Source of the DNA: Gloeomargarita sp. SKYB120
GTDB lineage: Bacteria > Cyanobacteriota > Cyanobacteriia > Gloeomargaritales > Gloeomargaritaceae
DNA length: 64,000 bases
Assembly: GCA_025062155.1 (NCBI GenBank)
Contig: JANXAM010000002.1
Span: 1 to 64,000, forward strand
Direction: 5' to 3'
The notes beneath the pieces are model-generated. The model saw only the letters and a list, made by a program, of their open reading frames with translations, was not told the DNA's origin and made no database searches. The translations under genes were made by a program, and so were the position numbers. Shown in pieces: positions 1-64,000 of this stretch. Numbering within the stretch: the stretch's first letter is position 1; every line of letters begins with the position of its first letter.

Positions 1-76
1 TAACCAAACGGAACCTACGTTCTCTCGTGGATGAAGCTGTCTGTCTTCTATGTCAACCTTTGTCAGCTTAGCTATA
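1..76. repeat. 76-bp direct repeat, left copy
   Basis: This stretch is repeated at 511-586 with three differences in 76 bases. The two copies bracket a decayed IS1-family transposase. The right end reads CAGCTTAGCTATA, which is exactly the reverse complement of the left end of the MITE-like elements at 35743 and 47972, so the repeat is probably a relative of that family. The left limit is the window edge and the copy may extend further. Confidence 0.85.
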
Positions 77-92
77 GAACTAGCTAGCGCCA

Positions 93-405
93 CTAGAGAT
101 GCTTTTTCGAGCCGCAAAACGACCCTATCTCATCGCATTCCAGCTCTATCTCTTCATCGTCGCCGGGCTGAATATCTTTGCTTGACATACTTATACAGCC
201 AAGATTGTGAAATTCCGGTCACCCGTGAGATGGCGGCGATTGAAAGTCGCTCTAGCAACATTTTATCGACCAGTTGCCTTTGGGCTTCAGAAATGTATTT
301 TTCCTAGCTTCAGGCGTAAATTGCCGATGGCTGTTTTCCATTGTGGATATGACCGTACTTCACGACATCTTGAGACTAGCAGCGGGGGCAAGTAATTGTA
401 CTCAT
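93..405 (-). pseudogene. decayed IS1-family transposase (InsA-like part)
   Basis: Read on the minus strand from ATG at 405, the frames give a zinc-ribbon start (MSTITCPRC, an internal stop, then SQDVVKYGHIHNGK). A second frame gives a helix-turn-helix stretch (LSIAAISRVTGISQSWLYKYV). A third frame gives the start of the DDE region (IELECDEIGSFCG). This order matches the N-terminal half of IS1-family transposases. An in-frame stop, at least two frameshifts and a stop at 93-95, before most of the catalytic domain, show that it is dead. It lies between two 76-bp direct repeats. Family assignment is from remembered motifs and is fairly secure; the exact IS type is not known. Confidence 0.75.
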
Positions 406-510
406 GGCTTCACCCAAATCTAACTACCCTCTATTTTAACCATTACAACAACAGGACTACCGAGCAGGTGTGGTCTTGGCTGAAACGGTGAGTTAATCAT
501 GCATGGAGTT

Positions 511-586
511 TAACCAAACGGAACCTACGTTCTCTCGCAGATGAAGCTATCTGTCTTCTATGTCAACCTTTGTCAGCTTAGCTATA
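511..586. repeat. 76-bp direct repeat, right copy
   Basis: This is the second copy of the repeat at 1-76. The differences are two changes in the TCTCG(TG/CA)GATGAAG stretch and one in GCTGTCTG versus GCTATCTG. Sequence after the two copies is unrelated. From 587 to 727 I see no gene; a short plus-strand frame that runs through the repeat has no recognisable content. Confidence 0.85.
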
Positions 587-727
587 TCTGACCGTCCCCA
601 ACGTGCCAGAATTGCTCTTTCCCATAGTCACTACCTTGCCGCTGCAGTTGCTGGCCTACACAATTACAGCCTAGCAGGGCTTAGACGCGGACCGGCCGCG
701 CAACAAGTTGGTGACAGTGGAGTAACC

Positions 728-1288
728 CTAGTCTTCGTCCCACTCGTCGAGCAGTTGGGCCTCCAGACGAGGACCCAAGCGTTCCATTTCTTCTGGCGAT
801 AGGGGCTCGGCCTGGCCGTCGCTGTTGAGGCGGGCGAAAAAGAGGAGGGGTTCAACGGGGGTGTACACGCCGTAACGCCGCCCTTCGTAGTAGAAGACGC
901 CTAGTTCTTGGAATTCCTCCGATTCAATTTCGCCGTTTTGCCCCTCGTAATCCAAAAACAGGGTTTCCGTTTCCTCGGCTTGGGGTAGTTCCCCTTGAGC
1001 GGTCAAGGTCAAGGCTGTGTCCAGGAGCGTCAAGTTCTGCTCGGCCAGCACATCGCGGGCAATGGGGAAAATGCGGGCCAGCTCCTCCTCGTCCAGGTCT
1101 AGAAGGGTATCCCCTGCCTCACCCCAGGCAAACAGCTCCACTGGCGCATCCACCGGCGATAACAACAGATAAGGGCGCTCGTCCACCTCCAAGGTGCGGT
1201 CCACATAACAGGCCAGGGAACGCCCCTGGTCGTCCACCAGAACCACCTGCGCCGGAATTTCAAAGTGGTGTTGGGAATTGCGACCCAT
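728..1288 (-). CDS. DUF3727 (DUF1292-related) protein
   Basis: A 186-residue acidic soluble protein with no signal peptide or membrane segment. The sequence contains DYEGQNGEIESEEFQELGVF and a tyrosine-rich stretch (YYEGRRYGVYTPVEP), as in cyanobacterial and plastid proteins that combine DUF1292-like and DUF3727 regions. The biochemical role is not established. The start at 1288 is supported by GGAG six bases upstream. It overlaps the 3' end of ruvX by 29 bases on the same strand, so the two are probably co-transcribed as the last genes of the group that begins at 3850. The family call is from recognition of the overall pattern, not a search. Confidence 0.7.
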   Translation of the reverse strand: MGRNSQHHFEIPAQVVLVDDQGRSLACYVDRTLEVDERPYLLLSPVDAPVELFAWGEAGDTLLDLDEEELARIFPIARDVLAEQNLTLLDTALTLTAQGELPQAEETETLFLDYEGQNGEIESEEFQELGVFYYEGRRYGVYTPVEPLLFFARLNSDGQAEPLSPEEMERLGPRLEAQLLDEWDED

Positions 1289-1718
1289 AGGTTTCTCCAG
1301 AACGACGGGCGTGGGGTTGTTGGCTCAGCCACTGTTGCAGGATGAGAATGGCCGCCTGCTGGTCCAACGCGGCACGATAATCGGCCTCCGAGCGATAGCG
1401 CCGCCGGTCCAGTTGCTGCGCCGCCGCCCACGAAGTCAACACTTCGTCCACGTAGACGACCGGTAACCCCAGATACCGCCCTAGATAGTCCCCCTGTTTT
1501 TGGGTAAAGCGCGTTTGGGCGCTGGACCGGCCGTCGGGGTAGCGGGGTAAGCCCACCACCAGCACCTGAGGACGCCGCTGCTGCACCAAACGAGCCAACG
1601 CCTGGGGTGCTGTCGGCCACGTCAGCGTCGGTAACCCTGTGACCACCAAACCGGTGGGGTCACTAATCGCCACCCCAATCCGCTTGCGACCAATATCCAG
1701 ACCTAGGCCAACCACCAT
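1260..1718 (-). CDS. ruvX: RuvX/YqgF family RNase H-fold nuclease
   Basis: A 152-residue protein of the YqgF family, annotated as Holliday-junction resolvase and, in E. coli, involved in processing the 5' end of 16S rRNA. Visible family motifs are GLDIGRKRIGVAISD at the N terminus, VVGLPRYPDGRSS in the middle, YVDEVLTS, and LDQQAAILIL near the end, which carry the acidic active-site residues of the RNase H fold. I chose ATG 1718, just before the GLDIG strand; an in-frame ATG at 1763 would add 15 residues unlike the family. It starts 8 bases after the GNAT gene ends and overlaps the DUF3727 gene by 29 bases. Confidence 0.92.
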   Translation of the reverse strand: MVVGLGLDIGRKRIGVAISDPTGLVVTGLPTLTWPTAPQALARLVQQRRPQVLVVGLPRYPDGRSSAQTRFTQKQGDYLGRYLGLPVVYVDEVLTSWAAAQQLDRRRYRSEADYRAALDQQAAILILQQWLSQQPHARRSGETYGSQFPTPL

Positions 1719-1725
1719 CCTAGGG

Positions 1726-2688
1726 TCATTGTGCCATGTTCCGGTCCCCTTCAAACGAATCACGTTGGGTCAAGGGCACCGGCTGTAACTGGGGAAGTAC
1801 CTCTGCCCAGGCCGGCAATTCCTGGAACGAAAACTTGGCCTCCCGCAGCTTGTGCCATACCGAGCGACACATCCATAGGGTCTCCCCTTGAGGCACCGCC
1901 CCTGCCCACCGGAAACAGGCCTCTCGCTCCGGCTGGTAGTCCATACAGGCTAGGCGCAAACCGGGTTCCGGAGCCACTAACCGCGTCAGATGGGCCAGCA
2001 GTTGGGGATACAGCCAGGTGTAGGCCGGGTGAACTGTCAACTCCACTGGGTGGGGCTGCGTTGCCTGGGGGTCCCACCAGAGACTGAAATAACCGATGGC
2101 GGCCTTGCGCTGAGGTTCAAACACGTAGCCCTGGATGGGTCGCGCCCGCCCTCGCCATGCTCGCCAGCGATACCACAGGGTCTGCCACAGGGGCACGGCA
2201 AAATCCTGGGGGTGCCGGTCAAACACCTGTCGCACCAGAGGGGGCATCGCCACCGTATCCAACTGGTAGCGCAGATAGGCATCCCGTGGCCCCACCGGAC
2301 TTAAGGGGGGAGATTCCAAGCCGGATTGGGCCAACGCGGTCAACGCCTCCCCGTACAAGTGCCAGTAGGTGCAGTGGGCCAAGGGTTGAAAGCCGTTTTG
2401 CCGGTACAAGGCCAAGCGCTCCTGGTCAAGGGTCGGGACTTCGACCACCCACGTGCGCGCCTCCAGGACTGTTTCTAGGGCATGGCGCAATAGTTGTGTC
2501 CCAATCTCCAGGCCTTCTCCCCTGACCCAAAGAACTTGCCAAGTGCTGCGGCTGCGGTTAAAGGGCGCTACATGGATGGCCCCTACTACCTGGGTATCCG
2601 CCACTGCCAACCAGCTATAGCCCCGCCGGTCGAGCGGCGTCTGCAGCCACTTGCGTTCCCGGGGGTGGGGAGAACGAATCGTCAGCAT
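1726..2688 (-). CDS. GNAT-family acetyltransferase-like protein
   Basis: A 320-residue soluble protein. Residues about 10-110 resemble a GNAT fold, with WLAVADTQVVGAIHVAPF, the acetyl-CoA-binding region GLEIGTQLLRHALE and the C-terminal LALYRQNGFQPL. The second half (from about 130) looks like a further degenerate GNAT-like module, with QGYVFEPQRKAAIGYFSLWW. Proteins of this size and layout occur in many cyanobacteria without known substrate. The start overlaps the end of the CofE-like gene by 74 bases; the N-terminal strands are needed for the fold, so the overlap appears real, unless the upstream gene has an extended tail. Confidence 0.7.
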   Translation of the reverse strand: MLTIRSPHPRERKWLQTPLDRRGYSWLAVADTQVVGAIHVAPFNRSRSTWQVLWVRGEGLEIGTQLLRHALETVLEARTWVVEVPTLDQERLALYRQNGFQPLAHCTYWHLYGEALTALAQSGLESPPLSPVGPRDAYLRYQLDTVAMPPLVRQVFDRHPQDFAVPLWQTLWYRWRAWRGRARPIQGYVFEPQRKAAIGYFSLWWDPQATQPHPVELTVHPAYTWLYPQLLAHLTRLVAPEPGLRLACMDYQPEREACFRWAGAVPQGETLWMCRSVWHKLREAKFSFQELPAWAEVLPQLQPVPLTQRDSFEGDRNMAQ

Positions 2689-3850
2689 CAGGGGCTAGGG
2701 GGCGAATCAACAGGATAGGTGTCTGTTCGTCGGCATTGCCAGCCGGGTTATCCACCAGCACGCGGCGCAAAAACGCCCAATCCACCTCCGCTGTTGCTGC
2801 CACTATTCTAACCGCTTTCAGGTCGTTGACATCCACAATGGCCGCCGCCAGCCCCGTTTGTTCGCGAATCTCAGCCACCACCGTCTGGGGTCGCGCCGGC
2901 CCCAGCACGATGAACTGGTCGTAGGGGGGCAACGTGCCGGTGACATCGTCAATCAGCGCCGCCTGCTCTCCGGCCAATTGGTAAAACACGCCTGGGCGTC
3001 CGGCCAGTTTCGCAATGGCACCCACCACAAACGCGCCCACCACGCGCGGCCAACCCACCAGGTCGATCAGGGTTTGCATCCCGCACGCGGTTGCTAGGCT
3101 TGAAGTGGGTTGGAAAAAGGTACACAGGCGTCTGGCCCACCAACCAGGTTGCACCTGCTGGGGATGGCGCCACCGCCCCTGCATGATGGCAACGGGGGTT
3201 TCTCCCAGAACCACTATGTCACCTGGCAAGGCGTGGGGTAAAGCATAGCGTTTTACCACTCCCACAGGGTCGTCCAGGTGGCTGAGCAGGTGGGTGTGGA
3301 GGCACAGCACCTCGGCTCGACCGGGGAGATGGCGGCTGCTGATGGTGCGGGTCGGGTCGGGAAACGCCAGGGGTAAAACCACGTGCTGCTGACGAGGTTG
3401 CCAGCCCGCTGGTCCGTAGGTGACGTAGTCAAACCGCAACCAGGCTGCCTGTAGACCGCTCAAATCCGGCCCCTGAATATCCACGACCACTTCCATCCCC
3501 ACCCGCTGGCGGGTCTTGATGATGCGAGCGCGCCAATAACCGTCTGGCCGGGTGGGAGCGTCGGGATGCTGGGAAAGCAGTTGGGTCGAGACCTGGACCC
3601 CCGCCGTGTCGTGGCGCGAGAGCAGTTGCACCCGCACGGTACACTCCGGCACCATGACTTCAAAGCGGCTGCTGGGATTGACCCATTCCAGTTGTCCGCG
3701 CCAGCGCAAGTGGTCAGGCTCCTGGATGTCCATCTGCCAGTAACCCCGCGTCAGGTGCAGGGGATTCTGGGAACGCCGGCACCACCAGCGGTCCAACCAC
3801 CACAGACCTCCGCCTAGCAGCGCCAGCAACAACCACCGGATACCCGCCAA
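2615..3850 (-). CDS. CofE-like protein (F420-0:gamma-glutamyl ligase homologue)
   Basis: A 411-residue protein with one N-terminal hydrophobic segment (WLLLALLGGGLWWLD) and a large soluble part. The C-terminal half holds the region typical of the CofE-like family, with LPGDIVVLGETPVAIMQGR, FVVGAIAKLAGRPGVFYQLAG, and DDVTGTLPPYDQFIVLGP followed by IVDVNDLKAVRIVAAT. CofE adds glutamate to coenzyme F420-0 in archaea and actinobacteria; membrane-anchored homologues are common in cyanobacteria and their substrate is unclear. The last 30 or so residues (from LLIRPLAP on) look like non-family sequence and lie over the start of the next gene. First gene of the minus-strand group 3850 to 728. Confidence 0.75.
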   Translation of the reverse strand: MAGIRWLLLALLGGGLWWLDRWWCRRSQNPLHLTRGYWQMDIQEPDHLRWRGQLEWVNPSSRFEVMVPECTVRVQLLSRHDTAGVQVSTQLLSQHPDAPTRPDGYWRARIIKTRQRVGMEVVVDIQGPDLSGLQAAWLRFDYVTYGPAGWQPRQQHVVLPLAFPDPTRTISSRHLPGRAEVLCLHTHLLSHLDDPVGVVKRYALPHALPGDIVVLGETPVAIMQGRWRHPQQVQPGWWARRLCTFFQPTSSLATACGMQTLIDLVGWPRVVGAFVVGAIAKLAGRPGVFYQLAGEQAALIDDVTGTLPPYDQFIVLGPARPQTVVAEIREQTGLAAAIVDVNDLKAVRIVAATAEVDWAFLRRVLVDNPAGNADEQTPILLIRPLAPDADDSFSPPPGTQVAADAARPAGL

Positions 3851-3901
3851 GACCTCAATCCTCGCGCGCGTCCGGCCCTTATTGTAGCGTTAGGACAAGC
3901 C

Positions 3902-6900
3902 CTAGACCCGCTCCAGCAGCGGCACGGGTGTCTCACACCGGACTTCCGGCGTGTCCTGCTCCGAAGGCGGCACCACCTGCCAGAACAAGGGCAAATAGCG
4001 TTCCCACTGCACCAAGATGCGTTCCGCCTTGCGGCTGCCGGTGCGCTCGTGATGGGCAGCAATCAAACTGCGCAGCTGCCTTTCTCCAAGTGGACTCGTA
4101 ACGCGCTGGATTTTCACAATTTCCTGGTTCACCTTGGCGGGTAAGTCCCCTGTTTCGTCCAGGATGTAGGCCAGCCCGCCGGTCATCCCCGCGCCGACAT
4201 TGCGCCCCACGGGTCCCAGCACCACCACCACGCCGCCGGTCATGTACTCGCAGCAGTGGTCACCCGCCCCCTCAATCACCGCCTGGGCCAGGGAGTTGCG
4301 CACGGCAAAGCGTTCCCCCGCCCGACCATAGGCAAACAACCGGCCACCCGTTGCCCCGTACAGGCAGGTATTGCCGATGATCACCTGGGCGCTGGGGTCG
4401 CAGGCCAGCTCCGGGTCGGGCACGACGATGATTTCGCCCCCGTGCATCCCCTTGCCCACGTAGTCGTTGGCCTCACCGGTCAGGTGCAAAATCATCCCCG
4501 GCAGATTGAACGCCCCGAAGCTCTGGCCGGCGCTGCCCCGAAACTGCAGGGTGATTTGGCCCCGGAACCCATCATCGCCGTGCAAACGGGCAATCTCCCC
4601 TGCAAGGCGCGCCCCAACGCTCCGGTCCGTGTTGCGAATCGGCAACGTCAAAGTCAGGCTGCCGTGGGTGCGGATCGCCTGTTGCAGGTCTGGTCGCGCC
4701 AGCAGTTGGTCCTCCAAGACTAAGCCGTTGCTGTGAACCGGTTCGTGCTGGAGCCAGCTGCGGTCGGTGCGGGTGTCGGGCAACTGGGTCAGCACCGCCG
4801 TCGTCAAGCCCTGGGTTTTGGTAAGGGTCACGGCGCGCGGTTGCAGCAAATCGGCCCGCCCCACGATGTCTGCCAGGGAGCGATACCCCATCTGGGCCAG
4901 CAGACCCCGCACCTCCTCAGCGACAAATAGGAAGAAATTCACCACGTGCTCCGGTAACCCAGAGAAGCGCGCCCGCAGGTCCTCCCGTTGCGTGGCCACC
5001 CCCACCGGGCAGTTGTTGGTGTGACAGACGCGGGCCATGATGCAGCCAGCGGCGATCATGGCCACGGAACCAAACCCAAACTCTTCCGCCCCCATCAGGG
5101 CGGCCATCACCACATCCCAGCCGGTTTTCAGGCCCCCATCCACCCGCAGGATGACCCGGTCCCGCAGGCGATTGTTCAGCAGCACCCGATGGACCTCTGT
5201 CAGCCCTAACTCCCAGGGCGTGCCCGCGTGCTTGATCGAACTCAAGGGGGAGGCGCCGGTGCCCCCGTCGTGCCCGGAAATTTGAATCACATCGGCATTA
5301 GCTTTGGCCACTCCCGCCGCAATAGTGCCGATGCCAATTTCTGCCACCAATTTCACGGACACCTGGGCGCGGGGGTTCACCTGGTGCAGGTCAAAGATCA
5401 ACTGGGCCAGGTCCTCGATGGAGTAGATGTCGTGGTGCGGCGGCGGCGAAATCAGGGTCACCCCCGGCTTGGAACGGCGCAGCATCGCGATATAGGGGCT
5501 GACCTTTTTGCCGGGCAACTGCCCGCCTTCCCCTGGTTTGGCCCCCTGGGCGATCTTGATTTCGAGCTGCTGCGCCTGGATGAGGTACTCCGGTGTCACG
5601 CCAAACCGGCCCGAAGCCACTTGTTTGATAGCGGAACTGGCGGTATCCCCGTTGCGCAGGCCCTTCAGGTGGGGGAGCGTTGGGGAATGGCCGCTTTCGT
5701 CCACGTCCATCAACACCCGAAAACGCACCGGGTCTTCCCCTCCTTCTCCGGAATTGGACTTGCCCCCTAGGCGGTTCATGGCAATAGCCAGCACCTCGTG
5801 GGCCTCCCGCGAGAGGGCGCCAAGGGACATCCCCCCTGTGCAAAAGCGGGTGACAATCTGGCTGGCGGGTTCCACTTCCGTTAGGGGGATAGGCGCGCGG
5901 TCGCTGACAATCGTGAGCAAATCGCGGGGCGCTGTCGGAGGACGATGCTCCAGCAGTTGTAAGTAGGCGGCAAAATCCTCTGAGCGCCCAGACCGCACCG
6001 CCTTGTGGAGCAACTTGGCCATCTCCGGCGAGTTCATATGGTATTCTCCACGGGGCCGGGCCTGGATAAATCCCCAATTTTCCAGGCGCTTGTGAATCAG
6101 TTCGGGGAACGCCTGCCGGTGGAAACGCACAATTTCCTGGGTTAACTCGGCCAAGTTCAGGCCCCCCAACTGGGACACTGTGCCCTGAAACGCCAGGTCC
6201 ACCACCTCGGGTCCCAGGCCCAAAATCTCGAAAATTTGCGCGCCGTGGTAACTGGCCAGCAGGGAAATCCCCATTTTGGAAAGAATCTTCAGCAGGCCGG
6301 CTTCTACCGCTGCTCGGTAATTCGCTTGGGCCTCCGCCACCGTACAGCGGCTCAGTTTCCCCTGCGCCATCAACGTCTGGGTTTTGGGGTCCTGGCACCA
6401 GTGGCGCACCGTCTCCCAGGCCAGGTAGGGACACACAGCGCTGGCCCCGTAGCCAATCAGGCAAGCGAAATGGTGGGTACTCCAACACTGGGCCGTGTCC
6501 ACCACTAGCGACGCCCGCAGGCGCAATCCTTGGGCAATCAGGTGGTGATGCACCGCCCCCACCGCCAACAGCGGGGGTATCCAGGTGCGAGTCGCTGTCA
6601 AAGGCTCCGCCCGGTCACTCAGGATGAGAATTTCTGCCCCCTGTTGTACTGCAGCGACCGCTTGGTCACACAAGGCCTGCACCGCTTGCCGCAAGGCATC
6701 CGCGGGGGTGATGTCAAACAGGGTGCTCAGCGTGACCGTCCGAAACTCACTAGCCTGGATGGCCTCCAATTCCGCTTCGTTCAACACGGGCGAGCGCAGC
6801 CACAGTTGCCGCGCATCCTCAGGACGGGGTTGGAGCAAGTTTCCCCGCGGACCCAAGCCCATCTCCAGCGACATCACCAGGCTCTCCCGCAGGGGGTCAA

Positions 6901-8461
6901 TCGCTGGGTTGGTCACCTGGGCAAACCGCTGTTTGAAGTAGTCGTAAAGCAGATGGGGCTTGTCCGACAGCACCGCCAGGGGTGCGTCATCCCCCATGCA
7001 AAACGTGGGTTCCTTGCCCGTGCTGGCCATCGGCTCGATGATCATTTCCACATCTTCCGCCGTGTAGCCAAACGCCATCTGCTGGCGCAATAGGTCCGCC
7101 GCTGCCAACTGGCAGGTTTCGATAAAAGGCTGAGGGTCCAAATGGCGACGGTACTGCTTCACCCAGACACCGTAGGGATGTCGCTGGGCCACCCGCTGCT
7201 TGATGGTCCAGTTGGTGAGCAATTCCCCCCGGACCAGGTCCACCGCCAGCATCTGTCCCGGTCCCAAGCGCCCCTTGGCCAGCACCTGTTGCGGCGGCAC
7301 CTCCACCACGCCCGCTTCGGAGGCCACAATCACCCAATCGTCCGTGAGCACGTAGCGGGCTGGGCGCAAGCCATTGCGGTCCAAGGTCGCTCCCACTACC
7401 TGGCCGTCCCCGAAGACAATCAGCGCTGGCCCATCCCAGGGCTCCTGCAACCCGGCGTAGTACTCGTAAAAGTCCACCACCTCTGGGTAATCTGCCAACT
7501 CTGGTTGCTGGCGATAGGCTTCGGGGATGAGCAGCATCATTGCCTCCAGCGGACTCCGCCCCGAGCGCACCAACAATTCCAAGCTGCTGTCTAAGTTGGC
7601 GGAATCGCTATTGTGCAGATTCACGACAGGACGCAAATCCTCCAACCGCCCGTCCCAGGCCGGATGAGCAAAACTCGCCTCCCGCGCCACCATCCAGTTG
7701 ATGTTGCCCAGGAGCGTGTTGATTTCCCCGTTGTGCCCCAGCAGGCGCATGGGTTGAGCCAGGGGCCACTTGGGCATCGTGTTGGTGCTAAAGCGTCGGT
7801 GATAGATGGCAAATGAGCTTTGGTAGCGCGCGTCCTGCAAATCCACGTAAAACTCCCCGAGCACCGCTGCCCGCACCATGCCCTTGTACACAAGCGTGCG
7901 ACCCGATAAGGAACAGACATAGAACTCGCCGCCCCACGGGTGCTGAAGCGCTTGCCGTTCCAACCGCTTGCGGGCCAAGTACAACTGTTGCTCCAGCCGG
8001 TCGTCGTGCCAGTCAGGATGGGCGACTACCACCTGCGCAATCGCTGGGCAATTCTCCCGCGCCTGCACCCCCAACACCTCTGGGCGAACCGGCACTGGTC
8101 GCCACCCCAGCACCATGAACCCCTCGCCCTGCAGTTCCTGGGTAACCCATGCCTGGGCCTGCAGAACCGCTTCCGGCGGTAAAAATACCATCCCCACGCC
8201 CGTGCGACCTGGCACCAGCGGCGGCAACCCCATCGCTTCGGCCCAAGCCTGCAACAGGTCCCAGGGCAAGCCGGTCAGGACTCCCGACCCATCCCCCGAA
8301 TCCCGGTCGGCGCTGCATCCCCCACGATGTTCCAAACAGGTCAACGCCGCTAGCGCCTGGCTTACCACCGCGTGACTGGCTCGCCCCCGGCGGTCGGCAA
8401 TAAAACCCACACCACAGGCATCCCGTTCATCGGTCAACCAAGGCCAAGGGGAATCGTGCAT
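3902..8461 (-). CDS. gltS: ferredoxin-dependent glutamate synthase (Fd-GOGAT)
   Basis: A 1519-residue enzyme that makes two glutamates from glutamine and 2-oxoglutarate using reduced ferredoxin, the main ammonium-assimilation step with glutamine synthetase. A short propeptide ends before Cys16 (DACGVGF), the N-terminal nucleophile of the class II amidotransferase domain. The FMN domain contains [11 protein letters not shown] and [10 protein letters not shown]. Cysteines in [12 protein letters not shown] (C-x5-C-x4-C) bind the 3Fe-4S cluster, and a C-terminal GXGXG beta-helix domain follows. The insert [20 protein letters not shown] before IKQVASGRF is the ferredoxin loop, which NADPH-type GltB lacks. 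No gltD-like small subunit is nearby, which agrees with the ferredoxin type. No NtcA-like GTA-N8-TAC site was found upstream. Confidence 0.97.
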
Positions 8462-8633
8462 AGGACACTTGCCTCAACGACGTGAAAAGACCACTACCCT
8501 GCCGACGTCATCCCCCCCGATGATTGACTCGCCGATGCCCTGGGGACGTCAACTCTCAGAGCGCCAACCCTACAACGTCCAAGCCCTCGATGACACCGTG
8601 CGTTGTACGCCGGGCAGATGCAGCATCCCCTAT

Positions 8634-8639
8634 TTTATA
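8634..8639 (-). promoter_or_regulatory. possible -10 element for gltS
   Basis: The minus strand reads TATAAA within CACTATAAAATAGG, about 170 bases before the gltS start. No convincing -35 hexamer lies 16-18 bases upstream, so this is only the best -10-like match in the gap between gltS and the small membrane gene. Confidence 0.3.
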
Positions 8640-8665
8640 GTGTTTTCCGTCCAATCGCGCTGGGT

Positions 8666-8839
8666 TTAACCCCTTTGCAGTTCATCCACCACCACCGCCA
8701 GCACAGCGGCCAACAGGGTAATCCCCAAGGCGACCCAGGGATGTTGTCCTTGCACCACGGCCCAGGAGGTGGCAACCCCAGCCCCCAAACCAGCCGTCAC
8801 CAGCGCCATCGGCCAATCCTGTGGACTCCGACGATACAT
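8666..8839 (-). CDS. small two-helix membrane protein
   Basis: A 57-residue protein starting MYRRSPQDWPMALVTAGLG, with two hydrophobic helices (LVTAGLGAGVATSWAVV and WVALGITLLAAVLAVVV) and the end DELQRG. Small proteins of this pattern recur in cyanobacteria but I know no function. An in-frame ATG at 8878 would add 13 residues; I prefer 8839 because a short basic N terminus followed by a helix is the usual form. It lies alone between gltS and the fasciclin gene. Confidence 0.5.
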   Translation of the reverse strand: MYRRSPQDWPMALVTAGLGAGVATSWAVVQGQHPWVALGITLLAAVLAVVVDELQRG

Positions 8840-8954
8840 AAACACCCACGACTTGACTGCAGACGATCGCTCAAGCAAGGTAACTGGCCCTGCGACCTTC
8901 CCTGTCGGTTTTGCAATGAAACGTTAGATTCAACGGCGCGGGATTCACAAAATT

Positions 8955-9422
8955 TCAGAGTCCAGTGACCGGTTGGGAGTACCAACCCTTGCTCACATCC
9001 CCGCGACGGCCCCCGTCGCCCCCCATCAGGATCACCCGGTTGAGCACGTGGATCACCCCGTTATCGGCCAGGATGTCAGCGGCTAGCACCGTGGCGTTTT
9101 TCACCTCGAATTCGTCCCCCTGCAGGTAGATGGGGATCAACGACCCCTCCAACGACTGCAGGTAGTCCCCATCCCGCAAGTCTGCCTTGGTGTAACGCCC
9201 CGCCACCACGTGGTACTTGAGAATACGGGCCAACTGGGGCGGATTTTGCACCAGCGTCGTAATCGTCCCTGGCGGCAGCGCCGCGAAGGCATCGTCGTTA
9301 GGGGCAAACACCGTAAACGGACCTGGACTTTTGAGCGCTTCAACCAAACCCGCTGCCTGTACTGCCGCTACCAATGTCTGAAACGACCCGGCGCTGACTG
9401 CAATATCCACAATATCAGCCAT
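8955..9422 (-). CDS. fasciclin (FAS1) domain protein
   Basis: A 155-residue protein made of one FAS1 domain. The H1 motif appears as [15 protein letters not shown], and the H2 region as [11 protein letters not shown] followed by [14 protein letters not shown]1 domains mediate adhesion or protein-protein contact, usually outside the cell. Here the sequence starts directly with [14 protein letters not shown] and shows no signal peptide, as in several cyanobacterial single-domain FAS1 proteins, so its location is uncertain. The 20-residue tail after the domain ([14 protein letters not shown]) is low in structure. It is 31 bases downstream of the membrane protein gene at 9454-11040 on the same strand. 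Confidence 0.92.
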
Positions 9423-9453
9423 GACCCACGGGGAATCGCACTTGTTTTCCCGA

Positions 9454-11040
9454 TTATACCCCGTCTGAGGGCGGCTGGGGCTGTTTCAACTGGTCGCGCC
9501 ACTCCTGCAACTGCTGAGCGACCACCTGCTGTCCACCCAGCCCAAACGCGATGGCAATGGCAATCGCCACTGCCCCAAACAGTAGCCCAAACGCCAGGTT
9601 GACAATGTCAGCGGCAATTCCCATCTGGCGCAACGCCATGGCTCCTACCAGCGCTAGGGTCGCCACCCGCGCGCCATGGGCCAGTAATCGGGCTTGGGGC
9701 GTCCCCGCCCGAGCGATCAACCGGAATGTCGTATTGGCCGCGTACAACCCTACCGCCAGCACCAGCAGTCCCACCAACACCTGGCCGAAGATCACGAGTA
9801 ACCCTGTCGCCACTGCTGTCAAAGTGGGAATTTCCAGCACTTCTACCGCTGCAATCACGCCCAACTGCACCACACCCCCCAGCACGATGAGTCCCACCAC
9901 CTGGGACGGCGTCTGCTGCATCTCCGTGGGTGCCGGCAACCCTAGCCAGACCAGCACCTGGTCAAACCCCGCCCGCGTCAGCGCCTGGGTTATCACTTCG
10001 CTCAGGAGGCGACCGCTGATGTAGGCCGCTAGTAAAATCAAACTCGCCGTAAATACCCGCGGCAAGGCTGTCAAAAACGTATTCAGCATCGCCACCGCTG
10101 GTTGGGAAATCGCCCGAATTTCCAGCGCCTCTAGCGCCGCCACCAGCGTGGGAATCCAGACCAGCACATAGACCAAGCCACCGCCCACCTGGGACAGGCG
10201 CACCTGTTCGCTAAACCCCAGTCGTTGCCCCAACCGGTCCATCCCCACCGTCACCAGCAGGTTAGTGGTCATCGTCCGCAGTAGCCGCGCCACAAGCCAG
10301 CCCACTAGACCAATCAACACCGCCTTCAAAATCCGGGGCAACGCCGCTAGTAACTCATTCAACAGGTTTTGCACCGGCTGGAGCGGCCCTTGAAGCTGCA
10401 ACGTGTCCAGGATCAACGGCAGGAAAAACAACAGCACAAACCAGTACAACACAGTCCCCAAGGTTTCCCCTACGGTTACAGGGGCCGCGCCTTCGGGCTG
10501 CGCCGGCAAGTCCAACGGTTGGTCAAGTCGCAACGAGCGCGCCAGGCGTACGACCACCAGCTTGGTCACCGTCGCTATCCCCCAGGCGATGATGGCCAAG
10601 ATGGAACCCCCGACCAACCGCGGCACGTAGGTAAAAATTTCATCCAGCAATCGGGTTAATGGTTGAGAAACGCCAGACAAATTCAAAACATCCAACGCCC
10701 CTACCAGACCCAATAACAGCACCAGCCAAAAAATAATTCGACCCAACCATTGGCCAATAGAAATCTGCGGCTCTGCTGCCCCAGAAACCAGTTGGGAAAG
10801 CCGGTCGTCAATTCCTGTACGCTTAAGAATAGTTTGCGCGCCTTTCGCCAGAAGGGAAGCCGCAATCCAGGCAATAATAAAAACCCCTAGTGCCCCCAAC
10901 AAATTGAATACAAAGGGAACTAAACGTTCAAAATTGAGATTAATCCAGCGCTCTCCCTGAGTCGTTAATTGAGCAAGTCCCGGTACAAAGTTTACCCCCA
11001 GCCCTAGTAGTCGCTCTACTGGCATAGGCATCACGCTCAT
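9454..11040 (-). CDS. MscS-type repeated transmembrane-helix protein
   Basis: A 528-residue integral membrane protein. It consists of repeated modules of about 95 residues, each with a long hydrophobic helix followed by an amphipathic stretch. Examples are [23 protein letters not shown] and then [29 protein letters not shown] and GWLVARLL, and [20 protein letters not shown] and SGRLLSEV. This is the pattern of the 'conserved TM helix' repeat seen in proteins annotated as mechanosensitive channels. I see no MscS beta-domain or C-terminal vestibule; the protein ends in the soluble tail [16 protein letters not shown]. The ion-channel role is therefore inferred from the repeat only. Confidence 0.75.
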
Positions 11041-11162
11041 CTGTATATTTTATTTATTTCTAGATGTATCCTATCACCCCCCGTTTCCAGGTCTAAGTTA
11101 TATTTTTTCTTTAGCTTTGTTAGGACAAGCCAGTTGGGTTTAAAAATAGGGAGAGTTGGATT

Positions 11163-11346
11163 GATAGCTAAGCTACTTCAGTTTGTCAGGTCAAGGGCAG
11201 GAAAATTCGAAACAGAGCTATGCCCTGCGACCTCAAGACATGACAAGCAGAGATGGCTTGGCTGGTGTATTTACTCGTCTCTCAGGTCGTAGGACACAGC
11301 TCTAGGCCGGTTTGGACTCTGCCAAATTAAAGTGGCTTGGCTATTA
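11163..11346. repeat. degenerate MITE-like repeat region
   Basis: The left end GATAGCTAAGCTACTTCAGTTTGTCAG and a right end GATGGCTTGGCTG near 11264 match the ends of the 103-bp elements at 35743 and 47972. A second right-type end (AGTGGCTTGGCTATTA) lies at 11331-11346. The middle carries ATGCCCTGCGACCTCAAGACATGACAAG, which matches the core of the copy at 39597. The copy is degraded. It occupies most of the 368-base gap between the MscS-like gene and hup; no gene is visible in that gap. Confidence 0.7.
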
Positions 11347-11408
11347 TAAGGCCTATTTCCGGTTGACAACCTGCGATGGGGGCTGTTCAGAGAGGGTCCC
11401 CGCTGCCG

Positions 11409-11684
11409 CTAAGCTGACACCCGTTCCTTAAACTGTTTGCCCGCTGAAAACACCGGCACCTGCGTCGCCGGAATCTTCATCGGTTCACCGGTACGGGGGT
11501 TGCGACCTTCCCGAGCTTGGCGCTTGCGCACTTCAAACGACCCAAACCCTACCAACGTCACTTTTTCCCCCGCCGAAACAGTTTCGATGATGGTGTTGAA
11601 AACTTCCGTGATCACGGTGTCCACCACCTTTTTCGGCAAGTCAGCATTTTGGGCAACTAGTTCCACCAATTCACCTTTGTTCAT
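11409..11684 (-). CDS. hup: HU-family DNA-binding protein
   Basis: A 91-residue bacterial histone-like protein that bends and compacts DNA as a dimer. Family features are MNKGELVELVA at the start, the GFGSFEVRKR strand and the DNA-binding arm RNPRTGEPMKIPATQVPVFSA. The frame is open upstream to 11795, but ATG 11684 fits the family exactly and has GAGGAG nine bases before it. It lies 125 bases downstream of the helicase gene on the same strand. A CATAAT sequence sits in that gap on the minus strand, so it probably has its own promoter. Confidence 0.97.
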   Translation of the reverse strand: MNKGELVELVAQNADLPKKVVDTVITEVFNTIIETVSAGEKVTLVGFGSFEVRKRQAREGRNPRTGEPMKIPATQVPVFSAGKQFKERVSA

Positions 11685-11809
11685 GACACCACACTCCTCA
11701 CAAACAAGATCTTCCCAGTCTTGATCCTGCGGAATTGAGTTTATTATGACACAGGTTTTGAGCTTTAGTGGCCCTGAACGATATTGGAAAAACACATTTT
11801 GCTAAAAAT

Positions 11810-14446
11810 TTAGTCTTCCAACCCCTCATCCACGGGGAAGCGGTTCATGGCCTCCCAAGCCAACCGCGCGTTGGTTTGCAGGGGAGCGGACAGGTGGGGC
11901 GCATGGGGAATCTGGGACAACACGTCCATGGTCCGCCGGATCAACCGCACGATGTCGCCGCCGTCGAGATTGGTATGTTGACAGAGCTCTAGCCAAGGCA
12001 CCCCCGCTGCCCAGCGTTCCACCAACGGTGCCAAGTCGGGCTCTAGCCACAAGGGGAAACCAATGCGATACCGGCGTTGCAGTTGAAACAGTTTTCGCCG
12101 CAGGGGTCGCAACTGGGCCAATGCCGCATCCACCGGCGCCGGGAGCGGGTAGTTCGTCCAGCTATCGGAACGGGGTGTTTCCATCACCAGCGCTGCGACC
12201 GCCGCCGCCAGATGGGGAGGACTCAGTTCATCAAACGCCCCACTGCGCAAGGCCAGCCCCAACCAGAGTTCGTTATCCCCCCGCAGGGCCGCCACCGTTT
12301 GCCCGAGAGATGTTGGGGTCAGGGACGCTAAACATTCGCACTCGGTAAGCATATCCATCAAATTCAAAAAGTCTTGCCAGTGACGCTGGGATTTCTGCTG
12401 CCATTCCTGCTGCAACTGCTGAATCTGCTGGTCTAGCTTTTCCAGTTGAGATTGCTTTTGCACCAGCGCCCCCGATTTGGTCAACCGCCCAGGATGCGCC
12501 GCCAGTTGCGCTTCCAACCGCTCCACTTCCTGGCGTTGGGCCACCACCTCCGGCGCCATTTCCACCGGCAGCATCTCGGGAATTTGCTGGGCAATCAAGG
12601 CGGTTTGTTCGTTGCCGTGGCGATGCTGACCGGGTTTCGGCAACAAATCCACCGGCGGCGTCAGGTAATCCACCGCGCTAATGCGGGGCAGTTCGGCGTG
12701 CAGGTCAATCACGTCATGGGTCGTGACCACATACCAGCGGTTGTCGCGCCCAAGACAAACCAGGTAGGGAAATTGCCCGCCACCAGCCACCCGCGTCACT
12801 AGCACCGCCGGCGTGGGCTGGGGAATGTGTTTGCCCTGGAGAATCAGCACCGTCCCTACAATCGCAAAATTCACCGCCAAAGCCAATTGCTTTTGTCGCG
12901 TCTCCCGCGCCTGTTCCTCCAGCATCTTCAACAACCGGCGAGCTTCCTTGTGCTTCTGGCGTAATTTTTCGTAGGCGGCGACTTGGGCCATATCCACCCC
13001 TGCCAGTTCCTGGGCCAGTCGGTCGCGCTGGGCTTGCAGTTGCGCCAGTTTCTCTTGCAGGGGTTGCAGCGCTCGCAGGGACAAAAATTGCCCAAAACTC
13101 CGCTGCACCAGTTCCTTCGTCTCCTCCAGCGTATGCATTTGCAACAGGTTCAAAACCATGCCGTAGCTGGGGGTGAACTTGCTCTCCAGGGGGTCCGGGT
13201 CAGCCAAGGCAAAGCGTACGGCTTCTCTGGCCCCCTCAAACGGCGTTTGCAGGATGATCACGTACCCCTGGTCGTCCATGCCCCGGCGTCCGGCCCGCCC
13301 CGCCATCTGGAGAAATTCCGACGGAAACAACAGGCGGTGGCCCCGGTCGGTGCGCTTGGAGAGACTGGAAATCACCGTCGTGCGCGCCGGCATGTTGATT
13401 CCCGCTGCGAGCGTTTCGGTCGCGAAAACCACCCGGATCAATCCCTGCTGAAACAGGGTTTCAATCAAGGCTTTCCAGGGGGGCAAAACACCCGCGTGGT
13501 GCGCAGCAATCCCCCGGTAGAGCGCCTCCAGCATCGAGCCCGGTTGGTACAGTTCGGGGTTGCGAGCCAAAAACTCATCCACCTGCTGGCGCAAACGCTC
13601 CGATTCCTCCGGCGTTAGCAAATCCAATTCCCGCACCGCCTGCACCGCCTGGTCACACCCCCGCCGACTAAAGATGAAATAAATTGCTGGCAACAAATCC
13701 CAATCCCGCAATGTTTTAACCACCATTTCAACCTCAGGAATCCCCTGGCGGTCACCGGTCGGGCGACGCAATTTCAAGTGGGGATTCGGGCCTGTTTTCG
13801 TTTCGTTGAGCAGGGGGAAAATACCCTTTTGATTGCCGAAAAAAAACTGCAACGGCACCGGTCGGAAATCGGAGTAAATCAATTCCGTCGGTCCATGCAC
13901 TTGTTGAATCCATTGGGTGAGTTCCCGGCTATTCGCCACCGTAGCGGACAAAGCCACCAACTGCACCGACGGCGGGCAATAAATGATGGTTTCTTCCCAG
14001 ACCGTTCCCCGTTGCGGGTCATTCATGTAATGGCATTCGTCTAAGACCACCGCATTCAAGCCCACCAGCGACGTGCCCACTTCCCCAATCGGCGTGCCGT
14101 AGAGCATATTGCGAAAAATCTCGGTGGTCATGACGACAACCGGCGCGTCGCGATTGATAGACACATCCCCCGTCAACAACCCCACCATTTCCGCGCCAAA
14201 TTGTTGCCGAAAATCCCGAAATTTCTGATTGGATAACGCCTTCAGGGGAGTGGTGTAAAACACCCGTTCGCCTCGCCACAACGCTCGGTGAATGGCATAT
14301 TCCGCCACTAGCGTTTTTCCTGACCCCGTCGGCGCGCACACCACCACGGACCGACCCGCCGCCAACGCCTCGATGGCCCGGCGTTGAAACGCATCCAGGG
14401 GAAAGGGGAAAAGCTGGTCAGGGTCAGGGGTCAACGCGTTACCCAT
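11810..14446 (-). CDS. Ski2/Mtr4-like DExH RNA helicase
   Basis: An 878-residue superfamily 2 helicase. Motif I is APTGSGKT, motif II is DECH, and motif III is SAT (LSATVANS). The C-terminal RecA-like domain has VFATETLAAGINMPART and QMAGRAGRRGMDDQGYV (motif VI). A long coiled-coil-rich middle (QRDRLAQELAGV and QQIQQLQQEW) and a C-terminal helical domain ending VRLIRRTMDVLSQIP match the Ski2-like helicases that cyanobacteria and plastids share (ISE2-type). The role is probably RNA remodelling or decay; this is inference. I chose ATG 14446, before PDQLFPFPLDAFQ, rather than 14527, which would run into the divergent hemJ region. Confidence 0.88.
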   Translation of the reverse strand: MGNALTPDPDQLFPFPLDAFQRRAIEALAAGRSVVVCAPTGSGKTLVAEYAIHRALWRGERVFYTTPLKALSNQKFRDFRQQFGAEMVGLLTGDVSINRDAPVVVMTTEIFRNMLYGTPIGEVGTSLVGLNAVVLDECHYMNDPQRGTVWEETIIYCPPSVQLVALSATVANSRELTQWIQQVHGPTELIYSDFRPVPLQFFFGNQKGIFPLLNETKTGPNPHLKLRRPTGDRQGIPEVEMVVKTLRDWDLLPAIYFIFSRRGCDQAVQAVRELDLLTPEESERLRQQVDEFLARNPELYQPGSMLEALYRGIAAHHAGVLPPWKALIETLFQQGLIRVVFATETLAAGINMPARTTVISSLSKRTDRGHRLLFPSEFLQMAGRAGRRGMDDQGYVIILQTPFEGAREAVRFALADPDPLESKFTPSYGMVLNLLQMHTLEETKELVQRSFGQFLSLRALQPLQEKLAQLQAQRDRLAQELAGVDMAQVAAYEKLRQKHKEARRLLKMLEEQARETRQKQLALAVNFAIVGTVLILQGKHIPQPTPAVLVTRVAGGGQFPYLVCLGRDNRWYVVTTHDVIDLHAELPRISAVDYLTPPVDLLPKPGQHRHGNEQTALIAQQIPEMLPVEMAPEVVAQRQEVERLEAQLAAHPGRLTKSGALVQKQSQLEKLDQQIQQLQQEWQQKSQRHWQDFLNLMDMLTECECLASLTPTSLGQTVAALRGDNELWLGLALRSGAFDELSPPHLAAAVAALVMETPRSDSWTNYPLPAPVDAALAQLRPLRRKLFQLQRRYRIGFPLWLEPDLAPLVERWAAGVPWLELCQHTNLDGGDIVRLIRRTMDVLSQIPHAPHLSAPLQTNARLAWEAMNRFPVDEGLED

Positions 14447-14546
14447 AGCCGCTTTTTTCCTATTGTGACATTGTGCAACAAAAACCTCTGGCCTACCGCA
14501 AGCGGTAACATGGTAAGGAGTGTGCAACCCTTGGGATATTTACGTC

Positions 14547-15149
14547 ATGGCCTATTCCTGGTTTAAAGCGCTGCATATTATTGGGGTGGTGGTCTGGTTT
14601 GCCGGTTTGTTTTACCTGGTGCGCCTGTTTATCTACCACGTGGAAGCCCAAACCCAACCGGAACCAGCCCGGAGCATCCTCCAAGCTCAGTATCATTTGA
14701 TGGAAAAACGTCTGTATAACATTATTACAACGCCCGGCATGGTCCTTACAGTAGCCATGGCGATTGGGCTACTGGCGCTTGAGCGTTCCTGGTTGCGGGA
14801 ATGGTGGTTGCACTGGAAATTGGGGTTGGTCGCACTGTTGCTGGCCTACCACTTTTACTGCGGGCGGTTGCTGCGGCAGTTGGAGCAGGGCGCCTGTCGC
14901 TGGACCAGTGGGCAACTGCGGGCTTTTAACGAAGCGCCGACAGTCTTGCTGTTTGTGATTGTGTTGCTGGCGGTGTTCAAAAATGACTTTCCAGTGGGGG
15001 TGACCACTTGGGCGGTAGTGGGTTTGGTCGTGGCGATGGGGATCGCAATCCAACTGTACGCGCGTTACCGGCGTTTGCGGGCTACCCCTGGTGCAGTAAC
15101 AGCGTCAAAATCCCCTGCTGGCCCAACAGAATCTCCCGCAGGAAGCTGA
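14547..15149 (+). CDS. hemJ: protoporphyrinogen IX oxidase HemJ
   Basis: A 200-residue membrane protein of the UPF0093 family that oxidises protoporphyrinogen IX to protoporphyrin IX, the branch-point precursor for haem and chlorophyll. The start MAYSWFKALHIIGVVVWFAG holds the first helix with the conserved His. The stretch FYLVRLFIYHVEA, the MEKRLYNIITTPGM segment and HWKLGLVALLLAYHFYCG are typical of the family. The tail (TASKSPAGPTESPAGS) is not family-like and lies over the 3' end of yggT on the other strand (68-base overlap). The gene is divergent from the helicase gene, with 100 bases between starts. Confidence 0.93.
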   Translation: MAYSWFKALHIIGVVVWFAGLFYLVRLFIYHVEAQTQPEPARSILQAQYHLMEKRLYNIITTPGMVLTVAMAIGLLALERSWLREWWLHWKLGLVALLLAYHFYCGRLLRQLEQGACRWTSGQLRAFNEAPTVLLFVIVLLAVFKNDFPVGVTTWAVVGLVVAMGIAIQLYARYRRLRATPGAVTASKSPAGPTESPAGS

Positions 15150-15378
15150 CGATCCCCACCCAAATCACCGGCGTGATGTCCACCCCTCCTAAAGGCGGCA
15201 CCAGACGGCGGGTTGGAGCCAAAAACGGTTCCGTGGGTAAGTAAATCAGAACTAGGGGAAACCGGCGCAAGGGCACCTGGGGGTACCAGGTCAGGACAAT
15301 GCGCAACACAAACGCCAGGATGTAAAAGGCCAGTACTGGCCCAATGACCCACGTTGTCCAAAACTGTAAGTCACCCAT
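15082..15378 (-). CDS. YggT family membrane protein
   Basis: A 98-residue membrane protein with two hydrophobic regions. Family signatures are VLRIVLTWYPQVP, the loop YLPTEPFLAPTRRLVPPLGG and DITPVIWVGIVSFLREILL. In cyanobacteria and plastids related proteins (CCB3/YlmG) act in cytochrome b6 haem binding or nucleoid and thylakoid organisation; which applies here is unknown. It converges with hemJ with a 68-base overlap and lies 12 bases downstream of the hypothetical gene at 15391-15978, likely in one transcript. Confidence 0.88.
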   Translation of the reverse strand: MGDLQFWTTWVIGPVLAFYILAFVLRIVLTWYPQVPLRRFPLVLIYLPTEPFLAPTRRLVPPLGGVDITPVIWVGIVSFLREILLGQQGILTLLLHQG

Positions 15379-15390
15379 TGTCTTTCGCTC

Positions 15391-15978
15391 CTACACCTTA
15401 ATCGCCTGGGGAACCGCCTGGGCTGCCACCACCCGCTCACAGCCCGATTGGGGCCTCGCCCACTGATAGCGATATTCCTTGGGGTCGCCCCAGCACAAGC
15501 CCAGGTACAACTCCGTGCGCGTCGCATCCAACTCCAGCCATTCCGCCTGCGCCATCGCCGCCGTGAGTTCAGCAACGGTTGCCAGACGGGGCTGGGGATG
15601 GAGCCACCAGTAGCGCAACCCCTGGGTCTGTCGCCACCAGAACTCCGCAATGGCCGGTTTGGCCTGCATCAACCGCTCCTTGTCCCCCGCAATCGCGCAC
15701 AATTGCCCATGCACTTCCGGCACCTCAATTGTCTCATCTCGGAAGCGGCAGGTGCGCCACACCACCCCAGAAACCCCCTGCTGGCGTTGATATTCGTGGA
15801 CCTGCGCCCGGAAGTCCTCAAAGGCAAACACCATGCTTAACCGCTCAGGGGGAATCGCCAGGGCAATCACCGAATGACCCACCCGTTCCCGCGCCGATGG
15901 GAGCCAGCGTTGCCCTTGCCAATTGGCCTGCAACTCCCGCTCCAGAATCTGAATCAACTCGGCGGTGGTGTACGGCAT
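15391..15978 (-). CDS. conserved cyanobacterial hypothetical protein
   Basis: A 195-residue soluble protein that I do not assign to a named family. It begins MPYTTAELIQILERELQANW and is rich in Trp (QGLRYWWLHPQPRL). A central AIAGDKERLMQAKPAIAEFW and the end SGCERVVAAQAVPQAIKV are the most distinctive stretches. There is no signal peptide, membrane helix or catalytic motif. It is followed 12 bases later by yggT on the same strand and preceded by the short gene at 15998-16168. Confidence 0.6.
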   Translation of the reverse strand: MPYTTAELIQILERELQANWQGQRWLPSARERVGHSVIALAIPPERLSMVFAFEDFRAQVHEYQRQQGVSGVVWRTCRFRDETIEVPEVHGQLCAIAGDKERLMQAKPAIAEFWWRQTQGLRYWWLHPQPRLATVAELTAAMAQAEWLELDATRTELYLGLCWGDPKEYRYQWARPQSGCERVVAAQAVPQAIKV

Positions 15979-15997
15979 GGGCCAACAGCGATGGGTC

Positions 15998-16168
15998 CTA
16001 GTCTAAATAGCCCATCAGTTCATCCACCGGTGGGTCCACTTGGTTGGGTGCCACTGGCCGCCCCATGATCACCTTGGTCGGTTTCACGAGCGCCCCGTTG
16101 GATTCCTGGGTGGTTGCCAGCGCCCCCGCTGGTGGCATGGGCTTCGTTTCCGCTTGCGCTTGTGTCAT
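15998..16168 (-). CDS. short hypothetical protein
   Basis: A 56-residue frame starting MTQAQAETKPMPPAG and ending with VKPTKVIMGRPVAPNQVDPP followed by VDELMGYLD. The C-terminal half has the look of a conserved peptide (basic-hydrophobic then an acidic tail), while the N-terminal half is low complexity. It precedes the 195-residue gene on the same strand by 19 bases. An ATG at 16246 would add 26 basic residues. I know no function and it could be a non-coding frame. Confidence 0.4.
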   Translation of the reverse strand: MTQAQAETKPMPPAGALATTQESNGALVKPTKVIMGRPVAPNQVDPPVDELMGYLD

Positions 16169-16381
16169 CCCTTGCAACTCCAGAATGTTTTTATGCTTCT
16201 TATATCTTAGGCGCAAGGGAAGAACCATTGCCGGTTGCCAATCCATCAGAAGAAGTTAAAGAAAGTATTAAAAATTCAAATCACTGTGAACAAGGGGTAA
16301 TTTTAACGACAGCTGCTTTACAAAAGCTAGGCAAGGGCCACCCAGCCCGTCAGAATGGGAGTAGTCTCTGTAGCGCGAGCC

Positions 16382-16873
16382 ATGACTCCACGTCTATTCA
16401 GCCCAGCAAACTACTGGCCGCTTGTGGTGGGTTTAACCCTGATGTTTTGGCTGGGGGCCACGCTCGTGTTGGACCTGCTGGTGATGCCAGGCCTGTATTG
16501 GGGAGGGCTGATGCACCAAACTGGCTTTACCAGCTTCGGGTACCTAGTGTTTGGCTGGTTCAACCACGCGGAACTGTTGCTGGCTGCCCTAATCATGACC
16601 AGTGTATTGGCCCAGAGTTTTAACCCGCCGCGTCACTACCGCTGGGGCCTGGTCTTAGCCGGCCTGCTGGTAGGGATCACGCTGCTGTACACCTACGTGT
16701 TGACGCCCTGGATGGGAGAAACCAGTCTGATGTTGAACTGGTTAACCGATGACAACACGGTGCCGGCCCAGATGAAATGGCTGCACGGCGGTTATTTTGC
16801 CTTAGAAACCCTCAAGGTCCTGGTGGGTGGTGCCCTGCTCTGGTGGCAGTGGCGTTATACGCTGGCGAACTAG
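16382..16873 (+). CDS. four-helix membrane protein (DUF4149-like)
   Basis: A 163-residue protein with four hydrophobic helices: YWPLVVGLTLMFWLGATLVL, FNHAELLLAALIMTSVLA, WGLVLAGLLVGITLLYTYVL and YFALETLKVLVGGALLWW. The pattern VLDLLVMPGLYWGGLM in helix 1 resembles DUF4149-type cyanobacterial proteins. Function is unknown. ATG 16382 was preferred to 16355. The stop overlaps the stop of dgkA on the other strand in the four bases CTAG at 16870-16873. Confidence 0.6.
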   Translation: MTPRLFSPANYWPLVVGLTLMFWLGATLVLDLLVMPGLYWGGLMHQTGFTSFGYLVFGWFNHAELLLAALIMTSVLAQSFNPPRHYRWGLVLAGLLVGITLLYTYVLTPWMGETSLMLNWLTDDNTVPAQMKWLHGGYFALETLKVLVGGALLWWQWRYTLAN

Positions 16874-17265
16874 AACAGGGGGGGAATCAGGAGTAACCCC
16901 GCAACGCCCAGCGCCGCCAATGCGGTAACCAACACCGCCGCCGCTGCACAGTCCTTGGCGATGCGGGCCAGGTCGTGGTAGGTCTGGCCGACGGTGAGAT
17001 CAACAACGGCCTCCAGCGCGGTGTTCACCAGTTCCAGGGCCAGCACCAGGCCAATGGTGAGGACAATGATGGCGGTTTGGGTCAAATTCAGATGCACCCA
17101 GGCGGCCCAAACCAAGGCGATGCCGCCAATTACCAAGTGAATGCGGAAATTGCGTTGGCTGCGACCGGCGTACCACAGGCCTTGGCCAGCATACCGAAAA
17201 CTTTGCCACAACGTGCTGCGACCAGGTGCAAAGCGCGGAGAACGACCCACAACCGACGACGCCAT
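16870..17265 (-). CDS. dgkA: diacylglycerol kinase, DgkA type
   Basis: A 131-residue small membrane kinase that phosphorylates diacylglycerol or undecaprenol. Three hydrophobic helices are visible, starting at FRIHLVIGGIALVWAAWV. The conserved catalytic stretch is ELVNTALEAVVDL, followed by LARIAKDCAAAAVL, which is diagnostic for the family. The N-terminal 20 residues are basic and variable. It shares its stop-codon tetranucleotide (CTAG) with the convergent membrane gene, leaving no room for a terminator between them, and it is divergent from yqeG with 38 bases between the starts. Confidence 0.95.
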   Translation of the reverse strand: MASSVVGRSPRFAPGRSTLWQSFRYAGQGLWYAGRSQRNFRIHLVIGGIALVWAAWVHLNLTQTAIIVLTIGLVLALELVNTALEAVVDLTVGQTYHDLARIAKDCAAAAVLVTALAALGVAGLLLIPPLF

Positions 17266-17303
17266 AGTGGTATCCTCACACTCGGTTAGCCACTAGTTTA
17301 GCA

Positions 17304-17792
17304 ATGCCCTGGCGAGACCTCCTGCATCCCCGCTTGCTCCATACTGGTCCCATCACGGATTTGGATGTGGGCAGGTTGCAAGCGGCGGGCATTCGGGGAA
17401 CGGTGCTGGACGTGGACGATACCCTAGCGCCTACCCACGAGGAGGTGCTCACGCCGGCGGTCATTGATTGGGTCGGGCACCTCAAAACGCTTGGCCCTGT
17501 TTGGCTGGTGAGCAACAATCTTCGTACCCGGCGGATCCAAGCCATTGCTCGCCAGGTGGACTGTCCCTACATTGCCAGCGCTGCTAAACCCTCTCGCCGT
17601 AAGCTCCGCCAAGCGCTCCAGCAGATGCAGTTGCCCCCGGAGCAAACGGCCATGATTGGGGACCGTCGTCTCACGGACATCCTGGCGGGGAACCGCCTGG
17701 GGATGTACACCGTGCTGGTGCAGCCGATTGCACCGCCCCACTGGTCAACCCTGCGCAACCTAGAGGACTGGTTGATCGCCCGCCTGCTATGA
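17304..17792 (+). CDS. YqeG family HAD IIIA phosphatase
   Basis: A 162-residue HAD-superfamily phosphatase. Motif I is LDVDDTLAP, motif II is WLVSNN, and the C-terminal MIGDRRLTDILAGNRLGM is the DD motif region with the GDR signature of YqeG proteins. Members dephosphorylate small phosphate esters; plant and cyanobacterial relatives are linked to phosphatidylglycerophosphate phosphatase (PGP phosphatase) activity, which would fit the neighbouring dgkA, but this is inference. A weak gap of 125 bases follows before the MshEN-like gene. Confidence 0.88.
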   Translation: MPWRDLLHPRLLHTGPITDLDVGRLQAAGIRGTVLDVDDTLAPTHEEVLTPAVIDWVGHLKTLGPVWLVSNNLRTRRIQAIARQVDCPYIASAAKPSRRKLRQALQQMQLPPEQTAMIGDRRLTDILAGNRLGMYTVLVQPIAPPHWSTLRNLEDWLIARLL

Positions 17793-17918
17793 ACAGTTAC
17801 AGGTTGATGACTTGATTACAAAATGTCTCCGGGGTGTTCCAGGTCCGAGAAGCTAGGGGAATAATGGAAGTAAGTCCGTAATTATACTGATGAATGGTGG
17901 GGTGTAGGGGGAATAGGG

Positions 17919-19342
<1,424 letters not shown>

Positions 19343-19426
19343 TTAGGAATTGTTAGATGTTTGATAAATAACTTAAAAAGGAAGACGAGACCAGGGCCGT
19401 TATCCTGGAGACAGGAAACCCACGCC

Positions 19427-20371
19427 ATGACCGTACCGAGTCCTACCGCCTGGTGGGAAGTGATCATTGAGTGCGCGCCGCCACTGGAGGAGATGGTGTT
19501 CTGGCGGTTGCAGGAGTTGGATTGTCGCAGTACGGCTACAACCTATGGTCCCGACGGCGTGCGGGTGACAGCTTATGCCCCCCAGACTCAGTACCATCCC
19601 CAGCACTGGGAAGCGCTCCAGGGATTGTTACAGGAGGACGCGCGGGAGGTCAGCCAGCCGCCGCCCCAGGTGCGTTGGCAATTGATGGACAGCCAGGACT
19701 GGTCGGCCCACTGGAAACGCCACTGGCAACCCCAACCGGTGGGGGAACGGCTGTTGATCCAACCGGCCTGGTTGCCCGTCCACAATCCCGAAAACCGGCT
19801 GGTGTTGCGCCTGGACCCTGGATTTGCCTTTGGCACGGGCAGCCATCCCACTACCCGGTTGTGCCTGGAAGCGCTGGAGATGCGGTTGGACAAACGCTGG
19901 GGCTCCACCGACCTGGTGATTGCCGACATCGGCTGTGGGTCCGGCATCCTGGCGATTGGGGCCGTGCTGTTGGGGGCCAAGCAGGTCTATGCAGTGGACA
20001 TTGACCCCCTGGCCATTGCCACCACCCGCCAAAACCAGGCGTTGAACCAGATCAAAGGGGAACAACTGGTGGTGGAGCAGGGGAGTTTAGCCCGCCTAGC
20101 GGAACTCCTCTCGCAACCCCTGGACGGCTTTGTGTGCAATATTTCTGCCGAGACGTTGATAGCGATGGCTCCCCACTGGCGGATGGTCAGTCACGCCAAA
20201 ACCTGGGGCTTGCTGAGCGGGTTTATCGGCGAGCAACTAGATGCGGTGACCAAGGCCGTGAGCGACCAGGGGTGGATGGTGGCGGCGGTACGCCAATCCC
20301 AGGAGTGGTGCTGCTTGCACATCCGGCCCGACCCGGATTACACAGGGGGGATCACCCCGGTGGTACAGTAA
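19427..20371 (+). CDS. prmA: ribosomal protein L11 methyltransferase
   Basis: A 314-residue class I SAM methyltransferase that trimethylates ribosomal protein L11. An N-terminal substrate-recognition domain (WWEVIIECAPPLEEMVFWRL) is followed by the linker PGFAFGTGSHPTTRLCLEAL, the SAM motif DIGCGSGILAIGA, motif II VYAVDIDPLA and motif NISAETLIAMAP. ATG 19427 begins the first beta strand of the family; upstream in-frame codons to 19361 are excluded as non-family. It is divergent from por (150-base gap). Confidence 0.95.
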   Translation: MTVPSPTAWWEVIIECAPPLEEMVFWRLQELDCRSTATTYGPDGVRVTAYAPQTQYHPQHWEALQGLLQEDAREVSQPPPQVRWQLMDSQDWSAHWKRHWQPQPVGERLLIQPAWLPVHNPENRLVLRLDPGFAFGTGSHPTTRLCLEALEMRLDKRWGSTDLVIADIGCGSGILAIGAVLLGAKQVYAVDIDPLAIATTRQNQALNQIKGEQLVVEQGSLARLAELLSQPLDGFVCNISAETLIAMAPHWRMVSHAKTWGLLSGFIGEQLDAVTKAVSDQGWMVAAVRQSQEWCCLHIRPDPDYTGGITPVVQ

Positions 20372-20399
20372 AAGGTAGTGGGGCGTTGCAAGGTGGTCT

Positions 20400-20813
20400 A
20401 TGTCAGCCGTACTCAGCCAGTTAGAACCGGCACCCAAGGATCAAATCACGCTGTTTCAACCCTATTTCCCCAGTGGCAACAAACGTGAAATCCTGCCCTT
20501 CGCCCTGAGTCTCTACCGCTTGGGGAACTTGGAGGGCGAACGCTACATTGACGGCGGCGACGGCATTCCCTTTGTGGCCACCTGGAACGTCTCTAGCATG
20601 CCTTTGGATTTGAGCCGTTGCCAGATGCAATTTGAGGGTAACCCCGACCTCACCTACGACATGGTCATTACCAACTACGAATTCGTAGGGTTTTTGGTGG
20701 ATCTGTTAATTCACTACAAACGCACTCAGCGAGTGGATTTTCCCCAGGAGTTCTACCGGCGACTGCTGAATATCGCCACCGAGGAGAAAAAACCGACCGT
20801 TCCGCCCGCCTGA
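20400..20813 (+). CDS. conserved hypothetical protein
   Basis: A 137-residue soluble protein I cannot place in a named family. It has a strongly patterned core (FALSLYRLGNLEGERYIDGG, then FVATWNVSSMPLDLSRCQMQ) and a C-terminal helical part (YEFVGFLVDLLIHYKRTQRV). The composition and absence of low-complexity sequence argue that it is real. It starts 28 bases after prmA on the same strand, so the two are likely co-transcribed, and ends two bases before the convergent pilin-like gene. Confidence 0.65.
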   Translation: MSAVLSQLEPAPKDQITLFQPYFPSGNKREILPFALSLYRLGNLEGERYIDGGDGIPFVATWNVSSMPLDLSRCQMQFEGNPDLTYDMVITNYEFVGFLVDLLIHYKRTQRVDFPQEFYRRLLNIATEEKKPTVPPA

Positions 20814-20815
20814 AA

Positions 20816-21286
20816 TTACAGGTCAAAGGGGCCATCCACAATAACCGTGCCATCACCGCAGGCGATTTCCCCCCGCCGAGCGATGGGGTCAGCCCCAGGG
20901 CGAAAGATGGGGTCGGCAGGGCGAAACCGTCCGGCAGTGAGCGCTTGACAGACCACCATGGTCATCCGGTTGGGGCCGCTTGCGGCTGGGTCTAAAAAGA
21001 TGGCGCTCACCAGGGGCTGCAAACGGCGGTTGAAGGGAATGGCGTACAGATAAGCCCCGCGGCTGGTGGTGCGAATGCCGTAGTCGTAACCACGTGGTAG
21101 ACGGACGCCCGCCAGGCGCTCTAAAGGGGCCAAGGCCGCGGTAAAGCGCCGGTTTTGCCGGTAGTAGATTTGTTGGGCGCGGGTGACACGACTCAAGGCC
21201 TCCCAGACCGGACGTTGGGCGAAGGCAGCACGACCTCCTAAACCCAGGAGCAGGACACCTCCCAGTAGGGCGTATTTCCAGAGCAT
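20816..21286 (-). CDS. type IV pilin-like G/H family protein, secreted
   Basis: A 156-residue protein with an N-terminal signal or pilin-like helix (MLWKYALLGGVLLLGLGG then AAFAQ). The start of the mature part, LSRVTRAQQIYYRQNRRFTA, with a later VVCQALTAGRFRPADP and the ending ACGDGTVIVDG, follows the pattern of cyanobacterial 'pilin GH' proteins, which resemble type IV pilin bodies. The classic prepilin G-F-T-L-E site is not visible, so it may be a secreted relative rather than a pilus subunit. Its start faces the PCD gene 71 bases away. Confidence 0.7.
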   Translation of the reverse strand: MLWKYALLGGVLLLGLGGRAAFAQRPVWEALSRVTRAQQIYYRQNRRFTAALAPLERLAGVRLPRGYDYGIRTTSRGAYLYAIPFNRRLQPLVSAIFLDPAASGPNRMTMVVCQALTAGRFRPADPIFRPGADPIARRGEIACGDGTVIVDGPFDL

Positions 21287-21356
21287 GGGTGGACAAGTAG
21301 CGAAGCGCTTAAGCGCATATTACAACAGAAGTAGAGACGCACTGGAGACAGGTTCT

Positions 21357-21647
21357 ATGGCGCAACTCCTCACCCCTGAAGAGATCAACGCCCAGGCGGC
21401 AACCCTGACCGGTTGGCGGGTGGAGGGCAACACCTTGAAGTGGGAACACCGGTTTGCCGATTTCGTGGCGGCTATGAACTTTGTCAACTCCCTGGTGGAA
21501 CCGGCAGAACAAATGGGCCACCACCCCGATATTTTTATCTCCTACAATCGCGTGGCCATTACCTTGACAACCCACGACGCCGGCGGCCTAACCCAGAAGG
21601 ATTTTGACTTGGCTCGCCAGATCAGCCAGCGCCTGCAAAGCGCATGA
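21357..21647 (+). CDS. 4a-hydroxytetrahydrobiopterin (pterin-4a-carbinolamine) dehydratase
   Basis: A 96-residue enzyme that recycles pterin cofactors by dehydrating 4a-carbinolamine. The family motif with the active-site histidines is AEQMGHHPDIFISYNRVAI, and the C-terminal THDAGGLTQKDFDLA holds the third conserved His. ATG 21357 gives the standard family length; the frame is open from 21183 through the divergent gene but that part is not homologous. It stands alone, 162 bases before the porin. Confidence 0.95.
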   Translation: MAQLLTPEEINAQAATLTGWRVEGNTLKWEHRFADFVAAMNFVNSLVEPAEQMGHHPDIFISYNRVAITLTTHDAGGLTQKDFDLARQISQRLQSA

Positions 21648-21809
21648 CATTTGCGGCTAAATGTATCGTATTTTACCGTGAATTGGCTTTACAGGGAGGA
21701 TAACCTGCCCTTAAACTAAAACATAATGGGGTTCATGAGTTCCTTGGGTTGAAAGGAACGGAATTGACCTATAGTTCAACTGTTGTCTGTATGGGTGTGA
21801 GGTGAAGCC

Positions 21810-23519
21810 ATGTCCAACAAGTGGGCGCTGAACTTACTGGCAGTTGGGTCGCTAGCGACGGGTTTTTCTCTAGTCATGGCTGGGGAAGCCCAGGCTCAGG
21901 TCACGACCCAGAATGCGCGGGATGCCATCCGCCAGGTGCGGCAGTATGTGCGGGATTTGCAGGAGGACAACGAGCTGGGGCAGGTGACGTCGGTTTCGGA
22001 GTTTGTAGATGTGAAGCCGACGGACTGGGCTTTCCAGGCGTTGCAATCACTGGTGGAACGGTACGGGTGTATCGTGGGGTTGCCGACCAAACCCCCGACC
22101 TATCAGGGCCGCCGCGCGACCACACGCTATGAGTTCGCAGCCGGGTTGAATGCCTGCTTGGACCGGATTAATGAATTGATTGCTTCGGCTACCGAGAATC
22201 TGGTTACCAAGGAAGACATGAAGTTGATCCAGCGCCTGCAGGAGGAATTTGCGGCGGAATTGGCGCTGCTGCGGGGCCGGGTGGATACGTTGGAGTCGCG
22301 GACGGCGACGTTGGAAGCCCAACAGTTTTCGACCACCACCAAGCTGACAGGGCAGGCGATTTTCAGCGTACAGGGGGCGTTTGGCACTCGAGACAGAGCT
22401 GTTCCTCGAGGAGTCCCACAGGGTAGCTTGAACAGTGTACAGGATGCTGTTACCTTTGGCTATCGGGTGAACTTGACGTTCAATACCAGTTTTACAGGGA
22501 AGGATTTGCTCGTCACCAACCTGCAGGTGAACGACGTACCGTTTGGAGTGGCACCAACTACTAATGCTTTCGTTGCAACCGGAACGAACAGCGCCAGTTT
22601 GAGTTATGGGTTTCTCAACGGGCCAGCGGGCGGCGGTGTTAACCTAACCTTTTTGAGCTATACCTTCCCGGTACTAGCGGACAAGGGCAAGATTGCTATC
22701 ACAGCGACCGGCGGCGGGGTGAATGATATTGTGGACACGCTAGGGCCACTCAACGATGATGGTCAAGGGGCGTTGTCTGGGTTTGGCCTGCGAAACCCTA
22801 TCTACAACCAAAACGGGGCGTTAGGGGTTGGAGCTGCCTTCGCTGTAAACTTCCTGGATGACAAATTGAATTTCAGCCTGGGTTATCTGGCGAACGGGGC
22901 AGGGAGTTTAGGAGCTTACTCTCCCGACAGCGGTTTATTTGGTTCGTCCTATGTAGCCTATGCCCAGCTCACGGGCTATCCCCTGGATAACCTGGGATTG
23001 GGATTACTCTACGTGCGGGGCTATAGTGACCCGGCCTTTCCGCTGAATTTGGGCGGGTTTGTGGGAACTCAATCGGTAGATGCGCTGACGGCAGCGGCCC
23101 GAGTATCGGCGGATAATTTGGGCTTCCAGTTCAAGTGGCAACCGCTCAAGAACTTCATCTTAGGCGGCTGGTTCGGTGCAACATGGTTCCGGGATGAGGA
23201 ACGGGGCTTCGATGCGAATGGCACGGCGCTGAACTACGCGCTCGCGTTTGCTTTCCCCGATGTGGGAACGCGGGGGAGTCAAGCCCAGATTGTGGTAGGG
23301 GCACCACCCTACCTCAGCGGGAGTAGCGGTTTGGTTGCCAACGGCTTTGTCAACCGCCGCAGTGACGATGTACCCATCCTGCTAGAGGCTTCCTATCGGT
23401 TTAAGTTCTCCGAGTATCTCTCCATCACACCCGGTATCATCGCTATCTTCAACCCGGAGGGCAATCGGGAAAACGAAACGGTGCTGGTGGGGGCGATTCG
23501 GACGACCTTCAGCTTCTAA
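21810..23519 (+). CDS. SLH-domain outer-membrane porin (iron-uptake porin type)
   Basis: A 569-residue outer-membrane protein. A signal peptide ends at GEAQAQ (about residue 29). An SLH domain (FVDVKPTDWAFQALQSLVERYGCI to TTRYEFAAGLNACLDRI) binds peptidoglycan-linked polymer. A short coiled coil (LIQRLQEEFAAELALLRGRV and DTLESRTATLEAQQF) follows, and then an OprB-like beta-barrel ending in RTTFSF with the terminal Phe of barrel proteins. Cyanobacterial members pass inorganic ions, including iron. The long leader (21648-21809) contains a 7-bp hairpin at 21739-21759. An intrinsic terminator follows at once, so this is a single-gene, probably highly expressed unit. Confidence 0.92.
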   Translation: MSNKWALNLLAVGSLATGFSLVMAGEAQAQVTTQNARDAIRQVRQYVRDLQEDNELGQVTSVSEFVDVKPTDWAFQALQSLVERYGCIVGLPTKPPTYQGRRATTRYEFAAGLNACLDRINELIASATENLVTKEDMKLIQRLQEEFAAELALLRGRVDTLESRTATLEAQQFSTTTKLTGQAIFSVQGAFGTRDRAVPRGVPQGSLNSVQDAVTFGYRVNLTFNTSFTGKDLLVTNLQVNDVPFGVAPTTNAFVATGTNSASLSYGFLNGPAGGGVNLTFLSYTFPVLADKGKIAITATGGGVNDIVDTLGPLNDDGQGALSGFGLRNPIYNQNGALGVGAAFAVNFLDDKLNFSLGYLANGAGSLGAYSPDSGLFGSSYVAYAQLTGYPLDNLGLGLLYVRGYSDPAFPLNLGGFVGTQSVDALTAAARVSADNLGFQFKWQPLKNFILGGWFGATWFRDEERGFDANGTALNYALAFAFPDVGTRGSQAQIVVGAPPYLSGSSGLVANGFVNRRSDDVPILLEASYRFKFSEYLSITPGIIAIFNPEGNRENETVLVGAIRTTFSF

Positions 23520-23547
23520 CACCTCTACTTGAACTCAACGTAGGTTA

Positions 23548-23575
23548 CCCCTCGGCTGTAGAGGGGGTTTTTTTT
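23548..23575 (+). terminator. intrinsic terminator of the porin gene
   Basis: A CCCCTC stem (23548-23553), a seven-base loop and a GAGGGG stem (23561-23566) are followed by G and a run of eight T. It begins 29 bases after the porin stop codon. It is the clearest intrinsic terminator in the window. Confidence 0.9.
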
Positions 23576-23661
23576 CTGGATCGCATGGCGGGGCCCCGAC
23601 CTTAGTTTTGCTCTAAGCTGCTTAGCTACAAAGTGGTCAGGAGCGTTAAGCGGACCGAGCA

Positions 23662-24438
23662 ATGCAACCGTTGCCCGATTACCCATCGCAATGGCAGTGT
23701 CTCCTGCAGAACCTAGGGGAATGGCGGGGAACATTTTGCGATGTTTCGCCAACAGGGGAGTGCTTGTCCGAACGCCCGAGCCTGGTGACGTTGGAAGCCT
23801 TGGACCAGGGTGCCACCATCCGCCAGAGCATTTGCGTGGATGGTCATGAACGGGTGCTGGTCTATCGCACGCTGGGGCGGGGCATTTTACTGTTTGCTGA
23901 TGGCGCTTTTTCTAATGGGTCGCTGCAGTGGGGACCGTTTGGGGAATTCGGCGCGGAATTGGGCCTGATCTGGGGAGACCGGCGGGTGCGTTGCGCCATC
24001 GTTTACCACAACAGCGTTTTAGACCGGTTAACCCTGATCCAAGAGCAACGGGCCAGCACGGAACCTGTCCCAGGTGGGTATCCACCGGTAACCCAGCTCT
24101 ACCCGGATTGGCGGACGCCCACGGCGCTCGCGGGTCAACTCACGCTGACCTGGGATGGGAAAACGGCCAACCTGCAGGCGGACATGGAGACCGAGAGGTG
24201 GACCTGGACCGGCCAACGCCAAGGAGCAAATTGTTACGAAGGACAAGACCATCGCTTGCTCCAACTGCAACCGGACTTGCAGGTATTTGCGCCGCTGGTT
24301 ATCGCGCGGGGTCGTGCCTTTGGCCTGGGATTGATATGGCAAGGGCAAGCCCTGTGGCGGCGTTATGATGAGCGGGGTGCCTGGACCGATCTGACCCAAA
24401 TCCGGCGGGTGCAGTTGGTTGCTACCCCAGGGGAATAG
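23662..24438 (+). CDS. DUF3598 family protein (lipocalin-like fold)
   Basis: A 258-residue soluble protein with two similar halves, each starting with an N-terminal 'W..L..NLGEWRGTF' type motif and long beta-rich stretches (IRQSICVDGHERVLVYRTLG, FADGAFSNGSLQWGPFGEFG). This matches the cyanobacterial DUF3598 family, whose fold is related to calycins such as the CpcS/CpcT bilin lyases. Ligand and role are unknown. The gene begins 86 bases after the porin terminator; the YaaW gene follows after 41 bases. Confidence 0.75.
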   Translation: MQPLPDYPSQWQCLLQNLGEWRGTFCDVSPTGECLSERPSLVTLEALDQGATIRQSICVDGHERVLVYRTLGRGILLFADGAFSNGSLQWGPFGEFGAELGLIWGDRRVRCAIVYHNSVLDRLTLIQEQRASTEPVPGGYPPVTQLYPDWRTPTALAGQLTLTWDGKTANLQADMETERWTWTGQRQGANCYEGQDHRLLQLQPDLQVFAPLVIARGRAFGLGLIWQGQALWRRYDERGAWTDLTQIRRVQLVATPGE

Positions 24439-24479
24439 TATGATGGTTTGTAAACGTTTGTTCAACGCTGGGCACTCCC

Positions 24480-25181
24480 ATGACGGACGATCTCCGGGCA
24501 GTTCTGGAACTGGCAACGGTGGAGGAGTTACAAGACTTGACGCAAATTTTGTTCAGTCGTCGCTTTAACCCGCTGGACTACCTGTGGACGCCGACGCCGG
24601 AGATGGTGCAGTCCCAAGACCGGGAGGCCTGGCTAGATATGCTGGCGGCGCGGTTGCGGTTTCTGGCGGCAGACGGGCTGACGGTGCTGCGGGGTCGGAC
24701 CGATGAACTGAGCTACCGCGACATCCTGCTGCGGGTGGGTCAATACCTAAAATTGCCCTGTACAGCGGAAATGAGCGTGCAGGATTTGGAGTCGGAGATT
24801 TTCCTGCATGTGCTGCAACGGTCGTGGCATCGCCTACCAGCGGAATTGCAGACGGAGTTGGGGCACGAATTGACCGGACCCTGGCAACGGGAAATGGTGC
24901 AGGCATTTTTGCAAAAAGGGAGTGTGGTGGCGCTGGGGTCGGTATTGCGGGCGCTCCTGCTGAAAAAACTGGTGCGTTACACAGCCCTTGTCCAGGGGGC
25001 GCGGCTGGTCATGGTGCGGGGGATCACGGCGCTGCTCGGACCTGTCCTTTGGGGCTGGTTTTTAGCGGAGTTGGGCTGGAGCGCCATTGCCACAAACTAT
25101 GGGCGGGTGATTCCGGCGGTATTGACCCTGGCCCAGATCCGGCTATTGCGGGATGAATCGTTAACTTGGGCACCCGCGTAG
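24480..25181 (+). CDS. YaaW (UPF0174) family protein
   Basis: A 233-residue protein. The N-terminal part starts DDLRAVLELATVEELQDLTQ, which is typical of YaaW-family proteins, and contains FNPLDYLWTP. The C-terminal part has hydrophobic helices (GITALLGPVLWGWFLAELGW and YGRVIPAVLTLAQIRLL). E. coli YaaW and its homologues have no firm function. The stop overlaps the proposed TTG start of the next gene by 16 bases, so the pair is probably translated from one transcript. Confidence 0.72.
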   Translation: MTDDLRAVLELATVEELQDLTQILFSRRFNPLDYLWTPTPEMVQSQDREAWLDMLAARLRFLAADGLTVLRGRTDELSYRDILLRVGQYLKLPCTAEMSVQDLESEIFLHVLQRSWHRLPAELQTELGHELTGPWQREMVQAFLQKGSVVALGSVLRALLLKKLVRYTALVQGARLVMVRGITALLGPVLWGWFLAELGWSAIATNYGRVIPAVLTLAQIRLLRDESLTWAPA

Positions 25182-26383
25182 ATTGGTTGGCCATTGGCCT
25201 GGGGCTACTGCCGTTTTGGTCGGTGCCAGCCTTGGCCCTGTGGGCTGGTGAGATGGTGACTATTTGGGGACGTCAGGGCTGCGTTTTACTCCGCAACCGG
25301 GACACCTGGCAATGGTTGCTTTTGACCGCTGGATTCCTGTGGAGTACGTGGCAATCGCCAGCGCCTAGGGAGGCGTTGCTGGGTCTTGGCAATTTCGTGC
25401 CGTTTTTTGCCTTTTTCCTGGCGTTGCGCCCCTATTTGACCCCAACCCGGCTGCAGGTGCTCCTGACCGTCATGGCCAGCACCGGGGTGGCGGTGACAGC
25501 GATTGGTCTGCTGCAGGCGACGTTTCCCTATCCCTGGACCCTGACGCTCCTGGGGGTGGAAATGAACTGGCATCCCCGCATTCCCGGACGGGTTGATTCG
25601 GTCTTCAGCGACGCCAATGTCATGGCGTCCTACTGCGTGATGGTGTTGTTTGTGCAACTGGGGCTGGCGGTTCAAGCGCCGGCAAAGTCCTGGACGCGCT
25701 GGGGCTGGGGGATGGCTGCAGGTTTGACGGGGCTGGCGCTGGTGGGAACCCGCTCCCTCAACGGCCTGCTGGTGGTGTGGCTCCTGGGGCTGGGACTCAG
25801 TTTGGCCTATCGGCGCTATGGGTTCAGTGCCTTGCTGCTGCTGCTGGGATTGGCGGTGGTGGGGGCGGGTTGGGATTGGCCAGGCTGGCGAGCGGTCGTC
25901 CCGGAGGTGCTATGGGGGCGCATCCCGAAATACCTCAGCGGCCAGGCGGAAGACCCGCGCACCACCCAGTGGCAGATTGCCTGGCAGGCCTTTTGGCAAC
26001 GCCCCTGGTGGGGCTGGGGATTGCGTGCGTTTCCCACCCTGTATCACCAGGCGACGGGCCGTTGGGTCGGCCATCCCCATAACCTGTGGGTGATGCTGCT
26101 GGTGGAAACCGGGGTTTGGACCACGCTGGGGTTCACCTATCTGGTGGGACGGGTAGTGGTCCAGGCGTGGCGCCACTGGCGACAGGACCCCCAGCCCTGG
26201 TACGGAGCGATGGGATTGGCCTTTATCGGCGTGACGTTATTCCATATGCTGGATGTAACGTTGTTCGATGGGCGGGTCAACGGTTTGGCGTGGCTGCTTT
26301 TGACAGGCTTGGCCGGCGCGCGAGGCCACAAAAGTCCGCCGGATGGCGGCGCAGGTTGCTCATCGCCGTCCTCTTGGGAATAA
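25166..26383 (+). CDS. O-antigen ligase (WaaL)-family membrane protein
   Basis: A polytopic membrane protein of up to 405 residues with about ten helices, starting near IGLGLLPFWSVPALALWAGE. The large loop before the last helices contains RTTQWQIAWQAFWQRPWWGW and WVGHPHNLWVMLLVETG; the conserved histidine in this loop is a hallmark of O-antigen ligase and polymerase proteins (Wzy_C). In cyanobacteria the family includes LPS ligases and the protein once called IctB; the exact acceptor cannot be read here. TTG 25166 is the first in-frame start and is weak, so the N terminus may be off by some residues. Confidence 0.78.
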   Translation: MGTRVDWLAIGLGLLPFWSVPALALWAGEMVTIWGRQGCVLLRNRDTWQWLLLTAGFLWSTWQSPAPREALLGLGNFVPFFAFFLALRPYLTPTRLQVLLTVMASTGVAVTAIGLLQATFPYPWTLTLLGVEMNWHPRIPGRVDSVFSDANVMASYCVMVLFVQLGLAVQAPAKSWTRWGWGMAAGLTGLALVGTRSLNGLLVVWLLGLGLSLAYRRYGFSALLLLLGLAVVGAGWDWPGWRAVVPEVLWGRIPKYLSGQAEDPRTTQWQIAWQAFWQRPWWGWGLRAFPTLYHQATGRWVGHPHNLWVMLLVETGVWTTLGFTYLVGRVVVQAWRHWRQDPQPWYGAMGLAFIGVTLFHMLDVTLFDGRVNGLAWLLLTGLAGARGHKSPPDGGAGCSSPSSWE

Positions 26384-27855
26384 CTATTGGACTGCTCGGG
26401 CCAGGTACGCACTGGCTCATTCCTCGGATTCAGCAGTGGGAGTCCCTGGCGGGGTTTGTGGGCACGCTGGCGGAAGTGTTGGCCGGGGTGCTGGGGTTTA
26501 CGATTTCCGCGGTGGCGATTGTGGTGCAGTTAAGCGCCGAGCGCTTCAGCCCCAAGGTCACTGAGCTGTTTTTGCGCGAGCGCGTCAATTGGCTGACTAT
26601 CCTGTTTCTCATCCTGGCCAATCTCATCAGCGTTTGGAGCACGCTGGCCTTTGCCTTTGACCCCATGCCCTTTGGGTTGGTGGCCCTGAATTTGCTGTTG
26701 GGGAGTTTGTCGTTTATTGTTTTGATCCCTTACTTCATCTTTGTGCTGGACTTTTTGCAACCGGCCTCCATCATCCAAAATTTGGAGCGGCAAGTCCGCC
26801 GGGGGATCATGCAAAAACTGAGCAAACTCACGTTCCCCGAGGTGATTCACCGCAACCACCACCACTGTCTTTCGGCCCTAGGGGAATTTCGCTCGATTGC
26901 CATTAGCGCCATCCACCAGCGAGACCAGGCCATTGTTTTGGGGTGTTTGGAGAGCCTGCGGGATTTGGCTCTTTTTTACGGGGAGCACAAGCTCCAGTTG
27001 CCGGAGGCCTGGTTTCGCCTCACGCCCGCCGTCTATAAAGACCCCGATTTTATCTCCGTTGACGCCACAAAACTGCGGGAAATCGAGAAACAACGCCTGT
27101 GGCTGGAGGTCAAAATCCTGCGGCAGTACCAGGGCATTTTGACCAACTCCCTCCTGGTCTCGGCGGAAACCTGCACCTTGGTGGGCATTTGCACGCGGGA
27201 AATTGGCGAGCAGGCGCTGGATATGGGCCGTACGGAGGTGGTGCATTTGACGGTGAAATTCTTTAACACCTACCTGCGGGCGGTGCTTAACCAGCGGGAT
27301 ATTCGCGCTGGGTACAACCTGATCAAGCAATACCGGCTGTTGGCGGAACAAGCGCTGCTTCAGGGGTTTGATGCGATTGCCATCGAAATGGCCCAGCACT
27401 TCCGCTACTACAGTCTGATTGCCCACAAAACCGGCCTGTATTTCCTGTGCGAAGTGTTTGCCTACGACTTGGGCCAGCTGGTGCGCACCTGTGCGGAATT
27501 GAACGCCCACACCCACCAGCAATTGCTGGAGATTTTCCTCAAAGTGGACCAGGACCCCGAAAGCGAGCAGCAGGAGCAGTCGTCGCGGGGGGTGCGCAAA
27601 TCCCAGGTGAAATTGGCCGCCTACTACCTCAGCCGCGGCCAGCGGGAATGGGCCGAACTCATTTTCCAAGACATGCAGCACGAACCCTACAGCCGCGTGC
27701 AAATCATCTATGAAGAGCTGCTGACCACTAGCGAAGACTTCTGGGAGTTTACCGACCGGGGCGAGAGTTTTTACTACCTCGAGCCGGAACTCCACCCCTA
27801 CCTGCGGGAATTCTTCAGTTGGTTCGCCCCGCCAGCAACTCTGCTTCCGGGATGA
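26356..27855 (+). CDS. DUF2254 family membrane protein
   Basis: About 499 residues. Four hydrophobic helices fill the first 160 residues: LLIAVLLGITIGLLGP, VGTLAEVLAGVLGFTISAVA, WLTILFLILANLISVWSTLA and LVALNLLLGSLSFIVLIPYF. A long soluble helical part follows (from QPASIIQNLERQVRRGIM). The helix order and the motif VQLSAERFSPKVTELFLRER match DUF2254 proteins, whose role is unknown. The start is uncertain: TTG 26356 or a GTG upstream near 26288; both lie inside the 3' end of the O-antigen ligase gene. The 3' end overlaps gpmI by 41 bases on the other strand. Confidence 0.78.
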   Translation: MLIAVLLGITIGLLGPGTHWLIPRIQQWESLAGFVGTLAEVLAGVLGFTISAVAIVVQLSAERFSPKVTELFLRERVNWLTILFLILANLISVWSTLAFAFDPMPFGLVALNLLLGSLSFIVLIPYFIFVLDFLQPASIIQNLERQVRRGIMQKLSKLTFPEVIHRNHHHCLSALGEFRSIAISAIHQRDQAIVLGCLESLRDLALFYGEHKLQLPEAWFRLTPAVYKDPDFISVDATKLREIEKQRLWLEVKILRQYQGILTNSLLVSAETCTLVGICTREIGEQALDMGRTEVVHLTVKFFNTYLRAVLNQRDIRAGYNLIKQYRLLAEQALLQGFDAIAIEMAQHFRYYSLIAHKTGLYFLCEVFAYDLGQLVRTCAELNAHTHQQLLEIFLKVDQDPESEQQEQSSRGVRKSQVKLAAYYLSRGQREWAELIFQDMQHEPYSRVQIIYEELLTTSEDFWEFTDRGESFYYLEPELHPYLREFFSWFAPPATLLPG

Positions 27856-29413
27856 TTTCGTAATCTGCCGGCTCAATCAGGGATTGACCGGTCATCTCCG
27901 GCGGCTGGGGCAGCCCCAGGATCTGCAACACTGTCGGTGCCACATCGGCCAGACGTCCTTCCTGGCGGAGTCTCACATGGCCCCCGTGCCCGGGAATTTT
28001 CGCGCCTTCCCCTTCCACCACAATGAAAGGCACCGGATTGGTGGTGTGAGCGGTCCAGGGATGGCCCTGTTCGTCCGCCATCACCTCAGCGTTGCCGTGG
28101 TCTGCCGTGATGAGCACCGTTGCCCCCACGCGACTAGCCGCCTCCAGGACGCGCCCCACGCAGTGGTCTACCGTTTCAATCGCCGTCACCGCCGCCGCCA
28201 TGTGCCCCGTGTGCCCCACCATATCGGGATTGGCGTAATTCACCACGATGAAGTGATAGGCTCGTGAGGCTAGGGCCTCCACCACCCTGTCTGTAACCGC
28301 TTCCGCCGCCATGGCCGGGGCTAAGTCGTAGGTCGCCACCTGCGGGCTGGGGACCATCACCCGGTCTTCCCCCTCAAACGGCTGTTCGCGCCCGCCGTTG
28401 AAGAAATAGGTGACGTGGGCGTACTTTTCCGTCTCGGCGGTGCGAAATTGCTTCAGGCCGTGCCGGGCAATCACTTCCCCCAACAGGTTGTTGAGATTTT
28501 GCGGCGGAAACACCACCGGCAGCCCCAAGCTGGGGTCGTATTCCGTCAGGGTCACCACGTCCAAAGGTTCGATCCGCTGGCGAGGAAACCCTTGAAACGC
28601 TGGGTCGACAAACGCCCGCACCAGTTGCCGCATCCGGTCGGGGCGAAAGTTGAAAAACACCACCCCATCTCCGGCCTGAATCGCGCCAGGAGCCAACCGC
28701 ACCGGCGGGATAAACTCGTCCGTCACCCCATCCTGGTAACTCTGGCGGAGCAGTTCCATGGCGGAGATCCCCTTGCCCGGCCCGTCGGTGGTCATGACCT
28801 GGTAGGCCGCTTGCGTCCGTTCCCAGCGCTTGTCCCGGTCCATCGCGTAATACCGCCCGCTTACTGTGGCAATGGCACCGCTCCCCAAGTGGTCCAGATA
28901 CGCCTGCACTCGCCCCAGGTATTCCTGCCCCGCCGTTGTCAGGGTGTCTCGCCCGTCCGTGATCGCGTGGACGCGCACCCGGTCAAACCCTTGGGCCTGG
29001 GCAAAGTCCAGTAACGCCAGCAGGTGGTCCAGGTGGGAATGCACCCCACCGGTGGAACACAATCCGACCAGATGCAAGTTGCCGCCCCGTTGGTGCAGCC
29101 GCTGCGCTAAACCCAGTAGCACGGGATGGCGCAGAAGCTCGCCAGCGGCCACCGCATCGGAAATGCGCACAAATTCCTGGGGAACGACTCGGCCTGCACC
29201 TAGGTTCAAATGCCCCACCTCCGAGTTACCCATCTGTCCCGCCGGCAATCCCACATCCCGGCCCGAAGCCTGCAAGAGCGTGTGGGGGTAGAGGTGCCAC
29301 AGGCTGTCCATAACCGGTGTCGCCGCCTGGGCAATGGCATTGGCCGTCGGGTCTTCTCGGTACCCCCAACCGTCCAGGATCACCAACACAACTGGGGCCG
29401 TGGGATGGGACAT
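27815..29413 (-). CDS. gpmI: cofactor-independent phosphoglycerate mutase
   Basis: A 532-residue enzyme that interconverts 3- and 2-phosphoglycerate in glycolysis. It has the alkaline-phosphatase-type core, with VILDGWGYREDP at the start, the catalytic serine in GQMGNSEVGHLNLGAG, and metal-binding stretches VNYANPDMVGHTG and TADHGNAEVM. The substrate domain includes TDGRDT and NFRPDRMRQL. ATG 29413 begins just before the first strand. Its 3' end overlaps the DUF2254 gene tail to tail. tRNA-Cys lies 50 bases before the start on the same strand. Confidence 0.97.
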   Translation of the reverse strand: MSHPTAPVVLVILDGWGYREDPTANAIAQAATPVMDSLWHLYPHTLLQASGRDVGLPAGQMGNSEVGHLNLGAGRVVPQEFVRISDAVAAGELLRHPVLLGLAQRLHQRGGNLHLVGLCSTGGVHSHLDHLLALLDFAQAQGFDRVRVHAITDGRDTLTTAGQEYLGRVQAYLDHLGSGAIATVSGRYYAMDRDKRWERTQAAYQVMTTDGPGKGISAMELLRQSYQDGVTDEFIPPVRLAPGAIQAGDGVVFFNFRPDRMRQLVRAFVDPAFQGFPRQRIEPLDVVTLTEYDPSLGLPVVFPPQNLNNLLGEVIARHGLKQFRTAETEKYAHVTYFFNGGREQPFEGEDRVMVPSPQVATYDLAPAMAAEAVTDRVVEALASRAYHFIVVNYANPDMVGHTGHMAAAVTAIETVDHCVGRVLEAASRVGATVLITADHGNAEVMADEQGHPWTAHTTNPVPFIVVEGEGAKIPGHGGHVRLRQEGRLADVAPTVLQILGLPQPPEMTGQSLIEPADYEIIPEAELLAGRTN

Positions 29414-29462
29414 AGGCAGCTCTCGTGCGCGATGGATGCTGCTCTCCATAATACTACTCCCA

Positions 29463-29534
<72 letters not shown>

Positions 29535-29581
29535 AGCTATTTGGCTATGGTAGCATGGGGGCTTGGCTGCTAGGGGACATC

Positions 29582-30214
29582 ATGGCGGGCTGCTTTATTT
29601 CCCTCGAGGGCATCGAAGGTGCCGGCAAAACCACCCAGATGCACCGGCTGGCTGCTTGGCTCCAGCGCCTGGGCTATAGCGTCTTGACCACCCGCGAACC
29701 CGGCGGCACCGCGCTAGGTCAATCCCTGCGGTCCTTGCTGCTGCATCACGTGCTCCCCGAGCGCAGCGAGTTACTCCTGTACGCCGCCGACCGGGCCGCC
29801 CACGTCGCCCAGGTCCTGCAACCCGCCCTGCAACGACAACAGGTGGTCCTATGCGACCGCTATACCGACTCGACGGTGGCCTACCAGGGGTACGGGCGGG
29901 GCATGGACCTCCACCTCATCGAGCAAGTCAACGCCATTGCCACCGGCGGCCTCATGCCCGATTTGACCCTGTGGTTGGATGTGCCGGTGGAAGTCGGACT
30001 CCGGCGGGTGCGGGGGCGGGGCGCCCTCAACACCATCGAACAAGAGTCCCTGGCCTTTCACGAGCGCGTGCGCCAGGGGTATCAGGCCCTTGCCGAGCAG
30101 CATCCCCAGCGCATTTGCCGGATTGATGCCGCATCGGACACAGAAACCGTTTTCAAACAGATTCAGGCGGCGATTGAGGGTCGCTGGAGTGCCCATGCCA
30201 GCGAATGCCAATAA
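29582..30214 (+). CDS. tmk: thymidylate kinase
   Basis: A 210-residue kinase that phosphorylates dTMP to dTDP. The P-loop is EGIEGAGKTTQ, the DRX motif is LCDRYTDSTVAYQGYGRG, TREPGGTALGQ binds the substrate, and the lid region is around RVRGRGALNTIE. The frame is open upstream through the tRNA region, but ATG 29582 directly before AGCFISLEG gives the family length. Its 3' end overlaps crtR by 62 bases on the opposite strand. The thymidylate synthase-like gene lies 22 kb away. Confidence 0.96.
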   Translation: MAGCFISLEGIEGAGKTTQMHRLAAWLQRLGYSVLTTREPGGTALGQSLRSLLLHHVLPERSELLLYAADRAAHVAQVLQPALQRQQVVLCDRYTDSTVAYQGYGRGMDLHLIEQVNAIATGGLMPDLTLWLDVPVEVGLRRVRGRGALNTIEQESLAFHERVRQGYQALAEQHPQRICRIDAASDTETVFKQIQAAIEGRWSAHASECQ

Positions 30215-31067
30215 ACAAGTCGTACAGAAAGCTCAGGAAACTGCGGGAATCCTCCCATAACCCCAGCGTCTGCGGCGACCCATGGGCCGTCAGTGTGGGT
30301 TTCATCAGGTGGTACACCCGCTGGTAGTGATACCAGGGAATCGAAGGCCAGAGGTGGTGAATCAAGTGATAGTTTTGGCCTAGGATTAACCAGTTCCAAA
30401 GGCGGCTGGGATAGACCCGCGCATTGGTCCAGCGGCCCCGCTCGCGAAATGGCCGGTGGGGCAAGTAATCAAAAAACAATCCCAGCGCCAGTCCCACCAC
30501 CAGCGCCGGCGAAAACCAAAAATTCATCAGGTAGCCCAAAAAGCCGTAGTAGCAGGCGGCCCCAATCACCCCCGCTACAATCAACCGGCTGATGCCCCAT
30601 TCCCACAGGTCATTGCCCTGCCACAACCGCCGCCGGAAGAAGTAGATCTCGTGGTAGAAAAACCGTGCGGCGATCAACCACAGCGGCCCGCCGGTGGAGA
30701 CAAAGTGGTCCGGGTCATTTTTCGGGTCGTTGACGTGGGCGTGGTGCTGCATGTGGACGCGCGTAAATACCGGGAACGTAAACCCCAACATCAAAGCGCT
30801 CACATGGCCCATCGCTGCATTGAGCCACCGATTTTGGTGCGCCGCCTGGTGGGACGCATCGTGGATCACCGTCCCCGCTAAATGCAACGCCAGCACATTA
30901 CACCCAAAACACAACGGCGGCCACCAGTCCCAGCACCAGTACCCCAACGCTGAACTCACCGCCAAGCCCAACGCAAGACTGAAAATGGCCAAGGTGGGAT
31001 TCCAATAGTTCCCAGGCGCAACCAGGTACTCCTTCGGCGGCAGATGCAACACCGGCGGCGCAACCAT
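30153..31067 (-). CDS. crtR: beta-carotene hydroxylase CrtR
   Basis: A 304-residue membrane di-iron hydroxylase that converts beta-carotene to zeaxanthin in cyanobacteria. Histidine boxes are HDASHQAAHQ, HMQHHAHVNDP and HLIHHLWPSIPWYHY, in the order and spacing of fatty-acid-desaturase-like enzymes. Several hydrophobic segments surround them (ALGLAVSSALGYWCWDWW, LIVAGVIGAACYYGFLGYLM). The N terminus (VLHLPPKEYLVAPGNYWNP) is typical of CrtR. It is divergent from queF, 137 bases apart, and overlaps tmk tail to tail. Confidence 0.93.
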   Translation of the reverse strand: MVAPPVLHLPPKEYLVAPGNYWNPTLAIFSLALGLAVSSALGYWCWDWWPPLCFGCNVLALHLAGTVIHDASHQAAHQNRWLNAAMGHVSALMLGFTFPVFTRVHMQHHAHVNDPKNDPDHFVSTGGPLWLIAARFFYHEIYFFRRRLWQGNDLWEWGISRLIVAGVIGAACYYGFLGYLMNFWFSPALVVGLALGLFFDYLPHRPFRERGRWTNARVYPSRLWNWLILGQNYHLIHHLWPSIPWYHYQRVYHLMKPTLTAHGSPQTLGLWEDSRSFLSFLYDLFIGIRWHGHSSDPQSPPESV

Positions 31068-31204
31068 GAACGCAGCTCCTCCAAAAAATAGTCGAGTTAC
31101 CCCAATTGTTTACTATAGGACAGAATGAGAAATAACATGAAGTTTTGTTAATGGGTGGAGCGGAGGCCGTGCTAGAGTGGGAGAGCGAGGGTGGGAGTGA
31201 GACA

Positions 31205-31648
31205 ATGACGGCAATTTCCGAGCCTTACGGGGAGCGGCTCATTCGCGAGGCCAAGCTCATCACCTTTCCCAACCCGCGTCCAGGGCGGCGGTATTGGATT
31301 CACATCACGCTGCCGGAGTTCACCTGCAAATGCCCCTTTTCGGGCTATCCCGACTTCGCCACGATTTATCTGGACTACATCCCCAACCAAAAGCTGGTGG
31401 AACTCAAGTCCATCAAGCTTTACATCAACAGTTATCGGGACAAACAGATTTCCCACGAGGCGGCGGCCAATCAAATCCTGGATGATTTTGTGGCAGCGGT
31501 GGAACCTCTGGCGGTGCAATTGAAGGCGGACTTCAACCCGCGCGGCAACGTGCATACGGTGGTGGAAGTGGTGTACCCGGATTCACCAACGGGGAAATTG
31601 TCGGAGCAGTTGCTCCACCTGGTCGGCGGGCAGGGGCCGGCAGAATAA
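31205..31648 (+). CDS. queF: preQ0 reductase QueF
   Basis: A 147-residue NADPH-dependent 7-cyano-7-deazaguanine reductase of the single-domain type, making preQ1 for tRNA queuosine. The catalytic cysteine lies in TCKCPFSGYPDFATIYLDY. The conserved ELKSIKLYINSYRD and SHEAAANQILDDF follow, and DFNPRGNVHTVVE is the late motif. ATG 31205 has GGGAGTGAG before it. The last 66 bases overlap the end of the GGDEF-EAL gene on the other strand. Confidence 0.97.
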   Translation: MTAISEPYGERLIREAKLITFPNPRPGRRYWIHITLPEFTCKCPFSGYPDFATIYLDYIPNQKLVELKSIKLYINSYRDKQISHEAAANQILDDFVAAVEPLAVQLKADFNPRGNVHTVVEVVYPDSPTGKLSEQLLHLVGGQGPAE

Positions 31649-34360
31649 AAAGCCTTGGGCGTAACGACAGTTGAGGGTCTCTAACAGTTGGCGCTGGGCG
31701 GCAGTCTCCACCCCTTCGGCGGTTACCTCCATCTGTAGGCTCCGGGCTAGAGTCATGATCACCCGCACGATTTCCTCCGATTCCCGGTCTTGCCCTATCT
31801 GGGACACAAAGGACCGGTCAATCTTGAGATGGTCAATGGGAAACCGATGCAACCGGCTCAGGGACGAATGACCCGTACCGAAATCGTCAATGCAGGCACG
31901 GACCCCCATCGTCTTGAGCTGGCGCAGCACCGTCGCCGCCGCATCGGAACTGGCCAGCACTGTCTCGGTAATTTCTAAACACAGGCACGCCGGCGGTAAA
32001 CCGGTCGTCGCCAGGATTTCCTGTACCTGCCTCACCAGATGCGGATCCAGGAACTGTCGCCCCGACAGGTTGACGCTCAGGCGTACCGTCGCCATGTCGG
32101 GCCATTCGGTTTGCCACCGCCGCATTTGCCCGCAGGCCTCCTGGAGCACCCATTGTCCCAGTGGGAGAATGAGACCGGTTTCCTCCGCCAGGGGGATAAA
32201 TTCCGTCGGCGACACCCAGCCCCAGTCGGGATGGAGCCAGCGCACCAGGGCCTCGAGGCCGGCCAAGCAACCGCTCGCCAAGTCAATGATGGGTTGGTAG
32301 TACAACTGGAGTTCCCCCCGGTCCATCGCCCGACGCAGATCGGTCTCCAGTTGTAGGGTGCGCAGGGCCGCCCTGTGCATTCCCTGGTCGAACACCACCG
32401 TACAAGCTTTGCCTCGGGATTTGGCCTGATGCATTGCCACGTCCGCATCCCGCAGGATCTCCTCTGGACAGCGATACGGGCCTGGACCCAGCACGATGCC
32501 AATACTGACGCTGGTGAAGACCTCCAGCCCGTTGTGTCCGACGGGAAACGGCTGGCGAAAGGCGTGATGAATCCGCTCCGCCACTTGGCAGGCTTCGGCC
32601 ACGCCGGTGATGCCGCGAAGCAGGACGGCAAACTCATCGCCTCCAAACCGAGCCAGCAGGTTCTTTGGCGTCACACACTGGCGCAACCGCTGGGCAATCA
32701 TCACCAGCAGCTCGTCTCCAGCCATGTGTCCCAGACTGTCGTTGACCACCTTAAACCGGTCTAAATCCAGAAACAGCACCGCAAAATGCAGGGGCGGTTC
32801 GGATATTTGCAGGGCCGCCGTCAGTTGTTCCCAAAACAGGGCACGGTTGGCCAGGCCAGTCAAGGCGTCGTGGGTGGCATCGTGACGCAGGCGAGCTTCC
32901 GTCTCCTTGCGGCGGGTGATGTCCGTTAGGGAACCAGCCATGCGATAGGCTTGTCCATCCGTGTCCCGCACCGCCAAGCCCCGGCACAGCACCCAGCGAT
33001 AACGCCCATCGCGGTGAGCCAGCCGGTGTTCGCTCACAAAATAGTCCGTCAATCCCGACAGGTGGGCCGCCAGTTCGTTGCGCACTCGCTCCCGGTCCTC
33101 CGGGTGAATCCGGCTGATCCACTCATCGGGGTTGGGGCTGAGTTCGCCCGGTTGGTAGCCCAGCATCTCCAGCCAGCGTCCCGAGAAGTACATCTCGTTC
33201 GTGGTCAAATCCCAGTCCCACAGCCCATCGTTAGCTCCCTGGAGCGCCAGCGCATAGCGTTCTTGGGTCTCCCGCAGCGCCTCCTCCACCCGTCGTCGTT
33301 CCGTCAGGTCGCTGAACGTACAAAGCACCTGGGATACCCGGCCCTGGTCATCGAACTGGGGTTCCGCTGTGACCAGCAGCCACACCCGGTCTTGCCGTTG
33401 TTGGCGGTACACCCCCAGCAGCACATTGCGTACCCTTTGCCCTGTGGTTAACGCGCGCCATACCGGCCATTCCTGGGGGGGTAACGGTTGCCCCCGTTCA
33501 TCAATTACATTCCAGTGCTGGCCCTGCAGCCCATATTGCTCTAACTGGCGGGCGGTGACCCCGAGAATGTCCAGGGCGGCCCGGTTGCTCAAGAGATGTT
33601 CCCCTTGCGCACCCCACAGTTGCACGCCGACATGCAAGTCTTCGATGAGCCGGCGAAAGCGGTCTTCACTTCGGCGCAATTCAGCCTCCAACCGGCGCTG
33701 CTCCGTCACATCCAGGCCCACAAACACGGCGGCTTGCCCTTGCCGGTACTTCTGGGCAATAACCCAATAGTTGTGCGCCGCCATGCGCAATTCCGTCGCG
33801 CATCGCAGGTAGGGGTCGGGGTCGGCAAACACCCGCCGCACAAAAGCCTCAAATCCTGGATGCGGGTAAAGAAACCCCACCGGTTGCCCTGGAAAGGCTG
33901 TCACCGGCAAATTCAGCGCGTGGGCCAACTGGCGGTTTACCCCCAGGTAATGCAGGTCTTTCCCAATCCAGGACACCATGCCCGGAAACGCATCCAGCAC
34001 CATCTGCAGTTCCTGGCGGTCCATACCCCCGGCGGTGGCGAGCGCTGTCACATCCAAGACCCAGCCCCAGCGTTGGCCGTGCCAGACCTGGCCATGCACC
34101 CAGACCTGCCGCAGCGTCCCGTTGGGCAAAATCCAGCCGTGTTCCACGTGTAAAACCGTGTTTTCGACCGCCAACCACTGCTCCCAAGCGTATCGCACGT
34201 CTCCCTGTTGCGACGGTGGTATCTTCTGTAACCAGTCCGCCAGGGTACAGGCGCATTCCCCGCAACTCAAACCTAATTTCTCCTGTAACAGCGGGTTACA
34301 TTCGAGCCGACCTTCAGCCCACCGCCACAGGCCCCAAACCTCCACACCCGTTGCCGCCAT
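31583..34360 (-). CDS. PAS-GGDEF-EAL signalling protein
   Basis: A 925-residue soluble c-di-GMP enzyme. Several PAS-type sensor domains occupy about residues 110-480 (for example [20 protein letters not shown] and [17 protein letters not shown]). They are followed by DGC domain [13 protein letters not shown]-type sequence (here [16 protein letters not shown], near residue 570), which keeps GGDEF intact. The inhibitory RxxD five residues upstream is absent (TPKN). The EAL domain starts at [13 protein letters not shown] and has [15 protein letters not shown] and [11 protein letters not shown], so the phosphodiesterase residues appear intact too. No membrane helices are seen. It may carry both activities or use one as a sensor; this cannot be read from sequence. 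Confidence 0.93.
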
Positions 34361-34530
34361 GGCCCATTCTGGCGCTTGCTGCTCCCATGTTAACCGTACC
34401 CCCGGCCTTCTCCCAATATCAACAATTGCTACACCGTGCGAAATTTTATTGCAAAACCCCAGCGCTTCAGCAACGGATTTCTCATTTACCCGGACAATGC
34501 GAAACGAGAACGTTGTGGAGTGTAGTAGCG

Positions 34531-35382
34531 ATGACCCAATCCACGTCTGCCCACAATTTGGGCATCAGTGATTTTTCGCCCCAGGACCGGATTGAGTGGC
34601 GCAGCCCCGCCGACACCGACTTCATCATTCGCGCCGCCTACCGGCAAGTCTTGGGCAACGACTATTTGATGAGCAGTGAGCGGCTGACCTACGCCGAATC
34701 CCAATTGCGCAACGGCAACATCACCGTGCGAGAGTTTGTGCGGGCGCTGGCCAAATCCGAGCTGTATAAACAAAAGTTTTTCTACCCGAATTCCAACAAC
34801 CGCTTCATCGAGTTAAATTACAAGCACCTGTTGGGCCGCGCCCCCTACGACCAGAGCGAAATTGCCTACCACCTCGACCTGTACCACAAACAGGGCTACG
34901 ACGCGGAAATTGACAGCTACATTGACAGCCCGGAATACGCCGCCAACTTTGGCGAAAATAGCGTGCCAACCTACCGGGGCTTTTGGACGCAACCGGGCCA
35001 AAAGGTGGTCGGGTTTACCCGCATGTTCCGGCTGTACCGGGGTTATGCCAACAGCGACCGAGCGCAACTGGAACACGCTATGCCCCGCCTGAACTGGGAA
35101 CTCGCCCGGAACAAAGCCAGCACGGTTGTTGCGCCGTCGGGGGTCAATGACGCCTGGGCCTACCGCCCGCCCCAAAATTTCGTCTCCCAATCGCGCCAAG
35201 GTCCAACGCTGGGGCAAGACACGCGCATGTACCGGGTGGAAGTGGTTGGTCTGGCTGGACCCGGCTATCCCAAGGTGCGGCGGGTGACCACAACGTTTCT
35301 AGTGCCTTACGACCAGCTTTCCCAGCGCCTGCAACAAATCCAGCGGCAGGGGGGACGGATTGCGGGGGTAACGCCTGCATAA
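34531..35382 (+). CDS. cpcC: phycobilisome rod linker (CpcC type)
   Basis: A 283-residue rod linker that joins phycocyanin (or phycoerythrocyanin) hexamers. The Pfam-type linker domain runs from about residue 28 to 150 ([38 protein letters not shown] and [18 protein letters not shown]). [15 protein letters not shown] and [13 protein letters not shown]-like stretches follow. The C-terminal CpcD-like domain is [19 protein letters not shown] to [10 protein letters not shown]. It stands alone; no phycocyanin subunit or lyase genes are near, so it is probably a second, dispersed linker. PecC is an alternative name. ATG 34531 starts [11 protein letters not shown]. Confidence 0.9.
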
Positions 35383-35390
35383 AGTGACCA

Positions 35391-35421
35391 AAGGGGGAGT
35401 AGAGAAATCCTATTCCCCCTT
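35391..35421 (+). terminator. strong hairpin after the rod linker gene
   Basis: AAGGGGGAGTAG (35391-35402) pairs with CTATTCCCCCTT (35410-35421): 12 pairs, one a G-U wobble, with a 7-base loop. It starts eight bases after the linker stop. No T run follows, so it may stop transcription weakly or protect the mRNA 3' end. Confidence 0.6.
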
Positions 35422-35742
35422 CATCGAACCATCAAAAGCAAAGCCGACTTATCTGTGCTGGTCATCCGTTGGGTCTTGGGGCCAAGCCTTGTTTTCTAAA
35501 AAACTAAGCTAACTTAGCTACGGCAATCCTCAAGCAGGTTGGAACAGGGGCCAGGGATTAGGAAAGGCAAACTTTTGATAGCTCAAGGCAAACTCAAATA
35601 ACCACTTGACAACTGAACATGAACCTAGCCTGTACCAACAACTCCTGAGACACAGCTTCCACCAGATTTTCACTCACCATTCCGCTGTATCTTGACCATC
35701 ACACGGACCTACGAAAGTCCTCGACTCCTTGGGATTTATCGC

Positions 35743-35845
35743 TATAGCTAAGCTGCTTTAGTTTGTCAGAGAGAAGAGAGAAAACCCAAAGGCGGGGCCG
35801 TGCGCTGGGACTCAAGGGCTGACAACCATAGATGGCTTGGCTATA
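35743..35845. mobile_element. 103-bp MITE-like element, copy B
   Basis: The ends are TATAGCTAAGC and GCTTGGCTATA, an imperfect 11-base terminal inverted repeat with outer TA, as in elements that duplicate a TA target. The interior matches the copy at 47972-48074 with about four differences in 103 bases. It encodes nothing. The surrounding gap, 35422-36044, holds no gene that I can see; other fragments of the same end sequence occur at about 35512-35524 and 35930-35940, so the gap looks like a pile-up of repeat remnants. Confidence 0.85.
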
Positions 35846-36044
35846 AAAGCAGTCAGTTTGTCGCAGCCAAGAATTGGGGCTGGCAGCTCAGGGATTTCAG
35901 CCGTCACCCATGTCAAGCATTCTGTGCTCAGCTATAGCCACAAACTAGATGAAGCCGTCCTACGGCCTCAGCTCAGGACCTGTTATGCATAAGCAACCTC
36001 TGCGAACTTCCTTAAAATAAAGGGGCGGATATGGACAGGTATCC

Positions 36045-36929
36045 ATGTGGCAAAAATTACAGCGACCGACCTGTGAATTGCGCTGGGGCTGGGGACGTTT
36101 TCTGCTCAAGTTTGCCAACGGATTGGAAATCCAAGGGCGACAAGAGCAATTGACGGCTCTGACATTGCTGGTCTTGGCTTACCTGGCGACGCCATCTCCC
36201 CCCACGCTACCACCTGAATCGTCCGGCGAGATGGTTCCCGTGGACGAATCCTTGCCGGCACCCCCGCGCTATCACCTGCAATTGACCGGTTTGGCGCCGG
36301 CGCTGCACCTGACGCTCCAGGAACTCTACGACTTGGCCTGGGTGTTGGAAGCGGCCCGCACGCCTCGCTTTCCTTGGTGGCAACAACTGGCCGGATGGCT
36401 AGCGCTGGGAACCGGGTTAGCCGTGGCTATTGTCTTAGCTCGCATTCCTCGCCCGGTGGAAGTGCAAGTAGTGACGCCCTTGCCGCCAAAACGCGAGAAA
36501 TCAGCACCTAAAGCGCCGGCATCGCTACCACCGCCGCCCCCTGCATTGACTTTGGAGAAGGTCACCGCGCTGCCGCCGCCTGCACCACCGCCGCCAGTTC
36601 CGAAACCACAAACTCAAGCCAACCCGAAGCTTGCTCCCCAAACATCACCACCGCCAGAACTGCACGGCATCCAGCGCTATTTCCAGCAACGGTGGCAACC
36701 CCCAGACACGTTGCAACAGCCTTTGACCTACCGGTTGGTCGTCACGCCGACGGGCGCTCTCAGCCGGATCGTTCCCCTATCACCGGAAGCGGGACTGTTT
36801 CTCGACCAGACGCCCATGCCGCTTGTCGGGGAAACGTTCATGGGTGCCATTCCCAAGACGGCGCAGTTGCAAGTGGTGTTGGAACCAAGTGGACAGGTGC
36901 GGGTGTGGTTCGAGCAGTGGGTGGATTAA
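36045..36929 (+). CDS. DUF4335-like membrane-anchored protein
   Basis: A 294-residue protein laid out like the DUF4335 protein at 38648. An N-terminal domain (RPTCELRWGWGRFLLKFANG, later YHLQLTGLAPALHLTLQELY and DLAWVLEA) is followed by a single helix (LAGWLALGTGLAVAIVLAR), a proline-rich linker (PPPPPALTLEKVTALPPPAP) and a C-terminal domain (TYRLVVTPTGALSRIVPLSP). The parallel motif in the other protein is VQLDLTTIQLFDLTEACDQ. I infer it is a divergent paralogue. Function is unknown; the shape suggests a bitopic membrane protein. It ends in TTAA shared with the stop of the next, convergent gene. Confidence 0.65.
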   Translation: MWQKLQRPTCELRWGWGRFLLKFANGLEIQGRQEQLTALTLLVLAYLATPSPPTLPPESSGEMVPVDESLPAPPRYHLQLTGLAPALHLTLQELYDLAWVLEAARTPRFPWWQQLAGWLALGTGLAVAIVLARIPRPVEVQVVTPLPPKREKSAPKAPASLPPPPPALTLEKVTALPPPAPPPPVPKPQTQANPKLAPQTSPPPELHGIQRYFQQRWQPPDTLQQPLTYRLVVTPTGALSRIVPLSPEAGLFLDQTPMPLVGETFMGAIPKTAQLQVVLEPSGQVRVWFEQWVD

Positions 36930-37933
36930 CTGATCGTCAGCACCAGCTTGCCCATGAACCCTCCCTGTTCCAACTGGCGGTGGGCGGCAACCGCTTCGGT
37001 CAAGGGATAGGTGCGGGCGACCTTGACGCTCAAATGACCTTGGTCCACTAGGGCCGCCAGTTGCTCCAAAATACCGGTCTGGCGGATTTGCTCCTCCAGG
37101 AGATTGGCGGTCTGGGGCGTGAGCATGAGCGTGTAGCCAATCGTTAAATTGCGTTGGCGCGCCGTTTCCCAACCGGCACCCTGGGCGGGGGGTTGCAACA
37201 GCGTGACCAGGCGACCGTAGTACCGCACCGCTTTGGGGGTTTGGTGGAAGGTCTCGCCGCCAACGGTATCCAAGGCCAAATCCACGCCTTTGCCCTGGGT
37301 CTGGTACTGCACCGCCTGAGCAAAATCCGTCTCCCGGTAGTAAATCACCCCGTCAGCCCCCAGGATTTGCGCAAATTGCCCTTTTTCCAAGGAACTGACC
37401 GTGGTGAGCACCTGCGCGCCCCGGTGTTTAGCTAGTTGAATCGCCACATGCCCCACACCTCCGGCGCCCGCATGAATCAAAACCGTTTCGCCGGCTTGGA
37501 GTTGTCCCCGGTCGTACAGGGCTTCCCAGGCGGTAATCCCTACCAGGGGCAAGGCAGCAGCTTCCACAAAATCGAGCCGTTGGGGTTTGGGAGCCAGGGC
37601 TGTTTCTGGCAGGACAATGTACTCGGCATAACTGCCGGTCATACCCCCCAAGCCCCCGTAGCAGTAATAGACAGCTTGCCCTGGACGCACGCGGGTAACT
37701 TGGGAACCGCAGGCAATGACCACACCGCTCCCATCGCAGCCCAGAATGGCGGGTTGACCCGGCTGGAGTAACATGCCCCGGCGGCGCAGTTTGGTATCAA
37801 TCGGGTTGACGCTGGCTGCTTTGATTTGCACAAGCACCTGGTTGGGAAATTGGATGTCCGGGCGGGAAACCGATTGGTAAGCGAGAACTTCCGGTTCGCC
37901 AGGAGTCGTCATGACAATGGCAGCCATGGACAT
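36926..37933 (-). CDS. zinc-independent quinone oxidoreductase (MDR family)
   Basis: A 335-residue NADPH-dependent oxidoreductase of the medium-chain family. The N-terminal GroES-like domain has VLVQIKAASVNPIDTKLRRRG, and the Rossmann motif is HAGAGGVGHVAIQLAKHRGAQ. The structural and catalytic zinc cysteines of alcohol dehydrogenases are absent, as in quinone reductases. The in-frame ATG at 37933 has GGAGG six bases upstream; ATGs at 37939 and 37927 are alternatives. Substrate is unknown. It separates the two DUF4335-type genes and faces the DUF3038 gene across a 103-base divergent gap. Confidence 0.9.
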   Translation of the reverse strand: MSMAAIVMTTPGEPEVLAYQSVSRPDIQFPNQVLVQIKAASVNPIDTKLRRRGMLLQPGQPAILGCDGSGVVIACGSQVTRVRPGQAVYYCYGGLGGMTGSYAEYIVLPETALAPKPQRLDFVEAAALPLVGITAWEALYDRGQLQAGETVLIHAGAGGVGHVAIQLAKHRGAQVLTTVSSLEKGQFAQILGADGVIYYRETDFAQAVQYQTQGKGVDLALDTVGGETFHQTPKAVRYYGRLVTLLQPPAQGAGWETARQRNLTIGYTLMLTPQTANLLEEQIRQTGILEQLAALVDQGHLSVKVARTYPLTEAVAAHRQLEQGGFMGKLVLTIS

Positions 37934-38036
37934 AGGCATCCTCCGGCACGATTTGGTTAACCTATTATCGGTCAAGCCCGTAGCGGCGACGGCCCTTCCC
38001 TTAAACTGGTAAATTGGTGCCTAAAGCCGTTGGCCC

Positions 38037-38651
38037 ATGATGACCCAATCCCCGACCACAGAACTGGAGCAGGAAGGGTTGCTGGCGCTGCAACAGTTGC
38101 CGGACCCGGAACCCCCTTTGGAGCATTGCCCGCCGTCGGTGGCCGGGAAGTTGGATTTGTTGCTGCTGGCGATTGAAGCGCTGGACTACAACGCCGCAGA
38201 ACTGATGGTGATGGTGGTCAAGGAATTGGAACTGACGCGGGTGATTCCCAACCGGGTGACGCTGTGGCAACTGCGGGGGGCCAATCCCTTGCGCCGGGCC
38301 TACAATCGCCGGTTGCTCACCCTGAATCAGGCGCGGGCGCTGGTGCTGGTGCTGGTGTACCTAGCCAAACGATTGACCATTCTCATCCGGCAACTGCTCC
38401 TGGCGGCAGAACAACTGCAACAACATCACCTATCCCTGGCGCATCACCCTCGTTTGCATGACTATTGCCAGCGGTTTCGCAGCCACTTCCGCAAACGTAT
38501 GAACCTGCGCCGGGAACGTCTCCAGGTTTACCGGGACGACGAGCGGTTGAATCTGCTGGCGATGGATCTGTTGAACCAGTTGTTGTTTTGCACGGGCACC
38601 TGCGGGGCACAGCGGCTCTGGGCGAGTTTGTTTGCGGGGGATGTGCTGTGA
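38037..38651 (+). CDS. DUF3038 family protein
   Basis: A 204-residue cyanobacterial protein with helical character. The stretch AGKLDLLLLAIEALDYNAAE and RVIPNRVTLWQLRGANPLRR identify the family, and the C-terminal half is rich in Arg and Leu (HFRKRMNLRRERLQVY, LLNQLLFCTGTCGAQRLW). DUF3038 is usually found next to DUF4335 in cyanobacterial genomes, as here, which suggests a common process, but none has been assigned. Its TGA overlaps the GTG start of the DUF4335 gene (GTGA), a typical translationally coupled pair. Confidence 0.85.
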   Translation: MMTQSPTTELEQEGLLALQQLPDPEPPLEHCPPSVAGKLDLLLLAIEALDYNAAELMVMVVKELELTRVIPNRVTLWQLRGANPLRRAYNRRLLTLNQARALVLVLVYLAKRLTILIRQLLLAAEQLQQHHLSLAHHPRLHDYCQRFRSHFRKRMNLRRERLQVYRDDERLNLLAMDLLNQLLFCTGTCGAQRLWASLFAGDVL

Positions 38652-39589
38652 GTACGGTGGTGCGGGAATACCGGTTGCCCCATTGCACGTTGGTCTTGGA
38701 AGGCTTTAGTACCCAGATTGGCGGGCCGCTGGCGGTGCTGGTGCAAATGGATTGCTATTTGCCGGGGCTGGACCATCCCATGCGGGGGGGTCGGGAACTG
38801 CTGGAGCATTTATCCCGCACCGTAAGCGAGTATGTACAGAATTTGTTGAGTTACCGGGAACCCCGACCGGTGCATCCCCACGGGCCGGTGGCCTTGGAAC
38901 CTGTTGCCCATAACCTCCACCGGTTGCGCGTCCACCCCGAACTACTACAAGACGCGCGGGAGCCGGTGCAGTTGGATTTGACCACGATTCAATTGTTTGA
39001 CCTGACGGAAGCGTGCGACCAGGGCATGAGCGACCCGCAAACGCTCCCGGATTGGCGGTTCGATTTGACGCCCCGCATCCCCCGCACGGTGAAATTGGCG
39101 CAACAGGCCGTCCCGGTAGGCATGGGATTAGCGACGCTGGGGGCAGCGGCCTTGGCTTTTGCCTTACTACCAGCACCCAAAGTGGAACCGCCTCGCGAGT
39201 GGAAGGAGACGCCAGCGCCGGCGACCGAAGCCCAACCTCAACCGACACCCCCTGCACCATCACGTCCCACGCCGCAGGCCAGTCCTTCCCCAAGTCCTAC
39301 GCCCATGGCAAGTCCCACAGTAGTTCTCGACCCAACGGAATACAACCGGCTACTGGCCGTGCTGTACGACGAACTGGACAAGGCCTGGACCGAACGGATT
39401 ACCCAGGACATGAGTTTTCGGGTGCAGGTGAACCGCGAAGGAAAAATTGTCAACTTTATCCCCTTGGACCCTCCCACTGGCGAAGAGAAGTTACTGCCCC
39501 TGGAAAAACTCCGGCAACCTGGCGCACCCGTTGCGGAATTTCTCGTGGTGTTCAAGGCGTCAGGGGCGTTAGAAGTGGGCGCCTACTAA
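38648..39589 (+). CDS. DUF4335 family membrane-anchored protein
   Basis: A 313-residue protein. The N-terminal domain begins STVVREYRLPHCTLVLEGFS and contains GGRELLEHLSRTVSEYVQNL and the motif LTTIQLFDLTEACDQ. One hydrophobic helix (VGMGLATLGAAALAFALLP), a Pro/Ser/Thr-rich linker and a C-terminal domain (DLDKAWTERI-like region ending ASGALEVGAY) follow. The frame has no ATG; GTG 38648 overlaps the DUF3038 stop and fits the family start. It is likely translated by coupling. Its role is unknown; a bitopic protein with a soluble face on each side of the membrane is inferred. Confidence 0.82.
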   Translation: MSTVVREYRLPHCTLVLEGFSTQIGGPLAVLVQMDCYLPGLDHPMRGGRELLEHLSRTVSEYVQNLLSYREPRPVHPHGPVALEPVAHNLHRLRVHPELLQDAREPVQLDLTTIQLFDLTEACDQGMSDPQTLPDWRFDLTPRIPRTVKLAQQAVPVGMGLATLGAAALAFALLPAPKVEPPREWKETPAPATEAQPQPTPPAPSRPTPQASPSPSPTPMASPTVVLDPTEYNRLLAVLYDELDKAWTERITQDMSFRVQVNREGKIVNFIPLDPPTGEEKLLPLEKLRQPGAPVAEFLVVFKASGALEVGAY

Positions 39590-39596
39590 AGGCTGG

Positions 39597-39720
39597 TATA
39601 GCTTTGTTGAAGGGATGGTGGGAAAACCAAGGACGGGGCTGCGCCCTGCGACCCAAGACATGACAAGTTTGGATAACTTAGGTATAGCGCTCGTTGACCA
39701 ACAAAGGTAGCTTGGCTGTA
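39597..39720. repeat. MITE-like repeat, variant C
   Basis: It starts TATAGCTTTGTTG directly after the DUF4335 gene and ends GTAGCTTGGCTGTA. The core GGGGCTGCGCCCTGCGACCC carries the short hairpin GGGC-TGC-GCCC. CCCAAGACATGACAAG and AACTTAGGTATAG are shared with the repeats at 11163 and 44853. It fills most of the 202-base gap before the RCK gene; I see no other feature there. Confidence 0.7.
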
Positions 39721-39791
39721 ACCCAAGTACCAGTGGTGTCGTCGCCAAGCTCTAAGGCTAAACTGGGGGCAGAAACAGATGCCAGCCCGTT

Positions 39792-41834
39792 ATGACCGTC
39801 TCACGGATCATTTTTGACCCGGAAAAAGAGAAAAGTGCAGCGCCGGACACCTGTGTGGTCTGTGGGCTGGGCAGTTTAGGACAGTATTGCGTGGTGAATC
39901 TGAAGGCATTTGGCATTCGCGTCATCGGTATTGACCTGAACCGACCCCAGCACTGGGAAGTGCGGCAATTAGACACGCTGTTGGACGGGTTGATCCTGGA
40001 CGATGCCCGCAATCGCGATGTCCTGGAGCGTGCCGGCGTAACTCAAGCGCGAGCGGTCTTGGCGGTGACCAACGACGAGCGGGTGAATATCCAAATTGCC
40101 TTTGCTGCGCGCTTGCTGAGTCCCCAGGTGCGGCTGGTCATTCGTTCGGCCAAGCAGAATCTGACGGAGTTGTTGGGGCACGAATTGCACAATTTTGTGG
40201 CCTATGAACCGACCCAGATTTCGGCGGCGGCCTTTGCCTTAGCAGCCCTGGGAGAAGACATCATCGGGTTTTTTCGGGTTGGGGAGCAGTTATTTCAAGT
40301 CCACCGGCGGGTCATCTCACCGCAAGACCCCTGGGCCAACCGGCGCAGCTTACACGAACTCTACAGCCGCAGTCGCAAAGTGTTGGGGTATCAGTCAGTC
40401 ACTCGTCCCACCCCGCCCGATGAACTCTACCTCTTTCGCTGGGACCCAGAAACCCTAGTGTATCCCGGCGACACCCTGATCACGGTGGAGTTGCAATCGG
40501 CGACCCGTTTAAGTCCAGTACGAACGCCGGCAACCCGCCCCACGACTCGCTGGCAATGGCCGGAGTGGTTGCGCTGGCGAAACTGGCAGGAGCGGTTCAA
40601 AACCTGGTGGGACAAAGGGGGAACCCATCGGGTAGCGCTCGTAGTGGCCGGATTAATGCTCACCCTGCTGGTCACTGGCACGGTCCTGTACGACCTGTAC
40701 TACCCCGAATTGCAATTCCCCGACACCTTTTACACCACCATGATTCTGTTGCTAGGGGGGTTTGGGGATGTTTTCGGCGGCTTAGGACGGTTTGAATTGC
40801 CTTTGCCTTGGTGGTTACGGCTGTTGAGTTTGGGGTTAACGCTCACCGGCATTGCCTTTACGGGGGTGATTTACGCCCTGTTGACGGAAAAACTGCTGGC
40901 GACCCAGTTTGAATTTCTCCAGCGCCGGCCGCCTGTGCCACCCCAGGGCCACGTAGTGATTGTCGGTTCCGGTCGGGTAGGGCAAAGAGTCGCCGGGCTA
41001 TTACAGGAATTTCGCCAGCCGTTGGCGGTGTTGACCTCCCAGGAAGTGGGCAATGAAGTATTACCACAACTCCCAGTGCTGAGCGGCCCCCTGCTGACCC
41101 TGCTCCCCAAAGCCAACCTGGCGACGGCCAAAAGCATTGTGACGGTGACGGATGACGAACTGGAGAACCTGGAAATTGCCCTGCGGGCGCGGGAGACCAA
41201 CATCCACAGCCACTTGGTGATCCGCACCTACGACCCCCTGTTTAGCGAGAATGTGCGACGGCTATTCCCGTTTGCCCAAGTCCTGTGCGCCAATGAACTG
41301 GCCGCCGAAGCCTTTGCCGCTGCTGCCTTTGGGGAAAACATCCTGGGATTGTTTCGGCTAGAGGGGCGCACGATTTTGGTGGTGGAGTATCGCATCGAAG
41401 CCGGGGACACGCTTGACGGGCTGATCCTGGCGCAGGTGGCCTACGGGTACGGTGTGGTGCCGGTGTACTACTATTCCCAACAAGACCAGGAAGCCCGCAC
41501 CATGCCCTCGGATGATTTGCGGTTGCACCCAGGCGATCAGCTCGTCGTGCTGGCCACCAGTCGCGCCTTGCAGCGGGTGGAACGGGGAGAGCGCTTGCCG
41601 CCGCGCTATCAGGTGCGCGTGGAAAAGGCCCTCAGCCGGGAAGCCCTATTTTACGGGGGAAACGTGATTGCCCAGGTCACTGGTTTCGACCTCAAACGCT
41701 GCCGCGACGTGATGGAACAGTTGCCCTGCTTGTTGCCCGAACCTATTTACCGGCATCAGGCCCAGCGACTCGTGCGGGAACTGGCCAAAGTCCAAGTCAC
41801 CAGCCGGCTTATTCCACCCCCGCCGGAACGTTAA
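39792..41834 (+). CDS. RCK-two-helix channel-RCK protein (K+ channel-like)
   Basis: A 680-residue protein with two TrkA-N/RCK nucleotide-binding domains around a pore module. The first RCK domain (VCGLGSLGQYCVVNLKAFGI, with TrkA-C-like sequence after it) covers about residues 20-235. Then come helix 1 (ALVVAGLMLTLLVTGTVLYD), a pore loop (FYTTMILLLGGFGDVFGG) and helix 2 (LSLGLTLTGIAFTGVIYALL). The second RCK domain (VVIVGSGRVGQRVAGLLQEF) and TrkA-C occupy the rest. The filter reads GFGD instead of the usual TVGYGD, so potassium selectivity is uncertain. A cytosolic RCK ahead of the pore is unusual. The stop shares TTAA with the convergent ABC gene. Confidence 0.85.
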   Translation: MTVSRIIFDPEKEKSAAPDTCVVCGLGSLGQYCVVNLKAFGIRVIGIDLNRPQHWEVRQLDTLLDGLILDDARNRDVLERAGVTQARAVLAVTNDERVNIQIAFAARLLSPQVRLVIRSAKQNLTELLGHELHNFVAYEPTQISAAAFALAALGEDIIGFFRVGEQLFQVHRRVISPQDPWANRRSLHELYSRSRKVLGYQSVTRPTPPDELYLFRWDPETLVYPGDTLITVELQSATRLSPVRTPATRPTTRWQWPEWLRWRNWQERFKTWWDKGGTHRVALVVAGLMLTLLVTGTVLYDLYYPELQFPDTFYTTMILLLGGFGDVFGGLGRFELPLPWWLRLLSLGLTLTGIAFTGVIYALLTEKLLATQFEFLQRRPPVPPQGHVVIVGSGRVGQRVAGLLQEFRQPLAVLTSQEVGNEVLPQLPVLSGPLLTLLPKANLATAKSIVTVTDDELENLEIALRARETNIHSHLVIRTYDPLFSENVRRLFPFAQVLCANELAAEAFAAAAFGENILGLFRLEGRTILVVEYRIEAGDTLDGLILAQVAYGYGVVPVYYYSQQDQEARTMPSDDLRLHPGDQLVVLATSRALQRVERGERLPPRYQVRVEKALSREALFYGGNVIAQVTGFDLKRCRDVMEQLPCLLPEPIYRHQAQRLVRELAKVQVTSRLIPPPPER

Positions 41835-42769
41835 ACGCTCTGGGTGTAGCCCCGTTGTCGCAGTTGTTGCACAAAAAATTCCTCCAGCGATTGCCGCTCC
41901 AGGTTCAGGCTGATAATTTCGCCGCCAATTCCTGCCACATGCTGCACGAATTCCGGCAGTGAGCGGCGCAGTTGCCCTTGCCAAAATCCCCCTTGGTACT
42001 CCAGTTGGTCTAACCAGGGAGCTAGGTCTTCCTGTGTGCCGCCGCGCCCGCGTACGTGGTAGGTGTGGCCCGTGCCCAGTAATTCCGCCAGCGTGCCCAC
42101 CGCTAACAATTCCCCCCGCGCCAAAATAGCAATCCGGTCGCACAGTTGCTCCACATCCGACAAGATATGGGTGTTGAAAAAAATCGTTTTGCCCTGGTGT
42201 TTCAACTGCAAGATAATTTCCCGCACCTGGTAACGCCCTAGGGGGTCCAACCCCGACATGGGTTCATCCAGTAAAACCAAATCCGGGTCATTGACCAGCG
42301 CCTGGGCCAGGCCAATCCGCTGCAACATCCCTTTGGAATAACGACGGAGCGTTTTTTTGCGAGCCGCCGACTGGGCCAAACCCACCAAATCCAAGAGTTG
42401 GGGCAAACGCTGTTTTTGGACAGATGGGGGCACTTGATGCAACGTGGCCATCAATTCCAAGCACTCCCAGCCCGTCAGCGATTCATACAAATAGGGGTTT
42501 TCTGGTAAATAACCAATCCGTGCCTTGACCAGCCGGTCCCCCAGTGGTCGTCCCAGGACCGTGCCCCCGCCGGCGGTTGGGCGAATAATCCCCAAAACCA
42601 ATTTCATAAACGTGGTTTTCCCCGCCCCATTTGGCCCGAGCAACCCAAAGGTTTCGCCCCCATAAACCGTCAAACTCACGCCGTTGAGGGATGTAATTTT
42701 CTGAGTTAACCAAAAACCGGTGCGATAGGTTTTGGTCAGGTGCTCTGTTTGTAAAACGGTGACAGGCAT
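41831..42769 (-). CDS. ABC transporter ATP-binding protein
   Basis: A 312-residue ATPase subunit of the CcmA/DrrA-like type. Walker A is GPNGAGKTT, the signature is YSKGMLQRIGLAQAL (a degenerate form of LSGGQ), Walker B is DLVLLDEPMSGLDP, and the H-loop is FFNTHILSD. A C-terminal extension of about 90 residues (TYHVRGRGGTQEDLAPWLDQ) is common in this subfamily. No permease gene is adjacent on this strand, so the partner and substrate are unknown. Its stop lies in the same TTAA as that of the RCK gene. Confidence 0.92.
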   Translation of the reverse strand: MPVTVLQTEHLTKTYRTGFWLTQKITSLNGVSLTVYGGETFGLLGPNGAGKTTFMKLVLGIIRPTAGGGTVLGRPLGDRLVKARIGYLPENPYLYESLTGWECLELMATLHQVPPSVQKQRLPQLLDLVGLAQSAARKKTLRRYSKGMLQRIGLAQALVNDPDLVLLDEPMSGLDPLGRYQVREIILQLKHQGKTIFFNTHILSDVEQLCDRIAILARGELLAVGTLAELLGTGHTYHVRGRGGTQEDLAPWLDQLEYQGGFWQGQLRRSLPEFVQHVAGIGGEIISLNLERQSLEEFFVQQLRQRGYTQSV

Positions 42770-42846
42770 CCCTGGAGCCGCGAGCCGAATCGCCTCCTAT
42801 TGTACCGCCGGTGGTATAGTCGAAAAAGTCCTGTTATGAATTGGCC

Positions 42847-43893
42847 ATGACCCCCCGTGACACCTACCTGCTCAAAAGCACCCGCAAGCTACCTTTGCCC
42901 CGGCCTCCCGTCTGGATGATGCGGCAAGCCGGGCGGTACATGCGGGCCTACCGGGAGTTGCGGGAACGGTATCCCAGTTTTCGCCAGCGCTCCGAGACTC
43001 CCGAATTGGCGGTAGAAATTTCCTTGCAGCCCTTCCGCGCCTTTGCCCCCGATGGAGTCATCTTGTTTTCCGACATTCTCACACCCTTGCCGGGGATGGG
43101 GATTGATTTTGACATCATCGAAAGTCGCGGCCCCATCATTGACCCCCCCATCCGTACTGCTGAACAAATCCGGCAATTGCGCCCCCTCGAACCAGCGGTT
43201 TCGCTGCCGTTTATCGGCCAAATTTTACGCACATTGCGGGCAGAGATTGGGGATAGAGCGACGCTGTTGGGATTTGTGGGCGCTCCCTGGACCTTGGCCG
43301 CCTATGTCGTCGAAGGGCAAAGCTCCAGAGATTACACCGTGATCAAGTCCCTGGCCTACCATGAACCCCAGGTGCTGCACCAATTGCTGGGTTTTTTCGC
43401 CGAACAAATTGCCACCTACGTCATCTATCAAATTGAACAGGGCGCGGAAGTCGTGCAAATTTTTGATTCGTGGGCCGGGCAATTGTCGCCGTTGGACTAC
43501 CGCACCTTTGTCTTGCCCTATCAACAAAAGCTGGTGCAAAAAGTTAAAGCGGTTCACCCCGAAACGCCCTTAATTCTGTACATCTATGGCAGCGGGGCGA
43601 TTTTGGAATTGATGGCCCAAAGTGGGGTAGATGTCATTAGTTTGGATTGGACGGTGGAAATGGGGGCAGCACGGCGACGGTTGGGGGATCTGTGCGTGCA
43701 GGGGAATCTGGACCCTGGTGTACTGTTTGGGCCGCCAGCGCTGATTCGCGAACGGGTCAAGGAAATCATTCAGCAGGCGGGGCCAGTGGGACACATTATG
43801 AATTTGGGGCATGGGGTATTGGCGACGACACCAGAAGACCATGTGCGCGTATTTTTTGAAACGGTGAAGCAAACCAATTGGTTTGATGACTAA
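42847..43893 (+). CDS. hemE: uroporphyrinogen decarboxylase
   Basis: A 348-residue enzyme that makes coproporphyrinogen III from uroporphyrinogen III, upstream of haem and chlorophyll. The N-terminal signature is [14 protein letters not shown], and [17 protein letters not shown] and [16 protein letters not shown] are active-site strands. [12 protein letters not shown] and [12 protein letters not shown] follow, and the C-terminal [18 protein letters not shown] is diagnostic. The first in-frame start is TTG 42841; ATG 42847 is preferred. The stop overlaps the start of the SDR gene by eight bases. Confidence 0.97.
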
Positions 43894-44842
43894 GCGCATT
43901 TTCATCACAGGCGGCAGTGGGTGCGTGGGGCACTATGTGGCGGATTTATTGATTCATCAAACGGACTATGAACTGTTTTTTCTGATTCGCCGCCCCGAAA
44001 AATTGCACTTTCATTTCCAGAGCCGTCCAGGCGTGCATCTGATTGTAGGAGATTTGCAAGATGCAGCGCCCTACGCCCACCTGTTACCCACTATGGATGC
44101 CGCCATCTTACTGGCAACCCAATGGGGGGGCGATGCCACTTTTGATGTAAATGTCACCGGTAATTTACGAATCATGAAAGCGCTAGACCCTGACCGGTGC
44201 GAGCAGGTGATTTATTTTTCCACCGCCAGCATTCTTGACCGGCAATTGCAGTTACTTCCCGAAGCCAAAACATTAGGCACCGAGTACATTCGCTCTAAAT
44301 ACACTTGTTACGAAGCCCTCACTGATTTGCCAATTTACCCCCGGATAACTGTGATGTTTCCCACGCTGATTGTTGGGGGTGAACCAGGCAAGCCGGCTAG
44401 TCATGTTGTGACAGAACTGGACCAGTTACCTCGCTGGTTATGGTGGCTGCGGTGGTTGCGGGCCGATGCGTGTTTTCATTTCATCCATGCCCAAGATATT
44501 GCCCAGGTGGTAGCTTACTTTTTAGCCCATCCTCCTGCGGGATTCCGGCAATTTGTGTTGGGCAATGACGTGATCTTTGTGAACCAAGCGCTCCAGGAAT
44601 TGTGTGGTTATTTTGGTATGCGTTTACCCCCCTGGCAACTGAACCTGACACCAGAACGAGTGGCATTTTTCCTGAAGCTGGCGCGCCGGTTGGGAATGCA
44701 GATTTTACCGTGGGATGAGTTTTGTGCAAAGTACCGCTATTTCTGCTATGAACCTGTCATGAATCCGGCAAAATTGGGGTTACCATCTCGCTGTCGCACT
44801 CTGACAGAATTGCTACAGGTTTTAGGGGTTCATAAAAGTTGA
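43886..44842 (+). CDS. extended SDR-family NAD(P)-dependent oxidoreductase
   Basis: A 318-residue Rossmann-fold protein. The glycine motif is [16 protein letters not shown]. The motif FSTASILD sits where the catalytic Ser is expected and [13 protein letters not shown] contains the YxxxK catalytic pair. [16 protein letters not shown] is a typical extended-SDR segment. Substrate is unknown; the gene is fused to hemE by an eight-base overlap, so the two are probably translated together, and an involvement near tetrapyrrole metabolism is only suggested by that. The 3' flank holds repeats. Confidence 0.85.
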
Positions 44843-44852
44843 GAATTTTGCG

Positions 44853-45030
44853 TCTAGCTAAGCCGCTGTAGAAACAACAGGGCTGTGAGATAGGGAGAAG
44901 ACAGGAAACGGGACTACGCCCTGCAGTTCCAAGACATCACTAGCTTGGATGATTCGGCCTAAGTTTGTTGGAAAAAATAGGGCTTCGCCCTGGGATCCAA
45001 AAAGCGACAGGTGTAAGCAACTTAGCTACA
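44853..45030. repeat. MITE-like repeats, variant D (compound)
   Basis: The region starts CTAGCTAAGCCGCTGTAG and ends GTAAGCAACTTAGCTACA. It seems to hold two half-elements: one with GGGACTACGCCCTGCAGTTCC AGACATCAC-type core at 44920-44940, and one with AGGGC-TTC-GCCCT, a perfect 5-bp hairpin, at about 44979-44991. It fills the whole 203-base gap between the SDR gene and the convergent secreted-protein gene; nothing else is visible. Confidence 0.65.
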
Positions 45031-45045
45031 CAACAGCCTTTTAAT

Positions 45046-45543
45046 TTACTTAGAAATAACCTTCAGGATATAACCCTTAGTGCTTTCCATATCTTTTACG
45101 AGCATAGAAACAGCCTTATTCAAGGCTTTATTCACAGACGCATCCGAAGCGCTGTACGTTTTGTCTAGGATAATGGCGCCATCGCTGACAAACCGGACAT
45201 CTGCATCAAACGTAATCGCAGCAGATGCGCCCATCGCTTTGCTAGTTGTCACAACACCCGTTACCAATATATCGGCGCCTTTGTTCTTCGCTGCTTCTAG
45301 GGCAGCCGGAAGATTATCGTAGCTGTGCCCAGCATCAAACTTACACTTATAACTTGGACTCGCAGATAATTTTGAACTCACAGTTTGGCCAACCGTTGCG
45401 CCGATATTCTTGTTCTTGGTGGCATTACTAAAAGTAACCACCATACAACTAACTTTGCTCTGTGCAAAAGTGCTAGTAACAGTAAAGGGGATAATCGCAA
45501 CAGTCACTAACATTGTTGCAAATTTTACAAGTGCTTTTGCCAT
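45046..45543 (-). CDS. small secreted protein of unknown function, low-GC
   Basis: A 165-residue protein with a clear signal peptide (MAKALVKFATMLVTVAIIPF, cleavage after TFAQ). The mature part (VSCMVVTFSNATKNKNIGAT, HSYDNLPAALEAAKNKGADI and LVTGVVTT) has the order of TolB-N/CsgG/FlgO-like outer-membrane-associated domains, which begin with a V-x-x-F-x-N strand and contain GADxLVTG; this is a weak resemblance. ATG 45543 has GGGGG upstream and is preferred to 45591. Base composition is visibly more AT-rich than its neighbours, and repeats flank it, so recent acquisition is possible. Confidence 0.7.
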   Translation of the reverse strand: MAKALVKFATMLVTVAIIPFTVTSTFAQSKVSCMVVTFSNATKNKNIGATVGQTVSSKLSASPSYKCKFDAGHSYDNLPAALEAAKNKGADILVTGVVTTSKAMGASAAITFDADVRFVSDGAIILDKTYSASDASVNKALNKAVSMLVKDMESTKGYILKVISK

Positions 45544-45660
45544 TGTTGTACCCCCAACTCTTGTTATGTAAGCATACCCTAAGTTTGCCATCCTGCAGGT
45601 ATCAGCTCGTGATCACTGGTCGGTTTTGGGGAGGGATAAAGTGGGAAAGGTAGGGGTGTT

Positions 45661-47253
45661 TTGCGGAGGATGACGCTTTACCATCTGCCGCCGGAATTGG
45701 TCCAACGCATGGCTGCCGGGGAGGTCATTGATTCGCCAGTGGCAGTGGTGCGAGAGTTAGTGGAAAATGCGTTGGATGCTGGGGCGACCCACCTGCATCT
45801 ACGGCTGGAACCGGAGCAGATTCGCTTGGCAGACAACGGCCAGGGCATGACGCTGGAGATGCTCACCCTGGCGGCGCGCCCCTACACCACGAGCAAGATT
45901 CAAGCGGCGCAGGACTTCAACCAGATTCGCACGCTCGGCTTTCGCGGCCAGGCGCTCTATAGTCTGGCGCAATTGGCCCGCTTGGCCATTGCCAGTCGCT
46001 GCGCCAGTGCGGCTCAGGGGTGGCAGGTGCAGTACGACCACCAAGGGTATGTGCAACATCAACAGGTGGTGCCGCTGGCGCCAGGAACGGTGGTGACTGT
46101 GAGAGACCTGTTTGCCGATTGGCCTCAGCGCCAGCAAGCGCTGCCCAGTTGGCCCCAGCAGTTGCGGCACATCCAGCTTTGGGTCCAGCAGGCGGCGCTG
46201 TGTCACCCGCACACAACCTGGCGCATTGAAACGCCTAGCAAAACTTGGTGTCTCTGGCCAGGCGCGTTAACCGACCGCTTGAGCCAGATATGGCCCCAAC
46301 TGCTCCCTGGCCTTCTTCGCTGGGAACAGGACGATGGCATCGAGCTGGCCTTGGCGTTGCCGGACCAGTACCACCGTCCTCGCCCTGACCGGATTTGGCT
46401 GGCGGTCAATGGCCGCTGTGTCGAGCTACCAGAACTAAGCACTGCCATTATCCAGCATTTTCAGCGCTTGTTGCCCCGAGGGCGCTTTCCTGTGTTGTTT
46501 GCCCACCTGCGCGTGCCGCCGGAGGAGGTGGACTGGCACCGTCACCCCGCCAAAACCCAAATTCATCTCCAGCACCTGGAACAGTGGCAAGCGCGGCTCC
46601 TGCGCCTGTGCGATGTGTGTTTACAGGCGACGCCACCAGTGAAAACCGATTACCCGCGTGTGAAAAAGCTCATGCAGGTCGCCGAAACCAGTCCCCGCTA
46701 TAGCGCCCGTCCCACGGTTAAGGCCCTGGCCCAGCTCCATCGCACCTACATCGTGGCTGAGCACGCGACCGGCTTGTGGCTGGTGGAGCAGCACATTGCC
46801 CACGAGCGGGTCTTGTACGAACAATTGCAGCAGGGATGGCAGCTTTTGGCCCTGGACAGTCCGGTGATTCTCACGCAACTGACGCCGGAGCAGGTGGAGC
46901 GGTTGACCGCCTACGGCCTGGCCCCCGAACCCTTTGGCCCCCAGCAATGGGCGGTGCGCCAGATTCCCCAGGTGTTGGCTGAGCGTCCCGAGGAGTGGAC
47001 AGCAGCACTGGTGACGTTGAGCCAATGCATCGACCGGGAGCAAGCCACGGTGGACCTGGCCTGTCGCAGCGCTATCCGCAACGGCACGCCCTTGACCCTG
47101 CCCCAGATGCAAACGCTGTTGGAGCAATGGCAAGCGACACGCCATCCCCGCACCTGTCCTCACGGTCGCCCGATTTGTCTCACCTTGGCGGAAGGGCAAC
47201 TGGCCCGGTTTTTCCGGCGGCACTGGGTGATCGGCAAAAGTTACGGGATTTGA
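45661..47253 (+). CDS. mutL: DNA mismatch repair protein MutL (endonuclease type)
   Basis: A 530-residue mismatch repair ATPase. GHKL motifs: ELVENALDAGATHLHL, DNGQGM and TLGFRGQALYSLAQL. The C-terminal domain keeps nuclease features of MutH-less bacteria: VEQHIAHERVLYE (the DQHA-x2-E-x4-E motif, with Asp replaced by Glu and Ala by Ile), CPHGRPICL and the final FFRRHW. The start could be TTG 45661 (preceded by AGGGG five bases upstream) or ATG 45670, whose RBS-like GGAGG is too close; I list the former. It converges with the STAS gene with a 13-base overlap. No mutS is in the window. Confidence 0.95.
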   Translation: MRRMTLYHLPPELVQRMAAGEVIDSPVAVVRELVENALDAGATHLHLRLEPEQIRLADNGQGMTLEMLTLAARPYTTSKIQAAQDFNQIRTLGFRGQALYSLAQLARLAIASRCASAAQGWQVQYDHQGYVQHQQVVPLAPGTVVTVRDLFADWPQRQQALPSWPQQLRHIQLWVQQAALCHPHTTWRIETPSKTWCLWPGALTDRLSQIWPQLLPGLLRWEQDDGIELALALPDQYHRPRPDRIWLAVNGRCVELPELSTAIIQHFQRLLPRGRFPVLFAHLRVPPEEVDWHRHPAKTQIHLQHLEQWQARLLRLCDVCLQATPPVKTDYPRVKKLMQVAETSPRYSARPTVKALAQLHRTYIVAEHATGLWLVEQHIAHERVLYEQLQQGWQLLALDSPVILTQLTPEQVERLTAYGLAPEPFGPQQWAVRQIPQVLAERPEEWTAALVTLSQCIDREQATVDLACRSAIRNGTPLTLPQMQTLLEQWQATRHPRTCPHGRPICLTLAEGQLARFFRRHWVIGKSYGI

Positions 47254-47618
47254 GCGACGCTGCTGGTGAAATCGTCCACACTGGCGTAGATGGGCAGGAT
47301 TTTGTCTAGGGAGACCATTGCCAGCAGGTTGAACACCAGCGGACGTGGAGCAATTAGACCTACCTGGCCGCCAAATTGTCGCGCATGCTTATGACAGGCA
47401 ACGAGTGCCCCCAAGCCAGCGCTGTCAAGGAATTCCACCCGCGATAGGTCAATGCCCACGTGGCACGCTCGCCCGGCAATCTCCTGCTCGTACTGCGCTT
47501 TGAAATGGGCCACCTGGGTGCTGTCGAAACGGGTGATGGGCAAGGTCAGCAGGGTCTCGCCGTAGGGTTCTTGGGTGGTGGGCGTGAGAATCACAACGTC
47601 CACGGGACAGGCATCCAT
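47241..47618 (-). CDS. STAS-domain (anti-sigma factor antagonist-like) protein
   Basis: About 125 residues. The STAS domain core is VGIDLSRVEFLDSAGLGALV, where the Ser after FLD is the usual phosphorylation site, followed by ACHKHARQFGGQVGLIAP. Such proteins act in partner-switching with SpoIIAB/RsbW kinases and PP2C phosphatases, though no partner gene is near. The frame is open up to 47765, but the additional 49 codons lie in the 450-bp repeat. I therefore chose ATG 47618, which has GGGAAAG upstream. The adjacent repeat reaches to about 40 bases from this start. Confidence 0.82.
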   Translation of the reverse strand: MDACPVDVVILTPTTQEPYGETLLTLPITRFDSTQVAHFKAQYEQEIAGRACHVGIDLSRVEFLDSAGLGALVACHKHARQFGGQVGLIAPRPLVFNLLAMVSLDKILPIYASVDDFTSSVAQIP

Positions 47619-47845
47619 CACTGCTTTCCCAGCATAGACCATCTCCCTGCCCAGCCCAACCGTTCCTAAAGCGATGGACATTTCTCCACAGGCTGCTGGG
47701 CAAACGGCATTCCCAACGACTTCTCCCGCCGCCAACGGAATCCCACCGGCAAGTTGCTGTCGCACGCAAACCAGGCTCGCGGATGGTCAGGTGGCCGGAG
47801 ACTCACACGACACAACAATTGCGCTACGACCGCCGCTAGCACCTG

Positions 47846-47959
47846 GGTGAAAAGCAACCACAACGTCCACACATGCTTACCCCGATTTCTCACGGGTAGG
47901 GGAAGGTGCCGTGGACACTGCGCAAAGGAGCTGTGACTTTGGCAGGCTGGCTTCTCACC
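47846..47959. other. potential three-way-junction fold, copy 1
   Basis: The outer stem is GGTGAAAAGCAACC (47846) with GGCTGGCTTCTCACC (47945-47959). The first arm uses GTCCAC (47865-47870) with GTGGAC (47911-47916) around a CCCC/GGGG inner stem. The second arm is CAAAG/CTTTG (47923-47927 with 47937-47941). Between this copy and 51188-51296 the arm-1 closing pair changes G-C to A-T, and one arm-2 pair changes A-T to C-G, each on both sides. The plus or minus strand could be the transcribed one. Confidence 0.55.
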
Positions 47960-47971
47960 CGAGCACAAAGC

Positions 47972-48074
47972 TACAGCTAAGCTGCTTTAGTTTGTCAGAA
48001 AGAGGAGAGAAAACCCAAAGGCGGGGCCGTGCTCTGGGACTCAAGGGCTGACAACCATAGATGGCTTGGCTATA
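47972..48074. mobile_element. 103-bp MITE-like element, copy E, inserted in the 450-bp repeat
   Basis: The left end TACAGCTAAGCTGC and right end GATGGCTTGGCTATA form terminal inverted repeats. It differs from 35743-35845 at about four positions. It interrupts copy 1 of the 450-bp repeat; copy 2 has only GCTATCG at the matching place (about 51303), so copy 2 provides a paralogous empty site. No coding capacity. A source transposase (IS630-like, TA target) is not in the window. Confidence 0.88.
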
Positions 48075-48215
48075 CTCTAAACCAAATCCCTTGTCGCTTG
48101 TCCCATCGCTCGGCTTCGTTGACAGATATTCATCTCTGGCTACAAAAGTGCATCAATAGTTCAGCAGTTTCTAACCCGTCGTTATACTGAAGGCAAACCT
48201 CAGCGCTGCGTCCCT

Positions 48216-48617
48216 ATGAAACAACGGGTCACCCTGACCTTTCCCCGCCAGATGGTGCAAATGCCCATTACCTACCGGCTGGCGAAGGACTTCAACATTG
48301 CGGCGAATATCATCCGGGCGCAGGTGGCCCCCAACCAAGTGGGCAAGCTGGTGGTCGAGCTATCGGGGGACATGGACCAAATGGCGGCGGCGCTGGAGTG
48401 GCTCAAGGACAACGGCATCGAAGTCGCCCAGAGCAGCCGAGAGATTCTCATTGATACGGACAAGTGCATTGACTGTGGGTTGTGTACGGGCGTGTGTCCC
48501 ACCCAGGCCCTGGACCTGGACCGGCACTTCCGGTTGACCTTTACGCGGAGTCGCTGCATTGTCTGCGAGCAATGCATCCCGGCGTGCCCCGTAGCGGCGA
48601 TTACCACCGACCTGTAA
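48216..48617 (+). CDS. NIL domain plus 2[4Fe-4S] ferredoxin protein
   Basis: A 133-residue protein. Residues 1-75 form a NIL domain (VTLTFPRQMVQMPITYRLAK, GDMDQMAAALEWLKDNGIEV), a ligand-sensing ACT-like fold best known from methionine transporter ATPases. Residues 80-133 carry two CxxCxxC-type clusters, DKCIDCGLCTGVCP and RCIVCEQCIPACP. This domain pair is common in bacteria (often in homocysteine or sulfur-metabolism contexts), and may link redox and amino-acid sensing. ATG 48216 follows a short leader after the 450-bp repeat. A second NIL protein lies at 53413. Confidence 0.92.
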   Translation: MKQRVTLTFPRQMVQMPITYRLAKDFNIAANIIRAQVAPNQVGKLVVELSGDMDQMAAALEWLKDNGIEVAQSSREILIDTDKCIDCGLCTGVCPTQALDLDRHFRLTFTRSRCIVCEQCIPACPVAAITTDL

Positions 48618-48765
48618 CCCCCTTCCTGACCCCTGTCCAAGTGCTTGCCAACTACCGCGAAACGTAGTTTAATACCTGATCAGGGTACTTTGCTACCGCT
48701 ACAACTTTGTCGCAGATTCCAGAACTAAGCTCCCCTGTCAGAGTCGTTCATCGGTGCTTTTGGCT

Positions 48766-48915
48766 ATGCCTAGAACGAAACCTCCTTCGGATCGTGTCCT
48801 GACCATTCGCTTGCCCAACCAGGAGCTCATGAAGCTGGAGAGTTACTGCGCCGCCAAAGGTCGTACCAAGACCGATGTGCTGCGGGAGCTGATTCGGAAA
48901 CTGCGGCATACCTAA
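48766..48915 (+). CDS. small ribbon-helix-helix (CopG-like) protein
   Basis: A 49-residue protein: MPRTKPPSDRVLTIRLPNQE (beta strand VLTIRLP), then ELMKLESYCAAKGRTKTDV and LRELIRKL (two helices). This is the minimal ribbon-helix-helix DNA-binding fold, with the characteristic strand and the 'GRTKTDVLRELIR' second helix. Similar small proteins are widespread in cyanobacteria; targets are unknown. No toxin gene accompanies it: the next gene is a nitrilase 38 bases later, so it is not an obvious antitoxin. Confidence 0.8.
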   Translation: MPRTKPPSDRVLTIRLPNQELMKLESYCAAKGRTKTDVLRELIRKLRHT

Positions 48916-48953
48916 GGGTGACCCCAGGATATGGCTGTGCATCCCCCTGACTC

Positions 48954-49766
48954 ATGAGGCACTCCTACCTGGCGGCTGCCCTGCAGATGACCAGTGGGCC
49001 GGATGTTGAACAGAACCTGAATCAGTTGACCGATTTGGTGGAATTGGCTTGCCGGCGGGGTGCCGTCCTGATTGGCCTGCCGGAGAACTTCGCCTTCATG
49101 GGGGACGAGCAGCAAAAAGCCACCCAAGCGTCCCAGATTGCGACGGCGGCGGAACGGTGTCTGCGCACCCTGGCCCAGCGGTTCCAAGTGACGCTACTGG
49201 CGGGGGGGATGCCCGTACCGGCAGATAACCACCGGGTGTACAACCGGGCGCTGGTCATAACGCCTGAAGGAGAAATTGCCGTCGCCTATGACAAGGTGCA
49301 TTTATTTGACGTGAATCTCCCGGACGGCAACACCTACCAGGAGTCCCGCACCGTGGTTGCTGGTGCCCAGCTCCCCCCGGTGTATCACCAGCCCGATTTA
49401 GGTGCCATCGGTTTATCCATCTGCTATGACGTGCGTTTCCCCGAACTCTACCGGCATTTGGCGAAGGTGGGGGCAGAAATTTTGTTTATCCCGGCGGCGT
49501 TTACAGCCTACACGGGCAAGGACCACTGGCAGGTGCTGCTGCAGGCGCGGGCGATTGAAAACACCTGCTACGTCCTAGCGCCGGCCCAGGTGGGATGGCA
49601 CTATCCCCGGCGGCAAACCCACGGCCATGCCATGATCGTGGACCCCTGGGGCGTGGTCTTAGCCGATGCGGGCGACCAGCCGGGACTGGCGATGGCGGAA
49701 ATCAACCCGGAACGTTTAGCTCAGGTGCGGCGGCAGATGCCCAGTCTCCAGCACCGGGTGTTTTAG
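48954..49766 (+). CDS. nitrilase-superfamily amidohydrolase (Nit1-like)
   Basis: A 270-residue carbon-nitrogen hydrolase. The catalytic triad is visible: Glu in LIGLPENFAFMG, Lys in AYDKVHLFDVNLPDG and Cys in GLSICYDVRFPELYR. The best match by pattern is the Nit1/deaminated glutathione amidase group (KVHLFDV and ICYDVRFPELYR). It would act on a small amide. The 3' end overlaps ldpA by 65 bases on the opposite strand. The short RHH gene precedes it. Confidence 0.92.
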   Translation: MRHSYLAAALQMTSGPDVEQNLNQLTDLVELACRRGAVLIGLPENFAFMGDEQQKATQASQIATAAERCLRTLAQRFQVTLLAGGMPVPADNHRVYNRALVITPEGEIAVAYDKVHLFDVNLPDGNTYQESRTVVAGAQLPPVYHQPDLGAIGLSICYDVRFPELYRHLAKVGAEILFIPAAFTAYTGKDHWQVLLQARAIENTCYVLAPAQVGWHYPRRQTHGHAMIVDPWGVVLADAGDQPGLAMAEINPERLAQVRRQMPSLQHRVF

Positions 49767-50703
49767 CAGGCAGGAGCGTTTGGGCAGCACTCACAGCGGC
49801 ATGCAGGGTTTGGGGGTCGTCCAGGTGGGGTAGGTAGGGTTGTAGCAACTTGCGGGCATAACTCCCGTAGGCGACGCCATGCACCGGCAAACCCAAGCGT
49901 TGCACTAGTGGCCACGTCGCCTGATTGGTGCCTCCGGCCAACTGCACAAACCCCGGCGGTCCTTCCTGCAATAGCTTTTGCGCCAGACGAATAGTGGCCC
50001 AAGTGGTGCCCGCCCCAATATCGCCGCTCATGGGCCGTCCATCCGCTTGCCAGATCAAGGGACAGGGCAACGGCGTGATGAGGTGGTACAGCCGCCACAG
50101 ATAGGGAATCACTTGCTCGTGGTCTTGGCAACTGATTGCCAGCACCTGCAAGCGCGATACCCAGGGGCGCAGGACACTCCACAGATGGGCAAAACTTGTT
50201 TCGTGCCCCACTTGGGTGTGAATTTCCAGGGCCGCCACCGGTTGGCTCTGCAGGAGAGCCACTACCGCTTCGGGGCGATGCACATAAGTCCGGGCGTGAA
50301 TCAACCCATAGGGGCAAATGTCTAAACAACGACCACAGCCATAGCACAAGGGAGTTGCCACACCCGCTGGGCTAATCGCTTGTACCGGACATACCCGTTC
50401 ACAGGGGCGGGGGCAATCCGAAGGACAGAGCGCCGGGTCAAAGTGAGCCTTGCGAAAATGGGGGTCGCTGTCGTCGTTGAGGCTCACCATCAGCCAGGGG
50501 GGATGGGGCACATTCGCCCGCTGGATACCTCGATAGGCCGCCTGCACCACCGCTGGGTCCGCCGCCACGTCAATGCAATGGACACCCGCCAGAGCAAACA
50601 CCCAGCTCAGGGGTTCAATGACCGCCGTGTCTTCAAAACTGGCCCCGCTAATGAACTTGCACCACGACCGTTCCTGCAGCGCCCTCAGATGGCCTGAATC
50701 CAC
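49702..50703 (-). CDS. ldpA: circadian-clock iron-sulfur protein LdpA
   Basis: A 333-residue protein known in Synechococcus elongatus to bind two 4Fe-4S clusters and to adjust the circadian period to light through cellular redox state. The N-terminal FISGASFEDTAVIEPLSWVF then AGVHCIDVAADPAVVQAA, the cluster motif CPSDCPRPCERVCPVQAI and the second cluster CYGCGRCLDICPYGL identify it. The C-terminal region includes ADGRPMSGDIGAGTTWATIR. It begins inside the end of the YciI-like gene (19-base overlap), so the pair is an operon, and ends in a 65-base overlap with the nitrilase gene. Confidence 0.93.
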   Translation of the reverse strand: MDSGHLRALQERSWCKFISGASFEDTAVIEPLSWVFALAGVHCIDVAADPAVVQAAYRGIQRANVPHPPWLMVSLNDDSDPHFRKAHFDPALCPSDCPRPCERVCPVQAISPAGVATPLCYGCGRCLDICPYGLIHARTYVHRPEAVVALLQSQPVAALEIHTQVGHETSFAHLWSVLRPWVSRLQVLAISCQDHEQVIPYLWRLYHLITPLPCPLIWQADGRPMSGDIGAGTTWATIRLAQKLLQEGPPGFVQLAGGTNQATWPLVQRLGLPVHGVAYGSYARKLLQPYLPHLDDPQTLHAAVSAAQTLLPAKTPGAGDWASAAAPELNVPG

Positions 50704-50954
50704 GGAATCACCTCGTAATCCGTCCAGATGCCGTTTTGCCAGTAGGGGTCTTGTTCAATCAGCGCCCGCACCTGTTCCGCCGACTCGGCTTCGTAAATCC
50801 CGAAAAACCGCCGCAGGTCCTGGGTCGGGCCAATGGTAATTAGCACCCCCTGGGCTTTTTGTCGTGCCAGACCGTCCAAATGGGCTTGCCGGTAAGGTTC
50901 CCGCCGCTGTAGCACGTCTTCGCAGTAGTGGCCCATGACCACAAACTTCGCCAT
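50685..50954 (-). CDS. YciI-like protein
   Basis: An 89-residue protein with a YciI/YCII fold (a dimeric ferredoxin-like alpha+beta barrel), starting MAKFVVMGHYCEDVLQRREP, with YRQAHLDGLARQKAQGVLIT and the motif FFGIYEAESAEQVRALIEQD. The conserved histidine in the HL.GL region is present. Function is unknown; YciI proteins are often near dehydrogenases or redox proteins. It precedes ldpA with an overlap and starts 6 bases before the 450-bp repeat copy 2. Confidence 0.85.
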   Translation of the reverse strand: MAKFVVMGHYCEDVLQRREPYRQAHLDGLARQKAQGVLITIGPTQDLRRFFGIYEAESAEQVRALIEQDPYWQNGIWTDYEVIPWIQAI

Positions 50955-50959
50955 TTTCT

Positions 50960-51407
50960 AACCGTTCCTAAAACCATGGACAATTCTCCACAGGCTGCTG
51001 GGCAAACGGTATTCCCAACAACTTCTCCCGCCGCCGACGGGAGCGGAGCGTGCCGGAGTCTCACCGACAAGTCACTGTTGCACGCAAACCGCGCTCTCGG
51101 GCGGTAAGGTGGTCGGCTATCTCCAACTGGTGGTGGCTGGAGACAATTCCGACACAGCGACTGCGGTACAACCGCCGCTAGTGCTTGGGTGAAAAGCAGC
51201 CACAACATCCACACATGCTTGCCCCGATTCCTCACGGGTAGGGGAAGGTGCCGTGGATATTGTGCCAAGGAGAGCTTGGCAGGCTGGCTTCTCACCTAGG
51301 CACGCTATCGTTGTAACCAAAGCCCTTGTTGTTTGTCCAGCCCCTCATGACAGATGTTCATCTCTGGCTACAAAAGTGCATAAAGAGTTCAACAGTTGCT
51401 AACCCTT
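50960..51407. repeat. 450-bp dispersed repeat, copy 2
   Basis: The segment matches copy 1 (47659-48177) at most positions: it begins AACCGTTCCTAAAACCATGG and ends GTTCAACAGTTGCTAACCC. Minus-strand reading frames include QYPRHLPLPVRNRGKHVWM and, in another frame, RREKLLGIPFAQQPVENCPW. The copy lies between the yciI-ldpA and thyX-dcd operons, and its outer end supplies the dcd stop codon (TAG at 51399-51401). The MITE found in copy 1 is absent here. Confidence 0.85.
51188..51296. other. potential three-way-junction fold, copy 2
   Basis: Outer stem GGTGAAAAGCAGCC (51188-51201) with GGCTGGCTTCTCACC (51282-51296). Arm 1 is CACAACATCCAC (51201-51212) with GTGGATATTGTG (51253-51264), 11 of 12 paired, with CCCC/GGGG inside. 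Arm 2 is GCCAAG-GAGAG-CTTGGC (51264-51280), a perfect 6-bp stem. The arms are better paired here than in copy 1. Confidence 0.6.
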
Positions 51408-51914
51408 GGACCCCTGCACTTGCCGGTCAAGATTATAGCGTCCTGTCTCGGCATAACTGCGCTGAGGACGGTTCGACAGCCGGTGCAAAATCACCTGGGC
51501 CATTTTCATCCCCGGATAAATCCCCAAGCGCCGGAAGCGGGTCGCATTGCGCAGCGCCATCGTCAAGCAGGAGCCATGCCAGCCAGGGTCCAGCCACAGC
51601 GCCAGGGACAAATCAAACCCTTCTCGCGCCCGCGATGACTTCAAGCGCACTTCGCCTGCAGTGAACTCGGGAATATGGAACACTTCCAGCGACGCCACCA
51701 GCAGCCAGGTTTGGGGTTCCAGGATGTAGGGTTGATGCACGTTGTAAGGACTTAAGTCCAGGGGCATTTGCTCGCCATTGTCCTGCTCCACCAGCGCCGA
51801 CGTGCCGATGCGAATATCAATGGATGCTGGGTTAATCAAGGTCGGGTCAAAGGGGGTGACCAGCGGCGGTGTGCCTTGACACAGTTGGTTCAATTCCTGG
51901 TCGGTGAGCACCAT
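51399..51914 (-). CDS. dcd: dCTP deaminase/dUTPase-family protein
   Basis: A 171-residue trimeric nucleotide-hydrolase family protein. The N-terminal MVLTDQELNQL, TLINPASIDIRIG, VRLKSSRAREGF and WLDPGWHGS match Dcd/Dut motifs. In Dcd enzymes a catalytic Glu follows the DPG(W/F)xG loop by about five residues; here that position reads Met (SCLTMALRN), so deaminase activity is in doubt, while the Asp used by dUTPases is kept. The frame is open to 52016, but ATG 51914, five bases after thyX, fits. It is downstream of thyX in one operon, supporting a role in dUTP/dTTP balance. Confidence 0.8.
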   Translation of the reverse strand: MVLTDQELNQLCQGTPPLVTPFDPTLINPASIDIRIGTSALVEQDNGEQMPLDLSPYNVHQPYILEPQTWLLVASLEVFHIPEFTAGEVRLKSSRAREGFDLSLALWLDPGWHGSCLTMALRNATRFRRLGIYPGMKMAQVILHRLSNRPQRSYAETGRYNLDRQVQGSKG

Positions 51915-51919
51915 CGTTC

Positions 51920-52861
51920 TCACGCTCGCAACGTCAACGGCCATTGTTGATCTTCCACCATCGCCCGGTAGCTGTAAAAGCCCCGGAAGTTGCGCGTGAA
52001 CACCGGCGTATCGCACCCCGGCGCATAGGCATAGCAGGGAATTTTCTGGGGCGTGGTGAGATAGTCGCTCACGGCCATTGCACAGTGCTCAAAGGGTCCC
52101 ATGTGCCCATCCTGGAGCAATTGGTGGTAGAGCCGGACATCTTCCTGCACGTCCCGCTTGCCGTCGTGGGTGGCATAGGACAGCCGAGCGCACCGGGCCA
52201 CTGCCACTTGCAACTGCTCCGCCAGCGACAGTCCCGCCGGCATCTGGTCGCCAAAGGGAATATGCCACTCCCCTGGTTGCAGCACCTGCGGTTGCGACGC
52301 CTGGATTGCCTGCTGTATCCCGATGGCCCACTCCCGAAACTCTGGGCGACAGGGCTTGTCGGTGCGCAGGTAAAAAAAGTTATCCCACTCGGTGGCGGTG
52401 ATCAAGATGGGGATGCGCAGAAACGGCTTGAGCAGGTCATTGACATGCTGTTTATGCACCCCCTGGGCCGCCAGTTGCCGCGCCAGGGCAATGTTTTGCT
52501 CCATCGCCGCCCGCCACACCCGTTCATTTTCTGCCTGAAACTCTGGGTCATCCACTTCTACGCCCTGCATCCCCTTCTGGTGGCGGCTGAAGCGTGGGAT
52601 AAAAGGGTCGTCTAGGATGCGCTGGATGACGCGCTCAACGGGAATGGCCCGCGTGGAACCACTGGAACGGCTTGCCCACTCGGTAAAGGGATTCGTGTCG
52701 CCCAACACTTCCACCACGCTCCCTTGCCGCAGCAGCCGGTGGGTGGCCAATTCCTGGATCAGGGTGTAGGGAAACCGCGTGAGCAACACCGTGGTGAGCC
52801 GGTCGCCCGTGACGGCATTGCGCGAGTCGGCCTTGATCTGAATGTCCCCGGGCTGCAGCAT
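51920..52861 (-). CDS. thyX: FAD-dependent thymidylate synthase-like protein (ThyX)
   Basis: A 313-residue protein of the ThyX fold. The substrate motif is recognisable but split: ELATHRLL is followed after about 17 residues by SRSSGSTRAIPVERVI, where standard ThyX has RHR-x7-S-x-R. TEWDNFFYLRTDKPCRPEF, SYATHDGKRD and MGPFEHCAMAVSDY are family stretches. It would make dTMP from dUMP with FAD and NADPH; the next gene in the operon is dcd and tmk is elsewhere in the window. ATG 52861 is preferred over 52897. The clear family membership is inferred from motifs. Confidence 0.85.
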   Translation of the reverse strand: MLQPGDIQIKADSRNAVTGDRLTTVLLTRFPYTLIQELATHRLLRQGSVVEVLGDTNPFTEWASRSSGSTRAIPVERVIQRILDDPFIPRFSRHQKGMQGVEVDDPEFQAENERVWRAAMEQNIALARQLAAQGVHKQHVNDLLKPFLRIPILITATEWDNFFYLRTDKPCRPEFREWAIGIQQAIQASQPQVLQPGEWHIPFGDQMPAGLSLAEQLQVAVARCARLSYATHDGKRDVQEDVRLYHQLLQDGHMGPFEHCAMAVSDYLTTPQKIPCYAYAPGCDTPVFTRNFRGFYSYRAMVEDQQWPLTLRA

Positions 52862-53008
52862 GACCTTAAAATAAGCTGATACCGGCGATTCTAACAAGCA
52901 ACCGGGGTGAACAAACCAGCGTTTGGGATTTCTTCCAGACCTTGCCTGTTCTTGCCTAAATTGTCACTAAATCCGATAAACTTACTGTAGTATTGTGGGG
53001 GAAGGGCG

Positions 53009-53371
53009 TTGATTGGGCCGTTGTTGACGGTGGGACTGATTGCGGGTTTGGCGGGGGGCATGTTTGGCATTGGCGGGGGCGCGATTATGGTGCCGGCGCT
53101 GGTACTAGGACTGGGATTTGACCAGAAGGTGGCAACCGGAACGTCCCTGGCAGCGCAGGTATTGCCAATTGGGTTAGTGGGGGCTTGGGTGTATCACCGC
53201 AGCGGCAATTTGGACCTGCGGGCCGCCGTGATTATGGTGGTGGGCTTGCTCCTGGGCAATGGACTGGGAGCAGTGCTGGCCAATCAGCCGTTTATCACCA
53301 GCGAGATGATGAAAAAGCTGTACGGGGGATTTTTGCTGCTGGTGGGATTGCGCTATTTGCTGTGGCGATGA
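53009..53371 (+). CDS. half-size TSUP (TauE/SafE) family permease
   Basis: A 120-residue membrane protein with about three to four helices (LLTVGLIAGLAGGMFGIGGG, DLRAAVIMVVGLLLGNGLGA, LYGGFLLLVGLRYLLWR). The GIGGGAIMVPALVL and ATGTSLAAQVLP motifs match one repeat of the TSUP sulfite/sulfonate exporter family, which normally has two in 250 residues. TTG 53009 is the first start, with GGGGGAAGGGCG before it. It is followed by the NIL and cysA genes, suggesting a sulfur role. Confidence 0.82.
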   Translation: MIGPLLTVGLIAGLAGGMFGIGGGAIMVPALVLGLGFDQKVATGTSLAAQVLPIGLVGAWVYHRSGNLDLRAAVIMVVGLLLGNGLGAVLANQPFITSEMMKKLYGGFLLLVGLRYLLWR

Positions 53372-53412
53372 GCACGATAATGAAGCTGGTGACCGACGGG
53401 GGGAGGCCCAGG

Positions 53413-53970
53413 ATGACGCAAGCCAAACGGGTAACGGTGCGGGTGCGGGTGCCGGCGGGCGGTCAGGATGAACCGGTGTTGTCCCAGTTGATTACCCAGT
53501 ACGGGGTGACGGTGAACATCCGGGGTGCGTTATTCGACCCGCAAAACCAAGCGGAAGCCTGGCTGGATTTGGAACTCTACGGCGCGGAAACAGCTTTGGA
53601 ACGCTGCCTGGCGGTGATGCAGGAGCGCCAGTGGGAGTTGATTAACCTTTCCCCCATTGCCGATGCACCAGAAATGACCGTGCCCACCCCCGTCATGCCA
53701 CCAGCCACCACAGCGGTTCAACGCACCCATATCCACGTGCGGATTCCCAAGGCGGCCTGCGATGTGCCCATCCTATCGGGCCTGGTTTCCGGGTACGGGT
53801 TGGTGGTGAACCTGCGGGGGGGATTGCTCAGTCCCAGTCGCGAGGACGATGGTTGGTTTGACCTGGAGGTGCAGGGAACCGCCGAGCAGATTGCCCAGGG
53901 GCTGGACTACTTGCGCCAGCGGGGCATCCAAGTCTGGCAAGCCGATAACCAAGTGGATTGGTCGGTGTAG
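53413..53970 (+). CDS. tandem NIL-domain protein
   Basis: A 185-residue protein with two NIL domains (RVTVRVRVPAGGQDEPVLSQ and HIHVRIPKAACDVPILSGLV), each ending in a helix-strand pair such as LERCLAVMQERQWELINL and IAQGLDYLRQRGIQVWQA. NIL domains bind small ligands, such as methionine in MetN. ATG 53413 has GGGAGG at a six-base spacing; in-frame ATGs at 53368 and 53380 overlap or abut the TSUP stop and are alternatives. Directly followed by cysA (12-base gap), so a sulfur-responsive regulator of sulfate import is possible but not shown. Confidence 0.87.
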   Translation: MTQAKRVTVRVRVPAGGQDEPVLSQLITQYGVTVNIRGALFDPQNQAEAWLDLELYGAETALERCLAVMQERQWELINLSPIADAPEMTVPTPVMPPATTAVQRTHIHVRIPKAACDVPILSGLVSGYGLVVNLRGGLLSPSREDDGWFDLEVQGTAEQIAQGLDYLRQRGIQVWQADNQVDWSV

Positions 53971-53982
53971 GGAGCGACGGCG

Positions 53983-54999
53983 ATGGGGATTGTCGTGGAG
54001 CACGTGTCCAAGCGGTTTGGCAATTTCCTGGCGGTGGATGACGTGAGTCTGACCATTCCCACCGGGTCGCTGGTGGCACTGCTGGGGCCGTCGGGGTCGG
54101 GCAAATCTACCCTATTGCGCTTGATTGCCGGGTTGGAAACGCCGGATACGGGCAAAATCTGGCTGACGGGCCAAGACGCCACCCATCGCCAGGTGCAAGA
54201 GCGCAACATTGGGTTTGTGTTTCAGCACTACGCCCTGTTTAAGCACATGACGGTGCGGCAAAACATTGCCTTTGGGCTGGAGGTGCGCAAGGTGCCCAAG
54301 CAGCGCATCAAACAGCGGGTGGAAACGCTCCTGGAACTGGTGCAATTGCAGGGCCTAGGGGACCGCTACCCCCACCAACTCTCCGGTGGACAGCGGCAAC
54401 GGGTGGCCTTGGCGCGGGCGCTGGCGGTCGAACCCCAGGTGTTGCTGCTTGATGAACCGTTTGGGGCGTTGGATGCGCGGGTGCGCCAGGAACTGCGGGC
54501 ATGGCTGCGGCGGTTGCACGACGAAATGCATGTCACCACCGTGTTTGTCACCCACGACCAGGAAGAGGCGATGGAACTGTCGGACCAGATCGTGGTGATT
54601 CACAAGGGCCGCGTGGAACAGGTGGGCACGCCCGCCGAAATTTACGACCATCCGGCAACGCCCTTTGTGATGAGCTTTATCGGGCCGGTGAATGTCCTAC
54701 CAGGAAACGCCGGGCTGCTCCAGCGCCAGGGGCTAGATGTGGGACACGGCCAGGCGTTTTTGCGTCCCCATGACATCATTATTAGTACAAATCCCGAGGA
54801 AGCCCATACCCCCGCCCGCATTCAACGGCTGTTGCACCTGGGGCCAGAAGTGCGCCTGGAATTGACCCTGGAAGACGGTCAGACTCTGATGGCCCAGATT
54901 GACCGGCAGCGGTTTGCCCAACTCCAGTTGCAACCCCACCAGCAGGTGTACGTGCGGCCCCGCGAGGCGCGGTGTTTTCCCCTGAACTACTCCATTTAG
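53983..54999 (+). CDS. cysA: sulfate/thiosulfate ABC transporter ATPase CysA
   Basis: A 338-residue ATPase of the CysA/PotA type. Walker A is GPSGSGKST, the signature is [15 protein letters not shown], Walker B is [13 protein letters not shown] and the H-loop is [11 protein letters not shown]. The C-terminal regulatory OB-like domain ([20 protein letters not shown] then [13 protein letters not shown]) is typical of CysA. The permease (CysT/CysW) and binding-protein genes are not adjacent. It follows the TSUP and NIL genes as the last gene of a short operon and shares TTAG (54996-54999) with the convergent ABC gene. Confidence 0.9.
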
Positions 55000-55622
55000 G
55001 GGGCCACCAGCGTCCCGCGCTCCAATCGCCACACCTGGTCAGCCATGGCGCTGAGTTCCCGCGTGTCGTGACTCACCACTAGCAACGACCACTGCTGTTT
55101 CAACTCCTGAAGCAACTGCAGCACCTGTCGGCGCATGGACCAGTCCAGACCCGCCAGGGGTTCATCCAGGAGTAACAGGTAGGGCTGGCGAATCAATTGC
55201 ACGGCCAGGGCCAACCGGCGTTGCTGACCCCCGCTGAGCAGATGGGGCGGTTGATGCCAGGGCACATCGGTCAGATGCACCGTTTCCAGCACCTGCTGCA
55301 CCTGGTCAAACGTGAGTTCCGGGTGACCCAAGCGCAACTCTTCCAGCACCGTCAGCCCGCAAAAATGACGCTCGGGAAACTGAAACACTAGTCCTGCCAC
55401 CATCTGCAAATCCTGGGGCTTCAGCGCTTGGTCCCGCCAGCGGATATGCCCCTGGGTGGGCGCCGCCAAACCCGCCACCAGTTCCAACAATGTGGTTTTC
55501 CCCGCACCGCTGGGACCCACAATCAAAGTCAACGACGGGGCCGGCACTGTCAGGTTGATCTGCTGTAGGATGGGGTGCGGACTGGCCGGCGGGTGATAGG
55601 TGACGTTGACCAGCGACAACAT
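54996..55622 (-). CDS. ABC ATPase, ECF/CbiO-like
   Basis: A 208-residue ATPase domain without a C-terminal extension. Walker A is [10 protein letters not shown], the Q-loop is [20 protein letters not shown], the signature [17 protein letters not shown], Walker [14 protein letters not shown], and the H-loop [10 protein letters not shown]. The FQFPE-H-F motif is typical of energy-coupling-factor ATPases (EcfA/CbiO). No ECF permease is next to it; a methyltransferase gene lies immediately upstream (3-base gap) and is likely co-transcribed. Confidence 0.92.
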
Positions 55623-55625
55623 GAC

Positions 55626-56285
55626 CTAACCCACCTTGCGGGCCAATACCGCGTAGAACGGGTCGCCTGCACCCAGACCCAGCCACGCCAGGGCCAGGTT
55701 GACGGAGACAGGTCGGCGGGCAATCACTTCTATCTCGCCAAAACCGGGCACTGCTTGAAAATAGCGTTTCACCAGTTCAATACGCATCTCGTCGGTGGCA
55801 TCCCGCCAGGCTTGGATGGCCTTTTGATAAAACATCCGGTTGGAAAAACTGACGATGGCGATGCCGCCGGGCTTCAGCACGCGATGGATTTCGGCAAAGA
55901 TGGCTTCTGGGTACTGCAAATACTGCACCGAGACTGCGTTCAGCACAGCATCAAAGCTGTGGTCAGCTAGGGGCAATCGCAGGTCCCGGTTTAAATTCTG
56001 GACAAAATAGCGAGTCAGGCGGGGGTTGCGGGCCAGTTCTTCGGCGTTCATCCCATGCCCCACCACTTCAGCAAAGTCCATCTCCGGCGGCAAGTGGGAC
56101 ACCCAACTGCTCATCAGGTCGAGAATGCAGCCCCCCGGCGTCAGGCGCTCTCGGTACAGTTGCGTCAATTGCTGGATAAACCCGTCATCAACGTGGGTCA
56201 CCAACCGGGGCATCTGGTAGAACAGGGCATCGTCGCGCTCATCCAACTTGCGCCGCTGGTCAGGCGTCAGAACGGGGGCTGTCAT
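55626..56285 (-). CDS. class I SAM-dependent methyltransferase
   Basis: A 219-residue protein. The SAM-binding region starts PGGCILDLMSSWVSHLPPEM, with further motifs FDAVLNAVSVQYLQYPEAIF and HRVLKPGGIAIVSFSN typical of UbiE/MenG-like enzymes (post-I and motif III). The N-terminal TPDQRRKLDERDDALFYQMP and PRLVTHVDDGF are shared by a cyanobacterial subfamily. Substrate is unknown. It is divergent from the nucleotidyltransferase gene 98 bases away. ATG 56285 (MTAPVLTP) was preferred to 56315. Confidence 0.88.
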   Translation of the reverse strand: MTAPVLTPDQRRKLDERDDALFYQMPRLVTHVDDGFIQQLTQLYRERLTPGGCILDLMSSWVSHLPPEMDFAEVVGHGMNAEELARNPRLTRYFVQNLNRDLRLPLADHSFDAVLNAVSVQYLQYPEAIFAEIHRVLKPGGIAIVSFSNRMFYQKAIQAWRDATDEMRIELVKRYFQAVPGFGEIEVIARRPVSVNLALAWLGLGAGDPFYAVLARKVG

Positions 56286-56383
56286 GACTGTGTACGACCT
56301 GTCACATAACTTCACATTTCTCAGTTTAGGCCATCGGCGACGGTGGGGCTGGTGATAATGGGGAGAAAAGGGGGAGCTGTGGC

Positions 56384-58903
56384 ATGATCCGGGCGGTGTT
56401 GATGGCGGGCGGGGCTGGGACGCGCTTGCGGCCGTTGACCTGTGATCTCCCCAAGCCCTTGCTGCCGGTATTGAATCGCCCCATTTTGGAGCACACGCTG
56501 GCCTGGTTGCGGGGGCACGGTCTAACGGAATGCATCGTCACATTGCACTACTTGCCGGATACGGTGCAGTCCTATTTTCAGGATGGCCGCGACTGGGGCG
56601 TGCGCTTGTCCTACGCGGTGGAGGAACTGCGTCCCCTGGGTACGGCGGGGTCAGTGCGCCAGGTTTTGTCTCTGCTGCCGGAAACCTTTGTAGTGGTCAG
56701 CGGCGATGTGATTACGGACATCAATTTGCAGGCGGCCATTCATTTTCACCGGCAACGGGGCGCCAAACTCACGGTCATGCTCACCCATGTCCCGGACCCA
56801 GCCGAATTTGGGGTGGTGATTACCGACAGCGAGGGGCGGATTGTGCGCTTGCTGGAAAAACCAACGCCGGGGGAAGTCTTTTCCGACACCGTGAACATCG
56901 GCGCTTACATTGTGGAACCGGAGGCGCTCACCTACCTGGCCCCTGACCAGCCCGCTGACTTTGCCCAGGACGTGCTGCCCTATTTGCTGGCCCAAGGGGA
57001 ACCGGTGTACGGGTTTGTGGCCAAAGGGTACTGGTGCGACGTGGGCAATCTGGACCGCTACCGCCAGGTGCAGTGGGATGCGCTCACCGGCAAGGTGCAT
57101 TTGTCGCCAGCGTACCGGCAAGTGCAAAACGGCTTGTGGCTGGGGGAACAGGTGCGCCTGGACCCGTCGGTGACCTGGGAAGCGCCAGTGCTGATTGGGC
57201 ACAACTGCCGCCTGGGGCCAGGGGTGCGCTTGGGGCCGGGGACTGTGATTGGCGACAACGTGATTGTCGAAGCCCAGGCGGACTTGAAGCGGGCCATTGT
57301 GCTCAACGGCGTGATGGTGGGGGAAGAAAGTCACCTGCGGGCCTGTGTAGTGGGGCGGGGCAGTCGCATCGGGCCGCGCGCGCAGGTACTGGAAGGAGCA
57401 GTGCTGGGGCATCTGTGCCAGGTCGGGGAAGAAGCCTTGGTGCAGGAACGCTGCCGGGTTTGGCCGGGCAAGTACATCGAGCCAGGGGCCACCGTCAACA
57501 CCAATCTCATCTGGGGCACGGGGGCGCGACGGCATCTGTTTGGCGTGCGGGGTGTCTCCGGCCTGGCCAATGTGGACATTACCCCTGAACTGGCGATGCG
57601 GTTAGGAGCCGCGTTTGGGTCCTGTTTACCGCCAGGGGCCAACGTCCAGGTCTCCCGCGACCAGCGCAAGGTTTCTCGGATGATTTCCCGCTCGGTGATT
57701 GCCGGGTTGATGTCGGTGGGGGTACAGGTGCAAAACCTGGAGGCGACCGCCATCCCCATCAGCCGCCTGGTGGCCCGGACATCCCACGTCGAGGGAGGCA
57801 TCCACGTGCGGCTGGACCCCGACCACCCTGGTCATGTGTTGATTGAGTTTTTGGATGCCCAGGGGCTGAACATTCCACCGGCGCTGGAGAAAAAAATCGA
57901 AGCCACCCTGGTGCGGGAGGAGTTTCGGCGGGCGGCGCTAGCGGATATTGGCGATATGGTGATTCCGGCGCGGGTGGTGGACCTGTACTGCGACGCCTTT
58001 GAGGGGCAACTCCAGGTGGAGGCCATCCGGCAATCGCGGGCCAAGGTGGTGGTGGACTACGCGCACGGGGTTTCGGGGGCCATCCTGCCGGAACTGCTGG
58101 TGCGGTACGGGTGCGACCCCCTGGTGCTCAACGCCAGTTTGCGACAAACGCCCCTGACCGCCGAGGAACGGGAAGCGTCACTCCAGCAATTGGGGCGCGT
58201 GGTGGAAGCGGTGCGGGCGCAGCTGGGGGTGCAGATTTGGGCCAACGGGGAGCGGCTGGTGCTGGTGGATGAAACGGGCCAAGCCATCCAGGGGTCGCGG
58301 TTGACGGCAGTGGTGATGGAACTCGTGCTAGCGGGACAACCCCGGGGCATGGTGGCCGTGCCGGTGACCACCAGCAGTCTTGTTGAGCAAATTGCTCGTT
58401 ACCACGAAGGCCACGTCATTCGCACCAAAGCCAACCCGACGGCCCTGATGCGTACCTGTCAAGAAAAACCGCGCATTTTGTGTGCTGGCAGCGGCGAATT
58501 GGGCTTTATCTTTCCGCAATTGCACCCTGGATTTGACGCCATGTTCACCACCGCCAAATTGCTGGAATTGCTCACCGTCCAGGAGCGGTCGCTCGCCCAA
58601 ATCAACGCCCATTTGCCCCAGGTGTTTTGGAAATCCCAAACCATTCATTGTCCGTGGCGGTTGAAGGGGGCCTGGATGCGTCATCTGGTGGAAACCCACA
58701 CGCCTGACCTGCTGGATTTAACCGACGGCGTGCGCATTTTTCCCCAGGGTTACGACCCGGATCATTGGGTGTTATTTCTCCCCGACGCCACCGAACCCCA
58801 ACTGCACTTTGTGGTCAACGGTTTAGAGCGGGAATGGGTGACCCATTGGGGCCAGGAATATCGCCAGCGGTTGCAGCAATTCATGGAACAACACCACGCC
58901 TAG
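56384..58903 (+). CDS. sugar-1-phosphate nucleotidyltransferase fused to degenerate phosphohexomutase
   Basis: An 839-residue protein. Residues 1-240 are a nucleotidyltransferase (LMAGGAGTRLRPLTCDLPKP, VVSGDVITDINLQ), like mannose-1-phosphate guanylyltransferase. Residues about 250-370 form a left-handed beta-helix (hexapeptide repeats LGPGTVIGDNVIVEA and similar). The remaining part is a phosphohexomutase fold, but the phosphoserine loop TASHNP is replaced by RLDPDHP (about residue 475), and the metal loop DGDADR by ANGER (about 620). The sugar loop GE-SGH reads GSGELGF. The nucleotidyl half is probably active; the mutase half is probably not. It would make an activated sugar for polysaccharide. 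Confidence 0.9.
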   Translation: MIRAVLMAGGAGTRLRPLTCDLPKPLLPVLNRPILEHTLAWLRGHGLTECIVTLHYLPDTVQSYFQDGRDWGVRLSYAVEELRPLGTAGSVRQVLSLLPETFVVVSGDVITDINLQAAIHFHRQRGAKLTVMLTHVPDPAEFGVVITDSEGRIVRLLEKPTPGEVFSDTVNIGAYIVEPEALTYLAPDQPADFAQDVLPYLLAQGEPVYGFVAKGYWCDVGNLDRYRQVQWDALTGKVHLSPAYRQVQNGLWLGEQVRLDPSVTWEAPVLIGHNCRLGPGVRLGPGTVIGDNVIVEAQADLKRAIVLNGVMVGEESHLRACVVGRGSRIGPRAQVLEGAVLGHLCQVGEEALVQERCRVWPGKYIEPGATVNTNLIWGTGARRHLFGVRGVSGLANVDITPELAMRLGAAFGSCLPPGANVQVSRDQRKVSRMISRSVIAGLMSVGVQVQNLEATAIPISRLVARTSHVEGGIHVRLDPDHPGHVLIEFLDAQGLNIPPALEKKIEATLVREEFRRAALADIGDMVIPARVVDLYCDAFEGQLQVEAIRQSRAKVVVDYAHGVSGAILPELLVRYGCDPLVLNASLRQTPLTAEEREASLQQLGRVVEAVRAQLGVQIWANGERLVLVDETGQAIQGSRLTAVVMELVLAGQPRGMVAVPVTTSSLVEQIARYHEGHVIRTKANPTALMRTCQEKPRILCAGSGELGFIFPQLHPGFDAMFTTAKLLELLTVQERSLAQINAHLPQVFWKSQTIHCPWRLKGAWMRHLVETHTPDLLDLTDGVRIFPQGYDPDHWVLFLPDATEPQLHFVVNGLEREWVTHWGQEYRQRLQQFMEQHHA

Positions 58904-59505
58904 TCCCGCGTCGCCTGATAATGAATTCGCCAAGGCGCTCCCCACCGCGACCAGCTTTCTTGGTTAAAGGGGGGCAACCACTGCTGGATCAGGGCTTGTT
59001 CCAGTTGCTTGCGGGGGCGGGTTTGCCAGGGCACTTCCCAATAAAAGGTCCAGCAAATTTGGGTGGTCAATCCGTAGCGCCGGTGAGCGTTCAAGTAGTG
59101 GCGCAAATACGTCTTGCAATCGTGATGTCCTTGCCAGCGTTGACGACTATTCACCGTCTCGCCGATATACAGAATCAGGGGCGCTGCCCGGTCTAGGACG
59201 AAATAAATGCAGGGGTCGCCTTGATGAAAACGGCTGGGGAAACGGAAAAAACGGTCGCTTTCACTACCCAGTGTAAAGGGGTCAATCAAAGGCAAGGTCG
59301 CACTCGTGTGCTGCGTCCAGAAATCGCCCTGAATGAAAACAGTTTGGTTCTGTTGATAACGGATAATGGCCTGCTTCCAATCCTGTAATTGTTCCAGCGA
59401 CCAGTCCAGCGGGGGCAGACCCGTGCGATAAACCCCGGGAGCGCTCATCGCCCGCCATTGCTGTCCATCAAATAGGTTGATTTGCTCAGGTTTGGTCATG
59501 GTCAT
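58900..59505 (-). CDS. GIY-YIG nuclease-fold protein
   Basis: About 201 residues. The GIY-YIG motif appears as CIYFVLDRAA and LYIGETVNSRQRWQGHH, with the catalytic Arg in NSRQRW. The preceding N-terminal stretch (EQINLFDGQQWRAMSAPGVY) and the following QALIQQWLPPFNQES, with Asn in the usual 'PFN' position, complete the fold. It is a cyanobacterial single-domain member with unknown target, not a UvrC. ATG 59505 (M at MTMTKPEQ) or 59499 is the start. Its stop shares CTAG with the stop of the fusion gene. Confidence 0.85.
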   Translation of the reverse strand: MTMTKPEQINLFDGQQWRAMSAPGVYRTGLPPLDWSLEQLQDWKQAIIRYQQNQTVFIQGDFWTQHTSATLPLIDPFTLGSESDRFFRFPSRFHQGDPCIYFVLDRAAPLILYIGETVNSRQRWQGHHDCKTYLRHYLNAHRRYGLTTQICWTFYWEVPWQTRPRKQLEQALIQQWLPPFNQESWSRWGAPWRIHYQATRD

Positions 59506-59575
59506 TCCCACCTTGGGCCTTATGGTATAGTAAAGTAAGCTTGGCCAAGTAGCTCGGGGACTGGGGGATGGGGCA

Positions 59576-60658
59576 ATGGCGTTGTTAGTCTTCAACGTTT
59601 TTCGCGGGCAATTTATTGACGTTATTGAGTGGCTGGACAAGACTAATACCACCTTGGTCTATCGGTTCGAGCGCTTCAATAACGAAATCAAACAGGGTGC
59701 CAAGTTGATAGTCCGGCCTGGCCAGATGGCGGTGTTTGTCAACGAAGGCCAAGTTGCCGATGTATTTTCCGAAGGGACGTATGAGCTTTACACCCGCAAT
59801 TTGCCTATCTTAAGCACGCTCAAAGCCTGGCCCCACGGATTTAATTCCCCCTTCAAAGCCGAGGTTTATTTCTTTAGCACCCGCAACTTCACGAATTTGA
59901 AATGGGGGACGCAAAACCCCATCACGCTGCGGGATGCGGACTTTGGGCCAGTGCGGGTGCGAGCGTTTGGGACCTATGCCATGCGCATTACCGACCCCCG
60001 CAAAATGCTGGAGCAATTGGTGAGCACTGATGGTCTGTTCCAGGTGGATGAAATTAGCAATCAAATTCGCAATGAGATTGTTTCCAGCTTTGCGTCGTGG
60101 TTGGGGCGTAGTCAGATTCCGGTGCTGGATTTGGCGGCGCAATATCGGGATTTGGGCAATAAAATTCGCGCGGAAATTCAACCAGATTTGGAGCGCTGGG
60201 GGATTGAGTTAACCCAGTTGCTAATCGAAAACATTTCCCTGCCGCCGGAAGTGGAAAAGGTGCTGGACAAGCGAGCTTCGATGGGGATTCTGGGGAATAT
60301 GCAGCAGTACGCCCAGTTCCAGGCGGCCAATGCGATAGAGACCATGGCGCAAAAACCTGGTAGTAGTCACCCAGCCGTGGATTGGGGCATGGGCCTGGCG
60401 ATGGGACAGCAGATTGCTCAGAATTTACAGCCCCAGAATGTCCCCCAACCGCCGCCCCCACCTACGGTTGCCCAGTGGCATTTGTCCCGCAATGGTCAGA
60501 CCTTTGGGCCATTTTCCCTAGAGCAGTTGCTGCAACAGGGATTGACACCCGATACCTACGTGTGGAGAGCAGGCATGTCAGGGTGGGTCAAAGCGGCTGA
60601 AGTTCCCGAATTGGCCAGTCGTTTCTCCCAGATGCCGCCCCCACCGCCGCCGGCGTGA
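59576..60658 (+). CDS. SPFH-domain protein with C-terminal GYF_2 domain
   Basis: A 360-residue protein. Residues 1-250 make an SPFH domain of the YdjI/'virion core' type (LIVRPGQMAVFVNEGQVADV, NLKWGTQNPITLRDADFGPV, EISNQIRNEIVSSFASWLGR, ISLPPEVEKVLDKRAS). After a linker rich in Pro, residues about 300-350 form a GYF_2 domain (WHLSRNGQTFGPFSLEQLLQ and YVWRAGMSGWVKAAEVPEL). SPFH proteins assemble at membranes. In Bacillus subtilis, ydjI is encoded with ydjG, a zinc-ribbon protein; the next gene here is of that kind, eight bases away. GYF_2 domains probably recruit proline-rich partners. Confidence 0.9.
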   Translation: MALLVFNVFRGQFIDVIEWLDKTNTTLVYRFERFNNEIKQGAKLIVRPGQMAVFVNEGQVADVFSEGTYELYTRNLPILSTLKAWPHGFNSPFKAEVYFFSTRNFTNLKWGTQNPITLRDADFGPVRVRAFGTYAMRITDPRKMLEQLVSTDGLFQVDEISNQIRNEIVSSFASWLGRSQIPVLDLAAQYRDLGNKIRAEIQPDLERWGIELTQLLIENISLPPEVEKVLDKRASMGILGNMQQYAQFQAANAIETMAQKPGSSHPAVDWGMGLAMGQQIAQNLQPQNVPQPPPPPTVAQWHLSRNGQTFGPFSLEQLLQQGLTPDTYVWRAGMSGWVKAAEVPELASRFSQMPPPPPPA

Positions 60659-60665
60659 ATGAGCG

Positions 60666-61811
60666 ATGTCATCCACCGCGACACCTGCATCCCTGAGTTG
60701 CCCCCAATGTGGCGCGAAGGGGTTGGAGTTCGCACCGGACGCCCAGAAACTCCAATGCACCTATTGCGGCTGGCAAGGGGAAGTGGAAACGGTGCAGGCG
60801 GAAATCACCGAGCACGCCTACCGGGAACTCCGCAACTGGTCGGCTCAACCGCAAGTGACGCTCGCAGCCCAGGAAATCCAATGTCCCAGTTGCGGCGCAG
60901 TGACGACCTTTGACCCTACTCGGGTAGCAGATCGCTGTGCATTTTGCGGCACCCATTTGAACGTGCAACCCAAGTCGGCCAGTCCGGTGGTCGCGCCCCA
61001 GGCGGTGATTCCTTTTGCAGTGGCTCGGCAACCCATGTTTCAACGGCTGTTGCAATGGCTGGGGAAAAACTGGTTTGCACCGAATGACCTGAAAAAACTG
61101 GCGGAACCGGAGAGCATCCAGGGGATTTATTTGCCCTTCTGGACGTTTGACAGCCAGACGCGCACGTTTTACAGGGGCGAGCGGGGGGAATACTACTACA
61201 CCACCGAGCGCTACCAGGACAGCGAAGGCAACTGGCAAACCCGTGAAGTTCGACACACGCGCTGGTACAGAACGAGCGGTTGGGTGGAACGGTTTTTTGA
61301 TGACGTGCTGGTGGCGGCCACGCAATCCGTACCGGTGCAACGGCTAGAGCGTCTGCTGGAGCTGGGCTATTCTGCCAGTGCCCTGAAACCCTACGACGAC
61401 CGCTATCTGGCGGGTTATCAGGTCGAGCGCTATCAGGTGACGCCAGTGCAAGCGTGGGAGCGAGCCAAGGAAAAGATGGACCGCGTCATTGAATCCGACA
61501 TCTGCAGCGATATTGGCAGGGACGAGCAACGCATTCTGGAGAAGCGAACCAGTTACGACGCCATTACCTTCAAGCACATCCTGTTGCCCGTGTGGTTGTT
61601 CAGTTACCGCTACCGGGGACGCACGTACCAGGTGATGGGCTGCGGTATCACGGGACGCATCTTTGGCGACCGTCCCATCAGTGTGTGGAAAGTATTGCTG
61701 GCGATTCTCGGGGCCTTGCTGGCGTTGGGTATTGGGATATGGGCGGTGCAAATGGCGGAATCGCAAAACCAACCCCCACCGCCGCGCCAAGAACAACCTT
61801 CGCCCTACTAG
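60666..61811 (+). CDS. TFIIB-type double zinc-ribbon membrane protein (YdjG-like)
   Basis: A 381-residue protein. Two zinc ribbons sit at the N terminus (LSCPQCGAKGLEFA with LQCTYCGWQG, and IQCPSCGAVTTFD with DRCAFCGTHLN). A long soluble part follows (FWTFDSQTRTFYRGERGEYY, SALKPYDDRYLAGYQVERYQ), and one C-terminal helix (ISVWKVLLAILGALLALGIG and IWAVQM) with a Pro/Gln tail. The layout resembles YdjG of Bacillus subtilis (helicase-PriA-like zinc ribbon), which partners the SPFH protein YdjI. It is eight bases after the SPFH gene and probably co-translated, so they likely form one membrane complex. Confidence 0.85.
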   Translation: MSSTATPASLSCPQCGAKGLEFAPDAQKLQCTYCGWQGEVETVQAEITEHAYRELRNWSAQPQVTLAAQEIQCPSCGAVTTFDPTRVADRCAFCGTHLNVQPKSASPVVAPQAVIPFAVARQPMFQRLLQWLGKNWFAPNDLKKLAEPESIQGIYLPFWTFDSQTRTFYRGERGEYYYTTERYQDSEGNWQTREVRHTRWYRTSGWVERFFDDVLVAATQSVPVQRLERLLELGYSASALKPYDDRYLAGYQVERYQVTPVQAWERAKEKMDRVIESDICSDIGRDEQRILEKRTSYDAITFKHILLPVWLFSYRYRGRTYQVMGCGITGRIFGDRPISVWKVLLAILGALLALGIGIWAVQMAESQNQPPPPRQEQPSPY

Positions 61812-61839
61812 AATTGGGACAAACGCACGATGGGATGAG

Positions 61840-62334
61840 ATGCACAGGTTAGCGGAATGGGGCTTTGGTCCAGACTGGTGGCGCAATCAACGGGGTGAAT
61901 ACTGGGTGATTGGTCAAGCAGTGGTGAGCGTGGGGTTTCTCCTGTTGCCGGTGGGACGCATCGAGCCGTTTCCGCAACCGTTGCGCTGGGGTGGGGCTGC
62001 GGTGTTGGGAAGCATCGCCGCCGTCTTGGGGAGCGCTGGCATCTGGCAATTGGGAGAAAATCTGACGCCTTTGCCCCAGCCGAAGGAAGGTGGGCAATTG
62101 GTAACGACGGGCGTTTATCGCTGGGTGCGCCATCCCATCTACAGCAGCGTGATTTTCCTGGCGTTGGCCTATGCAGTTTGGCGAGCTAGTTGGACGCACC
62201 TGCTGGGCACAGGCGTGTTGTTCCTGTTTTTCGACCGCAAGGCCGCCCAGGAAGAGGCATGGTTGACAGCTAAATTCCCTGAGTACGAGACCTGCCGCCA
62301 GCAGGTGAAAAAACTGATTCCTGGTCTCTACTGA
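61840..62334 (+). CDS. isoprenylcysteine methyltransferase (ICMT)-like membrane protein
   Basis: A 164-residue protein with three to four helices (EYWVIGQAVVSVGFLLLPVG, GAAVLGSIAAVLGSAGIWQL, HPIYSSVIFLALAYAVWRAS). The motif GVYRWVRHPIYSS and the later EEAWLTAKFPEYETCRQQV, with the E-E-x-x-L-x-x-x-F-p-x-Y pattern, are the hallmarks of the PEMT/ICMT family. Substrate is unknown. ATG 61840 was chosen. It follows the zinc-ribbon gene after 28 bases and may be in the same transcript; its 3' end overlaps the VOC gene by seven bases. Confidence 0.85.
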   Translation: MHRLAEWGFGPDWWRNQRGEYWVIGQAVVSVGFLLLPVGRIEPFPQPLRWGGAAVLGSIAAVLGSAGIWQLGENLTPLPQPKEGGQLVTTGVYRWVRHPIYSSVIFLALAYAVWRASWTHLLGTGVLFLFFDRKAAQEEAWLTAKFPEYETCRQQVKKLIPGLY

Positions 62335-62738
62335 AGCGGCGACATCAGTTCAATCGGCAAGCCGTCAGCGTCCTGAATAAAGGCCACGCGATACCGGTGC
62401 GAGCCAATTTGCTGCTCCGTCGGGGGTAACAAGATCGCCGGTGCGGTTCCCAATCGCTGCTCTAGTTGCGCCAAACATTGCCCTACATCCGGCACCAGCA
62501 ATGACAGGTGGTAATAGCCCACGTAATGTTCATCGCCAAAGGCATCAGGCGCAGGTCGGGGAATGGGCACCTGCATTAGTTCCAGACGGGTTCCGAGTCC
62601 TTCGAGCCAGCAAGCCAGCGTGATGCCCGCCGTGAAGCGCTCCGTGACCTGAAACCCCAAGGCTTCATAAAACGCAATAGCCCGGTGAATGTCGCCCGTC
62701 CGAATCGCTACGTGATGATACTGTCCTGCAATTGCCAT
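62328..62738 (-). CDS. VOC (glyoxalase/dioxygenase) family protein
   Basis: A 136-residue protein with two beta-alpha-beta3 modules. HHVAIRTGDIHRAIAFYEAL and GFQV start the first; YYHLSLLVPDVGQCLAQLEQ starts the second; VAFIQDADGLPIELM closes with a conserved Glu. Metal ligands His (HVAI) and Glu (IELM) are visible. Substrate cannot be told. ATG 62738 (MAIAGQYHH) was chosen rather than 62813, which would add 25 residues upstream of the fold. Divergent from gcvP with an 80-base gap. Confidence 0.85.
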   Translation of the reverse strand: MAIAGQYHHVAIRTGDIHRAIAFYEALGFQVTERFTAGITLACWLEGLGTRLELMQVPIPRPAPDAFGDEHYVGYYHLSLLVPDVGQCLAQLEQRLGTAPAILLPPTEQQIGSHRYRVAFIQDADGLPIELMSPLQ

Positions 62739-62818
62739 TGCGCCGCAGAAGTTATCCATGTACACCAGTTTAGGGGCGCCTGCGCTAGGGTGGAAGGGAA
62801 TGTGACTCCCCATGACCC

Positions 62819-64000
62819 ATGACGGATACGTTTTTAGCGCGTCACATCGGCCCGACGCCGGACGAGCAAGCAGCTATGTTGCGCTTTTTGGGCTGTCAGA
62901 GCCTGGACGAGTTGATAGACCAGGCCATGCCGGCGACCCTGCGCACGACCACGCCATTGCAGATTCCGCCTGCCCAAACGGAGTACGAAGCACTGGCGAC
63001 CCTGAAACGCATGGCCCAGCGCAACCAGGTGTGGAAGAGTTACCAGGGCATGGGGTACTACGGGTGCATTACGCCGCCGGTTATTCAGCGCAACATCTTG
63101 GAAAATCCAGGCTGGTACACGGCTTACACCCCCTACCAAGCGGAGATTGCCCAGGGACGGCTGGAAGCGCTGTTTAATTTCCAGACCTTGATTACGGAAC
63201 TGACGGGGTTGGAAATTGCCAATGCGTCGTTGCTGGATGAGGCGACGGCGGCGGCGGAAGCCATGTTTTTGTGCTACCAGGCTCACCAGCAACAGCGCCG
63301 GACGTTTTGGGTGGATGCTCACTGCTGGCCCCAGACGCTGGCGGTGCTCCAAACCCGCGCCGAAGCTTTAGGCATCAACCTGCGCATCGCTCCCTTAAAC
63401 CAGTTCGCTTTGGACGACACCACCTGTGGGTGTCTGTGGCAATCGCCCAACTGTTACGGGGCGCTGGTGAACCCAGAAGCAGTGGTTGCCCAAGCCAAGG
63501 CGGTGGGAGCGCTCACAGTTATGGCGGCGGATATTCTGAGCTTGGTGTTGCTGAAACCGCCGGGTGCTTGGGGCGTGGACATCGCGATTGGGAGTACGCA
63601 ACGGTTAGGGGTGCCCTTGGGGTATGGGGGACCGCACGCGGCTTACTTCGCCACGCGGGAGCTGTACAAGCGGCTGGTGCCAGGGCGAATTGTGGGCTTG
63701 TCTAAGGACCGGCAAGGACGGCCTGCCTTGCGATTGGCGCTGCAAACGCGAGAGCAACACATCCGGCGAGAACGGGCCACGAGCAATATCTGCACGGCGC
63801 AGGTGTTGCTAGCAGTGGTCGCAAGCATGTACGCGGTCTATCACGGGCCGGAGGGACTGAAACGTATTGCTGAAGACATCCATCAGAAGGCACGAGTGCT
63901 GGCCATCGGGTGCAAACAATTGGGCTATCGGCTGCGGTCGCCGGTTTTCTTTGACACGGTGTTTCTCGAACTCCACCCTGAACAGCGGGATGCCCTGCAA
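62819..64000 (+). CDS. gcvP: glycine dehydrogenase (P protein of the glycine cleavage system), 5' part
   Basis: The first 394 residues of a protein of about 960-980; the frame is open to the window edge. It decarboxylates glycine with PLP in photorespiration and one-carbon metabolism. The start [20 protein letters not shown] and [20 protein letters not shown] to [20 protein letters not shown] are diagnostic, followed by [42 protein letters not shown] and [14 protein letters not shown]. The PLP lysine is further downstream and not in the window. An ATG at 62812 is out of frame. A strong match; only completeness is unknown. Confidence 0.95.

Follow-up and report, generated by a model that had tools for sequence, protein, structure and literature searches.

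It has been reported that the non-catalytic protein GMPPA binds GDP-mannose and inhibits GMPPB (excerpt of PMC11228364), and that PGM5 (aciculin) has no measurable activity while it retains glucose-1-phosphate binding (excerpt of PMC7761743). In Streptomyces coelicolor, SCO1388 'appears to be a bifunctional enzyme' when judged by its domains, a transferase and a mutase part (PMC5982138, cited here from excerpts). According to the same excerpts, the presence of SCO1388 does not keep sco3028 (manB) mutants from behaving as PMM-deficient, and sco1388 mutations added to sco4238 or sco3039 mutants made no difference compared to the single mutants; the authors consider that SCO1388 probably contributes little GMP activity and that other S. 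coelicolor paralogues may supply some PMM. An insertion in SCO1388 altered actinorhodin production, the statements on its direction disagreeing within the excerpted paper (PMC6585502), and a frameshift in sll1496 has been described in one Synechocystis substrain (excerpt of PMC10068330). A further candidate source on such fusions, PMC5247666, was set aside, as its excerpted text assays three S. venezuelae pyrophosphorylases and makes no mention of a mutase. SCO1388 and sll1496 are placed in the fusion family discussed here by their descriptions. We take sll1496 to be the Synechocystis counterpart of the fusion, and KEGG K16881 to stand for a mannose-1-phosphate guanylyltransferase with a phosphomannomutase part. 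Such K16881-type fusions are alike in architecture by description, although their second activity lacks sequence support in the fusions read here. In the open-access PMC literature, no paper was found that names the mutase half of the fusion a pseudoenzyme.

The window, that is, the whole stretch of 64,000 nucleotides analysed from Gloeomargarita sp. SKYB120, carries on its forward strand a fusion gene of 839 aa (56384..58903) that joins a nucleotidyltransferase, a beta-helix and a phosphohexomutase. The nucleotidyltransferase domain occupies residues 4-231 (56393..57076, +; PF00483, E 2.9e-53) with its signature residues intact, and is followed by a left-handed beta-helix of hexapeptide repeats at about residues 250-370 (57131..57493, +; PF00132 and weaker related models) and by a pseudo-phosphohexomutase half at about residues 384-835 (57533..58888, +). 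In the latter, PF02878, PF02879 and PF02880 score over their cut-offs and place phosphohexomutase domains I-III at residues 384-746, the domain IV model being absent from the Pfam matches, and the sequence match to 1wqa has an E of 9.1e-51. A protein 100% identical over residues 1-839 is encoded on a contig of Gloeomargarita sp. SKYG116. Also in the window, the listed 5' ends of a GIY-YIG frame (58900-59652, -) and of an SPFH/Band 7 plus GYF_2 gene (59576-60658, +) overlap, and one of the two starts was probably set too early.

The family was read in 146 distinct fused proteins, comprising 58 of the window's class, the window protein among them, 12 from other cyanobacterial classes, 71 from Bacillota, four from Actinomycetota and one from Campylobacterota, with the half-gene L023 and the duplicates L012 and L013 (equal to L084 and L085) left out of all counts. 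At the transferase signature, 18 of the 20 positions examined are identical in 146/146, among them G10, G12, R14, P23, K24, D108, D112, E158-K159-P160, W217 and D219, while G9 is found in 142 and T19 in 143. To judge from these residues, the transferase half is a GMPP-like sugar-phosphate nucleotidyltransferase with a beta-helix; the NF052502 model (mannose-1-phosphate guanylyltransferase) gives the fusion 249.2 bits, below its cut-off of 440.

With regard to the mutase half, a structure predicted for 459 aa from an alignment of 4 rows (mean pLDDT 74.9, pTM 0.67) matches end to end the archaeal PMM/PGM 1wqa (Z 36.1 over 437 residues, 28% identity) and 9du5 (Z 36.3), with a best Foldseek E of 2.4e-36. 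A full-length AlphaFold2 model of the fusion, also from a 4-row alignment, was discarded at a mean pLDDT of 51.6. Together with the 429 residues aligned to 1wqa, the model bears out the view, put forward in a sequence-only reading of this DNA, that the fold is conserved over more than 400 residues. That reading had named a serine and metal ligands reaching the active site from elsewhere in the sequence as the case that would overturn it; at the level of topology the predicted model lends this no support, the order of its elements being unpermuted. By descent and fold, the half belongs to the alpha-D-phosphohexomutase superfamily. Archaeal PMM/PGM are the top-scoring mutases of known structure by sequence and share the fold over the whole half, but in the fusion the loops for serine, metal, sugar and phosphate have all been replaced; against the NCBIfam Arch_GlmM model TIGR03990 the half reaches 240.9 bits (cut-off 439).

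In a phmmer alignment to 1wqa spanning 429 query residues, TASHNPP is paired with RLDPDHP, QDGDADR with IWANGER, GGEENGG with AGSGELG and RASGTEP with LPDATEP, and the residues expected of an active mutase are missing from all four loops. The phosphoserine loop TASHNPP corresponds to RLDPDHP (residues 476-482; 57809..57829, +), with D478 at the phosphoserine position. The metal loop DGDADR corresponds to WANGER (residues 619-624; 58238..58255, +), where W619, N621 and E623 stand in place of all three aspartates of DxDxD. The sugar loop is GSGELGF (residues 702-708; 58487..58507, +), with S703 and E705 at the site of GE(x)S, and the phosphate loop RxS(G/N)TEP is LPDATEP (residues 799-805; 58778..58798, +), with L799 and D801 at the site of RxS(G/N)T. 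The arginine of GxRG has gone as well, being S392 within GVSG (57551..57562, +). The sequence-only reading had recognized the same replacements in the phosphoserine and sugar loops and also the loss of the metal loop, although its register for the latter, ANGERL, was one residue off. It had further considered the final T-E-P to be partly kept, which is true of the window protein, at a site outside the interval 57780-58520 that it gave, but is not a family feature, since T803 occurs in only 6/146 fusions. Its main statement, that the mutase half is not an enzyme, is well supported as far as sequence can tell, given the replaced loops in the window and the absence of the motifs from 146/146 fusions.

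SHNP, DGD[AG]DR and R[AP]S[GN]T[EQ]P do not occur anywhere in the sequence of any of the 146 fused proteins. The three mutase relatives in the window's own genome (L006-L008) and four solo mutases in two Bacillota genomes (L086-L089) keep the serine and metal loops, and because they do so while 0/146 fusions hold the motifs, loop replacement in the fusions is not a matter of chance. Position by position, the phosphate-loop arginine, the phosphate-loop serine and the full set of three metal aspartates are each found in 0/146, whereas a serine at the catalytic position is present in 42, of which 31 also have the first metal aspartate; the histidine of the phosphoserine loop is found in 2 and its asparagine in 10. 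Consequently the phosphoserine loop alone does not exclude chemistry in those 42 fusions, and the loss looks stepwise. The position of the first sugar-loop glutamate is a gap in 60/146, 60 of the 71 Bacillota rows have a gap in the sugar loop, and D-x-N-x-E stands at the metal-loop site in many Bacillota fusions. Twenty further Bacillota fusions or candidates, a subset of the transferase matches whose mutase half had missed the earlier mutase-half search, are without SHNP or DGD[AG]DR (0/20), and several of them are shortened. One of the 20, L205 (G418:C1:697650-700450), is the only such case with an arginine at the phosphate position, an aspartate replacing the serine there. L205 is the second fusion in its genome, beside L093, and the rest of its phosphate loop is of the dead type. 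Two Bacillota proteins considered as carriers of this arginine (L119 and L120) were rejected, as their arginine sits further on, off the aligned position. Similarly, an 838-aa frame in genome G016, considered as a fusion with intact loops, turned out to be an ordinary GlmM-like mutase in a frame open upstream.

These counts bear directly on the view that the half is a true mutase with a different set of catalytic residues, in a bifunctional protein. This view can draw on the domain-based description of SCO1388 (excerpts of PMC5982138), on the serine kept in 42/146 and the arginine of L205, and on D-x-N-x-E, which, to go by its residues, may have kept the ability to bind a cation in many members from Bacillota. 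On the other hand, no fusion among the 146 has the phosphate-site arginine or serine, the first sugar-loop glutamate is a gap in 60, the window protein lacks the serine and every one of the three aspartates, and the resident SCO1388 fails to rescue S. coelicolor manB mutants in the same excerpts. We therefore give this view hardly any credence. The manB genetics of Streptomyces agrees, indirectly, with a non-catalytic mutase half.

Among the Bacillota, shortened mutase halves in which no phosphate loop could be aligned are found in frames of 719 aa (L207), 712 aa (L210), 714 aa (L211) and 547 aa (L216), and their sequences read as further erosion of the dead half. Two different pseudo-mutase fusions coexist in each of the genomes G289, G327, G357, G408 and G432; the G-G-F-(I/V)-F-P sugar-loop region is present in one of them and absent from the other, which suggests two specialised paralogues.

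In a tree built from 48 of the 146 fused and 7 catalytic rows, which did not include L007 and L205 and whose root was not tested, all fused mutases fall on one side of a branch that sets them apart from the catalytic rows (SH-aLRT 100); L165, L006 and L008 sit on long branches, which makes its details unsure. The fewest changes required on this tree are one for the phosphate arginine, one for the phosphate serine, three for the third metal aspartate, seven for the first and nine for the catalytic serine. The mutase half is probably a pseudoenzyme of ancient origin. On this account, fusion brought a PMM/PGM/GlmM-like mutase together with a GMPP-like nucleotidyltransferase that has a beta-helix; loss of the phosphate site would have come early, by one change on the tree used, and loss of the serine and of the metal ligands later and more than once; the half would then have been retained by purifying selection for a non-catalytic job, and may control the activity or assembly of the nucleotidyltransferase, by analogy with the action of GMPPA on GMPPB. 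The likeness to that pair would lie in a non-catalytic partner regulating a GMPP transferase, a regulation that we infer for the fusion; it differs in that the non-catalytic member of the pair is itself a transferase paralogue (excerpt of PMC11228364), whereas the dead part of the fusion is a mutase domain within one and the same chain. PGM5 is likewise a phosphohexomutase fold without measurable activity, but it has kept substrate binding (excerpt of PMC7761743), whereas the fused domain, which is judged by its sequence, appears from the alignment to have lost its phosphate-binding residues.

Selection estimates show that the mutase half is under purifying selection which, in close pairs, is about as strong as that on the transferase half. 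Across 24 close cyanobacterial pairs from 26 genomes, the mutase has a median dN/dS of 0.046, the transferase one of 0.038 and the helix one of 0.061, with the mutase value above that of the transferase in 13/24. In 25 distant pairs, for which such estimates are unreliable, the mutase exceeds the transferase in 25/25 (0.418 versus 0.217), and in 47 pairs with close and distant ones mixed the values are 0.299 and 0.181, respectively.

As for distribution, a phylum-wide draw of 244 cyanobacterial genomes gave a transferase match at E <= 1e-75 in 103, and 102 of the 104 cyanobacterial matches of at least 50% identity lie in frames of at least 838 aa, in which the mutase half is found. The two exceptions, both in one cyanobacterial genus, are a 739-aa frame in G137 (L196) and a broken gene in G141 (L023, break near residue 268); six more cyanobacterial matches, at 38-40% identity, are in frames of 364-409 aa, and in 11 genomes of family f19, whose small genomes are probably picocyanobacterial, a search with the transferase half met 31-34% identity at best, the matching frames being 245-517 aa long. 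In Bacillota, a mutase-half match at E <= 1e-30 was obtained in 92/199 genomes; most of these matches fall in frames of about 800-940 aa, and the weakest include some solo mutases. Transferase matches of 42-51% identity in this phylum include both long frames and short ones (249, 254, 326, 365 and 366 aa among others). Two of the short ones, G290:C37:16087-16788 (254 aa, 51%) and G328:C1:2337083-2337805 (249 aa, 49%), have no room for a mutase half and are a natural comparison for its role. The fusion also occurs on records filed as plasmids, four from Actinomycetota (4/5 matches read, H4 left out) and one from Sulfuricurvum; three Streptomyces plasmid fusions share 39-40% identity with the window fusion across most of its length. 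Clustering of the frames of 20 loci (12.5-13.5 kb) and 14 kb of the window gave no evidence of an operon, although clusters 4, 5 and 8, which do not overlap the fusion gene, recur in 5-7 of 21 loci. No relative of the fusion was found among 57 pattern matches in viral contigs; 31 phage records matched, at 21.9-23.8% identity among the 10 matches listed, and PADLOC returned no match.

Could the half be a relic in decay that travels along with the transferase? The broken gene of G141, the 739-aa frame of G137, the shortened Bacillota halves, the sll1496 frameshift (excerpt of PMC10068330) and the higher mutase dN/dS in distant pairs would all be in keeping with decay. This is nevertheless highly unlikely, and already disfavoured by the selection estimate, in view of the close-pair dN/dS of 0.046 and of the 102/104 cyanobacterial matches in full-length frames. 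Purifying selection and near-constant co-inheritance in cyanobacteria are compatible with the role that had been suggested from the sequence, in which the half might serve the nucleotidyltransferase as a scaffold or as a sensor of ligands.

Conservation of the replaced loops, a check proposed in the sequence-only reading, was scored as positions conserved at 95% or more in 57 cyanobacterial rows of the window's class. Invariant sites were found, namely H474, R476, Q617, G622, E623, G702, G707, F708-I709-F710-P711 and L799-P800-D801 in 57/57; 14/31 loop positions reach the threshold, against 122/421 in the remainder of the half (p = 0.068). The former cleft might be a ligand pocket for a sugar phosphate, nucleotide sugar or other effector that signals to the transferase, as these invariant positions in or next to the loops and the ligand binding without catalysis of GMPPA (PMC11228364) and PGM5 (PMC7761743), both from excerpts, would suggest. 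However, conservation in the loops does not significantly exceed that of the remaining half, so that a repurposed pocket is a possibility and not a result; the phosphate-binding residues are gone and 60/71 Bacillota rows have a gap at the sugar-loop position, which leaves this proposal rather doubtful. A structural role without ligand, in folding, oligomer assembly or docking of another protein, has a somewhat better but less than even chance. It is consistent with a fold that is kept while catalysis is, to judge from the loops, lost, with shortened halves in some Bacillota fusions (719, 714 and 712 aa) and with the ability of mutase folds to act through protein contacts, as in the GlmM-CdaA complexes (7olh, 9g69) found among the structural matches of the half; by itself, it does not account for the invariant residues in the former loops.

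The pseudoenzyme account remains the preferred one; counting against it are the serine in 42/146, the arginine of L205, the dN/dS of distant pairs, the short Bacillota frames, the break in G141, the sll1496 frameshift, the loop conservation that falls short of significance, and the PMM that the S. coelicolor authors would partly ascribe to other paralogues. A bolder reading, which we regard as tentative and on balance unlikely, is that throughout a family present in at least four bacterial phyla the dead cleft has been rebuilt as an allosteric sensor within the chain, by which the supply of nucleotide sugars would be tuned, the term 'bifunctional' being wrong throughout; in cyanobacteria, HVRxxP, ANGE, GFIFP and LPDA are possibly the loops of such a rebuilt cleft.

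In the Gloeomargarita genome itself, a ManC-like protein (L004; TIGR01479 273.3 bits, below the cut-off of 372.95), a GDP-mannose dehydratase and the separate mutases with intact serine and metal loops are present, and therefore the fusion need not be the sole source of GDP-mannose. If the half is dead family-wide, metabolic reconstructions that credit it with phosphomannomutase activity in cyanobacteria, Bacillota and Streptomyces would be wrong on this point, and the real mutase would have to be sought among solo paralogues. The fusion family would then be a case of a sugar-phosphate enzyme turning into a regulatory or structural domain, of which the Bacillota fusions with the serine kept and the phosphate site lost may represent intermediate states.
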